DNA from: Marixanthomonas sp. SCSIO 43207
GTDB lineage: Bacteria; Bacteroidota; Bacteroidia; Flavobacteriales; Flavobacteriaceae
Assembly (NCBI RefSeq): GCF_019904255.1
Contig: NZ_CP063203.1
Location: 1,932,001-1,996,000 of the forward strand
Direction: 5' to 3'
Length of the DNA: 64,000 nt
Position numbers and translations under genes: made by a program. Below the pieces are notes generated by a model that worked only from the letters and a program-made list of their open reading frames with translations, was not told the origin of the DNA and searched no databases. This document shows, piece after piece, positions 1 to 64,000 of the stretch; position 1 is the first letter of the stretch, and each line of letters starts with the position of its first letter.

Positions 1-333
1 TTTACAGAAGGAATGGAAGTACCTATTCAATATGATCCTATGTTGTCAAAGTTAATTACCTACGGAAAAACCCGTAACGAAGCAATTCAACATATGATTG
101 AAGCTATAGCAAATTATGAAGTAGAAGGTGTAAGCACGACGTTACCTTTTGGAAAGTTTGTATGTGAACATGAAGCTTTCAGAAGTGGAAACTTTGACAC
201 CCATTTTGTAAAGAAGTTTTATTCAGAAGAATTATTAAAAGAAGAAATAAAAGAAGAAGCAGCAATAGCAGCAAAAATTGCCCTTCAAGCATATTTGAAA
301 GAAGCAAAACAATTACGAGTACCTAAACATTAA
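1..333 (+). CDS. accC: Acetyl/propionyl-CoA carboxylase, biotin carboxylase subunit (3' end only)
   Basis: The reading frame is open from the first base of the window, so only the C-terminal ~110 residues are present. They match the C-terminal lobe of biotin carboxylase (the stretch [17 protein letters not shown] and the following helical region ending in FVKKFY). The enzyme carboxylates biotin on a carrier protein using ATP and bicarbonate. The stop lies 14 bp before the carboxyltransferase gene, so the two form an operon encoding an acyl-CoA carboxylase. A Lys-rich, Glu/Ala-rich tail ([13 protein letters not shown]) ends the protein. Whether the biotin carrier is fused or encoded upstream cannot be seen. 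Confidence 0.85.
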
Positions 334-347
334 TAGCGATAGAGTTT

Positions 348-1889
348 ATGAGCGATACCAATAAAGAATTACAGAAAAAGATAGCCGAAGCAAAATTAGG
401 CGGAGGTGAAAAACGAATTGCCAAACAACACGAAAAAAAGAAACTAACAGCTAGAGAGCGCGTTGAGTACCTTCTAGATGAGGGTTCTTTTGAAGAAATG
501 GGAATCTTGGTTACTCACCGTACTACTGATTTTGGTATGGACAAACAAAAGTTTTATGGAGACGGGGTGGTAACCGGATATGGTACCATAGATAATAGGC
601 TTGTTTATGTTTTTGCACAAGATTTTACAGTTTTTGGTGGTGCTTTATCTGAAACTCACGCCGAAAAAATATGTAAAATTATGGATCACGCACTGCGTGT
701 TGGTGCGCCAGTAATTGGATTGAATGACTCTGGAGGCGCTCGTATTCAAGAAGGAGTACGATCGCTAGGTGGATATGCCGATATTTTTTACAGAAATGTA
801 CAGTCTTCAGGAGTGATTCCTCAAATTTCGGCTATTATGGGACCTTGTGCGGGCGGTGCAGTTTACTCTCCGGCAATGACAGATTTTACTATGATGGTAC
901 AGGACAGTAGTTATATGTTTGTTACCGGTCCTAATGTTGTAAAAACTGTAACCAATGAAAATGTCACTTCAGAAGAATTAGGAGGCGCACATACCCATGC
1001 TACCAAGAGTGGTGTTACACATTTTACGGCAAGTAATGACATTGTATGTTTGGAGCAGATAAAACAATTGCTCAGCTACTTACCACAAAATAACCAAACA
1101 ACACCAAAATCTCTTCCGTATGAATTAGGTGACGAAATTAGAGAAGAACTAGAGTCTATAGTTCCAGACTCTTCCAATAAACCGTACGATATGCATACTG
1201 TTATCAATGGTATTATTGATGCCAATTCTTTTTTTGAGGTTCATAAAGATTACGCAGATAATATTATTGTAGGATTTGCTAGGTTAGGGGGGAGAAGTAT
1301 AGGTATAGTTGCCAATCAACCTATGAGTCTTGCAGGTGTTTTAGATGTAGATAGTAGTAAAAAAGGAGCTCGCTTTACTCGTTTTTGTGATGCATTTAAT
1401 ATTCCATTACTGGTATTGGTTGATGTACCCGGCTTTTTACCCGGAACAGATCAAGAATGGAATGGTATTATCCTTCACGGAGCCAAACTTTTATATGCAC
1501 TAAGTGAAGCGACAGTACCAAGAGTTACTGTAATTACCAGAAAAGCCTATGGAGGAGCATATGATGTAATGAATAGTAAACACATAGGTGCAGATATGAA
1601 TTATGCGTGGCCAACTGCAGAAATTGCTGTGATGGGGGCAAAAGGAGCAAGTGAGATAATTTTCAGAAAAGAAATTGCAGCTGCAAAAGATCCTGAACTC
1701 AAATTATCTGAAAAAGAAGCCGAGTACGCAGAAGCTTTTGCTAATCCATTTAAAGCTGCACAACGTGGTTTTATTGATGAGGTAATTCAACCAAAAGAAA
1801 CTAGAAGAAAACTGCTTAAAGCATTTTCTATGCTAGAAACCAAAACTGTAGATAGACCAAAACGTAAACACGGAAACATTCCTCTTTAA
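348..1889 (+). CDS. pccB: Acyl-CoA carboxylase carboxyltransferase (propionyl-CoA carboxylase beta / MmdA type)
   Basis: 513 aa, the normal length for the family. It shows the N-terminal ClpP/crotonase-like carboxyltransferase half ([34 protein letters not shown] oxyanion-hole region) and the C-terminal half ([24 protein letters not shown]). It transfers the carboxyl group from carboxybiotin to an acyl-CoA, most likely propionyl-CoA, feeding methylmalonyl-CoA metabolism. It follows the biotin carboxylase by 14 bp. Acetyl-CoA, propionyl-CoA and methylmalonyl-CoA decarboxylase members cannot be separated by eye, so the substrate is inferred. Cytoplasmic. Confidence 0.9.
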
Positions 1890-2028
1890 AAAGAAGTGTC
1901 GTTAAATTATTTGGCAAACAAAGTATAATTTTAAGTATTGTGTTAAATCTTTTTTAAAAGCAACTAGATTTAGTATTCATAATTTTTGATTGGTTAAATG
2001 TTTAGTTAGCATTGCATACATTAAAAAT

Positions 2029-2508
2029 ATGAATACAAAAAAAACAATAATGTCAAAATTCAAAGCAACAACACTCGTATTATTGGTAACTTTATTTAGC
2101 GGTATGTCTGTAGCACAAGCCCAAGATAAAATTTCAGACGCCGAATTAAATAAATTTGCAAAAGCTTTTCAGGTAATTCAAATGGAAAACCAAAAAGCAC
2201 AGCAAAAAATGGCAACCGTGATAAAAGACAACGGTATGGAAGTTGAGCGTTTTTCAGCGATACAACAAGCTAGTTCAAACCCAAATCAAGAAGTAGAAGC
2301 AACAGATGCTGAAATGAAAAAGCACGATGCAATTATGGCTGAAATAAAAAAGATGCAACCAGCTATAGAAGCTAAAATGGAAAAAGCAGTAGCAGATTCA
2401 GGAATAACCATTGAGCGATATCAAGCAATTGGCACAGCATTACAACAAGATAAAGATTTACAGCAACGTTTTCAGTCTATTATGATGAAAAACGTTAAGC
2501 AGAAGTAA
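2029..2508 (+). CDS. Secreted DUF4168 family protein
   Basis: About 160 aa with a signal peptide (hydrophobic stretch TTLVLLVTLFSG, cleavage after AQA before QDKISDAEL). The mature part is alpha-helical and Met/Lys/Gln rich, with a duplicated pattern (ELNKFAKAFQVIQ near the N-terminus; ITIERYQAIGTALQ near the C-terminus) typical of DUF4168, a periplasmic family of unknown role. An in-frame TTG at 1990 would add a Cys-containing non-signal extension, so I prefer ATG 2029; ATG 2050 is an equally good signal-peptide start. It stands alone, with its own terminator just downstream. Confidence 0.75.
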   Translation: MNTKKTIMSKFKATTLVLLVTLFSGMSVAQAQDKISDAELNKFAKAFQVIQMENQKAQQKMATVIKDNGMEVERFSAIQQASSNPNQEVEATDAEMKKHDAIMAEIKKMQPAIEAKMEKAVADSGITIERYQAIGTALQQDKDLQQRFQSIMMKNVKQK

Positions 2509-2533
2509 TTCTGATATATAAATACATATATAA

Positions 2534-2558
2534 GGCAACATTTTTGTTGCCTTTTTTT
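2534..2558 (+). terminator. Intrinsic terminator after the DUF4168 gene
   Basis: Perfect 7-bp stem GGCAACA / TGTTGCC with a TTTT loop, followed by seven T. Confidence 0.85.
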
Positions 2559-2580
2559 ATGTGATAAAAATAAGATTGAA

Positions 2581-2611
2581 TTTGTTCACCTTTATGAATT
2601 AATTATTTTTG
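2581..2611 (+). promoter_or_regulatory. Bacteroidetes-type promoter of tRNA-Pro
   Basis: TTTG at 2581-2584 and TATTTTTG at 2604-2611 separated by 19 bp, which fits the Bacteroidetes -33/-7 consensus (TTTG / TAnnTTTG). The tRNA begins 14 bp after the -7 box. Confidence 0.65.
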
Positions 2612-2624
2612 CAAATCATTACAT

Positions 2625-2699
2625 CGGGATGTGGCGCAGTCCGGTTAGCGTACACGGCTGGGGGCCGTGTGGTCGCAGGTTCAAATCCTGTCATCCCGA
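2625..2699 (+). tRNA. tRNA-Pro(GGG)
   Basis: Full cloverleaf: acceptor stem CGGGATG pairs with CATCCCG; anticodon stem CACGG/CCGTG encloses the seven-base loop CTGGGGG, giving anticodon GGG (Pro, CCC/CCU codons); T arm GCAGG-TTCAAAT-CCTGT. The discriminator base is A and the CCA end is not encoded. It is a single tRNA with its own promoter and terminator rather than part of a tRNA cluster. Confidence 0.95.
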
Positions 2700-2708
2700 C
2701 AATAAAAG

Positions 2709-2758
2709 AGCTTCAGTTTTAAAGGAAGATTACTTTCTAGAAACACTGAAGCTTTTTT
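2709..2758 (+). terminator. Intrinsic terminator after tRNA-Pro
   Basis: 9-bp inverted repeat AGCTTCAGT / ACTGAAGCT enclosing 27 nt, followed by a T run. The long loop is unusual but the T tract fits termination of the tRNA transcript. Confidence 0.65.
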
Positions 2759-3229
2759 CATTTACAAATAGCAATGCTTTTTAAAAATAGAAAAAAGTAG
2801 CAATTGTTTACACGCATATGTATGCACTTTTTTACTTTTTAATACCCTTCAAAGAGGATTTTTTTTAATTCTATAAATCCACAAAAAAATGATGTTTTTT
2901 AATTGTTAACTACCCATTTTTTTAAGCTAAATCGAGATTATTATAAAGCATTAAAAGCCATTTATTTAAAGTTTTTTGAAATGAAAATATTTTTTTCAAG
3001 TGGGGTCAATTCCTTTAAAATAAGGGTTTTGACCCAATTGTTGATAACCTCGTTAAAAACCTTTTGAAGGAAGTATGAAATTGCTTTAAATAAAATTTAA
3101 ACTTTACAATGAGTTAAGGACTACCATTTTTTTTAAGGTTAATTATTAGACCAGCCTACTTCAACAGTGGGTTTGTGATACTTCCTCGACTCTAAAAGTA
3201 GCAATCATTTTTTAATATTTAGTAACGGC
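2759..3229 (+). other. Gene-free AT-rich leader region upstream of nrdB
   Basis: About 470 bp with no convincing ORF. It contains a structured inverted repeat at 3003-3035 (GGGTCAA / TTGACCC, with inner CCTT/AAGG pairing) and a small palindrome GCATA-TG-TATGC near 2813. No canonical TAnnTTTG box was found and no NrdR-type box is recognisable by eye. It probably holds the nrdBA promoter and a long 5' leader. Confidence 0.5.
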
Positions 3230-4504
3230 ATGGAGATTTCAAAGATTATTAAACGAGATTACAACACGAGTCCTTTTGTACTCGAAAAAATTACAAATGC
3301 GATAGAAAAAGCCATGAAGGCAATAGGTCATGGAAGTGAAAATGACGCAAAGATTATTTCTATGCAGGTCTATGAGAGTTTGTTAAAAGTAAAAGAAAAA
3401 GAGCCGGATTATATACCCACCGTTGAGCAAGTACAAGATCTTGTTGAAGACAAATTAATGGGTAGTGAGTTTCACGATGTAGCAAAGGCTTATATCTTAT
3501 ACCGAAATGAGCGTGCATTAAGACGTAAAACAAACATCTTTGAAAAGCGAATTAACTTAAAACCATACGAGTATCCACAATTAAATCAATATGTAGATGC
3601 TATTCGCCACTCGTATTGGATACATTCAGAATTTAACTTTACCAGTGATATTCAAGACTTCAAAACAGGTTTAACAGAGCTTGAACGAAGCGCAATAAAA
3701 AACACTATGTTGGCTATTTCACAAATAGAAGTAGCGGTAAAAACCTTCTGGGGCGATATATACCATAGAATGCCAAAACCAGAAATTGGTGCCGTGGGAG
3801 CAACATTTGCCGAAAGTGAAGTACGTCATCACGATGCTTATTCACATCTTATTGAAATTTTAGGATTGAATGCAGAATTTAATGACCTAAAGAAAAAACC
3901 AGTCATTATGAAGCGTGTTCATTACTTAGAAACCGTTTTAAAAAATGCAAAAAGTGAAGACAATAAAGAATATGCAGAATCTATTTTATTGTTCTCTCTG
4001 TTTATAGAGCACGTGTCACTTTTTTCTCAGTTTTTAATCATTATGGCATTCAATAAGTATAAAAACATGCTTAAAGGAATTTCAAATGCTGTTGAAGCAA
4101 CTTCAAAAGAAGAACAAATTCACGGTGATTTTGGAATTGACATCATCAAGATTATAAAAGACGAAAACCCAGAATGGTTTGATGAAGATTATCACAATAC
4201 CATTAAAGATATGTGCCAAAAGGCATTTGAAGCAGAAAGCAAGGTAATCGATTGGATTTTTGAAAAAGGCGAACTAGACTTTTTGCCAAAATCTGTGATA
4301 AATGAATTTATTAAAAACCGTTTCAATCAATCATTAGAATCTATCGGTATTGAAAAGATATTTGATGTAAATGAAAACCTATTACAAGAAACAGAATGGT
4401 TTGATGATGAAATTATAGGAACCAAGCACGGAGATTTCTTTGTAAAGAGATCTATCAACTACAGTAAAAGAACACAAAGTATAACCAGCGACGATTTATT
4501 TTAA
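3230..4504 (+). CDS. nrdB: Ribonucleotide reductase class I beta subunit with N-terminal ATP-cone
   Basis: 424 aa, about 90 longer than a plain NrdB. Residues ~3-95 form an ATP-cone, the allosteric dATP/ATP sensor usually found on NrdA. The ferritin-like core follows, with metal ligands visible as E134, E197, H200 (ExxH), E260, E295 and H298 (ExxH). Tyr204 sits at the usual radical-Tyr position (ExxHxxxY). It provides the radical for NrdA to make deoxynucleotides. This arrangement matches flavobacterial NrdB proteins studied in Leeuwenhoekiella blandensis, where dATP acts through the beta subunit and the cofactor is dimanganese (class Id); the metal assignment here is by homology only. nrdA starts 3 bp after its stop. 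Confidence 0.93.
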   Translation: MEISKIIKRDYNTSPFVLEKITNAIEKAMKAIGHGSENDAKIISMQVYESLLKVKEKEPDYIPTVEQVQDLVEDKLMGSEFHDVAKAYILYRNERALRRKTNIFEKRINLKPYEYPQLNQYVDAIRHSYWIHSEFNFTSDIQDFKTGLTELERSAIKNTMLAISQIEVAVKTFWGDIYHRMPKPEIGAVGATFAESEVRHHDAYSHLIEILGLNAEFNDLKKKPVIMKRVHYLETVLKNAKSEDNKEYAESILLFSLFIEHVSLFSQFLIIMAFNKYKNMLKGISNAVEATSKEEQIHGDFGIDIIKIIKDENPEWFDEDYHNTIKDMCQKAFEAESKVIDWIFEKGELDFLPKSVINEFIKNRFNQSLESIGIEKIFDVNENLLQETEWFDDEIIGTKHGDFFVKRSINYSKRTQSITSDDLF

Positions 4505-4507
4505 ACT

Positions 4508-6307
4508 ATGGCCGAAAACTCAACTAACGTACAGCAAAAGGTAGAAACAAATACTACCAACGATGCCAATGAACTATTAAAGGCACGTAAAGGAACCCTT
4601 AAAAATGCTGCAACCAGCACAGAAGATCACTCTTCATTTAAGTGGCTTACAGAAAACAGTAGAAAATTTTTAGCAGCAGGATACCTTTCTGATGGCGTAT
4701 CTGCAGAAGAACGTATTAGAGAAATTGCAGAACGTGCAGAACAAATATTAGGAATGCCGGGCTACGCAGATAAGTTTTACCATTATATGGGAGAAGGGTT
4801 TTACTCTTTAGCCTCTCCAGTCTGGTCAAACTTCGGAAAAAGAAGAGGTTTGCCTATAAGTTGCTTTGGTTCTCACATAGATGATGATATGGGTAACATA
4901 CTTTATACTCAATCTGAAGTAGGTATGATGTCAAAGCTTGGAGGAGGTACTTCTGGTTATTTCGGTAAAATTAGACACCGAGGTGCCGCTGTAAAAAACA
5001 ATGGTTATGCTTCGGGTGCGGTTCACATTATGCAACTATTTGATAAAATGGTAGACGTTGTGAGTCAAGGCTCTGTAAGAAGAGGAAGATTTTCACCTTA
5101 TTTACCAGTAGATCACCCAGATATTGAAGAGTTTTTAGACATTGGTGCCGAAGGAAACTCTATCCAGCAATTAACACACGGAGTTACAGTAGGTAGCGAG
5201 TGGATGCAGGATATGATTGACGGGGACGAAAAAAAGAGAAGTATTTGGGCCAAAGTATTACAGCGTCGAGGTGAAATGGGTTATCCATATATTTTCTTTA
5301 GAGACAATGCCAATAATGGTAAGCCAGACGTTTATAAAGACAAAAATCACGAGATATATGCAAGTAATCTGTGTACAGAAATTATGCTTCCTTCAAGTGA
5401 TGAGTGGTCTTTTGTTTGTGTACTTTCTTCTATAAACCTTTTGCACTATGATAAGTGGAAAGATACAGATGCTGTAGAAACAATGGTATATTTCTTAGAT
5501 GCTGTACTAACAGAATTTATTGAAAAACTAGAAGAATACAGAGACTCTAGCGATAAGGATCACCAACAAACATTCTTATTTATGGAGCGCGCATACAATT
5601 TTGCCAAATCAAATCGTGCGTTAGGTTTAGGAGCATTAGGATGGCATTCTTTATTACAGTCTAAAATGCTTCCGTTTGACAGTCAAGAAGCTTATAATTT
5701 GAACAGTGAAATATTCAGAGAAATGAAGGAACGTTCTTATAAAGCTTCAGAAGAACTAGCAGAACGATTAGGAGAGCCAGATTTATTAAAAGGATATGGA
5801 AGACGTAATGCAACCTTAAATGCAATTGCACCTACAACCTCTTCTGCTTTTATATTAGGTCAAGTATCTCAAGGTATTGAGCCTATTTGGTCAAATGTGT
5901 ATGTAAAAGATATTGCCAAGATAAAAACAACCATAAAAAATCCATTTTTGGAGCAATTACTTGAAGAAAAAGGGCAAAATAATCCAGAAGTGTGGAGAAG
6001 CATACGTGACTTTGATGGTTCTGTTCAACACCTTGACTTTTTAACCGACCTTGAAAAAGATGTGTTTAAAACTTATTCAGAAATTGACCAAACGGCAATT
6101 GTGTATCAAGCGGCAAACCGCCAAAACCATATAGATCAAGGACAGTCAATTAACTTACTTGTTCATCCTGATATGCCAGTAAAAGAGATTAACAAAATAC
6201 ATATCACAGCCTGGAAGCTAGGTTTAAAATCTCTATATTATCAACATAGTATGAATGCAGCTCAAAAATTCAAGCAGAAAAAAGAATGTGTGAGTTGTGA
6301 AGGGTAA
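4508..6307 (+). CDS. nrdA: Ribonucleotide reductase class I alpha (catalytic) subunit without ATP-cone
   Basis: 599 aa, short for NrdA because no N-terminal ATP-cone is present; the first ~45 residues are low-complexity. Catalytic residues are visible: redox Cys119 (PISCFG), the N287-L-C289-T-E291 loop carrying the thiyl-radical Cys, partner Cys304, and the C-terminal CVSC pair (594, 597) that passes electrons from thioredoxin/glutaredoxin. It reduces ribonucleoside diphosphates. The activity switch is on the adjacent NrdB, which explains the loss here. trxB at 12.5 kb could serve the same pathway. Confidence 0.94.
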   Translation: MAENSTNVQQKVETNTTNDANELLKARKGTLKNAATSTEDHSSFKWLTENSRKFLAAGYLSDGVSAEERIREIAERAEQILGMPGYADKFYHYMGEGFYSLASPVWSNFGKRRGLPISCFGSHIDDDMGNILYTQSEVGMMSKLGGGTSGYFGKIRHRGAAVKNNGYASGAVHIMQLFDKMVDVVSQGSVRRGRFSPYLPVDHPDIEEFLDIGAEGNSIQQLTHGVTVGSEWMQDMIDGDEKKRSIWAKVLQRRGEMGYPYIFFRDNANNGKPDVYKDKNHEIYASNLCTEIMLPSSDEWSFVCVLSSINLLHYDKWKDTDAVETMVYFLDAVLTEFIEKLEEYRDSSDKDHQQTFLFMERAYNFAKSNRALGLGALGWHSLLQSKMLPFDSQEAYNLNSEIFREMKERSYKASEELAERLGEPDLLKGYGRRNATLNAIAPTTSSAFILGQVSQGIEPIWSNVYVKDIAKIKTTIKNPFLEQLLEEKGQNNPEVWRSIRDFDGSVQHLDFLTDLEKDVFKTYSEIDQTAIVYQAANRQNHIDQGQSINLLVHPDMPVKEINKIHITAWKLGLKSLYYQHSMNAAQKFKQKKECVSCEG

Positions 6308-6334
6308 CAACCTAGTTAAAAATTATATTTAAAA

Positions 6335-6367
6335 AAATCTCGTAATGTAGTTTACGAGATTTTTTTT
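6335..6367. terminator. Bidirectional terminator between nrdA and the VOC gene
   Basis: 11-bp stem AAATCTCGTAA / TTACGAGATTT with a 6-nt loop, flanked by A run on the left and T run on the right, so it can serve both convergent genes. Confidence 0.85.
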
Positions 6368-6424
6368 GTCCTTAGCAAAATAATTTTGCCAATACATTTT
6401 ATTTCAGAAGAATAAAATTTTCTT

Positions 6425-6787
6425 TTATTTAAACTCTCCTATATGCCATAAAACGCCAGAAGGGTCATATAAGAAAAATTCATTTCCCCAGTCATTATAT
6501 TGAATAGAGGTTATTTTAACGTTTGGGTATTTCTCATTCAATTTTAAGTTATTTAAATATGTGTGATGTAAAGTAAGATTATCAACCTCAAGAAATATCA
6601 TTGAATTTTCTACCCAATCTTTTACATAATAATCTTGTAAATAAAACCCCAATGTACCCAACCTGAAATAAGACATTTTCTCAGATGTTTTATATTCTTC
6701 AAAGCCTATATCTAGATAAAATTGTCGAGATTGATGGTATTGCTTTGCACCTATAAATGTTCTAATTGATTTTGGTTGAAGTTTCAT
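6425..6787 (-). CDS. VOC family (glyoxalase/bleomycin resistance-like) protein
   Basis: 120 aa with a single vicinal-oxygen-chelate fold: an N-terminal beta-alpha-beta module (IRTFIGAKQYHQSRQFYLDIGF) and the C-terminal strand with FFLYDPSGVLWHIGEF, the usual end of the fold carrying a metal-ligand position. Enzymatic substrate is not predictable; many such proteins are uncharacterised. It lies 5 bp downstream of the DUF2200 gene on the minus strand, so the two are probably cotranscribed. Confidence 0.75.
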   Translation of the reverse strand: MKLQPKSIRTFIGAKQYHQSRQFYLDIGFEEYKTSEKMSYFRLGTLGFYLQDYYVKDWVENSMIFLEVDNLTLHHTYLNNLKLNEKYPNVKITSIQYNDWGNEFFLYDPSGVLWHIGEFK

Positions 6788-6792
6788 TAGTT

Positions 6793-7158
6793 TTATGCTT
6801 TTCTAAGAATGTTTTCCATTTTTTTACCTTTAGCAAGTTCATCAACCAATTTATCCAAATACCTAACTTTTTGAGTCAATTCATTGTCAATTTCTTCAAC
6901 ACGGTATCCACAAATTACTCCTTTAATTAAATGTGCGTTGGGGTGTAGGGTTGCTTTTTCAAAAAAAGTTTTAAATGTTGCTTTATCATCAATGAGTTGC
7001 TGTAAATCATTTTTATTAAACCCAGTAAGCCATTCAATTACGTGATGTAATTCTTCTATAGTTTTTCCTTTTTTCTCAACCTTGGTTACATAATGCGGAT
7101 ATACCGATGCAAACGTCATTGAGGCCATTCGTTCATTGTGTTTATCTGTGGTTTTCAT
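6793..7158 (-). CDS. DUF2200 family protein
   Basis: 121 aa, full length for this small cytoplasmic family of unknown function. Recognised from the conserved VYPHYVTKVEKKGKT, the VIEWLTGF segment and GVICGYRVEEI. No signal peptide or membrane segment. It is the first gene of a two-gene unit with the VOC protein. Confidence 0.75.
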   Translation of the reverse strand: MKTTDKHNERMASMTFASVYPHYVTKVEKKGKTIEELHHVIEWLTGFNKNDLQQLIDDKATFKTFFEKATLHPNAHLIKGVICGYRVEEIDNELTQKVRYLDKLVDELAKGKKMENILRKA

Positions 7159-7274
7159 AAAAAATAGTATATGGTAATTTGTACTAAGGTAGTAAAATAT
7201 TAGAGTTCAACGATGTTGTAGCTCAAGTTAGGATATTTTAGAGTTTACTCAAGGTATCCCAAACCGTTTATGTT

Positions 7275-7745
7275 CTAATTACTACTAATCAATTTTTTTA
7301 CTATAACAATTTGTCCTAAGTGGTAATAACTGTGCTCTATCATTGCATTGATGTTGCGTAAATAGGTTCCGTATTGTTTATTTACAAAAGTTGCATTTAA
7401 TTGTTCGTCTGTTAGTTTTTCAAGAAATTGAGCAAGCTCTTCGGTATCTTTCCAAAACTGTTTCAAGAATGACTCCCATTGATTTTGTGAAGTAATAGGA
7501 GGGAAGTTAAAACTGTCTTTGTCGTGTATTTCAAGTTTACCGTTGATAAAAACATTTTTAATTCCTTGAATGTAATAATGAATGTGTTGAGACAGTTCTG
7601 AAATTGTATTTACACTATCTACTTTTTGAGTAGCTGTTTTCCAATCAACAGTTTTTAATTGATCTTTAAAGTTAGTGTTTGCAATCCAAGTTCCGTTTAA
7701 AACTACTTCTCTAAGGCGGTTAGCTAATTCTTGATTTTGCTTCAT
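7275..7745 (-). CDS. DinB-like four-helix protein
   Basis: 156 aa. The helical pattern and putative metal-binding histidines (HIHYYI near residue 55 and HSYYHLGQI near the C-terminus) fit the DinB/DUF1572 superfamily of four-helix bundle proteins, some of which act in thiol-dependent detoxification. The function here is unknown. It stands alone, with AT-rich DNA on both sides. Confidence 0.65.
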   Translation of the reverse strand: MKQNQELANRLREVVLNGTWIANTNFKDQLKTVDWKTATQKVDSVNTISELSQHIHYYIQGIKNVFINGKLEIHDKDSFNFPPITSQNQWESFLKQFWKDTEELAQFLEKLTDEQLNATFVNKQYGTYLRNINAMIEHSYYHLGQIVIVKKLISSN

Positions 7746-7981
7746 CTTAAAATGGCACTTATTTTTATAAAATATAGGAAAACTTTAATGATAAAAACGA
7801 TTGGATGGTTTTGTCTTTAGCAATGAAGATTAAATATACCTTTTTCTTCACAATAGCTTATTAAAAAGTAGAAGGGTTATTTTATGGATTTAATGAGGGG
7901 TCCTTCTGTTTCGAGGTTGTTTGCTAAGTATAAATTTCCGTTTTAAAAATAAAACTCATAGGTAATGCTCTTTTCAATATG

Positions 7982-8560
7982 TTATTTATGAAGTTTTTTT
8001 AATTTTCTTTTTAGTCTAAACGCTATGATAGTGGGAATAAGCGCTATCAATAACCCAATTAAAATACCTTGTACTGTAAATTTTAAAGTTTGTCTCGTAT
8101 CAATGTCGTGACGGTGGTTCCAGATTTCTACAATTTTTCCTTCTTCGTTTATTCTAAATACGTTTATAATTGGTATTGTACTGGAGCCAAAAAATACTTT
8201 CCCGAAAAAGGTTGACGGGCTGTAGGTTGCTTCCCATCGAGTAGCAACAAGGTCACCTTCTGCAATTTGATAGTTTATTTTTGAATCCCAAGATCCATTA
8301 TCCCAAAATAAGTCTGCTGTATTTTTTTGTTCAATTGCAGGTTCTGTAACTGCTTTTCGGTCACCAATATCGTGAACTACGTATTCTTCGGCTACATAAT
8401 CTGCATATTTATCTGTATTGTCTGTAAACCAAAGATCTTGATAAAAGTTTTTGGCAATTTCTTTATTTCTATCTTCTGTGTTTGTGGTCTGTAGGCTATC
8501 TGTTTGTGATGAGAGGTTACTCCATAGTAGCACCATTGTTAGTAAAAGTAAATTTTTCAT
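7982..8560 (-). CDS. Exported NTF2/SnoaL-like protein with C-terminal membrane anchor
   Basis: 192 aa. An N-terminal signal peptide (NLLLLTMVLLWSNLSS) is followed by a SnoaL/NTF2-like cone fold: helix with NKEIAKNFYQDLW, YVAEEYVVHD, and strand region IVEIWNHRHDIDTRQ. A C-terminal transmembrane helix (GILIGLLIALIPTIIAF) and a basic Lys-rich tail follow. The likely topology is a periplasmic domain tethered by its C-terminus. Substrate unknown. The neighbouring gene upstream also encodes an NTF2-like exported protein, and the two may be cotranscribed (45 bp gap). Confidence 0.65.
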   Translation of the reverse strand: MKNLLLLTMVLLWSNLSSQTDSLQTTNTEDRNKEIAKNFYQDLWFTDNTDKYADYVAEEYVVHDIGDRKAVTEPAIEQKNTADLFWDNGSWDSKINYQIAEGDLVATRWEATYSPSTFFGKVFFGSSTIPIINVFRINEEGKIVEIWNHRHDIDTRQTLKFTVQGILIGLLIALIPTIIAFRLKRKLKKLHK

Positions 8561-8605
8561 ACGTTGAATTATTATTTCAAAAGGGTTGTTAAGCCTATAT
8601 ATGAG

Positions 8606-9097
8606 TTAATTATTGTGCAACGTTTCAAAAGCAATTTTCCAAGTGCCGTTGGGTTGTTTTCGCCAGCTTACTATATAGGTTCCTACACTTTTTATAGTAT
8701 CTTGAGTTTCTTTATTGATAAATATTTCATTAAAGCTGTTGTATGAAATCGCCATGTCATTTGCAGCTATAACCTTGGGTTTTCCTCTGGAAACAAGTTT
8801 TACATCATACGATTTGTAAATTCCTTCCCATTGAGCAATCAAAGAGTCTTTTGTAACTGTCTTTACAGCTCTTTCTGGATAGATTGCAGTAAATTCGTCT
8901 TCATAAAAATCAATCCATTCAAAACCGAATTTTTCATATTCTGAATATAGACTATCTACTTGCTTTGTGATGATCTCTTTAAGCTCAGTTTCAGATGTTT
9001 TGGCAACTTGTGTTTCGACTTTTTCGGGTTCCTTACACGCTACGACCAATAGAAATGGTAATAGCAGAACAATGAATATTCTTTTTTGATTTTTCAT
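8606..9097 (-). CDS. NTF2-like (DUF4440-type) lipoprotein
   Basis: 163 aa. The N-terminus is a lipoprotein signal (FIVLLLPFLLVVAC, lipobox Cys21). The mature part resembles a DUF4440/SnoaL-like domain (DSLIAQWEGIYKSYDV, ISYNSFNEIFINKETQDTI, YIVSWRKQPNGTWKIAFETLH). Such domains often bind small ligands; no catalytic set can be assigned. It is upstream of, and similar in fold to, the anchored NTF2-like protein. Confidence 0.7.
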   Translation of the reverse strand: MKNQKRIFIVLLLPFLLVVACKEPEKVETQVAKTSETELKEIITKQVDSLYSEYEKFGFEWIDFYEDEFTAIYPERAVKTVTKDSLIAQWEGIYKSYDVKLVSRGKPKVIAANDMAISYNSFNEIFINKETQDTIKSVGTYIVSWRKQPNGTWKIAFETLHNN

Positions 9098-9808
9098 AGA
9101 AATTGGTTTTAATTTATGCTTTCTTTAATTTGAATCCTACTGTGTCTGTTTAAAATTCTAAATAATTGATTTATACTTCATATTTATAATAAAACCTTTA
9201 TTATCACAGGTTTTGAAGTTGTAATAAACTTCTAAGTGAGTTTATACAAGATTTAAAAAAAGTAATTAATTTCTAGAGGAGAGATTACTAAAATACACGT
9301 AATCAATTAAATAAACAAATATTTTAAGAGTAGCGACAAATAAAATGTTTTGTTTAATCTATTTACATCATTATTAATAGAATTTTCTTACATAATGAAT
9401 TAATTCATACAAAAAAGAGCTTGCAAGTTCTTAAGACAACCTTAAATTGTAGTATCATGATTTGTTAAAAATAGGTTATTTAAGAAAGTCACTATTATTT
9501 TAGCATTTCTTTTATACTACGCTCAACGCCTATCAATACTGTTGTTTAAATAATAAAAGAGAGGCTTCCAACTTACTAATTGCTAGAAACCATAAAGAAC
9601 AGAGGGTTAAAAAATAAACTTAGATGTAAAGGTTTGATTTTAAAAGTATTAAAAGGTTGTGTTCTTAGGTTGATGTCCTAAAGGAACGTTAATTGAATTT
9701 TTTCTGCAATCCAAAATATTTTACACTTGCTGTAATGTTTTAAGCAAGCATTAATAATCAGTAAACAGGTTGCTTTAAAACAAATTATAAACCTAACAAA
9801 TTTTTAAA
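9098..9808. other. 710-bp gene-free AT-rich region
   Basis: No credible ORF. It contains a perfect 14-bp palindrome ATGAATTAATTCAT (9395-9408), a second near-palindrome at 9415-9432 centred on CTTGCAAG, and a small hairpin at 9661-9687 (GTTC-TTAGG / CCTAA-AG-GAAC). It lies between divergent genes and must hold both promoters, but I find no exact TAnnTTTG box close to either start. The DUF4382 gene may have a long leader. Confidence 0.45.
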
Positions 9809-10771
9809 ATGAAAACTATGAAGAAAAAAGCAATTTTTATTTCGATGATGACAGCTGTAATGGCTTTTCTATTTGTATCATGTTCAGATGATGATGACAA
9901 TGGCGATGTAAGTGCAGAAAATTACAATGCCAAAGTATACATTACCGATGCCCCAATCGATAATGCAGAGGTAGATGCTGTATTTGTAACTATTACCGAC
10001 ATACAAATTGATGGTCAAAGCCTTTCAGGATTTGAAAAAACTACAATTGAATTGAGTGCTTTAACCAATGGTCAAACTCAATTATTAGGAGATTTAGACC
10101 TAGAAGCAAGAGAGTATGATAGTATTGATATTATTTTGGCAACAGATACAGATGCAAATGGTGATAGCCCGGCAAACTATGTAGTTGTAGATGGAAGTAC
10201 TAAAATAGCATTAGATCCAGCTAGTGCAACAATCAATGTAGATGAAGATGTTGATATTGCAGCACAAGATACTAATGAAATTATACTAGATGTAGATTTA
10301 CGTAAAGCTATTGTAACAGATGAAGCTAACGGAGGGTATAACTTTGCTTCACAAACACAATTAAACAACAGTGTTAGGGTTGAAAACACCTTAAATACAG
10401 GAATGGTAACAGGAGCTGTAAGTAATGATACCGGTAATGAAGAGAGCATTATGGTAGCTTATGCATATGAAGCAGGTTCTTTTACTGAAACTGAAGCTGA
10501 AGAAAATACTGCCGGTGTTCGATTTAGTAATGCCGAAACCAGTAGTGTAGTTGCTGAAGGAAGTAGTGATTTTAGCTTACACTTTTTAGAAGCAGATACG
10601 TATGAAATTAAATTTGCTAGCTATTCAGATATGGATGGTGACGGTACATTAGAATTTGAAGGAATGGTAAACGCCGAAACAGAAAGCGGTGTAACACTTG
10701 ATAATGTTGAAGTAACTGCAGATGGTGAAGTTAATCTTGTAATAACTTTATTAACAATTTTGCCATTGTAA
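9809..10771 (+). CDS. DUF4382 domain lipoprotein
   Basis: 320 aa. A lipoprotein signal ends in the lipobox FLFVSC, followed by an Asp-rich spacer (SDDDDNGD) common after surface-exposed flavobacterial lipoproteins. The DUF4382 domain begins at YNAKVYITDAPIDNAEVDAVFVTI; the remainder is beta-rich and strongly acidic. Function unknown; probably cell-surface. The upstream ATG at 9809 is used here; ATG 9818 is possible. A terminator follows closely. Confidence 0.8.
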   Translation: MKTMKKKAIFISMMTAVMAFLFVSCSDDDDNGDVSAENYNAKVYITDAPIDNAEVDAVFVTITDIQIDGQSLSGFEKTTIELSALTNGQTQLLGDLDLEAREYDSIDIILATDTDANGDSPANYVVVDGSTKIALDPASATINVDEDVDIAAQDTNEIILDVDLRKAIVTDEANGGYNFASQTQLNNSVRVENTLNTGMVTGAVSNDTGNEESIMVAYAYEAGSFTETEAEENTAGVRFSNAETSSVVAEGSSDFSLHFLEADTYEIKFASYSDMDGDGTLEFEGMVNAETESGVTLDNVEVTADGEVNLVITLLTILPL

Positions 10772-10796
10772 ATTCATAAAAAACCCAACCAATTTA

Positions 10797-10825
10797 AAAA
10801 ACCTCCCGAAACGGGAGGTTTTTTT
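10797..10825 (+). terminator. Terminator of the DUF4382 gene
   Basis: Stem CCTCCCG / CGGGAGG with an AAA loop, preceded by A and followed by seven T. Confidence 0.9.
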
Positions 10826-10884
10826 AGGCTTATTATATACTACAAATAATATTTACTGATATTTTACTAAAAACAACTTTAAAT

Positions 10885-10920
10885 AAAACAGGCTGAGAAT
10901 TAAATCAACAGCCTGTTTTT
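10885..10920. terminator. Bidirectional terminator before the 10945 gene end
   Basis: Stem AAAACAGGCTG / CAGCCTGTTTT with a 13-nt loop. The A run on the left gives a U tract in minus-strand RNA, so it fits termination of the minus-strand gene ending at 10945. Confidence 0.75.
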
Positions 10921-10944
10921 CACTAAATTAATAAATATGGAGTG

Positions 10945-11379
10945 TTACTCTTTCATAGCAATGTCGCTATCCATTTTTGCAACATATGAATAAAATTCTT
11001 GCATTTTAGCCATGGCTTTATCAGGGCCGCCAGTAAGATTACTCATTTCAGACATCCACTTGACGTCATCTTCAGTCATCTTGTAGTTTAACGTTTCAAT
11101 CCCTTTTTCCATCGGAAAAATTACTAGCATATCATATTCACCTGAAGCTAAATCATATGAAGTGGGTTGAAGCCCACCAGAATTTTGACCTGCTTTCATA
11201 AAATAATCGTTAATAATGCTTTTAGCTTTGTCTTTCATCATGGGCTTAAATTTTACATAAGCAATTCTCACCCATTCGGGGTTCTCGTGTTTTGATACTT
11301 TCATTTCTTGAGCCAATACATTGCTATTAAAAAATAGAAGTACGACTACAAACAATGTAATTGTGTGAATCTGTTTCAT
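10945..11379 (-). CDS. Exported protein of unknown function
   Basis: 144 aa with a clear signal peptide (TITLFVVVLLFFNSNVLAQ). The mature domain (WVRIAYVKFKPMMKDKAKSI, YDMLVIFPMEKG) has alternating strands and helices that could be a dimeric alpha-beta barrel, but I do not recognise a named family. Met and Lys rich. It is a single gene with its own terminator. Confidence 0.6.
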   Translation of the reverse strand: MKQIHTITLFVVVLLFFNSNVLAQEMKVSKHENPEWVRIAYVKFKPMMKDKAKSIINDYFMKAGQNSGGLQPTSYDLASGEYDMLVIFPMEKGIETLNYKMTEDDVKWMSEMSNLTGGPDKAMAKMQEFYSYVAKMDSDIAMKE

Positions 11380-11920
11380 AATGGTTATATTTTGTTACTA
11401 CTATATTTCAGAGTACATATGCTTATAAGCACAACCGTTTTTGAAAGTAATATTCACTGCTTTGTTCGTGCTTGTAAAAGCATCAAACGACTATTAAAAA
11501 AACAAAGGGGGATTGAGGGTTTGTTGATAGAAAATAAAAGTATAACAATTATAAGGTTTTGTCTGTGTTAAACTCGCAAATATTTTCCTACATATAGCGT
11601 ATTATAAGGGCTTTTCGCACAAAATGAGCTTTATTTAGTATCAAAATCAAATAAACTTTAAATTAAACTATCTCTTCTGAACTATCTACAGGGAAATTTA
11701 CCATAAATAAGCAACAACATTTTATTATCCTAGTTTGAGTAGTTTAAAAACTTAATTATATTAACAGCGAAGTTTAATTATGATAGGGGATATACAAGAA
11801 TATTCATAAAATTAAAGTGATATTACTGAACAAATCTTAAAACTTACTTGTAAAAAACCCTTAATTTATATTATTTTTGAATTAATTAATTATTAACTTT
11901 TCAAGACGGAGGCTTAAACT
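11380..11920. other. 540-bp gene-free region
   Basis: AT-rich, between divergent genes. An open frame at 11365-11571 has no start context or recognisable protein features and is not called. A GCTTATAAGC palindrome near 11420 and the promoter of the ICMT-like gene at the right end are the only elements seen. Confidence 0.45.
11848..11879 (+). promoter_or_regulatory. Promoter of the ICMT-like gene
   Basis: TTG at 11848-11850 and TATTTTTG at 11872-11879 with a 21-bp spacer; the start codon is 42 bp downstream of the -7 box. Confidence 0.45.
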
Positions 11921-12367
11921 TTGAAGAAAGATGTGCTATTTTTAGTAATTCAATTCATACTCTTCTCATGCTATTTTATTGATATTCATATTATTTCCTA
12001 TTCACTACCATATTGGATTAACACAAGTTTATTAGTATTGGTAGGCATTGGTTTTATAGTTATTTTTTTAGGAATATTGAACTTAAGTGATGATTTAAGT
12101 GGTGTTCATCCTAAAAAAGGAAATTCTATGACCTTTAATGGCATATACAAATACGTTAGGCATCCAATTTACGCAGGAATTCTGATAAGTATGATGGCGT
12201 ATGCTTTTTTTACAGCATCTATTTTCAAATTTTTATTAACATTAATAATGGGAGTGGTATTTTATTACAAGTCGAGCAATGAAGAAAATTGGATGCTTGA
12301 AAAGTATGAACAATATCGCATCTATAAACAAAGAACGGGTCGTTTTTTACCTAAGCTTAAAAAATAG
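11921..12367 (+). CDS. Isoprenylcysteine carboxyl methyltransferase-like membrane protein
   Basis: 148 aa with about four membrane helices. The signature YKYVRHPIYAGILI is the SAM-binding core shared by the ICMT/PEMT/NnrU membrane methyltransferase superfamily, followed by a helix and the ENWMLEKYEQYRIYKQRTGRFLP tail typical of these proteins. Bacterial members methylate uncertain, probably lipid-like substrates. It starts with TTG behind an ACGGAGG ribosome-binding site, which is strong for this genome and supports that start. Confidence 0.75.
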   Translation: MKKDVLFLVIQFILFSCYFIDIHIISYSLPYWINTSLLVLVGIGFIVIFLGILNLSDDLSGVHPKKGNSMTFNGIYKYVRHPIYAGILISMMAYAFFTASIFKFLLTLIMGVVFYYKSSNEENWMLEKYEQYRIYKQRTGRFLPKLKK

Positions 12368-12407
12368 ATTATAGTAATTAATCTATCATCTTTCTTAATA
12401 ACTTTCC

Positions 12408-12439
12408 TTGTAAATTTCTAGATAAAACTACTACTTTTA
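12408..12439 (+). promoter_or_regulatory. Probable trxB promoter
   Basis: TTG at 12408-12410 and TACTTTTA at 12432-12439, one base off the TAnnTTTG consensus, 21-bp spacer, 30 bp before the preferred ATG. Confidence 0.35.
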
Positions 12440-12469
12440 CAATCCTAATTTTTGAACAATAGAATTGTT

Positions 12470-13444
12470 ATGGCAGATAAAGTTGAAAAAATCAAATGTT
12501 TGATAATCGGTTCGGGACCTGCAGGATATACAGCAGCAATATATGCTTCTAGAGCAGACTTAAAGCCTGTAATGTACACTGGAATGGAGCCGGGAGGTCA
12601 ATTGACAACAACTACAGAAGTAGATAACTTTCCAGGTTATCCAGAAGGAGTAGATGGACCAACGATGATGGTTCAATTACAACAACAAGCAGAACGCTTT
12701 GGTACAGAAGTGCGCATAGGAATGGTTACTGCTGTAGATTTTAGTGATAAAGTAGGAGGTATACACAAAGTAACAGTTGACAATAGTAAAGAGATTGAAG
12801 CTGAAACCGTAATCATCTCAACAGGAGCTACCGCAAAGTATTTAGGTTTACCAAGTGAGCAAAGATTGCGAGGAGGCGGAGTATCTGCGTGTGCAGTTTG
12901 TGATGGCTTTTTCTATAAAGGGCAAGAAGTAGCAATTGTCGGTGGAGGAGATACCGCTGCTGAAGAAGCCACTTATTTGGCAAATATTTGTTCAAAAGTT
13001 ACTATGCTAGTTCGTAAAGATCATATGAAAGCTTCAAAAGCGATGCAACATAGAGTAACCAATACCGAAAATATTGACCTTCGATACAATTCTGAAGTTG
13101 ATGAAGTATTAGGAGACCAAGTTGTAGAAGGGCTACGTATTGTAAATAATGAAACCGGTGAAAAGGAAGAAATAAATATCACAGGTTTATTTATTGCTAT
13201 AGGGCATAAACCAAATACTGAAATTTTTGCCAATCAATTAGATATGGATCCTACCGGCTACATCATTACGAAAGGTAAAAGTACAAAAACCAATAAACCG
13301 GGAGTATTTGCCAGTGGTGATGTACAAGATAAAGAATATCGTCAAGCTGTAACTGCAGCAGGAACAGGTTGTATGGCAGCATTAGATGCAGAGCGATATT
13401 TACAAACCATTGAAACTGAAGAAGCAGAAACAGTAAGCGCTTAA
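12470..13444 (+). CDS. trxB: Thioredoxin-disulfide reductase
   Basis: 324 aa from ATG 12470; a TTG 18 bp upstream is possible but not needed. Features in order: FAD-binding GSGPAGYTAAIYASRA (residues ~14-29), the redox pair CAVC (141-144), NADPH-binding VGGGDTAAEEA, and the C-terminal FAD segment GVFASGDVQDKEYRQ. It transfers electrons from NADPH to thioredoxin, supporting ribonucleotide reductase and thiol homeostasis. Single gene with its own terminator. Confidence 0.95.
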   Translation: MADKVEKIKCLIIGSGPAGYTAAIYASRADLKPVMYTGMEPGGQLTTTTEVDNFPGYPEGVDGPTMMVQLQQQAERFGTEVRIGMVTAVDFSDKVGGIHKVTVDNSKEIEAETVIISTGATAKYLGLPSEQRLRGGGVSACAVCDGFFYKGQEVAIVGGGDTAAEEATYLANICSKVTMLVRKDHMKASKAMQHRVTNTENIDLRYNSEVDEVLGDQVVEGLRIVNNETGEKEEINITGLFIAIGHKPNTEIFANQLDMDPTGYIITKGKSTKTNKPGVFASGDVQDKEYRQAVTAAGTGCMAALDAERYLQTIETEEAETVSA

Positions 13445-13471
13445 AGCTTACTCAATAAATCATAAAAATAA

Positions 13472-13507
13472 AAAACACCTAATAATCTAAGTTTAGGTGT
13501 TTTTTTA
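13472..13507 (+). terminator. trxB terminator
   Basis: 9-bp stem AACACCTAA / TTAGGTGTT, 10-nt loop, followed by seven T. Confidence 0.85.
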
Positions 13508-13563
13508 TTTACCAATATACCCATCTAGCAAATACATACTTTCCTACACAACCCTAAAAAACC

Positions 13564-13571
13564 TATATTTG
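13564..13571 (+). promoter_or_regulatory. -7 box of the TPR regulator gene
   Basis: TATATTTG matches TAnnTTTG exactly, 20 bp before the ATG at 13592. No clear -33 element. Confidence 0.45.
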
Positions 13572-13591
13572 TAAGACACTATTTATTTTTT

Positions 13592-15013
13592 ATGAAAAAG
13601 CTTCTGTTTGCCTTGCTTTTGTTGGTTTCAGTTGGAACTCTGTCTCAGAATTCAGCTGAAAATGAAAAGCTTTTTTCAAAAAATTTAAATTCATTTTATA
13701 AAAACCCAACTCAAACTTTAAAAGTAGCTGATTACCTCTTTGATAACGCATCAAATGTCAAAGAAAAAGCACAAGCGCTTTACCTTATTTCAGAAACAAA
13801 AAAACTACAAGGAAATTATATAGAAAGTATTGATGCACTTTTTCAGGCTAAAACTTTAACTAGATCTACAAACAATGGTTTTATTAATACGCTTATTTCA
13901 GTTTCTATTGCAGATCGCTGTAGAATTTCTGGAATGAATGATATCTCAAACACCTATCTAAAACAAGCCGAAACCTTTGTAAATACTATTGATAAACAAG
14001 CTGATAAAAAAATAGCAACAGTTTATTTGTTACATGAACAAGCTGAAGCAACGTATCAAGCCAACGAACTTAAAAAAGCTATTAAATTGGCTGAAAAAGC
14101 AAAGTCATTAATTAAAAGCATAGAAAAACCAGATTTCTCATTAGTAGTTATTAATGCAATTTTACTTGGTAAGCTATATGTAGAGCAAGGTGAACTAGAA
14201 AAAGCTTCAAGCTATTATGAAAATGCTTTAGCTGTTTTAAAAGAATTAAACTTATTAAATTCATCTCTTGAAGCCGAAACACTGTATGGGTTAGCTACCA
14301 TTGCGTATGCTGAAAATGATTTAGAGGTTTCAGAAAAAAACCTTACAAAAGCTGTATCCATTGCAGTGGTAGAAAAACCCTTAAAGTTGAAGGTGTTAAA
14401 TCAACTTTCACAAATATATAAAGAGAACGATAGTGCTTTAGGGTTTCAAGAGCGTTATAAAGAAAGTTCGGCTTTAAATACTTCAATTTTAGCTTCAGAA
14501 AGAAAGGTAAGAAATACTATTTTATCTCAAATTGAAAATGAACAAGAAAGTGCTTTTAGTACAGACCAAAGACGCTATTATATTGTTGGAGCTGCAATTT
14601 TCTTGCTATTAGTGCTCACGTTGTTAGGGTATTATTTTTACAATAAAAAACTTGACCGCACCTATCAACAGTTTGAAAAAATTATCAAACAACTTGAAAA
14701 CAAACAAAAAATTGAAGCTCCCGCTACGGCACAAGCAGAAAAGGAGGAAAGTAAAGGTATTGTAATTCCTAAAGAAACTGAAAAAGCCATTTTAAAAAGA
14801 CTCGATGATTTTGAAGCTTCTACAAAGTATACCAATTCAAATATATCGCTTCCTGTTTTAGCAAAGCAAATGCAAACCAATACAAAATATATTTCTGAAA
14901 TAATTCATATTCATAAAAACAAAAACTTCAATACATATATTAATGAATTGCGTATTAACCATATAATACAATTGATGAAAGAGGATAAGAAATATCTTAA
15001 TTATAAGGTGTAA
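13592..15013 (+). CDS. TPR-containing AraC-type regulator, C-terminally truncated
   Basis: 473 aa. It has a signal peptide/first membrane segment (LLFALLLLVSVGTLSQ), TPR-like helical repeats (~30-300), a transmembrane helix (YIVGAAIFLLLVLTLLGYYFY, near 330) and a cytoplasmic part beginning an AraC HTH: ISLPVLAKQMQTNTKYISEII and FNTYINELRINHIIQLMKED. Family members continue ~50 residues through a second HTH after KYLNYK; here the frame stops at once (NYKV-stop) and the convergent gene begins 16 bp later. DNA binding is therefore probably impaired. It may be a decaying gene or a remodelled regulator. The truncation is inferred from family knowledge. Confidence 0.75.
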   Translation: MKKLLFALLLLVSVGTLSQNSAENEKLFSKNLNSFYKNPTQTLKVADYLFDNASNVKEKAQALYLISETKKLQGNYIESIDALFQAKTLTRSTNNGFINTLISVSIADRCRISGMNDISNTYLKQAETFVNTIDKQADKKIATVYLLHEQAEATYQANELKKAIKLAEKAKSLIKSIEKPDFSLVVINAILLGKLYVEQGELEKASSYYENALAVLKELNLLNSSLEAETLYGLATIAYAENDLEVSEKNLTKAVSIAVVEKPLKLKVLNQLSQIYKENDSALGFQERYKESSALNTSILASERKVRNTILSQIENEQESAFSTDQRRYYIVGAAIFLLLVLTLLGYYFYNKKLDRTYQQFEKIIKQLENKQKIEAPATAQAEKEESKGIVIPKETEKAILKRLDDFEASTKYTNSNISLPVLAKQMQTNTKYISEIIHIHKNKNFNTYINELRINHIIQLMKEDKKYLNYKV

Positions 15014-15029
15014 TATAGCTTTATTAATG

Positions 15030-15482
15030 CTACTTTTTCTTAATTGTCCATTCAAACTCAAAAGTAGAAACTACATCACCAGTTTTATCAACACCTTGAG
15101 ATTTCATCCAGATGGTCTGTCCTTCTCCGGTTTTAACAGCTTCCTTAATGGCTTCTTTTACTTTAATTCCATCTTCACAGGTAAACATAATTCTACCTTT
15201 TGCTTTTTTTGAAAATGAAGCCTTATTATTGGCCACCAGCATAGATATACGTTCATCACTTTCTTTAATAGCGGCCATCACCATAGCGCCGGTGCTTAAC
15301 TCTGCAGCCATTCCTTGCACAGCCCAAAACATTGACTTAAAAGGGTTTTGATTAATCCATTTATGGCGTACCGAAGTAATACATTGTGTCTCATTTATAT
15401 ACTTTACTCTAACTCCTGTAAACCAAGCTGAGGGTAATTTAAATAATAAAAATGTATTGATCTTTCTAGGATTAAGCTGCAT
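15030..15482 (-). CDS. DUF4442 (hotdog-fold thioesterase-like) protein
   Basis: 150 aa. The central helix and motif (NPFKSMFWAVQGMAAELSTG) and the strands around MLVANNKASFSKKAKGRI fit DUF4442, a hotdog-fold family related to acyl-CoA thioesterases. No signal peptide. Its 3' end is only 16 bp from the truncated AraC gene, with no terminator between the two. Confidence 0.75.
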   Translation of the reverse strand: MQLNPRKINTFLLFKLPSAWFTGVRVKYINETQCITSVRHKWINQNPFKSMFWAVQGMAAELSTGAMVMAAIKESDERISMLVANNKASFSKKAKGRIMFTCEDGIKVKEAIKEAVKTGEGQTIWMKSQGVDKTGDVVSTFEFEWTIKKK

Positions 15483-15589
15483 GAGTACTGATTTTATAGC
15501 GAATATACTTTAATTATTCTAAAAAGTATAATTCTTAAAAAAATGTTAAATTTTAGTACTATGCGTAACATAATACCTTTTTTTATACA

Positions 15590-15597
15590 TATATTTG
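15590..15597 (+). promoter_or_regulatory. -7 box of the DUF4870/PadR/PspC operon
   Basis: TATATTTG, exact TAnnTTTG match, 19 bp before the ATG at 15617. Confidence 0.5.
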
Positions 15598-15616
15598 TAT
15601 AAGAAATTAATAAGCA

Positions 15617-16153
15617 ATGGCAACAACTATTTCAAATCTTAGTAAAAAAGAAGCTGAAAATCAAAAAAATATAGCAGCAGGAATACACCTTACCACTTTT
15701 TTAAAGTATTTTTTTCCGTTTGCGAATTTTATCGCTCCATTAATTTTATGGGTGATACATAAAGAAAAACCCTTTGTGGATGCTAACGGAAAACAAGCAA
15801 TTAATTTTCAATTAAGTGTTTTGTTATATTCAATTGGTATAGGTCTTCTTTGCCTACCTTTTTTTGTATTATTTGCTTCAGATTTTATTTCACTAGTTGA
15901 AGCCATGGAAAGTAACATAGGCAATCCCAGTTTTTATGATTTAAGAAACCTTTCAGGATATATTATTCTCTTCGGAATTGCAGGTTTATTACTATTTGGA
16001 TTATTTATTCTAGAATTATATGCTGTGATAACAGCCACTATGTATGCTGCCAAGGGTAAACTGTACAACTATCCTTTATGCATCCCTTTTTTAAAACCAT
16101 CTTCTGAAATTGTTTCAGAAATAAATCAATCAAAAAATGAGCACACTAGTTAA
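15617..16153 (+). CDS. DUF4870 (Tic20-like) membrane protein
   Basis: 178 aa with three to four membrane segments (LKYFFPFANFIAPLILWVI, LSVLLYSIGIGLLCLPFFVLF, IILFGIAGLLLFGLFILELY). The signature VDANGKQAINFQ between segments is characteristic of DUF4870. Role unknown. It is the first gene of a five-gene run with PadR, PspC and GIN proteins, which suggests a function in envelope homeostasis; this is inferred from context. Confidence 0.8.
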   Translation: MATTISNLSKKEAENQKNIAAGIHLTTFLKYFFPFANFIAPLILWVIHKEKPFVDANGKQAINFQLSVLLYSIGIGLLCLPFFVLFASDFISLVEAMESNIGNPSFYDLRNLSGYIILFGIAGLLLFGLFILELYAVITATMYAAKGKLYNYPLCIPFLKPSSEIVSEINQSKNEHTS

Positions 16154-16310
16154 CATCGTATTAGCAGCTGTTTTAAGCTTTTTAGGAGCCAAAGTTCAAG
16201 AAGAACGAAAAATGACAGATTTGCAAAATACAATTATACAATGTCAGCATACGGTAGACTCTACCAAAGCAGCATTGTTAACAAAAAATGAAGCTATTAA
16301 CTGTAAATAG
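16137..16310 (+). CDS. 57-aa exported or membrane small protein
   Basis: ATG at 16137 overlaps the end of the DUF4870 gene by 17 bp; the frame ends at TAG 16308-16310, 5 bp before the PadR gene. The peptide starts with a hydrophobic segment (LVNIVLAAVLSFLGA), followed by a hydrophilic part with two Cys (ITIIQC-like region and the C-terminal NCK). No family recognised. Overlap upstream and tight spacing downstream make translation in the operon plausible. Confidence 0.5.
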   Translation: MSTLVNIVLAAVLSFLGAKVQEERKMTDLQNTIIQCQHTVDSTKAALLTKNEAINCK

Positions 16311-16315
16311 GACCG

Positions 16316-16654
16316 ATGAAAATTGAAAACACAAAAGCGCAAATGCGTAAAGGCGTTCTAGAATATTGTATTCTTTCTGTTTTAAAAGACGGTGAAGCAT
16401 ATACATCAGATATTCTTGAAACCTTAAAAGACGCAAAAATGCTCGTAGTAGAAGGAACAATCTATCCACTACTCACACGATTAAAAAATGCAGGTTTGCT
16501 TTCATACCGATGGGAAGAATCCAGTAGTGGGCCACCACGGAAATATTATGAATTAACAGAAACCGGACAGATATTTTTAAATGAATTAAACACTACCTGG
16601 CACGAGTTGCAACAGGCAGTAAATAGAGTAACCAGCGAAAACAGCAAGAAATGA
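16316..16654 (+). CDS. PadR family transcriptional regulator
   Basis: 112 aa: winged helix with the classic PadR signature MRKGVLEYCILSVLKDGEAY, VEGTIYPLLTRLKNAGLL and SSGPPRKYYELTETG, plus a short C-terminal dimerisation helix. These small PadR proteins usually repress their own operon in response to membrane or small-molecule stress. Its stop overlaps the PspC gene start in an ATGA, so it is translationally coupled to its likely target gene. Confidence 0.88.
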   Translation: MKIENTKAQMRKGVLEYCILSVLKDGEAYTSDILETLKDAKMLVVEGTIYPLLTRLKNAGLLSYRWEESSSGPPRKYYELTETGQIFLNELNTTWHELQQAVNRVTSENSKK

Positions 16655-18405
16655 AAAAGACAGTAAACATAAATTTAGCAGGTACCTTTTTTCATATTGA
16701 TGAAGATGCCTTCGGGAAACTTTCACGATACCTCGATGCTATTAAAAAATCGCTTACAGACCCCAATGGGAGTGATGAGATTATGCGAGATATTGAAGCT
16801 CGTATCGCTGAACTTTTTTCTGAAAAAATTGAGACCAAAGCACAAGTAATTTCTTTAAAAGAACTTGATGAGGTAATTGCTGTAATGGGACAGCCAGAAG
16901 ATTATCAAGTTGATGAAGAAATGTTTGATGATACACCACCTTCTCAAAAAGCACATAAAAGAAAAACATCTAGCAGGCAACAACTGTTTAGAGATATAGA
17001 TAACAAATTTATCTCTGGTGTTTCTTCTGGTTTAGGTCATTACCTAGGCGTTGATGCCATCTGGATTCGGTTATTGTGGATTATTCTTACCATCTTATCA
17101 CAAGGGGTATTCATTATAGTGTATATAGTTTTCTGGATTTTGGTTCCGGCAGCTGTTACTACTTCAGATAAATTAAAAATGACAGGAGAACCGGTAAACA
17201 TATCCAATATTGAACGAAAGTTTAAGGAAGGATATGATACCGTTGCAGATAAAGTAAAAAATGCAGATTATGATAAATATGGACAAAAAGTAAAAAAAGG
17301 AACTTCGGGTTTTTTTGATACGGTAGGTAAAATTATACTTACACTCTTTACCATTTTTGTAAAGTTTTTGGGTCTTTTATTAATTTTAATTTCATTAAGT
17401 GCATTGGTAGGGCTAATCATTAGCTTATTTACATTGGGTACTGTAGGTTTTTGGGGTACAGGTGAAGTTATGGAGTACATCACAATGTTTGACACCACAG
17501 GAACGCCTATCTGGATTACCTCATTATTAACGCTATTTGCAGTAGGGATTCCGTTTTTTGTGCTTTTCATTTTAGGTATGAAAATGCTTATCAATAACTT
17601 AAAATCTATTGGTACCAAAGCAAAAATCACCCTTTTGGTTGTATGGTTTATCTCATTAGTAATATTAGGAGTGTTAGGAATTCGTCAAGCAACTCAACGT
17701 GCTTATGATGGCGAAGAAATTACCGAAACTGTACTTCCGGTAACTAGAGGTGAAACACTTAAAATTAAAATGAGATCAGATAGCCAGTATGAATATGATG
17801 TAAACCGTCAAGGAGGTTTAGAGTTAAAATACAACGAAAACGAAGAACGTGTAATTTATAGCAATGACATTCGGTTAATTGTTCGTTCTACAGATGATTC
17901 AGTAGGTAAAATGGTAATTGAACGCAAGGCGGAAGGGAAAAGTTTTCTAGATGCAAAAAAACACGCAAAAGCCATTCAGTACAATTATTCAATAGAAAAT
18001 AACACCTTACTCTTAGATGGTTTTTTAATTACAGATGTTGAAAATAAATTTCAAGACCAAGAGGTTGAAGTTACATTATATCTACCAGAAGGGAGTATTT
18101 TAATAGCAGATAAAAACACGTATTCTTTCCATAGAAATGATTCAAGATATAGAGATATACTCGATAATGGCGATGAAGGTAAACAATTATTGATTTTAAA
18201 AGAAGGAGTAGATTGCTTAGACTGTGATGATGAATATGAAGTTTTGAACACCGAAACTTTTGAAGAAGAAGCAGAAGCAAACTTTTCTAAAGACCAACCA
18301 TCGTCAAACAAATGGGAAAAAGATGTAAATCAAGATTTTGAAAAAAAGAAACGAGATACAATTACAAATTCACAAAAAGTTACAGACACAATCAATAACC
18401 AATAA
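16651..18405 (+). CDS. PspC domain membrane protein
   Basis: 584 aa. The N-terminal ~85 residues are a cytoplasmic helical domain (EIMRDIEARIAELFSEKI, ELDEVIAVMGQPEDY). The PspC domain follows at ~110-170 (DIDNKFISGVSSGLGHYLG, WIRLLWIILTILSQGVFIIV), then three more membrane helices (~225-350). The C-terminal ~220 residues are extracytoplasmic beta-rich sequence with a CLDCDDE motif. PspC proteins sense envelope stress in other bacteria; the large C-terminal domain is typical of Bacteroidetes forms. Coupled to PadR by a 4-bp overlap. Confidence 0.85.
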   Translation: MKKTVNINLAGTFFHIDEDAFGKLSRYLDAIKKSLTDPNGSDEIMRDIEARIAELFSEKIETKAQVISLKELDEVIAVMGQPEDYQVDEEMFDDTPPSQKAHKRKTSSRQQLFRDIDNKFISGVSSGLGHYLGVDAIWIRLLWIILTILSQGVFIIVYIVFWILVPAAVTTSDKLKMTGEPVNISNIERKFKEGYDTVADKVKNADYDKYGQKVKKGTSGFFDTVGKIILTLFTIFVKFLGLLLILISLSALVGLIISLFTLGTVGFWGTGEVMEYITMFDTTGTPIWITSLLTLFAVGIPFFVLFILGMKMLINNLKSIGTKAKITLLVVWFISLVILGVLGIRQATQRAYDGEEITETVLPVTRGETLKIKMRSDSQYEYDVNRQGGLELKYNENEERVIYSNDIRLIVRSTDDSVGKMVIERKAEGKSFLDAKKHAKAIQYNYSIENNTLLLDGFLITDVENKFQDQEVEVTLYLPEGSILIADKNTYSFHRNDSRYRDILDNGDEGKQLLILKEGVDCLDCDDEYEVLNTETFEEEAEANFSKDQPSSNKWEKDVNQDFEKKKRDTITNSQKVTDTINNQ

Positions 18406-18416
18406 AATCTATTAGT

Positions 18417-19142
18417 ATGAAACCAATACAAATTTTATTTTTAGTTCTGGCAGCAAGTCTTACCACCGCTTGTCAATTTGATATCAATCTTGGTCAAGTA
18501 AACGGAAACGGAAACGTAGTAACAGAAGAACGGCCAGTATCAGAATCATTTACTGCCATTCGAGGAAGTGCAGGTCTGGATGTTTTTTTAGAGCAAGGAG
18601 ATGAAGCAAAAATAGTTGTAGAGGCCGATGAAAATCTGCTTGATATAATTGAAACCGAAATTGTTGAAGGAAAGCTTAAAATAGGAACCAAAGAAAATAT
18701 TGGTCGTTCAAAAGCCAAAAAAGTGTATGTTACCTACACTTCGTTAAACACCATTGAAGCCAGTAGTGGTGCCGATGTTATTGCAAATTCAGTAGTGAAA
18801 AGTGAAAATTTAACACTCGATTGTAGTAGTGGTAGTGACCTAGAAGTAGACGTTTTTGCAAAATATGTCATTGCCGAGACTAGTAGTGGAGCCGATTTAA
18901 AAGTTTCAGGTAAAGCAACAAACCTAGATGCATCAGCCTCAAGCGGAAGCGACTTAAACGCCAAAGACTTGTTAGTAATCAATTGCACGGCAGATGTTTC
19001 AAGTGGAGCAGACATTACAGTTAATGTAAAAGAAAAACTCATTTCTGAAACTTCTAGCGGAGGCGATGTACATTATTATGGTAATCCCGGTAATGTTTCA
19101 AAAAACGAAAGTAAATCTGGAGGAGGCACACATAAAATGTAA
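18417..19142 (+). CDS. GIN-domain (DUF2807) lipoprotein
   Basis: 241 aa. Lipoprotein signal with Cys at TTACQF; the mature domain is a right-handed beta-helix. Six rungs carry an SSG(A/S/G)D motif (ASSGADV, CSSGSDL, TSSGADL, ASSGSDL, VSSGADI, TSSGGDV), spaced ~20 residues apart. GIN domains resemble autotransporter heads and are paired with PspC in Bacteroidetes. It ends the operon, with a terminator downstream. Surface or periplasmic role, unknown ligand. Confidence 0.85.
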   Translation: MKPIQILFLVLAASLTTACQFDINLGQVNGNGNVVTEERPVSESFTAIRGSAGLDVFLEQGDEAKIVVEADENLLDIIETEIVEGKLKIGTKENIGRSKAKKVYVTYTSLNTIEASSGADVIANSVVKSENLTLDCSSGSDLEVDVFAKYVIAETSSGADLKVSGKATNLDASASSGSDLNAKDLLVINCTADVSSGADITVNVKEKLISETSSGGDVHYYGNPGNVSKNESKSGGGTHKM

Positions 19143-19170
19143 CATATTAAAGCTAATCAATCAAAAAACC

Positions 19171-19201
19171 AAAGACCGAAGACATTTCATCTTCGGTTTT
19201 T
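19171..19201 (+). terminator. Terminator of the PadR-PspC-GIN operon
   Basis: 8-bp stem ACCGAAGA / TCTTCGGT, 7-nt loop, followed by a T run. Confidence 0.85.
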
Positions 19202-19277
19202 GTTGTTTCAGTCCTTTTTTTTGGTTTGTTACTGGCTAATATTAGTATTTTAGTTTTCAGAAAAATTAACAAGATCT

Positions 19278-20033
19278 ATGGAAGTATTAATTATTGAAGA
19301 TGAAAAACCTTCGGCACGACGTTTAAAACGCATGTTGGAAAAACTAGACGTTGTTGTAACACACACACTACACAGTGTAGAAGAATCTATTAATTGGTTT
19401 TCAAATAATCCACAACCAGAATTAATATTTTTAGATATTCAATTAAGCGATGGGTTGTCTTTTGAAATTTTTGATACAATCTCCATAACGAGTTCGGTGA
19501 TATTTACAACAGCTTATGATGAGTATGCTTTACAAGCTTTCAAGCTTAATAGTATAGATTATCTATTAAAACCCATTGATCAAGAAGAGCTTGAAAAAGC
19601 AGTGGCTAAGTATAAAACCTTTAACCCAAAGCCACAACAAGTACAGATGAACTTTGAAGACATAAAAAAAATGTTGACAAACCCGGTAGAACGAGAATAT
19701 AAAAAACGTTTTACAACCAAAATTGGTCAACATCTTAAAATGATTTCAGTAGATGATATAGAGTGTTTTTATTCAGAAAATAAAGGAACGTATGCGCACA
19801 CAACCGAAGGCAGAAACTACTTGCTTGACACAACCTTAGAGCAACTTGAAACCGAATTGGCACCCGAAACTTTTTTCAGAGTAAACCGCACATTTTATAT
19901 TAACATTAATGCTATAGAAGATATTATTTCATATACCAATTCGCGATTACAATTAAAGCTCGCAAGCTATAAAGAACAAGATATTATAGTAGCAAGAGAG
20001 CGCGTAAAAGACTTTAAAATATGGCTAGAATAA
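19278..20033 (+). CDS. LytTR-family response regulator
   Basis: 251 aa. The N-terminal receiver has E7/D8 and the phosphoacceptor Asp53 (IFLDIQLSDG), T-loop TTAYDEYALQAF and Lys in LLKPID. The C-terminal LytTR DNA-binding domain spans ~145-250 (DIECFYSENKGTYAHT, FFRVNRTFYININAIEDI). These regulators normally sit beside a LytS-like or 7TM kinase, but none is adjacent, so it is an orphan here. It lies just after the GIN operon terminator and may or may not regulate that operon. Confidence 0.88.
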   Translation: MEVLIIEDEKPSARRLKRMLEKLDVVVTHTLHSVEESINWFSNNPQPELIFLDIQLSDGLSFEIFDTISITSSVIFTTAYDEYALQAFKLNSIDYLLKPIDQEELEKAVAKYKTFNPKPQQVQMNFEDIKKMLTNPVEREYKKRFTTKIGQHLKMISVDDIECFYSENKGTYAHTTEGRNYLLDTTLEQLETELAPETFFRVNRTFYININAIEDIISYTNSRLQLKLASYKEQDIIVARERVKDFKIWLE

Positions 20034-20113
20034 TTCTTTTTTCTGAAATAAAGCAATGTATCCTTGCAAAAGTTAAGCTGTAACCGCATCTTTGCTTGCT
20101 GTAAATTATCACT

Positions 20114-20923
20114 ATGCCAAAGGTTGTATTAATAACAGGAGGATCTTCCGGAATAGGAAAAGCAATAGGAACCTATTTGCTTTCAAAAAATTATATTGTC
20201 TACGGTACTAGCCGTAATCCTGAAAAATATGTTGATACTACCAAGTTTCCTTTACTTGAAATGGAAGTCACTCAACCTGAGACGGTAAAAGATTCTGTAG
20301 CAGAACTATTAAAAAAAGAAGGAAAAATAGATGTTCTTATCAATAATGCCGGTGTAGGTATCACCGGACCTATTGAAGAAACACCCAGTGATGAGATAGA
20401 GAAAGCTTTTGCAACAAACCTTTACGGTCCCATTCACGTGATAAAAGCAGTTTTACCATCTATGCGCCATCAAGGTGATGGAACTATAATTAATATTACA
20501 TCTATTGCCGGTTATATGGGGTTGCCGTATCGCGGTATTTATTCTGCAACAAAAGCTGCCTTAGAAATTACCATTGAAGCTCTTAGAATGGAGATTAAAC
20601 AATTTGGTATAAAAATGACCAATGTTGCACCAGGTGATTTTGCAACTAATATTGCAGCAAGTCGCTATCACGCTCCCATTGAAGATAGTTCACCTTATAA
20701 AAAGGCCTACGGAAATACGTTAAAACTCATGAATGAACACGTAGATGCAGGTGAAGATCCTACAAAAATGGCAAAAGTTGTTCACGAAATTATCGAAACA
20801 AAAAACCCAAAAGTTCATTACAAGGTAGGTTCTTTTTTACAGAAATTTTCAGTGGTGCTAAAAAAAATACTTCCAGATAAAACCTATGAGCGTATGCTTT
20901 TAAAGCATTACAATCTTAAATAA
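20114..20923 (+). CDS. SDR family oxidoreductase
   Basis: 269 aa classical short-chain dehydrogenase. Cofactor-binding [10 protein letters not shown] (8-17), NNAG (77-80), catalytic Ser130, Tyr143 and Lys147 (YSATK). The Arg in GTSRNPEKY after strand 2 favours NADPH. C-terminal region ([21 protein letters not shown]) resembles the retinol-dehydrogenase-like/ketosphinganine group. Substrate unknown; the family reduces or oxidises alcohols, ketones or acyl chains. Monocistronic as far as can be seen. Confidence 0.88.
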
Positions 20924-20967
20924 ATAATCTTTTTTCATTTTCAGTTTTAAACAGTGGTAATCTTCGT

Positions 20968-20975
20968 TACTTTTG
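20968..20975 (+). promoter_or_regulatory. -7 box of the transaldolase gene
   Basis: TACTTTTG, exact TAnnTTTG match, 28 bp before the ATG. Confidence 0.45.
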
Positions 20976-21003
20976 TAACAATCATAACCGAAAACTGTTT
21001 ATT

Positions 21004-21657
21004 ATGAAATTCTTTATTGATACTGCAAACTTAGATCAAATACGTGAAGCACAAGATTTGGGTGTTCTTGACGGTGTAACTACCAACCCTTCGTTGATGG
21101 CCAAAGAAGGAATCACCGGGCGTAATAATATTTTAAAACATTATGTAGATATCTGCAATATTGTAGATGGTGATGTTTCTGCAGAAGTGATTGCTACAGA
21201 TTTTGAGGGTATAGTAAAAGAAGGAGAACAGTTGGCAGACCTTCACGAACAGATTGTTGTTAAGGTACCCATGATTAAAGAAGGCATCAAAGCTATCAAA
21301 TATTTTACCGATAAAGGAATAAGAACTAATTGTACTTTGGTATTTTCTGCGGGACAGGCTTTATTGGCTGCAAAAGCAGGGGCTACCTATGTATCACCTT
21401 TTATTGGACGATTGGATGACATATCAACTGATGGGTTAAACCTTATTGCTGAAATACGTCTTATTTATGATAACTACGGTTTTGACACAGAAATATTGGC
21501 TGCTTCTGTGCGACATACTATGCATGTTCTTGAATGCGCAAAAATAGGTGCAGATGTAATGACCGGACCTTTATCTTCAATTGAGGGGCTTTTAAAACAC
21601 CCACTTACAGATATTGGTCTCGAAAAGTTTTTGGCAGATTATAAAAAAGGAAACTAA
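21004..21657 (+). CDS. Transaldolase, FSA/TalC type
   Basis: 217 aa, the length of the small decameric fructose-6-phosphate aldolase/transaldolase subgroup rather than the 300-aa classical enzyme. Motifs: [28 protein letters not shown], the Schiff-base Lys87 (VVKVPM), [17 protein letters not shown] and SPFIGRLDD. It interconverts sugar phosphates in the non-oxidative pentose phosphate pathway. Whether it acts as transaldolase or fructose-6-phosphate aldolase cannot be decided here. Terminator follows. Confidence 0.92.
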
Positions 21658-21686
21658 AAAATACTATACTTTTTAATTGATCTTAT

Positions 21687-21720
21687 AAAAGGCCTTTTTC
21701 AGTTTTTTGAAAAAGGCTTT
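21687..21720. terminator. Bidirectional terminator between transaldolase and the redoxin-like lipoprotein gene
   Basis: 9-bp stem CCTTTTTCA / TGAAAAAGG, extended by flanking AAAGG/CTTT, between two convergent genes. Confidence 0.75.
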
Positions 21721-23113
21721 ATTTATTAAGGTAGCCTAGTAATAATTCTTCAATATTTTGATCGAGTAGATTGGTGTTTCCTTCAAGTATCTTACCATTT
21801 TTATCAACAATTAACGTTTTATGGACAGAATTTAATACTAGTTTTTTTTCGGCTTCATCAATGTCTTCAAATTGGTATTCATTAGCTGGATTGTAACCTA
21901 ATTGGTTAACAATATTACGCCACTTTTTAAAGTGTGTATCGGTGTTTATTCCTATATAATTGTATTCGGGATACTTAGATTTCAGTTCTGCTACTTTTTG
22001 ATGCACATTCTTATAGTGCTTATTAGATTTCATAGACCAAAAATAGATTACCGAAGGTTTGGTTATAATCCCTTGTAAATTTTTTAAAGTATTATCGGTG
22101 GTAACCAAAATTAAATCTGGAATGGTATGATTTGGTGTAAGTTTAATTGTAGCAGATGCCAGTTTGTTGATTTTAGCTTTATGATTAGGGTTTGTATTAA
22201 GTGAATTAAAAACTTCAACTATTTGTTTTTCTTCTTCAGCATTTTTGGCATTTAAAAGGTAACGTCTTACGTTATATTTCAAAAGATCGTTTTTTAATGA
22301 GTCATTTGTGATTATACTATCTAGAATTTTAATTTTTTCTAGATTATGGCTAAATGATGTTCTATTAAAACGTTTTGAACCTTCTATTTTGTTGTGAGCT
22401 AGATTGTCTGTATAGTAATTTAAAAAGCGGTAATAAGGGTAAAAAGTACGAAGCAACTCACTTCCGTAGTTTAAAGATTTACGGTAGTCAAAAAAGCCTT
22501 TAGGATATTCATTTTCTTCATAAATAGACAAATGAGCCGAAGTATATAACTCTTTTCTCATATTGTATATATACTCAATATTTGCTTGGGCTACTTTTTT
22601 AAATGTATCAGAAGGGTTGTTTCTGTCTAAGTAATTTTTATAAATAGCCTCCCATCCTTTTTTTAACGAATCTATTTTGGTTTCATACTCTTTTGGTGGT
22701 AATTGATTATACTTGGCAAGTAATGGAGCTTCATCTTCATTAAGAAGAAAAAACTTCATCAATAAGTTATTTTGGTTACCACCTCTTCCAGAAAAAGAAA
22801 GTGATTCATCAAACTCCATGGTGTTTACTCTTAACAAAATACTGTCGCCGGGTTCAACATAAACTGCTTGATATTCGTTATGGTTAAAGAAGTAAATACC
22901 TTTTTTGGCGTCCTTAATTTGGTAAGAAAAGTAGTTGTTTGAATTTAACTTTACCGTATCTAGTATTTTATTATTTTGAGTAATATAAACAAAATCGCTT
23001 TTGGGATTGACAATTTCACCACTCAACCAGGTAGCTTTTGAAGAGGTGTCATTTGTGTCATTACACGCTAAAACCGTTATCAATAGTAGAAGTAAAAGTA
23101 ACTTTGCCTTCAC
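21719..23113 (-). CDS. TlpA-like lipoprotein lacking the catalytic cysteines
   Basis: 464 aa. The lipoprotein signal ends in LLITVLAC. The N-terminal beta domain (~30-110) resembles DUF4369-type modules, a helical middle follows, and the C-terminal ~135 residues form a thioredoxin-like TlpA domain (KPSVIYFW, YNYIGINTD, VHKTLIVDKNGKI). The active site that should read WCxxC is replaced by WSMKSN, so thiol-disulfide chemistry is not expected. It may act as a scaffold or binding protein. A probable promoter lies upstream on the minus strand. Confidence 0.8.
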   Translation of the reverse strand: MKAKLLLLLLLITVLACNDTNDTSSKATWLSGEIVNPKSDFVYITQNNKILDTVKLNSNNYFSYQIKDAKKGIYFFNHNEYQAVYVEPGDSILLRVNTMEFDESLSFSGRGGNQNNLLMKFFLLNEDEAPLLAKYNQLPPKEYETKIDSLKKGWEAIYKNYLDRNNPSDTFKKVAQANIEYIYNMRKELYTSAHLSIYEENEYPKGFFDYRKSLNYGSELLRTFYPYYRFLNYYTDNLAHNKIEGSKRFNRTSFSHNLEKIKILDSIITNDSLKNDLLKYNVRRYLLNAKNAEEEKQIVEVFNSLNTNPNHKAKINKLASATIKLTPNHTIPDLILVTTDNTLKNLQGIITKPSVIYFWSMKSNKHYKNVHQKVAELKSKYPEYNYIGINTDTHFKKWRNIVNQLGYNPANEYQFEDIDEAEKKLVLNSVHKTLIVDKNGKILEGNTNLLDQNIEELLLGYLNK

Positions 23114-23137
23114 AAAAAAAGAGATTTACAATTTAAA

Positions 23138-23165
23138 CAAATGTATAAGTCCATCAATGTGCAAA
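23138..23165 (-). promoter_or_regulatory. Promoter of the redoxin-like lipoprotein gene
   Basis: Read on the minus strand: TTTG (23165-23162), 16-bp spacer, TACATTTG (23145-23138), 24 bp before the start codon. Confidence 0.5.
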
Positions 23166-23229
23166 CTGTTAACTACACGTTAAAAGCAATAATAAAACGT
23201 TAATGTTTCTTCAACCGAAGGTTATTCAC

Positions 23230-23237
23230 TACTTTTG
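23230..23237 (+). promoter_or_regulatory. -7 box of the ABC-F gene
   Basis: TACTTTTG, exact TAnnTTTG match, 26 bp before the ATG at 23264. Confidence 0.5.
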
Positions 23238-23263
23238 CGCAAAATTTTAAAAAGGAAAAGAGA

Positions 23264-24889
23264 ATGCTTTCAGTTTCAAATTTATCAGTTCAATTTGGCA
23301 AGCGTGTTTTGTTTGACGAAGTAAGCACACAGTTTGTACAAGGTAACTGCTACGGAATTATAGGCGCCAATGGTGCGGGGAAATCTACATTTTTAAAAAT
23401 CCTATCGGGCAAACAAGAACCAACGTCTGGTCATGTTCATTTAGAGCCAGAAAAGCGTATGTCTGTTTTAGAACAAAACCACAACGCATATGATGACTAT
23501 TCTGTGCTTGAAACTGTAATAAGAGGTAACAAGCCTTTATTTGAAATCAAAACTCAAATAGACAAGCTTTATGCAGATTATACTGATGAAAACGCCGAAA
23601 AAATTGGAGAGTTACAAGTAACCTTTGAAGAAATGAATGGGTGGAATGCAGATAGTGATGCTGCAGCAATGCTTTCAAACTTAGGAATTGATGAAAGCTT
23701 GCATTATTCTATGATGAGCGACCTTGACGGTAAACAAAAAGTACGTGTTTTGTTGGCTCAAGCATTATTTGGTAATCCTGATGTATTGATTATGGATGAG
23801 CCAACTAACGACTTAGATTATGAGACAATAACTTGGCTTGAAAATTTCTTAGCAAATTATGATAATTGTGTCATTGTGGTATCTCACGACCGTCACTTTC
23901 TAGATGCAGTTTGTACTCATATAAGTGATATTGACTTCGGAAAAATAACACATTACAGCGGAAACTATACTTTCTGGTATGAAAGTAGCCAATTGGCTAT
24001 GCGTCAACGTGCTCAACAAAACAAGAAGGCCGAAGAAAAACGTAAAGAATTACAAGAATTTATTCAACGCTTTAGTGCAAACGTTGCGAAGTCTAAACAA
24101 GCAACTTCTCGTAAAAAGATGCTTGAAAAATTAAATGTTGATACCATTAAGCCTTCAAGTAGAAGGTATCCTGCAATTATTTTTGAACGTGAGCGTGAAG
24201 CCGGTGATCAAATTTTACAAGTTGATAAATTATCTGCATCCTTAGATGGTGAAACACTTTTTAAAGATGTACATATTAACTTGGCAAAAGGTGATAAGGT
24301 TGTGTTATATTCTAGAGATTCAAGAGCTACCACAGCTTTTTATGAAATTATAAATGGCAATCAAGAGGCAGATTCTGGCGACTATAAATGGGGAGTTACA
24401 ACCTTACAAAGTTATTTACCACTAGATAATGAAGCTTTTTTTAAAAATGACTTATCATTGGTAGATTGGTTGCGTCAATATGCCAAAACTGAAGAAGAAC
24501 GTGAAGAAGTTTATATTCGTGGATTTTTAGGGAAAATGCTATTTAGTGGAGAAGAAGCATTGAAAAAATCAAATGTACTGTCTGGAGGTGAAAAAGTACG
24601 TTGTATGTTAAGCCGAATGATGATGATGCGGGCTAATGTATTAATGCTTGATGAGCCTACAAACCACTTAGACCTTGAATCTATTACTGCGTTCAACAAT
24701 TCTTTAAAGAATTTTAAAGGAACTGTTATGTTAACTACTCACGACCACGAGTTTGCACAAACCGTTGGTAATCGTGTGATTGAATTGACACCAAACGGTG
24801 TGATTGATCGGTATGCTACCTTTGATGAGTATATGAATGATAAAAAGCTAAAAGAACAGCGTGACAAAATGTATGCTGTAGAAGCTTAA
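23264..24889 (+). CDS. ABC-F family ATPase with a degenerate second ATP site
   Basis: 541 aa: two ABC domains joined by a charged helical linker (~245-300), no membrane segments. This is the ribosome-associated ABC-F type, YbiT/EttA-like. Domain 1 has an intact Walker A (GANGAGKST, 34-42) and Walker B (VLIMDEPTNDLD), but its signature reads SDLDGKQKVR instead of LSGGE. Domain 2 has an intact LSGGE (439-443) and MLDEPTNHLD, but its Walker A position reads YSRDSRATT (349-357). Since each ATP sits between one Walker A and the opposite signature, one site looks intact and the other degenerate. Likely a translation factor; exact role unknown. Confidence 0.88.
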   Translation: MLSVSNLSVQFGKRVLFDEVSTQFVQGNCYGIIGANGAGKSTFLKILSGKQEPTSGHVHLEPEKRMSVLEQNHNAYDDYSVLETVIRGNKPLFEIKTQIDKLYADYTDENAEKIGELQVTFEEMNGWNADSDAAAMLSNLGIDESLHYSMMSDLDGKQKVRVLLAQALFGNPDVLIMDEPTNDLDYETITWLENFLANYDNCVIVVSHDRHFLDAVCTHISDIDFGKITHYSGNYTFWYESSQLAMRQRAQQNKKAEEKRKELQEFIQRFSANVAKSKQATSRKKMLEKLNVDTIKPSSRRYPAIIFEREREAGDQILQVDKLSASLDGETLFKDVHINLAKGDKVVLYSRDSRATTAFYEIINGNQEADSGDYKWGVTTLQSYLPLDNEAFFKNDLSLVDWLRQYAKTEEEREEVYIRGFLGKMLFSGEEALKKSNVLSGGEKVRCMLSRMMMMRANVLMLDEPTNHLDLESITAFNNSLKNFKGTVMLTTHDHEFAQTVGNRVIELTPNGVIDRYATFDEYMNDKKLKEQRDKMYAVEA

Positions 24890-24891
24890 TA

Positions 24892-24923
24892 AAAAAATCC
24901 CGCCAACTGGCGGGATTTTTTTT
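24892..24923. terminator. Bidirectional terminator after the ABC-F gene
   Basis: 8-bp GC-rich stem ATCCCGCC / GGCGGGAT with an AACT loop, A run on the left and T run on the right, between convergent genes. Confidence 0.9.
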
Positions 24924-24948
24924 AGTAGTATTTAAAAAACTACTTTTA

Positions 24949-25197
24949 TTATTTTTCCTCTTTAATATCTTCAAAAAATAAATCGATTACAGACTGAGCA
25001 TCAGATAATTGATCTTTTCTAATAAATACTCGTACTTGTCCTGGGATGCCTTGTGCAAACCCACTAACAATACCACTTTGATGATCGTCTTTAATTATGG
25101 GTTCAATTTTTATATCGTTAAGCCTAGATTTTAATGCCTGTGCTAACATAGCCGGGCCCGTATAAATTCGAGTTGTTTCTTCTGGATTATTACTCAT
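24949..25197 (-). CDS. DUF2007 family small protein
   Basis: 82 aa. The pattern TRIYTGPAMLAQALKSRL ... GQVRVFIRKDQLSDAQSVIDLFF is that of DUF2007 (putative signal-transducing domain, a small alpha-beta fold). Function unknown. It is 5 bp downstream of the membrane protein gene on the same strand and most likely cotranscribed with it. Confidence 0.75.
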   Translation of the reverse strand: MSNNPEETTRIYTGPAMLAQALKSRLNDIKIEPIIKDDHQSGIVSGFAQGIPGQVRVFIRKDQLSDAQSVIDLFFEDIKEEK

Positions 25198-25202
25198 ATA
25201 TT

Positions 25203-25919
25203 TTATGCATTATAATATTTACTATTCCAAATTGCTGAATTAAAATTTTTACCCTTAGCAAAACCATAATAGATAACCATGCCACCAACAGCCTTTAGCA
25301 TAAACAAGAAAAGTAAAATATATTCTTGTTCTGTTGGCCCTGTTGAAAATAGATGAATAGGGGTGATGGCAGTTAACATTAAACTTATAAAAAATATAGT
25401 TATAACTAGGTTTTCCAAAGTTTTGTAAGGCCACATTAAGGTTTTTCTTAATGGGTGCAAATCATTCCCCCATTTATGAATCAAGTAATAATAATCATTT
25501 CCTAAAGGGGTGAATAAAAGTGGGTCATCAGCATTTTCAAGTTTTAAAAGTTTTGCAGGAGCAATAATTTTAAAGGTATGCAAAGATGTTTGATGTTTGT
25601 TTTCAAGTTCACGAATTTTGCTCACTGCTTCTTCAGGAATCTCACCTTTAAAGTATTTTGAATCTAAAAATCGAAGCCGATAGTCCACACATATTTTTTG
25701 AATATCTTTTATGTGATATATTTTATAGCTGTCTAATGATTTTAAATCAATAGAGCTAGCTGCTTTGTCACTATTACTTTTTAGTTTTTGTTTAATAGCA
25801 GCACGTTGTATATCTGTTTCAGAAAAAATTTGCTCAACTTCTTTTAATATATCTTTTTCAGAAATTCGCTTATTCCTTGTCTTCTCCAGCTTTTCTTCAA
25901 TGTTGGTCTTTGTAAGCAT
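25203..25919 (-). CDS. Two-helix membrane protein of unknown function
   Basis: 238 aa from the ATG at 25919; a start 48 bp upstream would add a hydrophobic, unlikely extension. Residues ~1-160 are hydrophilic and largely helical (LEKTRNKRISEKDILKEVEQ). Two membrane helices lie near the C-terminus (LENLVITIFFISLMLTAI and ILLFLFMLKAVGGMVIYYG). The last residues (NSAIWNSKYYNA) resemble the tail of conserved flavobacterial proteins, but I do not recognise a named domain. Coupled to the DUF2007 gene. Confidence 0.65.
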   Translation of the reverse strand: MLTKTNIEEKLEKTRNKRISEKDILKEVEQIFSETDIQRAAIKQKLKSNSDKAASSIDLKSLDSYKIYHIKDIQKICVDYRLRFLDSKYFKGEIPEEAVSKIRELENKHQTSLHTFKIIAPAKLLKLENADDPLLFTPLGNDYYYLIHKWGNDLHPLRKTLMWPYKTLENLVITIFFISLMLTAITPIHLFSTGPTEQEYILLFLFMLKAVGGMVIYYGFAKGKNFNSAIWNSKYYNA

Positions 25920-26105
25920 TTCAATTTCTTTTTCTATAAAAATAAAAGATAAATAAAAGGAAAACAACTATTTAACATTAAGACAATCACCTGCATCGTA
26001 GAAAAAGAGTGTTAAAGTAAAGCCAAAATTGGTACTACTACAAAACCGTGGTAGAAGGGGTTTCGTTTATATAAGTACATAAACAAAAATTAAAAAAACA
26101 CAATT

Positions 26106-26681
26106 ATGAACAAATTTAAAACACTTATTGCAGTATTGGTAGTTACATTAATTGCTGGTACAAGTACATCTTTTGCACAAGATAAAAAAATGAAAGATAA
26201 AACAATAATGGTTGGGGGAGCTGCTATGTATCCTACAAAAAATATTGTAGAAAATGCTGTAAACTCAAAAGACCATACCACATTGGTTGCTGCTGTAAAA
26301 GCTGCTGGATTGGTAGAAACATTACAAGGTGATGGGCCATTTACAGTTTTTGCACCTACAAATAAAGCTTTTGATAAACTTCCTGAAGGAACAGTTTCAA
26401 CTTTATTAAAGCCAGAAAACAAAAAGAAATTACAAACCATACTTACCTATCACGTAGTACCTGGTGATATAAAAGCAGCAGATATTGTAAAGGCTATCAA
26501 AAAAGGTAATGGACAAGCTACTTTTAAAACAGTGAGTGGTGGGAAATTAATGGCTATGATGAAAGGAAAAAATGTAATCTTAAAAGATGAAAACGGCGGT
26601 ATGGCAAAAGTTACAATTGCAAATGTGAGCCAATCAAACGGTGTGATTCACGTTATCGATTCTGTTGTGCTTCCAAAATAA
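26106..26681 (+). CDS. Secreted fasciclin-domain protein
   Basis: 191 aa. Signal peptide (LIAVLVVTLIAGTSTSFAQ) followed by one FAS1 domain with the two hallmark regions: FTVFAPTNKAFDKLP (H1) and VIHVIDSVVLPK (H2), with the intervening YH motif (LTYHVVPGDI). FAS1 domains mediate adhesion or ligand binding at cell surfaces. No sorting domain or anchor is seen, so it is probably periplasmic or released. Terminator follows. Confidence 0.9.
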   Translation: MNKFKTLIAVLVVTLIAGTSTSFAQDKKMKDKTIMVGGAAMYPTKNIVENAVNSKDHTTLVAAVKAAGLVETLQGDGPFTVFAPTNKAFDKLPEGTVSTLLKPENKKKLQTILTYHVVPGDIKAADIVKAIKKGNGQATFKTVSGGKLMAMMKGKNVILKDENGGMAKVTIANVSQSNGVIHVIDSVVLPK

Positions 26682-26716
26682 TTTTATAATGGATTGTTGT
26701 TTGGTTAATAACAATC

Positions 26717-26748
26717 AAAAAAAGGCGACTAGTATAGTCGCCTTTTTT
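26717..26748. terminator. Bidirectional terminator between fasciclin gene and pheT
   Basis: 11-bp stem AAAGGCGACTA / TAGTCGCCTTT with a GTA loop, A run left and T run right. Confidence 0.9.
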
Positions 26749-26758
26749 ATTAATATTA

Positions 26759-29185
26759 CTATCGAAGTGTTGCACCAAAGTCTTTTTCAAAACGCTGCTG
26801 TAACTTTTTCATTATTTTATCAATCTGTTTATCTGTCAAAGTTTTATTCTCATCTTGCAGAGTAAAACTTAATGCGTAGGATTTTTTCCCTTCCGGAAGG
26901 TTTTTACCCGTATATACATCAAAAAGGCTTATCTCTTTTAATAGCTTTTTCTCTGTTTGTAAAGCGGCTTCTTTAAGTTCTTTAAAAGAAACTGTTTCAT
27001 CTAGAAGTAAAGCTAAATCTCGTTTTACTTTCGGGTATTTAGGAACAGGTCGTACATGAAATTTTTTCCTTGAAATGGTTTCTAATACTTGATCCCAATC
27101 AAAATCTGCGTAAAATACTTCTGCTTCTACATCAAAGGTTTTGGCAAGTTTTTTCTTAATAATCCCAAACTCTACCAGTTGTTTTTTCTTTACTGAAATA
27201 GAAATTGCTTCAGAAAAAATATCATTTTTGGTTTCTTTTTCAGCATAATTAAAAAGCCCTAGTCTTTCTAATATTGATAAAACAATACCTTTTCCATAGA
27301 AAAATGATGTTTGCTCTGTAGAGACTGCCCAATTATCTTCTGTTTTTTCTCCAGAAATTAAAATGGATAAGTGTTTCTTTTCAGTTCTAGCTTCAGAAAA
27401 ATTATGATAGGTTTTTCCAAACTCAAAAAGCTTTACGTTTTGCATGCGTCTATTACTGTTGTAAGAGAGCGCTTCTAGATTTCCAAATAGCATAGATTGT
27501 CTCAAGACAGAAAGGTCGTTGCTTAACGGATTGAGCATAGTTACATTATACTCAGTTTTTAAAGCTTCAGAAAGGTTAACAAAGTCTGGATTTGTAAGTG
27601 AGTTTGCCATCATTTCGTGAAAACCTAACGCGGTAAGATGGTCACCTACTTTATTTTGCACTTTATAATCTTCTACAGGTTGTGTAATGGCTATAGAAGC
27701 ATTTAGCTTTTCAGTAAAATTGATGTTGTTGTATCCATAAACGCGTAAAATTTCTTCTATAACATCTGCCTCTCGTGTTACATCATTTCGGTATGCAGGA
27801 ATTATCATTCCAATGCCGCTTTCGGTAACACTATTAATTTTCATTTCAAGTGATGTAAGAATGTCCTTGATTGTTTCTGGAGCTATTTCTTCACCTATTA
27901 ATTTGGCTGCATTTTCAAAATTTAAATAAACTTGATGGTCTTCAATTTTCTTGGGATAGATATCAACTATTTCGCTGGTAATTTCACCTCCTGCAATTTC
28001 TTGAATTAAAATAGCTGCTCTCAACATTGCATATTTACAGGTGTTGGGATCTATTCCTCTTTCAAAACGGAAAGACGCATCGGTATTTAAACCATGTTTT
28101 TTTGCAGTTTTACGAACGCTTACCGGGTCAAAATATGCGCTTTCAAGAAAGATACTAGTTGTAGTTTCGGTGACACCACTGTTACTTCCGCCAAAAACAC
28201 CAGCTATACACATAGGTCCTTCAGCATCACAAATCATTAAATCGTCTTCGTGTAACTCTCGTTCAACTTCATCTAGTGTTGTAAACTTTGTACCAGATGG
28301 AAGTGTTTTTACATTTATTTCACTTCCGTTAATTTTTGCAGCATCAAATGCGTGAAGCGGTTGGCCCAAATCATGACAAACATAATTGGTTATATCTACC
28401 ACATTATTTATAGGCGTAATGCCTATAGCTTGTAATCTATTTTGTAACCAAGTAGGGGATTGGTCAACTTTAAGGCCGCTTATAGTAACACCGCAATAAC
28501 GTGGTGCTTTTTCTAGGTTTTTTACATCTACATCTATCTTTAAAGTGCGATTGTCTACATGAAAACTGCTTGTAGATGGTGTGATTAATTCTAAAGAAAT
28601 GTTTTGCTGAAGTAAACCTGCACGTAAATCTCTGGCAACTCCCCAGTGGCTCATTGCGTCTGCACGGTTGGGAGTTAATCCAATTTCAAAAACTATATCA
28701 TTTTCTACTTCAAAAAGATCGCTAACCAATTTTCCGGGAGCTAGTTTTTCATCTAGCACCATGATGCCATCGTGACTTTGACCTAGGCCAAGTTCGTCTT
28801 CGGCACAGATCATTCCCATGCTTACTTCACCACGAATTTTTCCCTTTTTTATTTTCCAAGGTTCACCTTCGGCAGTGTATAATGTGGTTCCTATGGTTGC
28901 TACAGGAACTTTTTGACCCATTGCTACATTGGGAGCGCCGCACACTATTTGTACGGGTTCTCCATTTCCTAAATCAACTTTTGTCAATTTTAAGCGATCT
29001 GCATTTGGGTGCTGTATACATTCGGTTACGTGGCCCACAACAATACCTTCTAATCCTCCCGGAACAGAACTGAATTTTTCAATTCCTTCTACTTCCAGCC
29101 CTAAGTCGGTTAAAAGTTCAGCTGTTTTTTCTGGAGTCCAATCCAGATCTATAAATTGTTTAAGCCAGTTGTACGATATCTTCAT
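26759..29185 (-). CDS. pheT: Phenylalanine-tRNA ligase beta subunit
   Basis: 808 aa, full length. The N-terminal EMAP-like tRNA-binding domain lies at ~40-155 (VGHVTECIQHPNADRLKLTKV), followed by B3/B4 (GLTPNRADAMSHWGVARDL), the B5 region, the catalytic-like core (IEEILRVYGYNNI) and the C-terminal anticodon-binding FDX-ACB domain (VRPVPKYPKVKRDLALLLD). It charges tRNA-Phe with the alpha subunit PheS, which is not in this window, so the subunits are encoded apart. A -7 box lies upstream. Confidence 0.95.
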   Translation of the reverse strand: MKISYNWLKQFIDLDWTPEKTAELLTDLGLEVEGIEKFSSVPGGLEGIVVGHVTECIQHPNADRLKLTKVDLGNGEPVQIVCGAPNVAMGQKVPVATIGTTLYTAEGEPWKIKKGKIRGEVSMGMICAEDELGLGQSHDGIMVLDEKLAPGKLVSDLFEVENDIVFEIGLTPNRADAMSHWGVARDLRAGLLQQNISLELITPSTSSFHVDNRTLKIDVDVKNLEKAPRYCGVTISGLKVDQSPTWLQNRLQAIGITPINNVVDITNYVCHDLGQPLHAFDAAKINGSEINVKTLPSGTKFTTLDEVERELHEDDLMICDAEGPMCIAGVFGGSNSGVTETTTSIFLESAYFDPVSVRKTAKKHGLNTDASFRFERGIDPNTCKYAMLRAAILIQEIAGGEITSEIVDIYPKKIEDHQVYLNFENAAKLIGEEIAPETIKDILTSLEMKINSVTESGIGMIIPAYRNDVTREADVIEEILRVYGYNNINFTEKLNASIAITQPVEDYKVQNKVGDHLTALGFHEMMANSLTNPDFVNLSEALKTEYNVTMLNPLSNDLSVLRQSMLFGNLEALSYNSNRRMQNVKLFEFGKTYHNFSEARTEKKHLSILISGEKTEDNWAVSTEQTSFFYGKGIVLSILERLGLFNYAEKETKNDIFSEAISISVKKKQLVEFGIIKKKLAKTFDVEAEVFYADFDWDQVLETISRKKFHVRPVPKYPKVKRDLALLLDETVSFKELKEAALQTEKKLLKEISLFDVYTGKNLPEGKKSYALSFTLQDENKTLTDKQIDKIMKKLQQRFEKDFGATLR

Positions 29186-29208
29186 TACAAAAAATTCTAA
29201 ACGAATTG

Positions 29209-29216
29209 CAAAGATA
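29209..29216 (-). promoter_or_regulatory. -7 box of pheT
   Basis: TATCTTTG on the minus strand, exact TAnnTTTG match, 24 bp before the pheT start. Confidence 0.5.
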
Positions 29217-29239
29217 GCATTTACCTCGTTTTTTGTAAG

Positions 29240-29247
29240 TAATTTTG
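29240..29247 (+). promoter_or_regulatory. -7 box of the TlpA redoxin gene
   Basis: TAATTTTG on the plus strand, exact match, 34 bp before the ATG at 29282; back to back with the pheT -7 box. Confidence 0.45.
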
Positions 29248-29281
29248 ATACTTTCAGTCTAAAGATTTTAAAATTCTACAT

Positions 29282-30493
29282 ATGAAATATCTATGGCTAC
29301 TTATAATTGCGGTTGTAATGCTATCTTGCTCTCAAGAAAGCACCAAACCCAAACCGGGTCCTTGGAGGGCTGTTTTACAACTGGATGATGAAAAAGAAAT
29401 CCCTTTTTTACTTGAATATAAAGAAGATAGCACGTTTGTTGTTATTAATGCAGAAGAACGAATAGATATTAAAGATGTATCATTTAAAGGAGATTCAATT
29501 TTTATTTCACATCCCGTTTTTGAAGGGGTAATTGAAGGAAGGTTTACTCAAGATAGTATTATAGGAAATTTTATTCAAGAAAATTTAGACAGACAAGTTC
29601 CTATAGTTATTACTCACGGACGTCAGGCAAGATTTAATGTAAATGCAGCTCCTAGTTCTATTGTTACAGGTAATTGGGAAACGGTTTTTAGCCCTAACAA
29701 TGCAACAGACAAATATGTAGCAAAAGGAGTTTTTGAACAAAAAGGAAATAGAGTAACCGGAACCTTTTTAACAACTACCGGCGATTACCGTTATCTAGAC
29801 GGAGTTATAGAAGATGATTCATTAAAGCTGTCTACTTTTGATGGTGCTCACGCTTTCCTTTTTGAAGCAAAAGTTACTCAAAATGATAGTATGCTTCAGG
29901 GAATGTTTTATAGCGGAAATCATTGGAAAGAACCTTTTAAAGCAAAACGTAATAATGATTACCAACTACCCAAAGCAGACTCTCTTACATTTTTAAAAAA
30001 AGGGTATGATTCACTTGCTTTCTCTTTTCCAAATGTAAAAGGGGACACTATTTCGTTAAAAGATAAAAGATTCAAAAATAAAGTGGTTATTGTGCAAATT
30101 ATGGGAACTTGGTGTCCCAACTGCTTAGATGAAACAAGATACTTAACCAATTATTATGATGATAAACCTGAAAATGTTGAGATAGTTTCATTAGCATTTG
30201 AATATGCTCCTTCAAAAGAAAAAGCTTGGCAAAGTATTACCAAGTTTCAACAAGGGGTTGGAGTACCGTATCCTATTTTATTGGCTCAATATGGTTCAAA
30301 CAATAAACAAACGGCAAATGATAAACTGCCCATGCTAAATACAATTTTATCATATCCAACCACCATTTTTATTGATAAAACAGGAAATGTGAGAAAAATT
30401 CATACCGGCTTTTCAGGACCTGCAACCGGAGATAAGTATGAGGTTTTCAAAAAAGAGTTTGAATCTTTTACTGAAATGTTAGCGAACGAATAA
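29282..30493 (+). CDS. TlpA-family redoxin lipoprotein
   Basis: 403 aa. Lipoprotein signal (LLIIAVVMLSC). A long N-terminal beta-rich region precedes the C-terminal TlpA/thioredoxin domain (~240-400), which keeps the active site WCPNC (in GTWCPNCLDE), the cis-Pro region YPTTIFIDKTG and the strand VVIVQIMGTW. It is expected to reduce disulfides or handle oxidised thiols in the periplasm, in contrast to the Cys-less paralogue at 21.7-23.1 kb. Its stop is 3 bp from the convergent YdeI-like gene. Confidence 0.88.
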   Translation: MKYLWLLIIAVVMLSCSQESTKPKPGPWRAVLQLDDEKEIPFLLEYKEDSTFVVINAEERIDIKDVSFKGDSIFISHPVFEGVIEGRFTQDSIIGNFIQENLDRQVPIVITHGRQARFNVNAAPSSIVTGNWETVFSPNNATDKYVAKGVFEQKGNRVTGTFLTTTGDYRYLDGVIEDDSLKLSTFDGAHAFLFEAKVTQNDSMLQGMFYSGNHWKEPFKAKRNNDYQLPKADSLTFLKKGYDSLAFSFPNVKGDTISLKDKRFKNKVVIVQIMGTWCPNCLDETRYLTNYYDDKPENVEIVSLAFEYAPSKEKAWQSITKFQQGVGVPYPILLAQYGSNNKQTANDKLPMLNTILSYPTTIFIDKTGNVRKIHTGFSGPATGDKYEVFKKEFESFTEMLANE

Positions 30494-30496
30494 AAA

Positions 30497-31069
30497 TCAC
30501 GAACGAGATTTTATATTGCTTTTACAAAGAGAGATGATTTCTTCAATTCTTTTTTTACGAGTGGTTTCTCGTTTAGCGTTATGCAACCAGCTCAAGTAAC
30601 TTTTACGATAACTAGGAGCAAAATTTTGATAGTTTTCAAATGCTTGTGGGCTTGATTTAAATGCTTCTTGTAAATCATTGGGAATGATTAGATTTTCAAC
30701 GTGATCCATTTCAGTCCATTTACCACTTTTTTTAGCATGTTCAATAACTTTTATACCGCTACTGTGTAGTAAACCTTCTTGCTGTAATTCTGAAATATAT
30801 TTTTTATTCAGTGCACTCCAAGTACTTTTTGGGTTGCGTTTACAGAAATACTGTTTTCGTTTACCATCGCCCAAACTTTTTACGGTGCTATCTATCCAGC
30901 CATAGCAAAGAGCAACTTTTACAGCTTCTTCCCATCGCATAGAAGGTGTTTTTGCTTCTACTTTATGAAATATTAAATAAACGCCTTGAGGATATTTTAA
31001 ATGATTTTTTTCTAGCCATTCACGCCACTCTACATCTCTCGGGAAATATAATTCTGGCCGCTCCACCAT
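30497..31069 (-). CDS. YdeI/OmpD-associated family protein
   Basis: 190 aa, soluble. Recognised from WLEKNHLKYPQGVYLIFHK, the EAVKVALCYGWIDSTVKSL segment, and the C-terminal YRKSYLSWLHNAKRETTRKKRI, all typical of the YdeI family. Biochemical role unknown. Its ATG overlaps the stop of the M1 peptidase gene by one base (TAATG), so it is translationally coupled to it, although a functional link is not evident. Confidence 0.8.
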   Translation of the reverse strand: MVERPELYFPRDVEWREWLEKNHLKYPQGVYLIFHKVEAKTPSMRWEEAVKVALCYGWIDSTVKSLGDGKRKQYFCKRNPKSTWSALNKKYISELQQEGLLHSSGIKVIEHAKKSGKWTEMDHVENLIIPNDLQEAFKSSPQAFENYQNFAPSYRKSYLSWLHNAKRETTRKKRIEEIISLCKSNIKSRS

Positions 31070-32694
31070 TACTTTACTTGTTTACTTTCTACGTAGAAGT
31101 CCTTTTTTATTGAAACAGACTCAATAGCCTTAGAAAACCCTTTCGTTTTCCATTCCGAAGTTGGGTAGATCCATTCTTCATTTCCATTTATAATAGCAAT
31201 TACAGGCATATCAAAATTCTCAATACTATTTACATAACGAAACTGAAGTTCATTCTCATCAATTTTATATTCTACTTTCGGAATTTTTACGGTACGTAAA
31301 TATTGGTTCCAAAACTCAGTAAGGTCAATACCAGTTTTTTCACTAATATATTCTTCTACTTGTTTTGAAGAAACAGTTTGATGATAAAACTCTTTGTTAA
31401 GCCCTCTTAAAATACTACGCCATTTACTATCATCTTCAACCAATTGACGAAGTGTGTGTAAAATGTTTCCGCCTTTATTATACATATCACTGCTTCCTTC
31501 GTGTTGTACGTTGTACGTACCAATAATAGGACGGTCGTTTTGTATACTTCTGCGAAGTCCAACAACATACTCTGAAGCGGCTTCTTTACCAAAGTGATAA
31601 TCAACGTATAAACTTTCAGAATAATTGGTAAAGCCTTCGTGAATCCACATATCGGCCACATCAATATTTGTAATATTATTAGCGAACCATTCGTGACCGG
31701 CTTCGTGAATAATGATAAAATCGAACTTCATTCCCCAACCAGAACCACTCAAATCACGACCTAAATACCCATTTTTATATTTGTTCCCGTAGGTAACACT
31801 GCTTTGGTGTTCCATTCCTAAATACGGTACTTCAACTAGCTTAAAACTGTCTTCGTAAAAAGGGTAGGGGCCAAACCAATGTTCAAAAGCTTCCATCATT
31901 TTTGGTGCTTGTTTAAATTGCTCTTTGGCTTTTTCCAAATTATAACTCAATACCCAATAATCCATATCGAGTTCTCCTTTTTCACCTTTGTAGGTTTCTG
32001 AAAAGTTAACATAATCCCCAATATTAATATTAACACCGTAGTTGTTAATAGGGTTTACCACTTTCCAATGCCACGTTTTTGTAGCACCGTTATCATCTGT
32101 TTTCTGTAAATGACCGTTACCAACGGCTACTAGACTTGAAGGAACGGTAATGGCTAAGTCAACACCATTATCTGGTTCATCATACGCGTGGTCTTTATTA
32201 GGCCACCAGATACTGGCACCAATTCCTTGATTTGAAGTAGCAATAAAGGGTGTATCATTTTTATCTTTTTTCCAAGAGAAACCTCCATCCCAAGGTGCAT
32301 TTTTAGCCTCTTGTGGTTTTCCAGAAAAATAAAGAGTAAGCTTGTAAACTTTTCCTTGTTTTTGCTTTTTCTGAAGTTTTATAAAATGAGCATTTCCATC
32401 ATTTTTAATTGATAGTTCCTTATTGTCTTGAATGGCTTTTTCAAGTTTCATAGGAGGTTGCAAATCAATTTGCATCACATCATTTTTCTTTAAAACCGTA
32501 TAGGTAACTGTATTGGTTCCTTTAATGGTTTTTTCTGAAGGAATAACTTCTACATCTAGATCATAATGCTTTAAATCCCACCAGGCACGTTCTGGAGTAA
32601 TGCTACCGCGTAAAGTATCTTGATGCGTAAATTCTTGTGCAAAAGAGATGACTCCTATAAAAAGGAAGATGTAAGGGAGAATATTTTTAATCAT
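31069..32694 (-). CDS. M1 family zinc metallopeptidase
   Basis: 541 aa with a signal peptide (PYIFLFIGVISFAQ). N-terminal beta-sandwich, then the catalytic domain with HEAGH (330-334), 18 residues later Glu353 (HExxHx18E gluzincin set), and the exopeptidase recognition area YLGMEHQSSVTY in place of GAMEN. It is an aminopeptidase-like enzyme that trims peptides in the periplasm or outside. The C-terminal ERAP-like domain of larger M1 enzymes is absent. It lies in a run with the M28 peptidase (10-bp gap) and YdeI-like gene. Confidence 0.92.
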   Translation of the reverse strand: MIKNILPYIFLFIGVISFAQEFTHQDTLRGSITPERAWWDLKHYDLDVEVIPSEKTIKGTNTVTYTVLKKNDVMQIDLQPPMKLEKAIQDNKELSIKNDGNAHFIKLQKKQKQGKVYKLTLYFSGKPQEAKNAPWDGGFSWKKDKNDTPFIATSNQGIGASIWWPNKDHAYDEPDNGVDLAITVPSSLVAVGNGHLQKTDDNGATKTWHWKVVNPINNYGVNINIGDYVNFSETYKGEKGELDMDYWVLSYNLEKAKEQFKQAPKMMEAFEHWFGPYPFYEDSFKLVEVPYLGMEHQSSVTYGNKYKNGYLGRDLSGSGWGMKFDFIIIHEAGHEWFANNITNIDVADMWIHEGFTNYSESLYVDYHFGKEAASEYVVGLRRSIQNDRPIIGTYNVQHEGSSDMYNKGGNILHTLRQLVEDDSKWRSILRGLNKEFYHQTVSSKQVEEYISEKTGIDLTEFWNQYLRTVKIPKVEYKIDENELQFRYVNSIENFDMPVIAIINGNEEWIYPTSEWKTKGFSKAIESVSIKKDFYVESKQVK

Positions 32695-32704
32695 ATATTA
32701 TTTA

Positions 32705-34036
32705 TTATCTAAAAATTGAATTTGGAAAAACCACAACACTTTCAAAACCGTTCTCATCTACGGCTGCTACTCCAAAAAAATAGTTGTCAATCACGATACC
32801 GTTTAGTGTGTATTCTGAAACATCACCTACAAACCTGCTATGATCCCATGTAGGAGAAGTAGTGTCACGCCAATATATTTTATAACCAACTGCGCCTTCA
32901 ACCGTATTCCATTTTAGTTTTGCAGAAGGCTCTACAATTCCGCCAATAGCTACATTTTTTGGTGCTGGCGGCGCCCAAGCCAAACTTGCCAAATTTATGG
33001 CGTTAACGACAGTTAATTTTGCAGCATAGTCAAAGTTTACAAACTTTAACTTGTCACCGTATTCAATACCATTTTCTGTACGTATATCTTGATGCTGCTG
33101 TGTATAATTTTCGTGTGCTTCCATAATTCTAACCCCTGGAAAACCTATATCATTAAACGGTTTGTGATGGCCACCACGACCAAATCGATCTAATCGATAC
33201 ACCATCATTGGGTTCATCTCAGGCATATAGGTTTTGGTGGTTTTATGAATATATCGTGCTAATTGTCTTGAAATTCCATCCACTTCGCCACCGTAAAATC
33301 GTCTAGCACGACGTTCTCTTTCAGTTTCGGTTGGAGGAACGGGTTCAGAAAAAATTCTGAAATCTCGATTGCTTACCACACCGTTGACGCCTTTAATATT
33401 TCCAATCATATCATTATTCAATACGCCAATGATTTCCCAATTATTTTTTTGAGCATATTCAGCCAATCCTTTTCCGCCGTATAATCCTTGCTCTTCTCCG
33501 CTTAATCCTACATACACAATGCTGCTTTCAAAGCTATATTTTGAAAGAACTCGAGCTGCTTCTATTGTACCAGCCATACCACTGGCATTATCATTGGCGC
33601 CAGGTGAGTCATCTGTAAAATTATTTGCATCAGTTACGCGGCTATCAATATCACCACTCATAATAATGTAACGATTAGGATATTTTGTGCCTTTTTGAAT
33701 AGCCACCACATTGTTAATCCAAACATCTTTGACAATGCGGTCATTGTCTCCTTTTTTTACAAAGTTTTTTTGATAAAACACATCTAAACAATTATCACAG
33801 TTTTTTGATATTTTATCAAAACTAGATTTTATCCATCGGCGAGCAGCTCCAATTCCGCGTGTGTGTGAAACGGTATCACTCAAGGTGTGCCGAGTGCCAA
33901 AACCAGCTAAGGTTGTAATATCTGCTTCAATGCGTGCTGCCGAAACATCTTGAATGATATCATAAATGCGAGCGTTGGTTTGAGAAATTAAAGTGCAACT
34001 AATACATAAGCTGAAAAGGAGAAGTAGTTTTTTCAT
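32705..34036 (-). CDS. M28 family zinc peptidase
   Basis: 443 aa with a signal peptide (LLLLFSLCISCTLISQ). The metal-binding motifs of M28 are visible: SGDIDSR region, SPGANDNASG (bridging Asp), GLSGEEQGLYGG (catalytic Glu-Glu) and MEAHENYTQQH near the C-terminus of the catalytic domain. A C-terminal fibronectin type III-like module follows (PKNVAIGGIVEPSAKLKW to DENGFESVVV). It is an exported aminopeptidase or carboxypeptidase. It precedes the M1 gene by 10 bp, so the two may digest peptides in sequence. Confidence 0.9.
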   Translation of the reverse strand: MKKLLLLFSLCISCTLISQTNARIYDIIQDVSAARIEADITTLAGFGTRHTLSDTVSHTRGIGAARRWIKSSFDKISKNCDNCLDVFYQKNFVKKGDNDRIVKDVWINNVVAIQKGTKYPNRYIIMSGDIDSRVTDANNFTDDSPGANDNASGMAGTIEAARVLSKYSFESSIVYVGLSGEEQGLYGGKGLAEYAQKNNWEIIGVLNNDMIGNIKGVNGVVSNRDFRIFSEPVPPTETERERRARRFYGGEVDGISRQLARYIHKTTKTYMPEMNPMMVYRLDRFGRGGHHKPFNDIGFPGVRIMEAHENYTQQHQDIRTENGIEYGDKLKFVNFDYAAKLTVVNAINLASLAWAPPAPKNVAIGGIVEPSAKLKWNTVEGAVGYKIYWRDTTSPTWDHSRFVGDVSEYTLNGIVIDNYFFGVAAVDENGFESVVVFPNSIFR

Positions 34037-34090
34037 AAAGTGAAATTTCTATAAAAGTACTGAAAACTTAACCGTACAACAAGCTTATAT

Positions 34091-34957
34091 TTATTTCGGT
34101 TCTGCTACAATAGCGAGTTTTTTTCCGTCTGGGCTCACTGCCAATCTTGTAATGTTTGTAATGTTGTATTCTGAAAGGTTTGCAACTTCTTTCCATTCTC
34201 CGGGACCAAAAAGATCATAAGTGAATAATTTTGAGCCGCTTCCTATTAATATTTTAGAATCATTCAGCCAAATGTGATCTTGAATACCTATGGGTAATTC
34301 GGTTACAAAATAACTTTCCATAGTTTCAACATTTAATTGATACACGTCATAATTGTCATCTTCATTTAAATAAGTGTAACTCATCGTTTTTTGAGTACCG
34401 GGAACTTTATGTATCGAGCGACCGGCATTTTGCTTTAAAGTATCTACTTTTTGTGACTGCAGATTGGCTAGTACCAAATCTAAACCATCAACTGCTAACA
34501 CTGAAGCTAACAGTGTGTTCTTATCTTTAAAAGCATAATAAGCAACTTGAAGGTTGGCAATGGTTTCTTTATTTTTTCCATCCTTTGTGTAAGTGTATAA
34601 ACGCTGTTTACCATCTGGGTCTAAGCGCACTGCTGCTACATTTTCAGAATTAGGTATTTGTATTGGTGAATATTCGCCACCATCTGTAGGAGAGTTGAAA
34701 AATTGTTTTTCTTCTGAATCTATTAAATATAAAGCAATATCAGTTTGATTTGTATTATTTCCGGCAAAAAGGATGGTATTATTATTTACAAAAGAAGGCT
34801 GGTTGTCATATCCTGAATTATTTGAAATATTTTTAAACCCATAAACCTCCAGGCCTGAGTAAGATTTTTCAATATTCATAACATAAACATCTGTGTTGGT
34901 TTGAGTGTATGCGTGACAACTAAAAACTAATAGAAATAAAGCAATTATATTTTTCAT
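34091..34957 (-). CDS. Exported TolB/WD40-like beta-propeller protein
   Basis: 288 aa from the ATG at 34957, which gives a good signal peptide (IIALFLLVFSCHAYTQ); an in-frame ATG 30 bp upstream is less likely. The repeats (QPSFVNNNTILFAGNNTNQTDI, VAAVRLDPDGKQRLYTY, LAVSPDGKKLAIVAEP) fit WD40-like/PD40 propeller blades. Such proteins bind partners or peptides. It lies 54 bp upstream of the M28 gene and could be the first gene of the peptidase run. Confidence 0.7.
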   Translation of the reverse strand: MKNIIALFLLVFSCHAYTQTNTDVYVMNIEKSYSGLEVYGFKNISNNSGYDNQPSFVNNNTILFAGNNTNQTDIALYLIDSEEKQFFNSPTDGGEYSPIQIPNSENVAAVRLDPDGKQRLYTYTKDGKNKETIANLQVAYYAFKDKNTLLASVLAVDGLDLVLANLQSQKVDTLKQNAGRSIHKVPGTQKTMSYTYLNEDDNYDVYQLNVETMESYFVTELPIGIQDHIWLNDSKILIGSGSKLFTYDLFGPGEWKEVANLSEYNITNITRLAVSPDGKKLAIVAEPK

Positions 34958-35013
34958 GAAATCTTGAATTTTCTTTAAAAATAGCAAACTTTAAGCCAGA
35001 AGAGTATAAACAT

Positions 35014-35047
35014 AAAAAAACCACTCAAAAAAGGAGTGGTTTTTTTT
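35014..35047 (-). terminator. Terminator of the fatty-acid operon
   Basis: 9-bp stem AAACCACTC / GAGTGGTTT with an A-rich loop, flanked by A and T runs. It marks the end of the marR-fadB-fadA-acd run on the minus strand. Confidence 0.85.
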
Positions 35048-35067
35048 ACTGATTATAGTGTAAAATA

Positions 35068-36873
35068 CTAAAAAGGGTATGTGTTTTCTGAAGTAACTTT
35101 TTCAGCAATTTTGTTTCTTAATTGAACAATATTTGGAAAGTTTTGGTACTTTGTCCAACGTTTAAGTCCCATTAACATTGCTTTTTGCTCATCACCTTCA
35201 GAAAATGAAATAATTCCTTCTTTTGCTTTTTGATTCACGATTTCAACTGCGTGGTATAAATACAATTGTGCCATTGCTACTTGATATTCGGCATTAACGT
35301 GATCACGTTTATGATTCTTTTCAGCACGTAAAATAGCACTTTCTGCCATATAGATTTCTATTAAAATATCAGCAGAAGCCATTAATAGTTGTTGATGTTC
35401 TTCTAGTTCTGGACCGTATTTTTTAACAGCGCTACCGGCTACCATTAAAAATACTTTTTTCAATTTCTGAACCATTTCTTTTTCTTCGGAAAGTATATCA
35501 GAATAATCTGGTGTATCAAATGAAGGAATGCCCATTAACTCTTCACCAACTGCTTGTGCAGGCCCTAATAAATCTACGTGACCTTTCATTGCTTTTTTAA
35601 CCAACATACCTACTGCAAGCATACGGTTAATTTCATTTGTACCTTCATAAATACGAGCGATACGAGCATCACGCCAAGCAGATTCCATTGGGGTATCAGC
35701 ACTAAAGCCCATTCCACCAAAAATCTGAATTCCTTCATCAGCACAGTTTTGAATATCTTCAGAAACTGCTACTTTTAAGATTGAGCATTCTATAGCATAT
35801 TCTTCTACACTTTTAAGTTCGGCTTCTTGATGGCTGTTTCCGGCTTCCATACGAAGAGCTATACGTTCCTCAATATTTTTACCAGCACGGTAGCTCGCAC
35901 TCTCACCGGCAAAGGCAGACGTTGCCATTTCGGCCAATTTTGACTTAATGGCGCCAAACTTAGCAATTGGAGTTTTAAACTGAACTCGATCGTTAGCGTA
36001 TTTAGTTGCTTGGTCAATTACTCGACGTTGTGCATCTAGACTCGCTGCGGCCAATTTAATTCGTCCTACATTCAAGGCATTCATCGCAATTTTAAATCCG
36101 TTGCCTCTTTCTGAAAGCATGTTTTCAACAGGAACTTTAGTATCATTGAAAAATACTTGTCGAGTGGAGGAGGAGTGAATACCTAACTTTTTCTCCTCTT
36201 CGCCAAAGGTAATTCCATTTTCAGAATCATTTTCTACTATAAATCCTGTAATGTATTTATCGTCTTCAATGCGCGCAAAAACAATGAATAAATCTGCAAA
36301 TCCTGCATTAGAGATCCACATTTTTTGCCCATTTATGATGTAATGTTTTTTATCTTCTGAAAGTACAGCTTTTGTTTTTCCACTATTTGCATCACTTCCT
36401 GCTCCCGGTTCGGTAAGACAATAGGCTCCAAACCATTCGCCGGTAGCTAATTTTGGAACGTATTTTTTCTTTTGCTCTTCGGTTCCATAAAGCGTTATTG
36501 GCATGGTACCAATACCGGTATGTGCTCCAAAAGCCGTAGCCACAGAACCTGTAGCACCTGAAATGTAATCACAAACGAGCATTGTGGTGACAAACCCCAT
36601 TCCCAATCCGTCATATTCTTCAGGGACAGCTACGCCCAAAAGTCCCATTTCACCGGCTTTACGCATAACCTCCTCTGTGAGATCATAATTCTTTTTTTCA
36701 AATTCTTCTTTTTTTGGCCAGATTTCACGATCTACAAATTCTTTTACCGAATCGCGCATCATTTTCTGTTCTTCAGAGAAGTCTTCTGGAGTGAAAACAT
36801 CACTAGCACTTGTTTCTTTTATTAGAAACTGTCCGCCACGAAGCAAATCATTATTGTCAGCTGTTGTACTCAT
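35068..36873 (-). CDS. Acyl-CoA dehydrogenase
   Basis: 601 aa, the long form. Core motifs: GLLGVAVPEEYDGLGM, CLTEPGAGSDANSGKTKA (FAD/substrate binding), MWISNAGFADLF, and the region with the likely catalytic Glu (ARIARIYEGTNEINR). A C-terminal extension of ~150 residues (after MLAVGMLVKKAMKG) is helical, as in bacterial long-chain members. It introduces the first double bond in beta-oxidation. Downstream of fadA, it is the last gene of the MarR-led operon. Confidence 0.92.
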   Translation of the reverse strand: MSTTADNNDLLRGGQFLIKETSASDVFTPEDFSEEQKMMRDSVKEFVDREIWPKKEEFEKKNYDLTEEVMRKAGEMGLLGVAVPEEYDGLGMGFVTTMLVCDYISGATGSVATAFGAHTGIGTMPITLYGTEEQKKKYVPKLATGEWFGAYCLTEPGAGSDANSGKTKAVLSEDKKHYIINGQKMWISNAGFADLFIVFARIEDDKYITGFIVENDSENGITFGEEEKKLGIHSSSTRQVFFNDTKVPVENMLSERGNGFKIAMNALNVGRIKLAAASLDAQRRVIDQATKYANDRVQFKTPIAKFGAIKSKLAEMATSAFAGESASYRAGKNIEERIALRMEAGNSHQEAELKSVEEYAIECSILKVAVSEDIQNCADEGIQIFGGMGFSADTPMESAWRDARIARIYEGTNEINRMLAVGMLVKKAMKGHVDLLGPAQAVGEELMGIPSFDTPDYSDILSEEKEMVQKLKKVFLMVAGSAVKKYGPELEEHQQLLMASADILIEIYMAESAILRAEKNHKRDHVNAEYQVAMAQLYLYHAVEIVNQKAKEGIISFSEGDEQKAMLMGLKRWTKYQNFPNIVQLRNKIAEKVTSENTYPF

Positions 36874-36954
36874 TTTTTTCTTAGATTTTAGTAGTTAGTA
36901 AGAAGCATAGCATTAATTTTACTTCACTACTTCTTACTTATATTTCAATACTCT

Positions 36955-38145
36955 TTAATTTAAAAATTCATATATTCCGGCGGCACCTTGTCCTGTACCT
37001 ACACACATGGTAACCATACCATATTTGCCTTGCATGTTGCGCTTTCTCATCTCGTCAAATAGTTGTACAGATAGTTTTGCTCCGGTACATCCAAGTGGGT
37101 GACCTAAAGCGATTGCACCACCGTTAACATTTACTATTTCATCATTAAGGCCTGTTTTTCTAATTACTGCTAGCGATTGCGAAGCAAAGGCTTCATTAAG
37201 CTCAACTAAGTCTATTTGATCTAGCTTCATCCCAGCTTGATCCAAAGCTTTAGGAATTGCTTTTACAGGACCAATACCCATAATTCTTGGTTCTACACCT
37301 ACAGCAGCATAATTTACCATACGTGCGATAGGTTCTAGGTTTAATTCTTTCACCATTTCTTCACTCATAACCATAACAAAAGCAGCGCCATCACTCATTT
37401 GTGAAGAATTACCTGCTGTTACACTGCCGCCCTCGGCAAATACTGGGCGTAGTTTTGCGAGTACCTCTTTGTTGGTACCTTTTCTTGGACCTTCGTCTTT
37501 GTTTACAGTGTATGTTTTGGTTTCTTTTTTACCAGAATCATTTACAAAAGTTTCTTCAACCTCAATAGGAACTATTTGTTCTTGAAAGCGGTTTTCATCT
37601 TGGGCTTTTAATGCTTTCATATGGCTGTTATATGCAAACTCGTCTTGGTCTTCACGAGAAACATTATACTCATTAGCAACAGCTTCTGCCGTTAGTCCCA
37701 TTCCCCAATAATAATCTTCATGACCTTCTTTGGCTAGTTTATAATCTGGTACGGGTTTGTATCCTCCCATAGGTATGTAGCTCATACTCTCAGCACCACC
37801 TGCAATGATACAATCTGCCATACCACTTTGTATTTTTGCAGATGCCATTGCAATGGTTTCAACACCTGATGCACAATATCTATTAACTGTTACACCTGGG
37901 ATGTCTTCAATTTTTAATCCCATTAATGAAATTAAACGTCCCATATTTAAACCTTGTTCGGCTTCGGGCATTGCATTACCAACGATTACATCATCAATAC
38001 GTTTTTTATCAAGTTGCGGAAGTTCATTCATCATATATTGAATGGTTTCTGCAGCGAGTTCATCTGGTCTTTTGAAACGAAACAATCCTCTAGGTGCTTT
38101 TCCTACGGCTGTTCTATATGCTTTTACTATATATGCTGTTTTCAT
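36955..38145 (-). CDS. fadA: Acetyl-CoA acyltransferase (thiolase)
   Basis: 396 aa thiolase. Catalytic residues visible: Cys91 (NRYCASGVET), His349 (ALGHPLGCTG) and Cys381 (MCVGTGQG). It cleaves 3-ketoacyl-CoA to acetyl-CoA and a shortened acyl-CoA, the last step of the beta-oxidation cycle. It sits between fadB and the acyl-CoA dehydrogenase, with intergenic gaps of 66 and 81 bp; the latter contains a 9-bp inverted repeat. Confidence 0.94.
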   Translation of the reverse strand: MKTAYIVKAYRTAVGKAPRGLFRFKRPDELAAETIQYMMNELPQLDKKRIDDVIVGNAMPEAEQGLNMGRLISLMGLKIEDIPGVTVNRYCASGVETIAMASAKIQSGMADCIIAGGAESMSYIPMGGYKPVPDYKLAKEGHEDYYWGMGLTAEAVANEYNVSREDQDEFAYNSHMKALKAQDENRFQEQIVPIEVEETFVNDSGKKETKTYTVNKDEGPRKGTNKEVLAKLRPVFAEGGSVTAGNSSQMSDGAAFVMVMSEEMVKELNLEPIARMVNYAAVGVEPRIMGIGPVKAIPKALDQAGMKLDQIDLVELNEAFASQSLAVIRKTGLNDEIVNVNGGAIALGHPLGCTGAKLSVQLFDEMRKRNMQGKYGMVTMCVGTGQGAAGIYEFLN

Positions 38146-38211
38146 ATTTTTAAATTTTGTTTATTGGATTTTTAGCTTATTAAACTTTATAAAAGTCTAT
38201 TATCTAATAAT

Positions 38212-40620
38212 CTAATTTCTCAATGGCTTATTTTTCTGAATCATATGTTGCAACCTTTCCAAAGTTTTACGTTCACCGCAAAGACTTAAGAAAGCCTCTC
38301 GTTCTAAGTCTAGAAGGTATTGTTCACTTACTTGTTGAGGTTCGCTCAAGTCACCTCCTGCCATTACCCAAGCAAGTTTATTAGCAATCTTCTTATCGTG
38401 TTCACTAATGTAATTACCAGCTTGCATTTGGTCTGTACCTACTAAAAATGCACCTAGAGCTTGCTTACCTAAAACCTTAATATCGGTTCTTTCAATCGGT
38501 CTTGTATACCCTTGTTCTGCCATCATCAAAGCAACTTTTTTGGCTTCTTTGATTCTTCTGTTCTTGTTAACAATGATAATATCTTTACCGGGTTTTAAGA
38601 TGTTGGTATCAAATGCTTCATAAGCTGATGTAGAAACTTTTGCCATTCCTATAGTTAGGAAATGCTCTCTAAGTGTATTAAGCTCGACGTCTCCTTTTTC
38701 AAATAAATCTTGAGCTCGAACGGTCATTTCTTTAGAGCCACCACCGCCTGGAATAACACCAACACCAAACTCAACCAACCCAATATAGCTTTCTGCTGAA
38801 GCGACTACGCGATCTGCGTGTAACGTCATCTCACAACCACCGCCTAATGTCATTCCGTGGGGCGCTACAACAGTTGGAATTGAAGAGTAACGAAGTCTCA
38901 TACACGTGTCTTGGAAATATTTAACGGCTGCATTTAATTCGTCATATTCTTGTTCAACAGCCATCATAAAAATCATTCCTACATTGGCACCAACCGAGAA
39001 ATTTTTCCCTTCATTGGCAATTACAAGCCCGTCATAACTTTTTTCGGCAATATCAATTGCTTTGTTAATTCCTGCAAGTACATCTCCACCAACACTGTTC
39101 ATTTTACTTCGGAATTCTACATTTAAAATTCCATCACCAAGGTCTTCTACAACAACACCTTTGTTTTTAAAAACTTCTTTGCTTTCTCTAATGTTATCTA
39201 GCAGAATGTAAGATTCTTGTCCTGGAATTTTAATGTGAGTTTTTTCAGGGATTCCGTAGTAATAGGTGTTTCCTTCTCTTACGTCATAAAAGCTGTCTAC
39301 TCCGGTTTCAATCATTTCGTTTACCCAAGCAGCAGGTTCTTTGCCTAAATCTTTTATAAGTTCGATTCCTTTTTTTACCCCAATAGCATCCCAAATTTCA
39401 AATGGACCGTGTTCCCAGCCAAATCCGGCTTTCATCGCATCGTCAATTTTGTAAAGTTCATCTGTGATTTCAGGAATACGCTTAGATACATACGCAAACA
39501 TAGCTCCGAAGTTTTTTCGGTAAAACTCACCGGCTTTATCGTCTCCGTTGATTAATACCTCAAAACGGTCTGCAACAACGTCTATGTCTTTGGTTTTTTT
39601 CAGGGTGTCAAAAGAAGCGCGTTTTTTATCGCGATATTCCATTGACTCTAGGTCTAGCGTTAAAATCTCGCTACTACCGTCTTCTTTTTTAATTTTTTTA
39701 TAAAACCCTTGGCCGCTTTTGCTACCCAACCATTCTTTTTCCATCATTGTATTGATGAAATTAGGCAATTCAAAAATGTCGTGTTCTTCATCATCTGGTA
39801 CATTTTTATGGATACCGTTTGCTACGTGAACTAGGGTGTCAAGACCAACTACGTCTACCGTACGGAATGTAGCAGATTTTGGGCGACCAATTACCGGTCC
39901 GGTTAATTTATCAACCTCTTCAACAGTTAATCCCATTTCTTTTACTTGGTGGAATAAACTTTGAATACCAAATATTCCAATTCGGTTACCTATAAAAGCA
40001 GGCGTATCTTTGGCAACGATTGATGTTTTTCCAAGGAATTTTTCTCCGTATTCATTTAAGAAATCAAGAACCTCTTGATCGGTTTTTGGTCCTGGGATGA
40101 TTTCAAAAAGCTCTAAATAGCGTGGCGGATTAAAAAAGTGTGTTCCGCAGAAATGTTTTTGAAAATCTTCGCTTCTGCCTTCACTCATCATATGAATTGG
40201 AATTCCAGATGTATTTGAGGTGATAAGTGTTCCTTCTTTTCTATGTTTTTCAAGGTTTTCAAACACTTGTTTTTTAATATCAAGTCTTTCAACTACAACT
40301 TCAATAATCCAATCTACATCAGAAACTTTTGAAATGTCATCTTCAAGGTTTCCTGTTGTTATTCTATTAGCAAAATCTTTATGATAGAGTGGAGCAGGCT
40401 TACTTTTAATCGCGTCTTGAAGTGATTGATTTACTATCCTGTTACGCACTTGCTTGTCATCAAGGGTTAAACCTTTCTTTTTTTCTTTATCAGTAAGCTC
40501 ACGCGGAACAATGTCAAGTAGCAATACCTCTGCGCCAATATTGGCAAAGTGACAGGCAATGCCGCTTCCCATAATTCCGGAACCTATAACGGCTACTTTG
40601 TTGATTCTTCTTTTTGACAT
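38212..40620 (-). CDS. fadB: 3-hydroxyacyl-CoA dehydrogenase / enoyl-CoA hydratase fusion
   Basis: 802 aa bifunctional enzyme. The N-terminal NAD-binding 3-hydroxyacyl-CoA dehydrogenase domain has GSGIMG (13-18), followed by its C-terminal helical domains (~200-430). The crotonase-like hydratase domain follows (~480-690, GKNFSVGANVGM, GMTLGGGCEMTLHADRV). The domain order is dehydrogenase then hydratase, the reverse of E. coli FadB; this order is common in Bacteroidetes. It catalyses the two middle steps of beta-oxidation. Its start is adjacent to the marR stop. Confidence 0.93.
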   Translation of the reverse strand: MSKRRINKVAVIGSGIMGSGIACHFANIGAEVLLLDIVPRELTDKEKKKGLTLDDKQVRNRIVNQSLQDAIKSKPAPLYHKDFANRITTGNLEDDISKVSDVDWIIEVVVERLDIKKQVFENLEKHRKEGTLITSNTSGIPIHMMSEGRSEDFQKHFCGTHFFNPPRYLELFEIIPGPKTDQEVLDFLNEYGEKFLGKTSIVAKDTPAFIGNRIGIFGIQSLFHQVKEMGLTVEEVDKLTGPVIGRPKSATFRTVDVVGLDTLVHVANGIHKNVPDDEEHDIFELPNFINTMMEKEWLGSKSGQGFYKKIKKEDGSSEILTLDLESMEYRDKKRASFDTLKKTKDIDVVADRFEVLINGDDKAGEFYRKNFGAMFAYVSKRIPEITDELYKIDDAMKAGFGWEHGPFEIWDAIGVKKGIELIKDLGKEPAAWVNEMIETGVDSFYDVREGNTYYYGIPEKTHIKIPGQESYILLDNIRESKEVFKNKGVVVEDLGDGILNVEFRSKMNSVGGDVLAGINKAIDIAEKSYDGLVIANEGKNFSVGANVGMIFMMAVEQEYDELNAAVKYFQDTCMRLRYSSIPTVVAPHGMTLGGGCEMTLHADRVVASAESYIGLVEFGVGVIPGGGGSKEMTVRAQDLFEKGDVELNTLREHFLTIGMAKVSTSAYEAFDTNILKPGKDIIIVNKNRRIKEAKKVALMMAEQGYTRPIERTDIKVLGKQALGAFLVGTDQMQAGNYISEHDKKIANKLAWVMAGGDLSEPQQVSEQYLLDLEREAFLSLCGERKTLERLQHMIQKNKPLRN

Positions 40621-40621
40621 A

Positions 40622-41068
40622 TTATGCTATTTTTTCGGTATATATTTTTTTTGAATTAATTAATTCTAAAATGGTGTTTGCCACCTTTTTAAATGTTTGT
40701 AATTCTTCTTCGGTTATATTTTCTTTTACGGCTTCATCAAAGCGTAGTACAACGTTTTTTGAAAACTCTCTCATCTCTTTGCCAAAGGGAGTTAAATGAA
40801 TTAAAACACCGCGACCATCTTCTGGATTAGGTTTGCGTTGTATAAGGCCTTTTGCTTCCATGTTTTTTAAAGTACGAGATAGACTTGTTGCTTCCATTCC
40901 CATTTTTGGACCTAAAGCAGTTGAAGGGGTTCCTTCTTCTGGATCTATACTTATTAAAGCAAATCCTGTTGCCATTGTACTATCTTTTTTACTGGCTTCT
41001 TCGTTATACATTTTTTGTACATTCATCCACGTAGAGCGCAGTATATAATCTATTGTTTTCTCTTTCAA
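40622..41068 (-). CDS. MarR family regulator of the beta-oxidation operon
   Basis: 148 aa winged-helix MarR protein: dimer helix at the N-terminus, PSTALGPKMGMEATSLSRTLKNMEAKGLIQRKPNPEDGR as the HTH-wing region (seen as ATSLSRTLKNMEAKGLI and PEDGRGVLIHLT). First gene of the operon with fadB, fadA and acd, its stop practically touching the fadB start. A near-perfect 24-bp palindrome 41 bp upstream of the start overlaps the expected promoter. By analogy it probably represses the operon and is released by acyl-CoA; this is inferred. Confidence 0.9.
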   Translation of the reverse strand: MKEKTIDYILRSTWMNVQKMYNEEASKKDSTMATGFALISIDPEEGTPSTALGPKMGMEATSLSRTLKNMEAKGLIQRKPNPEDGRGVLIHLTPFGKEMREFSKNVVLRFDEAVKENITEEELQTFKKVANTILELINSKKIYTEKIA

Positions 41069-41095
41069 AAAGTAGTTGTTTTATTTTCTGAATAT

Positions 41096-41103
41096 CAAAT
41101 ATA
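41096..41103 (-). promoter_or_regulatory. -7 box of the marR-fad operon
   Basis: TATATTTG read on the minus strand (41103 to 41096), exact TAnnTTTG match, 28 bp before the marR start codon. Confidence 0.55.
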
Positions 41104-41108
41104 GAAAA

Positions 41109-41132
41109 ATTTATTATGCACGCATAGTAAAT
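41109..41132. promoter_or_regulatory. Candidate MarR operator (24-bp palindrome)
   Basis: Half-sites ATTTATTATGCA and CGCATAGTAAAT are reverse complements except at two of twelve positions. The palindrome is 5 bp upstream of the -7 box and covers where the -33 element should be, so binding would block RNA polymerase. AT-rich palindromes of this size are typical MarR sites; assignment to the adjacent MarR is inferred. Confidence 0.6.
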
Positions 41133-41197
41133 AAATGTAAAATTTTTGGGTACTATATGTTAAATGTAATGAGGTTGAGGTTATTTACTTGTAAACT

Positions 41198-41821
41198 TTA
41201 AGAAACTTCATACAAATTTGATTTCATAGCAAAGCGAACGAGTTCGCCAACGGTATTCATACCTAGTTTCTTTTTGATGTTTTTTTTATGTTTTTCTACG
41301 GTATGAGAAGATATGTTTAAATATTCACCTGTTTCTTTACTAGTTTTTCCTGAAGCTAGTACTACTAAAATTTCTTTCTCACGCTTGGTGAGTTCTTCAA
41401 GTTGTTTGGTGTAATCTGTATTTTCTACAATGCTATCACTTTCTTTTTTATAGTTTAAGTAAGCTAGGTCAATTGTTACTTTTAATTGTAACTCATTGAA
41501 AGGCTTTAAAAGATAGGCAAAGGGCATAGTTTTTTTGGCTCGATTTACAATATCTGGAGAATCATAGGCTGTTAAAAATACAACCGGAAGCGTTTTGGTT
41601 TTTTTAAATTCGGTAATGATATCAATACCATCTTTATCTTCGTTTAAGTTTATATCACAAAGTATTACATCAAACTCATTAGCTCTATAACGTAACTGCG
41701 CTTCTTCATAGTTTCTTGCAATTTGCACTGTTGTGTTGTTTTCTTTTTCTAACAGCAGTTTAATATCTTTTGCAATAATAAACTCATCTTCTATAAGCAG
41801 AACTTGTTTCATAAACTTCAT
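41198..41821 (-). CDS. NarL/LuxR-type response regulator
   Basis: 207 aa. Receiver domain with E11, D12 and phosphoacceptor Asp56 (ILCDINLNEDKDG), Thr in FLTAYDS, Lys in LLKPFNE. The C-terminal LuxR HTH (~145-200: LTKREKEILVVLASGKTSKE, ISSHTVEKHKKNI) binds DNA. Its ATG overlaps the kinase stop in ATGA, so the pair is translationally coupled and forms a two-component system. The proximity to fatty-acid genes suggests but does not prove a role in their control. Confidence 0.9.
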   Translation of the reverse strand: MKFMKQVLLIEDEFIIAKDIKLLLEKENNTTVQIARNYEEAQLRYRANEFDVILCDINLNEDKDGIDIITEFKKTKTLPVVFLTAYDSPDIVNRAKKTMPFAYLLKPFNELQLKVTIDLAYLNYKKESDSIVENTDYTKQLEELTKREKEILVVLASGKTSKETGEYLNISSHTVEKHKKNIKKKLGMNTVGELVRFAMKSNLYEVS

Positions 41822-44800
41822 TTTGTATTCTTATTACAAGGAATTGTGATGGTATTTTTTACACCGTTTTGTGTTTCGGTAATTATTGTTCCGTTTAATT
41901 GATGCACCATTTCGGTAACCATATCAAGACCTAAAGATCCTTTCTTTATGTTTTCTTTATTGTACCCTACGCCATTATCTTTGATACTTAGTTTTATTGT
42001 TTTGTTGATTAACGAGCATTCAATTTGTAAAATATTTTCCTTACTGTACGTATTAAAAGCATATTTAAAGGTATTGGTAATTAATTCATTTAAAATGAGA
42101 CCAATTAGCGTTATATTTACATTGCAGAATGTATTATTCTTAATATCAAATTGAAGTTCAAACGTTAACGAATCTTCATCGGTAAGCGTTTCAATCATGT
42201 TTAAGCTGAAATTTTCTACAAACTTTCCTACATCAACTTCATCTGTTTTTGAATTAAGTTGAGCCTGTACGTATGAAATAGCTAATATTCTATTTTTTGC
42301 AATGGTTAAAATTTCTTTAGACTTTTTGTGCTCAATAGAATTTGCTTGAATGTTTAATAAACTTGATACAATTTGAAGATTGTTTTTTACGCGATGACTC
42401 AATTCTTTCATTAAAAACTCAATGTTATTGCGTTGCTTCAAGGTAGTTTCATTTGAAGCTTCTAAGGCTTTGTTTTTTTGAATTAAATCTTGAGTGCGCT
42501 CATAAACCAATTTTTCAAGTTTAATTTTTTCGCGCTTTAACCTTGATGTTTTATAAAAGTAAAGCCCTATAATTAAAAGTATGATACATACAAACAACGA
42601 AATTTTAAAAACAGTTGTTTGATACCACGGCGGTATAATGACTAGTGCAACACGCTTTACTTCGTCACCCCAAAGACCGGCATCATTTGTAGCCTTAATA
42701 TTCAAAGTGTAGTTTCCGGGGTTTAAGTTGGTATATGTAACACTTCTCTTACTTGAAGGCGGACTCCATTGCTTATCAAAATTGTCTAGTTTATATTGAT
42801 ATGAAACCTTTTGAGGGTTTGAATAATTTAAAGCTGTAAAGTTAAAAGTTAATACATTTTCTTCACTTTTAAATTGTAATGTGTCTTTAAAAAGCTCATT
42901 ACGCTCAATAGGTTTGTTGAAAAGCTCAACCGATTCTAGATATATCTTCGGAAAATGCGGGTTGTCAATTATTTTCTCAGGATTAAATATATTGAAACCG
43001 TTAATTCCGCCAAAATAGAACATTCCTTCAGTATCTTTAAAACCAGACTTACCGTTAAACTCATTATCTTGTAAACCGTCTTCTTTTGTATAACTTTTGA
43101 AAGTATTGGTTGCAGGGTTTAAAACTGAAAGACCATAATTGGTGCTAAGCCAAATGTGGTTTTTTTTGTCAATTAAAATAGTGTAAACAAAATCATTACT
43201 AAATCCTTTCTGCTTAAAGTATAACGTTGTGCTTTGAGTTTTAGGGTTTAATTTTGTAAGTCCAGAACTTGTGCCAATCCAGATGTTTCCTTGCTGGTCT
43301 TCTTTGAGAGCAAAAACGCGATCGTTTGTCAGTTCACTTTTTTCTGAATCACTTTGAGTATAAACTGTAGCGGTTCTATTTTCCGAAACTTTATATAAAC
43401 CTTGATCGGTACCTAACCACAAATTATTTTCTGAATCGTGTAAATACACTCTAACTCTGTTTAATTGTTCTCCATTTATAAGAATAGGAGTAAAGGTTTC
43501 TTTAACGGTATCAAACTCGGTAATTCCTCCAGCCCAAGTGCAAAGCCACAACTTTGAATTATTTCTAGGAATTATTGTCAATACTTCATTATCTGGCAAA
43601 CCATTTTGAGTGTCGGTAGAAAGCCACTGTGAAAACTGATCTGTTTTTGGGTTGTACTTCATCAGTCCATCATAAATACCTCCTGCCCAGAGCGTACCTG
43701 TGTCATCTTCAGCAAAACAATATGTAATACCATTTTTACCAGTGCTATATCGCTTAAAAGTTTTTGTAGTAAGGTTATAAGCAAGAGTTCCTTTGGTGCT
43801 TCCAATCCATAGAATAGAATCATTTCGTTTAAAAAAAGGAAAAACACTTATGCGTTGATCATCTTCACTATTAGAAATTTTAACTTGAACGGTTTCAAAC
43901 TTTTTCTGAAATTTATTCAAGTAAAAAACACCTTCACCCGCTGTTCCTAGCCAAAGATTTCCTTTATCATCTTTCACTATTTTTTCAATGACAATGTTTT
44001 CATAGGTATTGTTCAGTTTATCTTCAAAGATAATTTTTGAAGTTTTTTCTGTTTTTAAATTAAAACAAAACATACCTTGGTGAGTAGCAACCAAAAGTTC
44101 TTCGTTATCTAGTAAAAAAAGCGTGTTGATTGCCGGTGTTTCTGAAACAATATTGATCTTGTTTGAGCTTAAAAGGTATTCATAAAGTCCTTTTTCTGAA
44201 CTTATAAATAACGAATTACCCTTTTTTATAAACGCTGAAGCCGAGGAAGGATTAAAAAAAGGTAAACGTTTAAGTTGCCCGTCAACTATATTAAACTCTA
44301 AAATACCTGATGTTCTAGTTGCAAGCCAGTAAGTGTTTTTTGAAACCTTAATAACATCTTCAACAAAATTTTCTCTTTGATTCTCGGGTAACTTAAAAAT
44401 TTGTTTGTTTCCGTCTTTTCTGTTGAATAAAATAAAATGATTTCTTGTTGAAAAAAGGAGGTGTGGAGCGTCAAGTTTTAAAATTTTATACGCTATTTGA
44501 AGGTCGTTTTTTTTTAAACTCTTTGTGGTTTCAAAAAACTTATTTTCTGAAAAACGATACCCAGAAACTCCTTTTGAATTGGTTGCAATCCATAAGGTAT
44601 CACCTATTGCTAGTAAACCTCTTATGTGATCGTCAATAAGAGTAGTGCTGTCTTTTGCGTGAGCTACAAAAGGCTTAAACTCATAACCATTAAATCTATG
44701 TAAACCATCTTCTGTGCCCACCCAAAGAAAACCTAGGGAGTCTTGGGATAATGCTTGTGCGTTTAATTGTAATAAACCCTTGTTTTGCCCTAGTTTATTT

Positions 44801-44889
44801 ATCTTAAAGGTTTTAGTTTCTTGACTATAAACCTTTGCAAAAATCACTACAAAGCCAACCAATATTATTTTGGAAAAATATTTTATCAC
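41818..44889 (-). CDS. Two-component propeller sensor histidine kinase
   Basis: 1023 aa. Signal sequence (IILVGFVVIFAKVYSQ), then two seven-bladed regulator propellers (repeats with the form GFLWVGTEDGL, NLWLGTDQGLY, NIWIGTSSGL), a Y_Y_Y beta-sandwich (YQYKLDNFDKQW, NPGNYTLNIKATN), one transmembrane helix (ISLFVCIILLIIGLYFY), a coiled linker, and a HisKA_2 module with phospho-His832 (KELSHRVKNNLQIVSSLL) plus HATPase (LNELITNTFKYAF, GSLGLDMV). This is the hybrid-two-component-like sensor layout of Bacteroidetes, here without fused receiver, using the separate LuxR regulator. The ligand is unknown. Confidence 0.9.
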   Translation of the reverse strand: MIKYFSKIILVGFVVIFAKVYSQETKTFKINKLGQNKGLLQLNAQALSQDSLGFLWVGTEDGLHRFNGYEFKPFVAHAKDSTTLIDDHIRGLLAIGDTLWIATNSKGVSGYRFSENKFFETTKSLKKNDLQIAYKILKLDAPHLLFSTRNHFILFNRKDGNKQIFKLPENQRENFVEDVIKVSKNTYWLATRTSGILEFNIVDGQLKRLPFFNPSSASAFIKKGNSLFISSEKGLYEYLLSSNKINIVSETPAINTLFLLDNEELLVATHQGMFCFNLKTEKTSKIIFEDKLNNTYENIVIEKIVKDDKGNLWLGTAGEGVFYLNKFQKKFETVQVKISNSEDDQRISVFPFFKRNDSILWIGSTKGTLAYNLTTKTFKRYSTGKNGITYCFAEDDTGTLWAGGIYDGLMKYNPKTDQFSQWLSTDTQNGLPDNEVLTIIPRNNSKLWLCTWAGGITEFDTVKETFTPILINGEQLNRVRVYLHDSENNLWLGTDQGLYKVSENRTATVYTQSDSEKSELTNDRVFALKEDQQGNIWIGTSSGLTKLNPKTQSTTLYFKQKGFSNDFVYTILIDKKNHIWLSTNYGLSVLNPATNTFKSYTKEDGLQDNEFNGKSGFKDTEGMFYFGGINGFNIFNPEKIIDNPHFPKIYLESVELFNKPIERNELFKDTLQFKSEENVLTFNFTALNYSNPQKVSYQYKLDNFDKQWSPPSSKRSVTYTNLNPGNYTLNIKATNDAGLWGDEVKRVALVIIPPWYQTTVFKISLFVCIILLIIGLYFYKTSRLKREKIKLEKLVYERTQDLIQKNKALEASNETTLKQRNNIEFLMKELSHRVKNNLQIVSSLLNIQANSIEHKKSKEILTIAKNRILAISYVQAQLNSKTDEVDVGKFVENFSLNMIETLTDEDSLTFELQFDIKNNTFCNVNITLIGLILNELITNTFKYAFNTYSKENILQIECSLINKTIKLSIKDNGVGYNKENIKKGSLGLDMVTEMVHQLNGTIITETQNGVKNTITIPCNKNTK

Positions 44890-44936
44890 TTTGTAAGAGG
44901 AGAAGTAAGTTATAGTATGTTTTTTGGGATTAGTGT

Positions 44937-46715
44937 TTAATTACGGTCATAGATTTTTTCATAAAGATCTTTGTATTTTTCTTGTATAACTTTACGTTTC
45001 ATTTTCATAGTAGGAGTAAGGTGTCCTTCTTCAATGCTCCAAATGTCTGGTGTAAGTTCAAACTTTTTTACCTTTTCCCATTTACCGTATCGTTCATTAT
45101 AAAAGTCAACTTCTTCTTGTATGCGTTCTATAACTTTTTCGTCTTTAACAATTTCGTTAGGATCTTCAGAAATAGTTCTACCTTTTTTTGCAGCCCATTC
45201 TTTTATAAACTCAAAATCTGGTTGTATTAATGCAGCAGGCATTTTTTCTCCTTCTCCTACAACCAAAATCTGTTCAATAAAACGAGATTGTTTCATGTCA
45301 TTTTCTATTAACTGAGGAGCAACATATTTACCACCACTGGTTTTAAACATTGATTTTTTACGATCGGTAATTTTTAAAAAACCATCTTTATCAACTTCTC
45401 CTATGTCACCGGTATGAAAATATCCATCGACGAGAACTTCTTCTGTTTTTTCTTTGTCTTTATAATAGCCACACATAACTTGTGGACCTTTTATTAATAT
45501 TTCTCCGTCATCAGCAATTTTAACTTCGGTTTCTCTTAAAGGTTTTCCTACTGTTCCTATCTTAAAACCTTTATCACGCATATCATTTACAGCAACTACG
45601 GGTGAGGTTTCGGTTAAACCATATCCTTCCATTACCGGAATTTCTGCTGCATTAAAAACTCGAGCCAAACGTGGTTGCAAAGCAGCGCTACCACTAGCAA
45701 TTGCTTCAAGTTTACCGCCCAAAGCTTCTTGCCATTTGCTAAAGATTAATTTACGAGCTAAGCTAAGTTTGGTTTCATACCACCATCCGTTTTCACCGTA
45801 TGGTTCGTATTCAAGACCTAATTCAATAGCCCAATAAAACAGTTTCTTTTTTATGCCAGTTAATTCGGCTCCTTTTGCATAAATTTTATCATATACTTTT
45901 TCTAAAAGTCTAGGTACTGCACTCATTACGTGTGGTTGTACTTCTTTTAAATTGTCGCTAATAGTCTCTAATGACTCTGCAAAATGAATTTCAACTCCTG
46001 CATATTGATACATATACAATAGCATTCGTTCATAAATGTGACATACCGGAAGAAAGCTTAGAGCTTTAGATTTTCCTAATTCAATAGGTAAGCGTTCGGC
46101 ACTATATTTTGCGTTGCTTGCAATATTTTTATGAGAAAGCATAACACCCTTAGGTCGTCCTGTTGTACCAGATGTATATATTAACGTTGCTAGGTCGTCT
46201 TCAGTAATGGCTTCTTTTCTTTTTTCTACTTCATCTTGATTGCTGTCGTCTTTACCCTTTTCTAAAACTTCTTTCCAATTTTTACAGCCTTCAATTTCAT
46301 CAAAACTATAGATTTCTTTTAAAGAAGGTACGTTGTTTTTAATACTAGCAACTTTATCAAAAACCTCTTTACAAGAAACAAAAACGTACTTACACTCACT
46401 GTGATTGAGAACATATTCATACTCATCTTCAGAAATAGTTGGGTAAATAGGAACATCTTGAGCTCCTGTTTGCATAATACCTATATCACAAATATTCCAT
46501 TCTGTACGGTTGGTCATTGATATGATAGCAATTTTATCATTAGGCTCAATTTCCATTCGTAGCAACGCACGACTTAATGTATTTGCTTTGTCAATATACT
46601 CTTGTATTGATGTAGCTTCCCAAGTTCCATTGTATTTTGTAACCAATGCTTTTTGTTGTGGATGTTTTTCCAGTTGATAATATGGGAAGTCAAATAGTCT
46701 TTTAGGGTCTGTCAT
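44937..46715 (-). CDS. fadD: Long-chain fatty acid-CoA ligase
   Basis: 592 aa AMP-binding enzyme. Motifs: LIYTSGTTGRPKGVMLSHKN (P-loop), VMEGYGLTETSPVV, YFHTGDIGEVDKDGFLKITDRKK. It activates long-chain fatty acids with ATP and CoA, supplying the nearby beta-oxidation operon. It belongs to the FAA1-like long-chain group (LLYMYQYAGVEIHFAESLETI). It lies upstream of the sensor kinase on the same strand (47-bp gap), so the kinase-regulator pair may be cotranscribed. A 7-bp inverted repeat sits upstream of its start. Confidence 0.92.
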   Translation of the reverse strand: MTDPKRLFDFPYYQLEKHPQQKALVTKYNGTWEATSIQEYIDKANTLSRALLRMEIEPNDKIAIISMTNRTEWNICDIGIMQTGAQDVPIYPTISEDEYEYVLNHSECKYVFVSCKEVFDKVASIKNNVPSLKEIYSFDEIEGCKNWKEVLEKGKDDSNQDEVEKRKEAITEDDLATLIYTSGTTGRPKGVMLSHKNIASNAKYSAERLPIELGKSKALSFLPVCHIYERMLLYMYQYAGVEIHFAESLETISDNLKEVQPHVMSAVPRLLEKVYDKIYAKGAELTGIKKKLFYWAIELGLEYEPYGENGWWYETKLSLARKLIFSKWQEALGGKLEAIASGSAALQPRLARVFNAAEIPVMEGYGLTETSPVVAVNDMRDKGFKIGTVGKPLRETEVKIADDGEILIKGPQVMCGYYKDKEKTEEVLVDGYFHTGDIGEVDKDGFLKITDRKKSMFKTSGGKYVAPQLIENDMKQSRFIEQILVVGEGEKMPAALIQPDFEFIKEWAAKKGRTISEDPNEIVKDEKVIERIQEEVDFYNERYGKWEKVKKFELTPDIWSIEEGHLTPTMKMKRKVIQEKYKDLYEKIYDRN

Positions 46716-46759
46716 AATTAAGTATGTCTAGTATAGGTGCAAAATAGTAAAACTATTTA

Positions 46760-46797
46760 TAAAAAAAATGGAGCAACCTTAAATTTGTTGCTCCATT
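46760..46797 (-). terminator. Terminator of the M14 carboxypeptidase gene
   Basis: 11-bp stem GTTGCTCCATT / AATGGAGCAAC (plus-strand coordinates) with a 9-nt loop; the A run on the plus strand gives a U tract in minus-strand RNA. Confidence 0.85.
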
Positions 46798-46826
46798 AAA
46801 ATTAATGAATATTTTTTAAAATTTAA

Positions 46827-49220
46827 TTATTGCTTCAAAATTTTAAATGTTTGTGAGTTGTTTTCAGAAGTTAATTTTAAAATATAAACTCCAGATGCAA
46901 ACTTAGTATAATCTATAATTTGTGAGCCTTTATTATCTTTTGAATTGAATACTTGTTGTCCTTGTAGTGTGAAAATTTCGGCTGAGTAATTAGTCAATAT
47001 TATTTTAATGTGTAGTTGATTTTCAACAGGGTTTGGATAAATTTTAAATTGATTTTCTGAAATTTCTGAAACACTTAAGCCCGAATCTGTTACTACATTT
47101 ATAGTTAAATCATCAAAATAAAAGCCATCTTCTGTCACACCACCATCAGATTGAAATTGAAAACGAATCAATATAGTTTGTCCCAAGTAATCGCTCAGAT
47201 TTATTTCTTCCAAAACCCAATCGTTTTGAGAGCCGTCATATAAAGGTTCTCCGGTTGGTTGTCCGCTGTTAGTGCTTCCGGCATTTGTGAATTTTCCACA
47301 TTGTGGTATCCAAGTAGAACCATTATTGGTTGATACTTCAAACTGGGTATAGTCCCAATTATTTTCTATATCCCATTTTGCATAAAAAGTTACGTTTGCG
47401 CCAATGGCGTCTGTTAAGTCTACAGCGTTACTTAAAGTTATTGTTTTATTACTGTTGTCTTGATAGTTTCCGTTAGGTGAATCTGTAATAGAACTTGAAG
47501 GTGATACAAACGATGCGGTTGTCGTTCCCCATCCGTTATTATCAAAGTGAGTAGTGACACTATCACCAGCATCTTCAAAAATAGGTTCTAATTCGCCAAA
47601 CTGTTTGGTTACTCGTATAGCGGTATCGTAACTTCCGTTGTTTACTATTAAGTCATATACAACGTCATCGCCTGCTTGCACATCATTTGTAAGAGTGTAT
47701 TCAATACTTCCGGTATCTTCGTCTAGAAGTTGAAGATTGGTATAGCTTACCGGGTTGCCTGCTGAAGCTATATTTGCTGAAACAGGGTTAAGGCTTACAG
47801 TAAAGTTTCCGTTGCCATTTATGCCTAATCTTTTAATATTGAATTCTGCATTATTGATTGCAGAATTCCCTGTAAATGATGGGGTGATGTCTGTTACTTC
47901 GGCATAATTGTTTACCATTTTTGCAGAGGTAAGATTTAAATACATCATTCCTTTTGAAAGAGGTATAATTTGATTGCTTGGTGGCCAAAACTCTGGACCA
48001 ATCTCTGGAGTCATGGCGTATATTTTATCGTGCGTATTAACGGTTCCGTACATAAAGTCATCACTATCACCGGCAGCAGGATATAAGTCTGATGATAAAA
48101 TATTATCAAATCCATTACGTGAAACTAACTCTTCTGAAATTCCTACAAAAAGATCGTTTTCTGCTGTAGGAGCATTTTCAGTATATCCGTATGGATATAA
48201 TAATAAATCACCGTGCGTGTGATTATTTAATGCCATCACAAAGTTGTGATTTTCAACGAAAAATTTCATCGCTTGAGTTTCTACTTCCGAAAAAGGAGCC
48301 GGACCGTGGTAAGTTGGGTCATTTGTATTTGATGAAGCACCTTGACCTCCCCAAGTTCCATTATTTGGGTTGCCGTCAATGTAATACTCATAGTTGCGGT
48401 TTAAGTCTATACCATAAGTATTGTTTCGGTTTTTACGCCAAAAACCTCCTCCATTTGGATCTGTTTTTTCGTTATATAGATAACCATCTGGGTTAATTAC
48501 CGGTACAAAATACAATTCTGTATTATTCACAATGCTTTGTATTTCTGGATCTGAATCATAATTTTCTAACAAATACCACATATAAAAAACCAACTGTGAT
48601 AACGAGACAGGTTCTCGAGCGTGGTGTATTGCAGTATATAAAATTTGAGGTTCGCCCTCTGAAGTATTTTCAGGATTGTCACTTATTTTGACCCATTTAA
48701 TACCATTACCTCCTATGGATGGTGTAGTTGAGTTATCTGGAGTTCCTTCGGTTAAAAATGAACCAATGTTTTCTTTTTCGGTAATTAAATCTGGGTATTG
48801 AGCACGCATGGCATCTAGTTCATCCAATAACTCTTGATAGGTTAAATACCCGCCCATTGAGCCTAAATCAAAATTGGAAGGAGTTTGGTAATTTTCAGTA
48901 TCATCATCGCAACTAGGATTGTTGATTGGCGCTTGTAGTTGATTGCGTTGTAAAAAATATTGCTTACTATCTTCAATTAAAACTTCAACTTTATAACCTG
49001 CATTTCTAGCTTGTGTTAATTCAGAAACTGAGAAATCTGAAATAATAAAGTGGCCTATTTTGTGAGTTCCATGCTCTACCGGAATACCCAATGAAGCCAA
49101 TTTTGATAAATCTTCAGTAGTAGAATAGTTGATTTTTGCTCGTTGGTATTTTTCTTGTACTTCTTGTGCATACACAAATGAAGTGGTTACCAATAAAAAG
49201 AGGAGTAATAATTGTTTCAT
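46827..49220 (-). CDS. T9SS-secreted M14 zinc carboxypeptidase
   Basis: 797 aa. Signal peptide (LLLLFLLVTTSFVYAQ), N-terminal propeptide-like region (KINYSTTEDLSKLASLGIPV), then the M14 domain: zinc ligands in AIHHAREPVS (HxxE), Arg/Asn substrate residues in DLNRNYEYY, third His in MALNNHTHGDLLLYPYG, and catalytic Glu in TPEIGPEF. Downstream beta-sandwich modules precede the T9SS type A sorting domain (KIYPNPVENQLHIKI, FASGVYILKL). It releases C-terminal residues from proteins outside the cell. Confidence 0.92.
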   Translation of the reverse strand: MKQLLLLFLLVTTSFVYAQEVQEKYQRAKINYSTTEDLSKLASLGIPVEHGTHKIGHFIISDFSVSELTQARNAGYKVEVLIEDSKQYFLQRNQLQAPINNPSCDDDTENYQTPSNFDLGSMGGYLTYQELLDELDAMRAQYPDLITEKENIGSFLTEGTPDNSTTPSIGGNGIKWVKISDNPENTSEGEPQILYTAIHHAREPVSLSQLVFYMWYLLENYDSDPEIQSIVNNTELYFVPVINPDGYLYNEKTDPNGGGFWRKNRNNTYGIDLNRNYEYYIDGNPNNGTWGGQGASSNTNDPTYHGPAPFSEVETQAMKFFVENHNFVMALNNHTHGDLLLYPYGYTENAPTAENDLFVGISEELVSRNGFDNILSSDLYPAAGDSDDFMYGTVNTHDKIYAMTPEIGPEFWPPSNQIIPLSKGMMYLNLTSAKMVNNYAEVTDITPSFTGNSAINNAEFNIKRLGINGNGNFTVSLNPVSANIASAGNPVSYTNLQLLDEDTGSIEYTLTNDVQAGDDVVYDLIVNNGSYDTAIRVTKQFGELEPIFEDAGDSVTTHFDNNGWGTTTASFVSPSSSITDSPNGNYQDNSNKTITLSNAVDLTDAIGANVTFYAKWDIENNWDYTQFEVSTNNGSTWIPQCGKFTNAGSTNSGQPTGEPLYDGSQNDWVLEEINLSDYLGQTILIRFQFQSDGGVTEDGFYFDDLTINVVTDSGLSVSEISENQFKIYPNPVENQLHIKIILTNYSAEIFTLQGQQVFNSKDNKGSQIIDYTKFASGVYILKLTSENNSQTFKILKQ

Positions 49221-49275
49221 AATGTATTTTAATTTTTTGTACTCTTAAAACGACTTGAAAAACAACATATTGCAA

Positions 49276-52200
49276 TTAGTGTTTTTCTAACCATTTTCTA
49301 GCATTAACAAAAGCTTCTAACCAAGGAGAAACTTCATCGTTACGATTTTTTGGATAATGTGCCCAGTTCCAAGGGAAAGTAGAACGTTCTAAGTGAGGCA
49401 TCATAACAAGGTGTCTTCCGGTTTCATCGGTCATCATAGCGGTGTTAAAATCACTTCCGTTAGGATTTGCCGGAAAGGTTTCATACCCATATTTTCCTAC
49501 AATATTGTAATTTTCTTCAGAGAGTGGGAAGCTAAACTTTCCTTCACCGTGTGCAGCCCAAATACCCAATGTACTTCCGGCTAAAGAAGATAACATTACA
49601 GAATTATTTTCTTGTATAGTAACCGAGGTAAAATTACATTCAAATTTTCCGCTATCATTATGAAGCATTTTTGGTTTTTGGTCATGATGAGGTGTTAATA
49701 GACCAAGCTCAACAAATAGTTGACAACCATTACAAACTCCTAATGAAAGCGTGTCGTCTTTTGCAAAAAAGTTTTTTAAAGCTTTATTGGCCTTGTCGTT
49801 ATATAAAAACGCACCAGCCCAGCCTTTTGCACTTCCTAAAACATCACTGTTTGAAAAACCACCTACAGCGGCTATAAATTTAATATCTTCAAGTGTTTCA
49901 CGACCCTCAATTAAATCGGTCATATGAACGTCTTTAACATCAAAACCGGCTAGGTACATAGCATTGGCCATTTCCCGTTCACTGTTGCTTCCTTTTTCAC
50001 GAAGAATAGCAGCTTTGATACGAGGTTTTTCTGAAGAAATTTGTGGTAAGCTACCTTCAAACTGCTTTGGAAACGTAAATTGAAGCGGCTGTTTTTTATA
50101 ATTATGAAAACGCTCTTCGGCTTTAATTTTTCCGCTTTGTTTTTCATCCAATAAATGAGAGGTTGTGTACCAAACGTCTCGCATTTTTGGAATTTCAAAA
50201 CTCAATGGATTATCATTAAATTGAATAGTTAGTTTTTCAGAAGCAGTAACCGTTCCTATTTTTTTGAATCCAATATTTGCTGAAGTGAAAGCCTCTTCAA
50301 TAGCATTGTCTTCTGAAGCTTGAACAACAACGCCACAATTTTCAGAGAATAATATTTTCACGATATCATCTCCCAAGTCTGAAAGATTTAAATTTGCCCC
50401 TAAATTAGTTTCAGCAAAACACATTTCCAATAACGTAGTAATTAATCCTCCTGAAGCTACATCGTGACCTGCTGCAATGTTTCCTTCAGAAATTAAATTT
50501 TGGAGGGTGTTAAAAACAGTTTTTACATAGGCTGCACTTTTAACGCTTGGCACTTCATTACCTACTGTGTTTAATATTTGAGCAAATGACGATCCTCCTA
50601 GTTTAAAATCATCTTGTGAAATATTGATATAGTAGAGGCTTCCGGCATTTTTTTGAAGGACCGGCTCTACGGTCTTTTTAATATCTTTACAATGACCAGC
50701 AGCCGATATAATCACAGTTCCTGGAGAAATTACTTCCTCGTTTTTATATTTCTGCTTCATAGAAAGCGAATCTTTACCCGTAGGAACATTGATACCTAAA
50801 TCAATAGCAAATTCTGAAACACCTTGAACGGCTTGATATAGACGAGCATCTTCACCTTCATTGTTACACGGCCACATCCAGTTTGCAGAAAGTGATACAC
50901 TTTTTAAACCTTCTTCAAGAGGAGCCCAAACGATGTTGGTAAGCGCTTCGGTGATTGAGTTTCTAGAGCCTGCTACTGGATCAACTAATCCAGAAACAGG
51001 TGAGTGGCCAATAGAGGTTGCCACTCCATCTTTACCGTTATAATCTAGAGCCATTACGCCACAATTATTTAATGGCAATTGTAAAGGTCCTGCACATTGT
51101 TGTTTGGCAACACGCCCTGTAACACAACGGTCAACTTTATTGGTTAACCAGTCCTTACATCCAACAGCCTCCAGCTGTAAAAGTTGCTCAACATATTCTT
51201 GAATATGTGCAGAAATGTATTCAGGGTTTTTATAGTTTCTTATGACTGTTTTATCTTTTAAAACAGTTTTAGGAGAACTACCAAACATATCTGCTAGTTC
51301 AAAATCCATTGGTTTTTCACCTGTGGTTTTACTTTCAAAAGTAAATCGGTGATCTCCTGTAACATCACCAACTTCATACATAGGAGAACGCTCTCTATCT
51401 GAAACGCGTTTCAGTTTTTCAATATCTTGATCCCCAATTACAAGCCCCATGCGTTCTTGTGATTCGTTACCTATAATTTCTTTTGCTGAAAGGGTAGGGT
51501 CGCCAACAGGAAGTTTATCTAGATCAATTGCTCCACCTGTTTCTTCAACCAACTCACTTAAACAATTTAAGTGACCACCGGCTCCATGATCGTGAATAGA
51601 AACAATAGGGTTGGTTTCACTTTCTACCATTCCGCGAACGGCATTTGCAGCTCTTTTTTGCATTTCGGGATTGCTTCGTTGAATCGCATTAAGTTCAATA
51701 CCGCTTTCAAACTCACCCGTATCTGCAGAAGAAACAGCAGCTCCTCCCATACCAATACGATAATTTTCGCCCCCGAGAATCACAATTTTATCTCCTTTTT
51801 TAGGTATATCTTTTAAAGCTTGATTTGCTTTTCCGTAGCCTACACCTCCGGCAAGCATAATTACTTTGTCAAAGCCAAGCTTGCGGGCTTCTTCTTCATG
51901 TTCAAAAGTAAAAACAGAGCCTGCGATTAAAGGTTGCCCAAATTTGTTTCCAAAATCTGAAGCACCGTTACTGGCCTTTATAAGAATATCTAATGGAGTT
52001 TGATATAACCAGTCGCGTTCTTCCATGGCTTTCTCCCAAGGTCGAGCGTCATTTAATCGAGAATATGACGTCATATACACAGCTGTTCCTGCCAAAGGTA
52101 AAGAGCCTTTTCCGCCGGCAAGACGGTCTCTTATCTCACCACCGCTTCCGGTTGCAGCACCGTTAAATGGCTCAACAGTTGTTGGGAAATTGTGTGTTTC

Positions 52201-52941
52201 AGCTTTTAGAGAGATAACACTTTCAAATTCAGAATTTTTATAAAAATCAGGTTTATCTGGTGAAAGCGGTGCAAATTGAACAGCTTTTGGACCTTTAATG
52301 AAAGCAACATTGTCTTTGTAAGCTGAAACAATGCTATTTGGATTTTCTTCTGAAGTTTTTTTAATCATTTTAAAAAGAGAAGAAGGCATCTCTTTTCCGT
52401 CAATTTCAAATGTTCCATTAAAAATTTTGTGACGGCAGTGCTCACTATTTACTTGGCTAAAACCAAATACTTCACTATCGGTTAATTTTCGATTAAGTTT
52501 GGTTGAAAGATTTTCAAGGTAAGCTACCTCTTCTTTGTTGAGTGCTAGTCCCTCGGCCTCGTTAAAAGCAGCAATATCATCAATGTTTTTTATTGCCTCT
52601 GGCTCAATATTTATTATAAAAGTTTCTTGAGTAAGGTTGTTGTATTTTTGAAACAACATAGGATCATAGTCTGTAAAATCATCCTCAACTTTTTTAAATT
52701 CTTCAATACGAGTGATGCCTTCAATACCCATATTTTGAGTGATTTCCATAGCATTGGTGCTCCAAGGAGTAATCATTGCTGCTCTTGGACCAATGAATGA
52801 ACCATTAACTTGTTGCTGGGGTTTTGAAGATTCTTGAGTCGCAAAAAGCCATTGTAGTTTTTTAATGTCCTGCTCTGAAAATTCATTGTTTGTTTGTACT
52901 GCAAAAATAGCGTGAGTTGAAGCTGAAAAATAGTGAATCAT
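49276..52941 (-). CDS. purL: Phosphoribosylformylglycinamidine synthase (large fused form)
   Basis: 1221 aa from ATG 52941 (MIHYFSAST). The GTG at 52974 is also in frame but lies on a TAAATTTG -7 box, which makes it an unlikely start. The N-terminal PurS-like domain is followed by the linker, two AIRS-like synthase halves (SEHCRHKIF, GVATSIGHSPVSGLVDP, GHDVASGGLITTLLEMCF) and a C-terminal glutaminase (SLGVCNGCQLFVELGLL with nucleophile Cys, AHGEGKF with His). It converts FGAR to FGAM in purine synthesis. It lies in a nuclease-rich neighbourhood. Confidence 0.95.
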   Translation of the reverse strand: MIHYFSASTHAIFAVQTNNEFSEQDIKKLQWLFATQESSKPQQQVNGSFIGPRAAMITPWSTNAMEITQNMGIEGITRIEEFKKVEDDFTDYDPMLFQKYNNLTQETFIINIEPEAIKNIDDIAAFNEAEGLALNKEEVAYLENLSTKLNRKLTDSEVFGFSQVNSEHCRHKIFNGTFEIDGKEMPSSLFKMIKKTSEENPNSIVSAYKDNVAFIKGPKAVQFAPLSPDKPDFYKNSEFESVISLKAETHNFPTTVEPFNGAATGSGGEIRDRLAGGKGSLPLAGTAVYMTSYSRLNDARPWEKAMEERDWLYQTPLDILIKASNGASDFGNKFGQPLIAGSVFTFEHEEEARKLGFDKVIMLAGGVGYGKANQALKDIPKKGDKIVILGGENYRIGMGGAAVSSADTGEFESGIELNAIQRSNPEMQKRAANAVRGMVESETNPIVSIHDHGAGGHLNCLSELVEETGGAIDLDKLPVGDPTLSAKEIIGNESQERMGLVIGDQDIEKLKRVSDRERSPMYEVGDVTGDHRFTFESKTTGEKPMDFELADMFGSSPKTVLKDKTVIRNYKNPEYISAHIQEYVEQLLQLEAVGCKDWLTNKVDRCVTGRVAKQQCAGPLQLPLNNCGVMALDYNGKDGVATSIGHSPVSGLVDPVAGSRNSITEALTNIVWAPLEEGLKSVSLSANWMWPCNNEGEDARLYQAVQGVSEFAIDLGINVPTGKDSLSMKQKYKNEEVISPGTVIISAAGHCKDIKKTVEPVLQKNAGSLYYINISQDDFKLGGSSFAQILNTVGNEVPSVKSAAYVKTVFNTLQNLISEGNIAAGHDVASGGLITTLLEMCFAETNLGANLNLSDLGDDIVKILFSENCGVVVQASEDNAIEEAFTSANIGFKKIGTVTASEKLTIQFNDNPLSFEIPKMRDVWYTTSHLLDEKQSGKIKAEERFHNYKKQPLQFTFPKQFEGSLPQISSEKPRIKAAILREKGSNSEREMANAMYLAGFDVKDVHMTDLIEGRETLEDIKFIAAVGGFSNSDVLGSAKGWAGAFLYNDKANKALKNFFAKDDTLSLGVCNGCQLFVELGLLTPHHDQKPKMLHNDSGKFECNFTSVTIQENNSVMLSSLAGSTLGIWAAHGEGKFSFPLSEENYNIVGKYGYETFPANPNGSDFNTAMMTDETGRHLVMMPHLERSTFPWNWAHYPKNRNDEVSPWLEAFVNARKWLEKH

Positions 52942-52973
52942 ATTGCCGTTATGTTGTTCAGTTTTAGAAAGCA

Positions 52974-52981
52974 CAAATTTA
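52974..52981 (-). promoter_or_regulatory. -7 box of purL
   Basis: TAAATTTG on the minus strand (52981 to 52974), exact match, 32 bp before ATG 52941. It decides the start codon choice for purL. Confidence 0.5.
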
Positions 52982-53112
52982 CAGTAAATCTTCAGAATGA
53001 CCGTTACTTTTTTTAGCTGTTATACACAAGGTTTTCAACTTTTTTTGAAGATTTTTTATATTATATTACTGTTACTTTATAAGAATGTTATTTTTTCTCA
53101 CACAGTTAATTG

Positions 53113-53120
53113 TATTTTTG
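53113..53120 (+). promoter_or_regulatory. -7 box of the endonuclease I gene
   Basis: TATTTTTG, exact TAnnTTTG match, 18 bp before ATG 53139. Confidence 0.5.
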
Positions 53121-53138
53121 AGCAAACACTTTCTTTTT

Positions 53139-55100
53139 ATGAAACAATTTTCCTTTTTGCTTTTTACCTTACTATTTGTTTATTCTGTTAGTGCACAAGT
53201 GGTAATCAATGAGTTTGACACCGATACAGATGGTCAAGATTTTGAAGAGTTTGTAGAATTAAAAACAGATGTACCAAACACCAATCTTGATGATTATGTT
53301 TTGGTGTTTTTTAATGGATCTGAAAGTGGTGGCGATAGTAGTTACTTAGCATTTGATCTAGATGGTTTTTCAACAGATATTAATGGGATTTTGGTAATAG
53401 GAAGTAGTACCGTTTCTCCTGTTCCTGAATTTTTAATCCCACCGGCAATAATTCAGAATGGAGCCGATGCAGTAGCTATTTATGAAGGAAGCGAAGCAGA
53501 TTTTCCAGAAGGAACTTTAGCAACAACAATAAATTTGATTGATGCTCTAGCATATGATACAAATGACGCAGATGATACTAATTTAATGGCCTTATTGGGG
53601 CTAACAGAACAGATCAATGAAGGAGAAAATGGAAACCAAACAACCGAATCTATTCAACGTAACCCCGACGGAACATATATAGTAACAACTCCTACACCCG
53701 GAGCCTTAAATGATGGTAGTGGTGTAGACTTAAATGGGGTTTCATTTACTACAAACCAACAGGAGTACACAGAAGGCGACACTATGATAATCACATTTAC
53801 TACAGAACAGGCTGTGAGTAGTGATCTTAATTTTCAGTTTACGTTAACAAATGACTCATTTACTACTGAAGATTTTACAGGTAACACTTCTGTATTTATT
53901 CCTGAAGGAATGTCTGAAACTACAGTTACAATTCAATTATTAGAAGATGGAATCAACGATGGAGATGAATTTGCTGAAATTGATATACAAACGTTGCCCC
54001 AAGAATACAATCGCCTTATTGATAATGTGGAGTTTTTGGTAGTAGATTTAGATTTTACAGTTGCTCCGTGGGGAACTCCTATTGACCCTACTTTTGATCT
54101 AGTAGAAAGCACTGAGCCTGAAGCCTATTACAATTCATTAGGGGGTTTAGCAGATGGTGATTTAAGGCAAGCAATTCAAGATATTATTGCAAACCCTGCA
54201 ACCGTTAGAAGCCAAACCTATGCAGATGCCATTGATATATTAAAAGACGCTGATCAAAACCCAGAAAACAGTAATGAAGTTTGGTTGTTATACACAGAAC
54301 AGCCAAGAGCCAAAGTAGATTTTCAAGATCTTGGCGGTAGTAATGTAGGAAAATGGAATAGGGAGCATACTTATCCACGCTCAAGAGGCGGTTTTTTTGA
54401 AATAGAAGCAGATGAAGTTGCAGATGGTATAAACATCTTTGTTGCCACCAATGCAGATTCTCTTCGTCATGGAATTTCAGATGCACATGCGTTACGCGCT
54501 GTTGATGGTCCCGAAAACAGCTCTAGAGGTAATCAAGATTATGGTGAATATTCAGGACCTTCCGGAAATTTAGGAAGTTTTAAAGGAGATGTTGCAAGAG
54601 CTGTGTTGTTTTTGGCTGTGCGCTATAATGATATTGATGTGGTTGATGGAGACCCGCCAAACACAACAGAAGGAGAATTAGGTGACTTACAAACGCTCTT
54701 AGAATGGCACAGAAATGATCCGCCAGATGATTTTGAAATGAATAGAAACAATATTGTTTATACTTGGCAATTCAACAGAAATCCATTTATTGATCGCCCT
54801 ATTTTGGTTGAGCATATCTGGGGAAATCTTCAAGGTGAAACATATGAACTTCCGCTAACAATTGAAGAAAATTCACTTTCTGAAGTAATTATGTATCCCA
54901 ATCCTGTTTCAGAAACCTTACATATAAAAGGAATTTCAGAAAAAACTGAGTTGAGTATATATTCTGTTGATGGAAAAAAAATTGAACATCAAACTCTTAC
55001 AAAAGATAAAGAAGTGCAACTTAATTATCAAGCTGGAGCCTATATAGTGATTCTAGTTTCAAAAAATAATACCGAGGTGAAACACATAATCGTTAAATAA
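53139..55100 (+). CDS. T9SS-secreted endonuclease I with lamin-tail domain
   Basis: 653 aa from ATG 53139, which starts a good signal peptide (FLLFTLLFVYSVSAQ); an upstream in-frame ATG lies before the -7 box and is rejected. Order: lamin-tail domain (VVINEFDTDTDGQDFEEFVEL, ~20-180), a Calx-beta-like region (~200-310), the endonuclease I His-Me domain (WNREHTYPRSRGG, DGINIFVATNADSLRHG, NSSRGNQDYGE; ~330-565), and a T9SS sorting domain (MYPNPVSETLHIKG). It degrades extracellular DNA. A second such nuclease lies at 58.2-59.2 kb. Confidence 0.88.
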   Translation: MKQFSFLLFTLLFVYSVSAQVVINEFDTDTDGQDFEEFVELKTDVPNTNLDDYVLVFFNGSESGGDSSYLAFDLDGFSTDINGILVIGSSTVSPVPEFLIPPAIIQNGADAVAIYEGSEADFPEGTLATTINLIDALAYDTNDADDTNLMALLGLTEQINEGENGNQTTESIQRNPDGTYIVTTPTPGALNDGSGVDLNGVSFTTNQQEYTEGDTMIITFTTEQAVSSDLNFQFTLTNDSFTTEDFTGNTSVFIPEGMSETTVTIQLLEDGINDGDEFAEIDIQTLPQEYNRLIDNVEFLVVDLDFTVAPWGTPIDPTFDLVESTEPEAYYNSLGGLADGDLRQAIQDIIANPATVRSQTYADAIDILKDADQNPENSNEVWLLYTEQPRAKVDFQDLGGSNVGKWNREHTYPRSRGGFFEIEADEVADGINIFVATNADSLRHGISDAHALRAVDGPENSSRGNQDYGEYSGPSGNLGSFKGDVARAVLFLAVRYNDIDVVDGDPPNTTEGELGDLQTLLEWHRNDPPDDFEMNRNNIVYTWQFNRNPFIDRPILVEHIWGNLQGETYELPLTIEENSLSEVIMYPNPVSETLHIKGISEKTELSIYSVDGKKIEHQTLTKDKEVQLNYQAGAYIVILVSKNNTEVKHIIVK

Positions 55101-55198
55101 TGAGCAAAACCGTTAATCTCTATAGGATTAATGGATTGTTATTTAGTAATTATTAGTATATTGCACAGACTGATTATTAATGTATTATATTAAAAATT

Positions 55199-58120
55199 AT
55201 GAAAAAAACTTACCTATTATTAGCATGTAGTTTAATATGCTTTACTTCCCTTCTAGCGCAGCAAAAACTTCCTCCTACAGAAGTTATTACTGGAACTTAT
55301 TTGGGAAAAACAATGCCTCTTAGAGAGTTTGCAAAGCTTAAGCCTGAAGAAAGAAAAAGTGAAACGGTAGAGGTAATGGTGCCTAACGACTCTAGAACTC
55401 AAATGGAGCACGTAGAAACAACTACTATTTTAAATAACCTTCAAACCAAAACAGGAAAAATAAAAACTAGAGATATTGAACAAAATTTTATTGGAGTTTC
55501 TCAGTCTGAATCTGGTTTTTTACCTCCAGATCCAACTGGAGCCGTAGGTCCTGATTATTATGTGCATTCTGTTAACTCATTAGTAAAAATATTTGATAAG
55601 CAAGGAAATCTAGAAGTAGGTCCTACAAGTCTAGCTGCTTTTTTAGGTATTAACAGTAATGCAGGTGACCCTATAATTTTATATGATCAATTAGCAGAGC
55701 GCTGGGTTGTGAGTGAATTTGGTTCATTAAACAACTCTTTGGCAATTGGTGTTTCTGAAACGAGTGACCCAACAGGAGCTTATAATGTATATCAATATCA
55801 ATTTAGCGGTTTTCCAGATTATCCTAAATACGGATTATGGCATGATGGTTATTATGGAACCGTAAACCTTAACGGTCAAACTACACAAGCATTTGTGATG
55901 GACCGAAATGAAATGTTAATTGGTGGAGCAAATCCAACCATTCAAATTTTTAACCTACCACAAATTGTAGTAAACCCTAACCAAGTAAAAAGTCCTGGTG
56001 CAGTGAGTTTACTAGGAACAAATGTTGATACATCAGCTCCAGGTTATATTGTTTATTTACAAGATGATGGATGGACAAGTCAAATTACATTTGACCATTT
56101 AAAAATTTGGGAAATTGACGTAGACTGGGATAATGCTAACAATTCAACTGTATCACAACCATTAGAAATTGCTACAGATCCTTTTGATGCTGGTGAGCTT
56201 TTTGGTAACGGAAATGGAGCAATACGCCAACCAGGAACTTCTCAACGTTTAGCAGGACACGGAGGTATTATCTCTTTCCCAACACACTACAGAAGTTTTG
56301 CAGATCACAACTCGTGGTTAATAACATTCAACACTTTTATTGATAATAATGAAACTGGAGGAATAAGATGGATTGAACTACGTAATGATGATGTAAGTGA
56401 TTGGAGTATTTTCCAAGAAGGTACCTATTCTATAGCAGATGGTCACAGTCGTTTAATGAGTAGTGCAGCAATGGATGCATTAGGAAATATAGGAATGGCT
56501 TATACAACAGCTAGTGAAACGCTACCTGTATCACTTCGTTATACGGGAAGATTTAATGGAGACCCATTAGGTCAAATGACTGTAGCAGAAACTACAATAA
56601 TCGATGGCCCTGGAATACGTAACAACTCAAACCGTTATGGAGATTATTCACATATGGTATTAGATCCAGATGAGTTTACTTTTTGGTTTACTTCAGATTA
56701 TTTTTCATCTTTAAATAACTGGAGAACACAAATTGCAGCGTTCTCATTAAGTGGAGGATTTGCAACTGACGTTGGTGTTAGTAATATTTCACAACCAGAA
56801 GATGGTGTATTAAGTAATGACGAAACAATTGAAGTAACTATAAGAAACTTTGGTACCGATGCACAAAGCAATATTCCGGTAGAATTAGTTGTAGATGGAA
56901 ATACTGTAGCAAACGAAGTGTTTTCAGGAACTATAGAAGCTAACGAAACTGCAACCTATACTTTTACTGAAACTGTAGATTTATCAACTCCAGAAACTAC
57001 TTATACTATTGAAGTATTTACAGAATTAAGTGGAGACGAGTTTGCTGACAATAACGGTATAACAAAAGAAGTAAGAAGTTTACTAGCTACAGATGTAGGT
57101 CTTTCAGCTATAAACTCACCAGTAACTGGAACTAGCTTAGGAGAACAAACAGTTTCTGTAGAGGTTAACAACTTTGGAGCAAATCCACAGTCAAACTTTG
57201 AAATACAATATAGCCTTGATGGTGCTACACCAGTTGTAGAAACTGTAACTGAAACCATTAATGCAGGTGAATCAATTACTTTTGATTTTAACGAAACAGT
57301 AATTTTTGATGAAATTAGAGAATACGAAATTGAAGTAAGCACCAATTTAACAGGTGATCAACAACCAGCAAACAACACTATTACTGAAACAGTAGAAAAT
57401 ATTTACTGTCAGCCAGAGTTAAACTGTAGCTTTGGTGATGGATTCAGGTTAGTTTCTATAGCAGAAATTAATAACCCATCAGAGTGTGAAGGATATGGTG
57501 ATTTCAGAAATCAAATAGCAAATATCTCTGCTGGTAGCACTAACGACCTTACAATTACTACAGGCTATGGAAGACAGTACGTAAAAGTTTGGATAGATTT
57601 TAATGATGATTTTGAATTTAGTAGTAATGAAGTTGTAGTTCAAAACGTTGAAATTGCACCTGGAGAAAACGTTGGAACATTTACTGAAACATTGAGTTTG
57701 GTTGTACCATCAGATGCACCTATAGGAGAGCACATAATGCGTTTAAGAAGTAAAAGAGGAGTGCCAGTTCCTAATGACAGTTGTGATGATAGCGGTATAG
57801 GTGAAATAGAAGATTATACTGTAAACATTGGAGAACTAGGAGTTAATGATTATCAAATCTCAAGCTCAGAGCTAGTTGTAACTACAACTAATAATAAACA
57901 ATTTGATGTATCATTAAATACGTTATTTGATGGTGGTGTATTCTTAGAGGTTTACAACACGTTGGGACAGCGTATTGCTTTTAACAAAGCAGTTTCAAAA
58001 GATGGAGGATCTTATAAAGTTTCTCTAGATATGTCACAAGTTGCAAGTGGTGTTTACATCATTAAAATGGGTGGACAGTCTACAACAAGCTATAAAACAG
58101 CTAGAATAGTGGTTAAATAA
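55199..58120 (+). CDS. T9SS-secreted CARDB/GEVED repeat protein
   Basis: 973 aa. Signal peptide (CSLICFTSLLAQ), a ~450-residue N-terminal domain probably forming a propeller (PPDPTGAVGPDYYVHSVNS, YDQLAERWVVSEF, FTFWFTSDYFSS), two CARDB-like modules (~520-735; DVGVSNISQPEDGVL and DVGLSAINSPVTGTSL), a GEVED domain (~750-880; VKVWIDFNDDFEFSSNE, GEIEDYTVNIG), and a T9SS sorting domain (LEVYNTLGQRIAF, VASGVYIIKM). Secreted or surface protein, no enzymatic residues recognised. Flanked by two secreted nucleases. Confidence 0.8.
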   Translation: MKKTYLLLACSLICFTSLLAQQKLPPTEVITGTYLGKTMPLREFAKLKPEERKSETVEVMVPNDSRTQMEHVETTTILNNLQTKTGKIKTRDIEQNFIGVSQSESGFLPPDPTGAVGPDYYVHSVNSLVKIFDKQGNLEVGPTSLAAFLGINSNAGDPIILYDQLAERWVVSEFGSLNNSLAIGVSETSDPTGAYNVYQYQFSGFPDYPKYGLWHDGYYGTVNLNGQTTQAFVMDRNEMLIGGANPTIQIFNLPQIVVNPNQVKSPGAVSLLGTNVDTSAPGYIVYLQDDGWTSQITFDHLKIWEIDVDWDNANNSTVSQPLEIATDPFDAGELFGNGNGAIRQPGTSQRLAGHGGIISFPTHYRSFADHNSWLITFNTFIDNNETGGIRWIELRNDDVSDWSIFQEGTYSIADGHSRLMSSAAMDALGNIGMAYTTASETLPVSLRYTGRFNGDPLGQMTVAETTIIDGPGIRNNSNRYGDYSHMVLDPDEFTFWFTSDYFSSLNNWRTQIAAFSLSGGFATDVGVSNISQPEDGVLSNDETIEVTIRNFGTDAQSNIPVELVVDGNTVANEVFSGTIEANETATYTFTETVDLSTPETTYTIEVFTELSGDEFADNNGITKEVRSLLATDVGLSAINSPVTGTSLGEQTVSVEVNNFGANPQSNFEIQYSLDGATPVVETVTETINAGESITFDFNETVIFDEIREYEIEVSTNLTGDQQPANNTITETVENIYCQPELNCSFGDGFRLVSIAEINNPSECEGYGDFRNQIANISAGSTNDLTITTGYGRQYVKVWIDFNDDFEFSSNEVVVQNVEIAPGENVGTFTETLSLVVPSDAPIGEHIMRLRSKRGVPVPNDSCDDSGIGEIEDYTVNIGELGVNDYQISSSELVVTTTNNKQFDVSLNTLFDGGVFLEVYNTLGQRIAFNKAVSKDGGSYKVSLDMSQVASGVYIIKMGGQSTTSYKTARIVVK

Positions 58121-58141
58121 TTAAATATAAACCACATAGAA

Positions 58142-58176
58142 TAAAAAAAGCATCCTTTCACAAGGATGCTTTTTTA
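58142..58176. terminator. Bidirectional terminator between the GEVED gene and the second endonuclease gene
   Basis: 9-bp stem AGCATCCTT / AAGGATGCT with a TCAC loop, A run left and T run right, between convergent genes. Confidence 0.9.
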
Positions 58177-58194
58177 GTTTTAAAAAAGGTAAGT

Positions 58195-59232
58195 TTACTT
58201 AATAATTACTTTCTTAACAATCTTTTTATCTGAAGAAATAAGGTGTAAAAGATATACGCCTCTATTTAATCCAGAAACATCAATAGCGCCTGTTGCTTGT
58301 TGATTAATTACCTTTCTTCCTGCTACATCAAAAAGAATATAATTTTCAAAACCAAGACCTGTGTTTGTTTCTATATACAGAGTTTCTGAAGCAGGATTAG
58401 GATAAATAGCTGTTGTAGCTGTAGAAAACTCTTCAGTAGATAATAAACCCCATCTATCCTCTGCTTGTGGGCCTCCCCAAATAATGGTAGCTAAAATAGG
58501 ATTGTCTATAAAAGGATTTCTGTTTCCGTAGATGTTTTCTAAATAAGGATTACGTTGATCTTCCAATTCACTCACCGGATCTTCAACATTCCATTGCAAA
58601 AACAACTGAAGCATATCTGTAGATCCTTGTGTACTTCCATTACCCACCAAGCTAGGTAAACAACGGTCGCCATATCGAGTATACATATACATCATAATAC
58701 GCGCAACATCACCTTTCCACTCATCACCTGGATACCAAGCGCCACCACTTACAGATCCTGCGTTGCCACTTCCTGAACCAAATTTTTTATTTCCTCTATT
58801 TCCGTTTGCTTGCACATCTGAAGGACGTAAGTTATGAGGATCGGCACCTATACCGGTTGTTCCACTGCTTGTCCCGCCCATTGATGGATTTGCTAGAGAT
58901 CGCGGAAATGTGTGTTCTCTATTGTACTCACAAGTTCCTCCTCCAAAATCATCTTTGTCACGACTTCTATCTGTTACACAATTTCCATCATTGTCATTGT
59001 AACCATAAATTAATAATACGTTTGCTGCATTTTCGGGATCTTCATCTGTTACTTTTACTGCATCTTTAACATCATTGTAAGTAAAAGTATTATTATTAAT
59101 ATCAATCTTATCTTGAAGCTCAAAATATAAATCTTGGCCGGTTAAGGACAAATCTACATCATTGTAATAAGGTTGCTGAGCGCTGGTAGCATAAGCAACT
59201 AATAGAATTGGGATAAGTAATAGTTTTTTCAT
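58195..59232 (-). CDS. T9SS-secreted endonuclease I
   Basis: 345 aa. Signal peptide (LLLIPILLVAYATSAQ), endonuclease I domain with the His-Me core YNREHTFPRS, DPHNLRPSDVQANGNRGN (metal-binding Asn) and WKGDVARIMMYMYTRY, then a short T9SS sorting domain (IYPNPASETLYIET, LNRGVYLLHLIS). Compared with the 53.1-55.1 kb nuclease it lacks the lamin-tail module. It cleaves extracellular DNA, probably for nutrient use. It starts 10 bp after the RNA methyltransferase stop on the same strand, so it may be read through from it. Confidence 0.9.
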   Translation of the reverse strand: MKKLLLIPILLVAYATSAQQPYYNDVDLSLTGQDLYFELQDKIDINNNTFTYNDVKDAVKVTDEDPENAANVLLIYGYNDNDGNCVTDRSRDKDDFGGGTCEYNREHTFPRSLANPSMGGTSSGTTGIGADPHNLRPSDVQANGNRGNKKFGSGSGNAGSVSGGAWYPGDEWKGDVARIMMYMYTRYGDRCLPSLVGNGSTQGSTDMLQLFLQWNVEDPVSELEDQRNPYLENIYGNRNPFIDNPILATIIWGGPQAEDRWGLLSTEEFSTATTAIYPNPASETLYIETNTGLGFENYILFDVAGRKVINQQATGAIDVSGLNRGVYLLHLISSDKKIVKKVIIK

Positions 59233-59242
59233 TGTTTGGGTT

Positions 59243-60451
59243 TTATTTATTTTGAAGTAATGCTATATAAAAACCGTCAAAACCAGATTTGCTAGCATAA
59301 ATCTTTTCTTCATTTACAAGGGAGAAGTTTTTTCCGGCTTCACTGCTTAAAAAAGTAGAAACTTGCTCACTATTTTCTGAAGGTAAAATAGAACAAGTTG
59401 CATATACCAATTGCCCACCAGGTTTTACCATATTTGAATAAGAAGTAAGAATCTCTTGTTGTGTATCTTTAATTGTATTTAAAAATTCGGGTTGTAATTT
59501 CCATTTGGCATCTGGGTTACGTTTTAAAACACCCAATCCTGAACAGGGCGCATCAATTAAAACCTTATCTGCAGAGCCTTTAAGCTTTTTGATAACTTTT
59601 GTTGAATCAATTAAACGAGTTTCAATATTGTGAGCACCATTTCTACGAGCTCTACGTTTTAATTCTTTTAATTTATTACCATAGATATCAAGAGCGATAA
59701 CTTGACCTTTATTTTCCATCAAGGCTGCCAAATGTAAACTTTTACCACCTGCACCTGCACAGGCGTCAATTACGCGCATTCCTGGTTTCGGGTTTAAAAT
59801 TTCTGCAACTTTTTGAGAAGAAGCATCTTGAACTTCAAACCATCCTTTCTTAAAAGCATCTGTAATAAATACATTTGCTCGTTCTTTGAGTTTTAATGCA
59901 TAAGGGTAACCTTCAATTGTTACGGTATCAATATCTTGATCAAAAAGCTCATTTTGAACTTCTTTTACACTAGCTTTTAAAGTGTTAACACGCAGGACAA
60001 CATCTGCTAATTGATTTAAAGCTGCAATTTCAGAAGTCCATTTTTTGCCTAATTCTGCTTCACCAAGTTTGTCTAACCAATCTGGGATAGACTCTCGGTA
60101 TTTTCTTATTTTGGAAAGCTCGTCAAATTTGCCTTTTATGCGTCGAGTAGGGGTAGCTTCAAATTGTGGCCAATCAGGGATTTTAATTCCGTTGAGTGTT
60201 GCCCATACCGCAAATAGACGAAATAGATTGGCGCGGTCAAAAGGTTCTTTTACTTCGGCTATTTCAGCATATAACCGTTTCCAGCGTACAATATCATAGG
60301 TAGTTTCGGCAATAAAACTTCTATCACGTGAACCCCAGCGTTTATCACGTTTGAGCGTGTCTTTAAGCACTTTATCAGCTTGTTTGTTTTCATTAAAGAT
60401 TAAATGCAGTGCATCTACTGTTGCAAATACTAAATTTCGGTGTAGCCTCAT
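59243..60451 (-). CDS. RsmB/NOP-type RNA cytosine methyltransferase
   Basis: 402 aa. SAM-binding motif VIDACAGAGGKSLHLAAL, the DAPCSGLGVLKRNPDAKW motif and the catalytic Cys in VYATCSILPSENSEQV show an m5C RNA methyltransferase of the RsmB/NOP2 class. The N-terminal ~170 residues are NusB-like, as in RsmB. It probably modifies 16S rRNA or tRNA. A -7 box lies upstream on the minus strand. Confidence 0.9.
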   Translation of the reverse strand: MRLHRNLVFATVDALHLIFNENKQADKVLKDTLKRDKRWGSRDRSFIAETTYDIVRWKRLYAEIAEVKEPFDRANLFRLFAVWATLNGIKIPDWPQFEATPTRRIKGKFDELSKIRKYRESIPDWLDKLGEAELGKKWTSEIAALNQLADVVLRVNTLKASVKEVQNELFDQDIDTVTIEGYPYALKLKERANVFITDAFKKGWFEVQDASSQKVAEILNPKPGMRVIDACAGAGGKSLHLAALMENKGQVIALDIYGNKLKELKRRARRNGAHNIETRLIDSTKVIKKLKGSADKVLIDAPCSGLGVLKRNPDAKWKLQPEFLNTIKDTQQEILTSYSNMVKPGGQLVYATCSILPSENSEQVSTFLSSEAGKNFSLVNEEKIYASKSGFDGFYIALLQNK

Positions 60452-60468
60452 TGTTTTAAATTGGTTTG

Positions 60469-60476
60469 CAAAGGTA
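60469..60476 (-). promoter_or_regulatory. -7 box of the RNA methyltransferase gene
   Basis: TACCTTTG on the minus strand, exact TAnnTTTG match, 18 bp before the start. Confidence 0.5.
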
Positions 60477-60497
60477 TTATAATCCCATCGTTTTATT

Positions 60498-60505
60498 TAT
60501 TTTTG
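60498..60505 (+). promoter_or_regulatory. -7 box of the YCF48-like gene
   Basis: TATTTTTG on the plus strand, exact match, 17 bp before ATG 60522; divergent from the neighbouring -7 box. Confidence 0.5.
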
Positions 60506-60521
60506 GCATAAAAATTTACAA

Positions 60522-61562
60522 ATGCGCTTACTTCCCAGTTTATTGCTTTTACTAAGCATAATTTCCTGTACATCAAATAAGTCAAAAAAATTTACTTCGG
60601 TTAATATTGAACCTGTATTTACAGATAGTCTCAGCATACGAGCAATTACACCGCTTGATGAAAATAGAGTTTGGTTTGCTGCCGATAAAGGAATAGTAGG
60701 GCTCATTGATAATAAACAACCTAAACTTGCCACGATTAAATATGAAGACTCATTACTTCACTTTCGTTCTATTGCAGCGACAGATTCAGCAGTTTTTGTG
60801 TTGAGTATTGCAAATCCTGCTGTATTGTATAAAATTGGATTTGATGGAACAAAAGCGACAAATATTCAAGAAGTCTATACCGAAACAGGGGAGAAGGTTT
60901 TTTATGATTCTATGAAGTTTTGGAACAACGAAGAAGGTATAGCTATGGGAGATCCTATTGATGGATGCTTATCTATAATTTTAACTAAAAACGGAGGAGA
61001 TACCTGGAAAAAACTATCCTGTGATAACCTGCCAAAAGTAGAAAGTGGTGAGGCAGCTTTTGCGGCAAGTAACAGTAACATATCGTTGTATAAAGATAAC
61101 GTTTGGATTGCTACCGGCGGTAAACGAGCTCGTATTTTCCATTCAAGTAACAAAGGGAAGGATTGGGAAGTTTTTGAAACTCCTATCATTCAAGGAAAAG
61201 CTATGACAGGCATTTATAGCGTTCATTTTTTTGATAATAAAACAGGAATTATTTTTGGCGGAGACTGGGAGCAAAAAAACTACAATGAAGGAAATAAAGC
61301 TATTACAAAAGATGGTGGTAAAACGTGGAATTTGATAAGCAATGGAAATGAACCTGGATATAGATCATCGGTCAAATTTGTACCCAATACTAATGGAAAT
61401 GATATAGTAGCCGTAGGATCACCAGGAATTTCATATAGCAATGATCAAGGTGAAACATGGCAAGAACTTTCTGAACAAGGCTTTTACGCTCTTGAGTTTG
61501 TAAATGACAGCATCGCTTTTGCTAGTGGCGCCAATAAGATTGTAAAACTTCTATTTAAATAG
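60522..61562 (+). CDS. YCF48/BNR-like beta-propeller lipoprotein
   Basis: 346 aa. Lipoprotein signal (LLLLLSIISC, Cys near residue 16). Repeated BNR-type Asp-box blades: ENRVWFAADKGIVGLI, NGGDTWKKLS, NKGKDWEVFE, DGGKTWNLIS, DQGETWQELS. This resembles YCF48/HCF136 photosystem assembly-type and sialidase-like propellers, often annotated oxidoreductase in flavobacteria; no catalytic residues are evident. Surface or periplasmic binding protein. Terminator follows. Confidence 0.8.
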   Translation: MRLLPSLLLLLSIISCTSNKSKKFTSVNIEPVFTDSLSIRAITPLDENRVWFAADKGIVGLIDNKQPKLATIKYEDSLLHFRSIAATDSAVFVLSIANPAVLYKIGFDGTKATNIQEVYTETGEKVFYDSMKFWNNEEGIAMGDPIDGCLSIILTKNGGDTWKKLSCDNLPKVESGEAAFAASNSNISLYKDNVWIATGGKRARIFHSSNKGKDWEVFETPIIQGKAMTGIYSVHFFDNKTGIIFGGDWEQKNYNEGNKAITKDGGKTWNLISNGNEPGYRSSVKFVPNTNGNDIVAVGSPGISYSNDQGETWQELSEQGFYALEFVNDSIAFASGANKIVKLLFK

Positions 61563-61563
61563 T

Positions 61564-61596
61564 AAAAGGGAACATAGTGTTATTATGCTCCCTTTT
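61564..61596. terminator. Bidirectional terminator between YCF48-like gene and ECF cluster
   Basis: Stem AAAAGGGA / TCCCTTTT extended past one mismatch by CATA / TATG, between convergent genes. Confidence 0.7.
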
Positions 61597-61617
61597 ATCT
61601 AAACAAAAACCAACCAA

Positions 61618-62067
61618 TTATTTTTTATTCCGTTTGCGTTCTCTATAGCGTTTAAGCAATTCTTTTTTAAAATCTTCTTCAGCTTTTTTAAGGTTAATTA
61701 TTTTTGCAGGCGAAATAATTTTTTTTAACTCAGAGATTAATTCTTTACGGTATTGTAATTCTCTTTGTTCTAGTTGCATTTCGCAATCAATTAAGGTGTT
61801 AGCTTCAGAAGTACTCATGGCGTCAACACCGTTTTTTAATTTTGAATAAATTTGTTCTTTCTTAGTTCGGTGCAATTGATGCATTTTCTCTTCGTAAGCA
61901 TTATAAACTGGCCAAAATTTTTCTGCTTCTTTTGAAGAAAACTGAAGCTCTTCGGTAATATGAGCTGTTTTTAATGCTTTTATTTTTTTATGCCATTCAT
62001 CCCTATCGTTTTTTTGTGCAAAAACGGTCGAGGTAGCTATCAATAATAGAATAAGTAGTTGTTTCAT
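61618..62067 (-). CDS. Exported helical protein of the ECF sigma cluster
   Basis: 149 aa. Signal peptide (LLILLLIATSTVFAQ), then an all-helical, charged domain (LKTAHITEELQFSSKEAEKF, VYNAYEEKMHQLHRTKKEQI, ELKKIISPAKIINLKKAEED) ending in a strongly basic tail (KRYRERKRNKK). It resembles Spy/CpxP-like periplasmic sensors, and such genes are often called sensor of ECF-type sigma factor in flavobacteria. Third gene of the sigma cluster, 1 bp after the membrane protein gene. Confidence 0.75.
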   Translation of the reverse strand: MKQLLILLLIATSTVFAQKNDRDEWHKKIKALKTAHITEELQFSSKEAEKFWPVYNAYEEKMHQLHRTKKEQIYSKLKNGVDAMSTSEANTLIDCEMQLEQRELQYRKELISELKKIISPAKIINLKKAEEDFKKELLKRYRERKRNKK

Positions 62068-62068
62068 A

Positions 62069-62566
62069 TTATTCGTTTAATAAGGTGGATTCATCTACAG
62101 TATCTAGCAGGTAACTTTCCATTTCTTCTTCAGAAATTGTTTCAGAATCATAATTTAAAATATCATCATTACTTTCAGAAAGTAAATTGGAAACATCATA
62201 TACATCATAATCAAGTTGTCCCGCATTAATATAATTTTCAATGGCTAAATAGTCTACCGTGTTTGCGTTAAGTGTAATTGATTCTTGTTTGTTAAATAGC
62301 AAAACTAGTAGGGTAATAGATGCTGCAATTGCCACTGCATATTTCACTTTACTTGTAAATAGGGAGCGTACTTTGGTTTGTTTTTCTGAAATCTCTTCAC
62401 GTTGTAAGAGGCGATCATCAAAAGCATCAAAATAGTCATCAGGAACAGCAAAACCTGTGTCTTTTGGTAGATTTTCTAATTCAATTTTACTGAATAGATT
62501 TTCTTCAAAAGAATCAAAATAGTCTTCTGGAACTTTAAAACCGTGTGTATGCTTTTTTTTGTTCAT
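62069..62566 (-). CDS. Single-pass membrane protein, probable anti-sigma factor
   Basis: 165 aa. The N-terminal cytoplasmic part holds two copies of a VPxDYFDxF motif (GFKVPEDYFDSFEENLFSKI and GFAVPDDYFDAFDDRLLQRE), then a basic juxtamembrane segment, one membrane helix (VAIAASITLLVLLF), and an acidic extracytoplasmic tail. Position between sigma factor and periplasmic sensor suggests an anti-sigma factor with an unusual cytoplasmic sigma-binding module. No zinc-binding HxxxCxxC motif is present. Function inferred from context. Confidence 0.65.
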   Translation of the reverse strand: MNKKKHTHGFKVPEDYFDSFEENLFSKIELENLPKDTGFAVPDDYFDAFDDRLLQREEISEKQTKVRSLFTSKVKYAVAIAASITLLVLLFNKQESITLNANTVDYLAIENYINAGQLDYDVYDVSNLLSESNDDILNYDSETISEEEMESYLLDTVDESTLLNE

Positions 62567-62588
62567 TTATGTTTTGACTAAAAAAAAC

Positions 62589-63140
62589 CTAAAAGGTTTC
62601 ATTTGCTTTTAAATATTCGGTTATTTTCTTTACAGCAATGTGATAACTACTTTTTAATCCGCCTACAGATGTTTCTAGAATTTCAGATAGTTCGTCATAG
62701 GTATGATCGTCAAAATACTTCATATTAAATACCAATTGTTGTTTTGGAGGTAGGGATGCAATTGCCTTTTGTAATTGCAACTGGATGGTTTTTCCTTCAA
62801 AATAAACGTCTGTTTCTAGGTTTTTTAACGTACTTTCTTTAATCTCTTCAGATGAAATTTGTTTACGTTTTGCACGCTTGTTAATAAACGTTATTGATTC
62901 ATTGGTTGCAATGCGATACATCCAAGTATAAAGCTTGCTGTCTCCTTTAAATGAATCTATATTCCTATAAATTTTGATGAATGTATTTTGTAAAACATCA
63001 TCTGTGTCATCGTGATTTAATACTATTTTACGAATATGCCAATAGAGCTGTTTTTTATATTGAGATACAAGTTCTCTAAAAGCAGCTTCTTTTTGTTTGC
63101 TATTTTGTAAAGCCGTTACTAAATCTTGCTCTGTAACCAA
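62589..63140 (-). CDS. ECF-type RNA polymerase sigma factor
   Basis: 183 aa. Sigma region 2 (VLNHDDTDDVLQNTFIKIYR, TWMYRIATNESITFINKRAK) and region 4 (ALNFIDENT-type stretch seen as IASLPPKQQLVFNMKYFDD and SVGGLKSSYHIAVKKI). The start is TTG, as no ATG lies near and an upstream stop closes the frame. It heads a three-gene cluster with a likely membrane anti-sigma factor and a periplasmic sensor, and so probably responds to an envelope signal. The two candidate small RNAs lie directly upstream, on the other strand. Confidence 0.9.
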   Translation of the reverse strand: MVTEQDLVTALQNSKQKEAAFRELVSQYKKQLYWHIRKIVLNHDDTDDVLQNTFIKIYRNIDSFKGDSKLYTWMYRIATNESITFINKRAKRKQISSEEIKESTLKNLETDVYFEGKTIQLQLQKAIASLPPKQQLVFNMKYFDDHTYDELSEILETSVGGLKSSYHIAVKKITEYLKANETF

Positions 63141-63237
63141 AAATTAATGTTTTATTCTATTAGTATGACTATCTAAAAATAGAAAGGTTTAATGACAAAT
63201 GGTGTCTATTTATGAAAGAATTAAATTATTTCAAAAT

Positions 63238-63286
63238 ATCGACAAAATGCAATATTTTAAGATAAAAAGCATAAAATGTTTTTTTG
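63238..63286 (+). repeat. Conserved upstream block, copy A
   Basis: Contains ATCGA, AAATGCA, AAGATAAA, GCA and TTTTTTTG in the same order as copy B (63472-63515). The blocks differ by a 5-bp length change. They end at the -33-like TTTG of each unit and may bind an activator. Confidence 0.5.
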
Positions 63287-63309
63287 TAGGAAAATATTTA
63301 CTAGTTTTG
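63283..63309 (+). promoter_or_regulatory. Promoter of candidate small RNA A
   Basis: TTTG at 63283-63286 and TAGTTTTG at 63302-63309, exact TAnnTTTG match; spacer 15 bp, shorter than usual. Confidence 0.45.
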
Positions 63310-63315
63310 AAAAAC

Positions 63316-63404
63316 ACTACTTATGTGTTTGTTTATGTTATAAGCCTCAAGTATAACATAACAACTTAAAAACGGGTCTAAGCGGGGGCTGACCCGTTTT
63401 TTTA
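63316..63404 (+). ncRNA. Candidate small RNA A (about 89 nt)
   Basis: Predicted from the -7 box to the terminator. Hairpin 1 AAACAC/GTGTTT (63312-63330) encloses TACTTAT; hairpin 2 TATGTTATA/TATAACATA (63334-63360) has the loop AGCCTCAAG; the terminator hairpin AAAACGGGTC/GACCCGTTTT (63369-63400) carries a G-rich loop with GGGGG. No ORF. If transcription starts 7 nt after the box, hairpin 1 is only partly in the RNA. Alternative: the last hairpin is merely a minus-strand terminator. Confidence 0.45.
63368..63404. terminator. Intrinsic terminator of small RNA A
   Basis: 10-bp stem AAAACGGGTC / GACCCGTTTT, loop of 12 nt (possible inner AGC/GCT pairing closing a GGGG loop), then T run; weaker T run on the minus strand. 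Confidence 0.8.
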
Positions 63405-63471
63405 TATATTATTTTTTTATTCTGAAGCTAATTTTAGATGTAAGAAATTAACTATTAAATAAATTAAAAAC

Positions 63472-63515
63472 ATCGATGAAATGCATTTTTAAAAGATAAA
63501 GTGCAATTTTTTTTG
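63472..63515 (+). repeat. Conserved upstream block, copy B
   Basis: Second copy of the block at 63238-63286: ATCGA, AAATGCA, AAGATAAA, GCA and TTTTTTTG in the same order, ending at the -33-like TTTG of unit B. Confidence 0.5.
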
Positions 63516-63543
63516 CAGAATAGTAAAAAAGAATTTATATTTG
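63512..63543 (+). promoter_or_regulatory. Promoter of candidate small RNA B
   Basis: TTTG at 63512-63515 and TATATTTG at 63536-63543, 20-bp spacer, exact TAnnTTTG match. Confidence 0.5.
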
Positions 63544-63549
63544 AATCGT

Positions 63550-63634
63550 ATAACTTACTTATGAAACGTTATTACGTCCCCCAAATGTAATGACAGTATT
63601 AAAAAAAGAGCGGAGCCCCAACTGCTCTTTTTTT
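63550..63634 (+). ncRNA. Candidate small RNA B (about 85 nt)
   Basis: Contains TACTTATG (63556-63563), an 8-mer shared with unit A at nearly the same distance from the -7 box. Hairpin GTTATTAC/GTAATGAC (63568-63594, one G-U pair) presents GTCCCCCAAAT in its loop. The terminator hairpin AAAGAGC/GCTCTTT (63605-63630) presents GGAGCCCCAACT. No ORF. Its C-rich loops are complementary to the G-rich loop of unit A. Confidence 0.45.
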
Positions 63635-63637
63635 TTA
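63601..63637. terminator. Bidirectional terminator: small RNA B and ABC exporter gene
   Basis: Stem AAAGAGC / GCTCTTT with a 12-nt loop, A run left, T run right. The plus-strand T run overlaps the stop codon of the minus-strand ABC transporter gene, which it can also terminate. Confidence 0.8.
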
Positions 63638-64000
63638 TGCTAATGATTGCATTTCTACCAAGCTTTGATAGACTCCTTTTTTAGCCAGTAATTCACTGTG
63701 TTTCCCTTGTTCAACAATTTTTCCTTTAGAAAGAACAACTATCTTATCTGCATTTTGAATGGTGGATAGTCTATGAGCAATAACTACAGAAGTTCGGTTT
63801 TGCATCATTTTTTCCAGTGCGTCTTGTACCAACCTTTCACTTTCAGTATCCAAAGCAGATGTGGCTTCATCAAGGATCATAATAGGAGGGTTTTTTAAAA
63901 CCGCTCTGGCAATACTTAAACGTTGTTTTTGTCCACCACTTAACTTATTACCGCTATCTCCTATATTGGTTTCTATACCATTGGGAAGCTCTTTAACAAA
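63635..64000 (-). CDS. ABC exporter ATP-binding domain (3' end only, MsbA-like)
   Basis: The frame is open to the window edge, so ~121 C-terminal residues are present. They include the signature [16 protein letters not shown], Walker [13 protein letters not shown], and the H-loop [10 protein letters not shown], ending with MQSLA. This is the nucleotide-binding domain of an ABC exporter fused to membrane helices that lie outside the window (lipid/multidrug, MsbA-like). Substrate unknown. Confidence 0.88.

Follow-up and report, generated by a model that had tools for sequence, protein, structure and literature searches.

The locus lies near the end of a 64,000-nucleotide stretch of the Marixanthomonas sp. 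SCSIO 43207 genome (the window), between a divergent ECF sigma factor gene (62589..63140, - strand; Pfam Sigma70_r2 and r4), which belongs to the conserved locus, and a convergent MsbA-like ABC transporter gene, whose C-terminal part (63635..64000, - strand) runs past the window end. Two units of ~100 nt, measured from the -7 box to the terminator, lie in tandem on the + strand, U1 at ~63302-63404 and U2 at ~63536-63637, with their -7 boxes starting at 63302 and 63536, a spacing of 234 bp. Each carries in the same order a direct repeat, a TTTG region, a TAnnTTTG box, a TACTTATG box, a hairpin and an intrinsic terminator. An earlier note made from the letters had listed conserved upstream elements, a TAnnTTTG box, a hairpin and an intrinsic terminator in this order, as well as the adjoining ECF sigma gene, and all were found in place. 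In U1, the operator-like direct repeat (63240..63271; CGACAAAATGCA / AGATAAAAAGCA, period 20) and the -7 box TAGTTTTG (63302..63309) precede a predicted small RNA with an approximate start (63310..63404), which contains hairpin 1 (63329..63364) and the terminator (63368..63404) with its constant G-rich loop TAAGCGGGGGCTG. The counterparts in U2 are the repeat at 63474..63505 (CGATGAAATGCA / AGATAAAGTGCA, period 20), the -7 box TATATTTG (63536..63543), the predicted RNA, again with an approximate start (63544..63637), hairpin 1 (63568..63594) and the terminator (63600..63637). Passages of PMC9723704 give TAnnTTTG as the -7 consensus of Bacteroidetes sigma-A. A terminator scan of 63141-63660 returned 3 sites, compared with 0.2 in shuffled sequences; U1 and U2 each have one on the + strand.

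When 60 relatives were searched at the DNA level, the tandem region turned up in five more genomes from the genus and in a single genome of a different genus (G018). The covariance model of U found matches in 6/7 genomes of the genus, the one without a match being a 360-contig assembly (G005), and in 72/199 genomes of the family (E<=0.05), some of them through weak matches only. Synteny was read in 30 loci, and the flanks held the ECF sigma gene in 28 and the ABC transporter gene in 30. Weaker covariance-model places (G195:C3, G014, G145, G152:C54, G066, G218, G088, G119:C2) were left out. Two neighbouring units, ~205-265 bp apart on one contig, were present in 16 of the 72 genomes, and the remaining ones had a single unit or units that were not adjacent. 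Hence, the tandem pair described in the earlier note is real in the home genome but represents one state of the locus. The unit set used for counting comprised the best 93 of 129 matches (E up to 3.9e-4), and the 36 weaker ones (E from 0.0035 up) were omitted; six units with degenerate-looking loops (L363, L364, L370, L335:825, L214:1265, L218:1732) were kept.

The hairpin regions of U1 and U2 each folded better than 200/200 shuffles (z -3.4 and -5.9). Fifteen aligned units supported two helices comprising 17 pairs, with 92.8% of the cells paired, compared with 39-58% in slid controls; 13/17 pairs had changed on both sides, and 0/500 shuffles reached the score of the alignment. All nine pairs of hairpin 1 vary, and in eight both sides have changed, so the transcribed parts have diverged while the architecture is kept, as had been proposed. 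No conserved reading frame was found in U: the ATG of the box is missing in 32/93 units and the other 61 yield 1-27 aa, by which a conserved leader peptide from this ATG was rejected. No Rfam family was assigned to U1 or U2 in the window at gathering level. A search at E<=5 of five related loci (L001, L034, L056, L013, L007) gave 13 weak, chance-level matches, none above the gathering score. Flavo-1 and 6S RNA were not among these, and their covariance models did not match the window either. We therefore rejected membership of U in a known Rfam family, in agreement with the earlier reading. At gathering level, Rfam matches the window only at a tRNA gene (2625-2699). With a predicted promoter of its own, a terminator, a conserved structure and no conserved ORF, each unit has, at the sequence level, the features expected of an intrinsically terminated small RNA gene.

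The conserved upstream element in fact has three components: a direct repeat, a -33 region with TTTG, and a -7 box of the form TAnnTTTG. The repeat is a 12-bp direct repeat, CGATnAAATGCA, with a period of 20-21 bp. In the home genome, its two-half-site pattern occurs 14 times with <=3 mismatches, compared with 1 for the backward pattern, so random recurrence was rejected. The exact strong form was present in 13/100 family genomes (control 0). At >=17/22 matches the repeat was found upstream of 86/92 U units (reverse orientation 1, shuffled sequence 0), in most cases with its start 62-64 bp ahead of the -7 box. The element is thus conserved as claimed, but it is not special to U: it also lies upstream of a CAP-domain lipoprotein gene in six genomes, upstream of gldK in four loci (L008, L019, L052, L055; NCBIfam GldK above cut-off) and, in reverse, upstream of the RNA described below. 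As gldK, which encodes a T9SS ring lipoprotein for gliding, is preceded by the repeat, gliding and secretion genes may share the regulator. A transcription factor for the direct repeat was looked for and not found. The common operator, together with the covariation and the matches in the genus and family, supports the proposal of duplicated, co-regulated candidate small RNAs.

One repeat site in the home genome, beside sodA, led us to two tandem copies of another hairpin-terminated element (G000:C1:984177-984264 and 984814-984901; L034, L058), designated candidate sRNA B. Its 34-nt core, CATAAGTAGGTTAAGTTyATGGTAGATTTGGGGC, was found in 163/199 family genomes with 1-6 matches per genome (E<=0.001; the match in G021 is weak, 3.9e-4), and in 17/148 genomes of the order, all 17 from the home family. 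A scan of named genomes gave at least 118 stretches, and among the matches listed are Zobellia (six copies), Maribacter, Winogradskyella, Aquimarina and Flavobacterium, as well as bins labelled merely Bacteroidetes or Bacteroidota. Among 216 distinct B segments, CATAAGTAGGTTAAG was present in 205 and GATTTGGGGC in 161, a conservation that is overstated because the copies were gathered by exact core words. The operator was recovered at >=17/22 in 55 of 291 B copies in reverse orientation and in 4 in forward orientation, with 0 in shuffles, and it starts at -62/-63 from the -7 box in 35/47 strong cases. In U and in B the repeat is equally far from the -7 box and its orientation is flipped between the two, which suggests that B as a regulator and U1/U2 as its decoys probably respond to a single signal.

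What stays constant in U is its 5' box and its CCCCAA loops, and both complement B. In U2, the 5' box TAACTTACTTATG (63551..63563) matches CATAAGTAGGTTA of B over 13 bp with one G-U, CCCCAAAT in hairpin 1 (63579-63586) complements ATTTGGGG, and the terminator loop GCCCCAA (63615-63621) complements TTGGGGC. The 5' box of U1, CTACTTATG (63317..63325), complements CATAAGTAG over 9 bp and its hairpin loop GCCTCAAGT (63344-63352) complements ATTTGGGGC with G-U pairs; the G-rich terminator loop of U1 has the polarity of B itself. When 4262 slices of 90 nt from the window were compared blind with B, U2 ranked 1 as a B complement (13 bp in the 5' box, 7 bp in a loop), and U1 was weaker, with 31/4262 slices equal or better. 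Because long bulged RNAduplex structures were unspecific, they were replaced by ungapped duplexes. The best ungapped duplex between U and the B core averaged -14.2 kcal/mol over 93 units, against -7.7 kcal/mol for shuffled U and -7.6 kcal/mol for the reversed B core, which was beaten in 90/93 units. B-complementary sites were found in the 5' box of 78 of the 93 units, in the hairpin loop of 77 and in the terminator loop of 50, and 43 units had all three; the corresponding counts for reversed B were 10, 44, 31 and 1. Since this control is high for the C-loops, the signal is carried by the 5' box and the combination of sites, and less by the C-loops alone. In predicted folds, the sites were 72-81% unpaired, compared with 41% overall. 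B was present in 72/72 of the genomes with U among the 199 of the family (co-occurrence p 1e-8, a value that ignores phylogeny), and 91/163 genomes with B had no U match at this threshold.

Altogether, sequence, covariation, synteny, complementarity, operator positions and co-occurrence suggest that U1 and U2 are tandem predicted small RNAs which probably serve as decoys (sponges, noncoding target mimics) for candidate sRNA B. As would be expected of a sponge, U has a conserved complement, accessible in predicted folds, to a conserved segment of another candidate small RNA. Among the points against the decoy reading at the sequence level are the weak match of U1 and the order of the elements in U (box, then C-loop), which is opposite to that for one continuous antiparallel duplex with B, so that U would need separate or kissing contacts with B. 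Variation in the B core was too small for a comparison of compensatory changes with U. The match to B might also be a by-product, if U1 and U2 were ordinary trans-acting sRNAs whose C-rich loops act on G-rich mRNA sites, as CCCC loops are common in sRNAs aimed at ribosome-binding sites, such as CcsR of Rhodobacter and RsaE of staphylococci. We consider this unlikely, as the 5' box is not C-rich and yet matches B far more often than reversed B (78 vs 10 of 93 units), and none of the 199 genomes has U without B. A further point against it is that flavobacterial messages are described in passages of PMC9723704 as missing Shine-Dalgarno sequences.

The decoy reading gains from the candidate targets of B. 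B complements were found at the conserved mRNA starts of the CAP-domain lipoprotein and of a 41-42-aa protein. The CAP lipoprotein leader combines a forward repeat and a TATATTTG-type box with a hairpin that contains GCCCCAAAT and a start codon set in CTTATG. This pattern is seen in 6 genomes of 5 genera, the home genome among them, and a constant GCCCCAAATTTGATGCCCC hairpin lies ahead of the start codon in L255, L372, L311, L332, L371 and L309. The order of elements in these leaders fits continuous antiparallel pairing with B at the sequence level. U carries the same elements in a different order, and thus has the resemblance to targets looked for in a sponge. In five more loci (L306, L319, L320, L325, L329), the 41-42-aa ORF (MNxxPNLPKP...) adjoins a CoA-transferase gene, between one and four sites complementary to B fall in its leader and start, and the repeat is in reverse orientation with a score of 16-18; one sequence of this protein was tested and matched no Pfam family. 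Short target words were mostly background genome-wide. GCCCCAAA alone was hardly enriched in the home genome (67 vs 48) and was rejected as a target finder, and GCCCCAAA-N4-17-CTTATG reached 70 vs 49 in the family (row count).

On this basis, B would bind message leaders with GCCCCAAAU and/or the start-codon box ACUUAUG and lower the translation of its targets, of which the CAP lipoprotein mRNA and the 41-42-aa protein mRNA would be conserved examples. A transcription factor would bind the direct repeat and act on the U promoters, and the resulting U1 and U2 would pair with B in vivo through up to three sites (the single-stranded 5' box and the hairpin loops), which would relieve the targets of B. 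The complementarity itself is symmetric, and the C-rich loops of U are like those of other trans-acting sRNAs, so U1 and U2 could instead be the regulators and B the decoy that titrates them. We find this assignment of roles improbable. The conserved message leaders resemble U and not B, so that only B can pair with these leaders as well as with U, and the B core is near-constant and multi-copy whereas the stems of U drift. From this asymmetry we infer that B is the regulator and U the decoy.

The terminator loop of U1, GCGGGGGC (63382-63389), is constant and held by the 20/93 units that make up the U1 type. In G068, G091 and G102, the C-loop of U1 has been lost, the G-loop is kept and U2 is present, which weakens kissing between U1's own two loops and would agree with another arrangement, in which U1 opposes U2 and the constant GGGGGC loop makes kissing contacts with GCCCC loops in U2 or in messages, so that the pair works as an RNA-RNA switch. 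Such a switch seems quite doubtful, since U1 stands alone in G184, where the G-loop is still kept with no second unit at threshold, and G+C-rich terminator stems are usual anyway. That only terminator function is kept, with bidirectional terminators between the sigma and transporter genes, would account for two intrinsic terminators between convergent and divergent genes but is hardly credible and was rejected on the covariation of hairpin 1 (8/9 pairs), to which the conserved promoter boxes, operator and 5' box can be added.

Returning to U1 and U2 as decoys of B, we tentatively picture a family-wide circuit, in which the multi-copy, near-invariant B and a syntenic decoy locus beside the ECF sigma gene would answer to one factor through a flipped operator; in part of the family, U1 of the duplicated decoy may have gained its G-rich loop, which would let it serve as a decoy of B and also bind U2 or messages in the manner of B. 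We regard this wider picture as possible rather than probable. SroC, AgvB and the chbBC trap of ChiX are bacterial sRNA sponges or target mimics, which are noncoding or leader RNAs. Like them, U would be an RNA with the binding site of another sRNA, proposed to relieve that sRNA's targets. Unlike them, the U locus is dedicated, family-wide and furnished with its own predicted promoters, up to three sites and an operator common with B, and it has no sequence relation to them. An sRNA with a sponge is therefore a known kind of system, and what is new is these RNAs, their host group and the flipped common operator. A literature search that covered few subscription papers and no preprints yielded no account of either B or U. 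To our knowledge, post-transcriptional control has hardly been charted in Flavobacteriaceae. A pairing core that is almost identical across most of the genera sampled, likely decoys and a common operator make a concrete, testable RNA regulon, and provide two candidate RNA families for Rfam and a starting point for finding the transcription factor.

Other systems resemble single parts of this one. The CcsR/cuckoo-type sRNAs of Rhodobacter are tandem paralogous hairpins with C-rich loops, as are U1 and U2, but there is no common sequence and the loops of U match a conserved candidate sRNA. Flavo-1 is likewise a flavobacterial structured RNA, and differs from U in the covariance search reported above. 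The Qrr sRNAs of Vibrio are terminator-ended and exist in several near-identical copies with a constant pairing core. B has the same traits, but is arranged in tandem close to sodA in Flavobacteriaceae and differs in both sequence and operator. A possible relative of B is Rfp18 of Flavobacterium psychrophilum, likewise a flavobacterial sRNA with predicted messages for secreted proteins, but passages of PMC9723704 describe its pairing as running through a third stem-loop. The home genome also has a third, diverged B-like element (L267, near 278, - strand) with CATAAGTAGGTTGACC and AATTTGGGGC.
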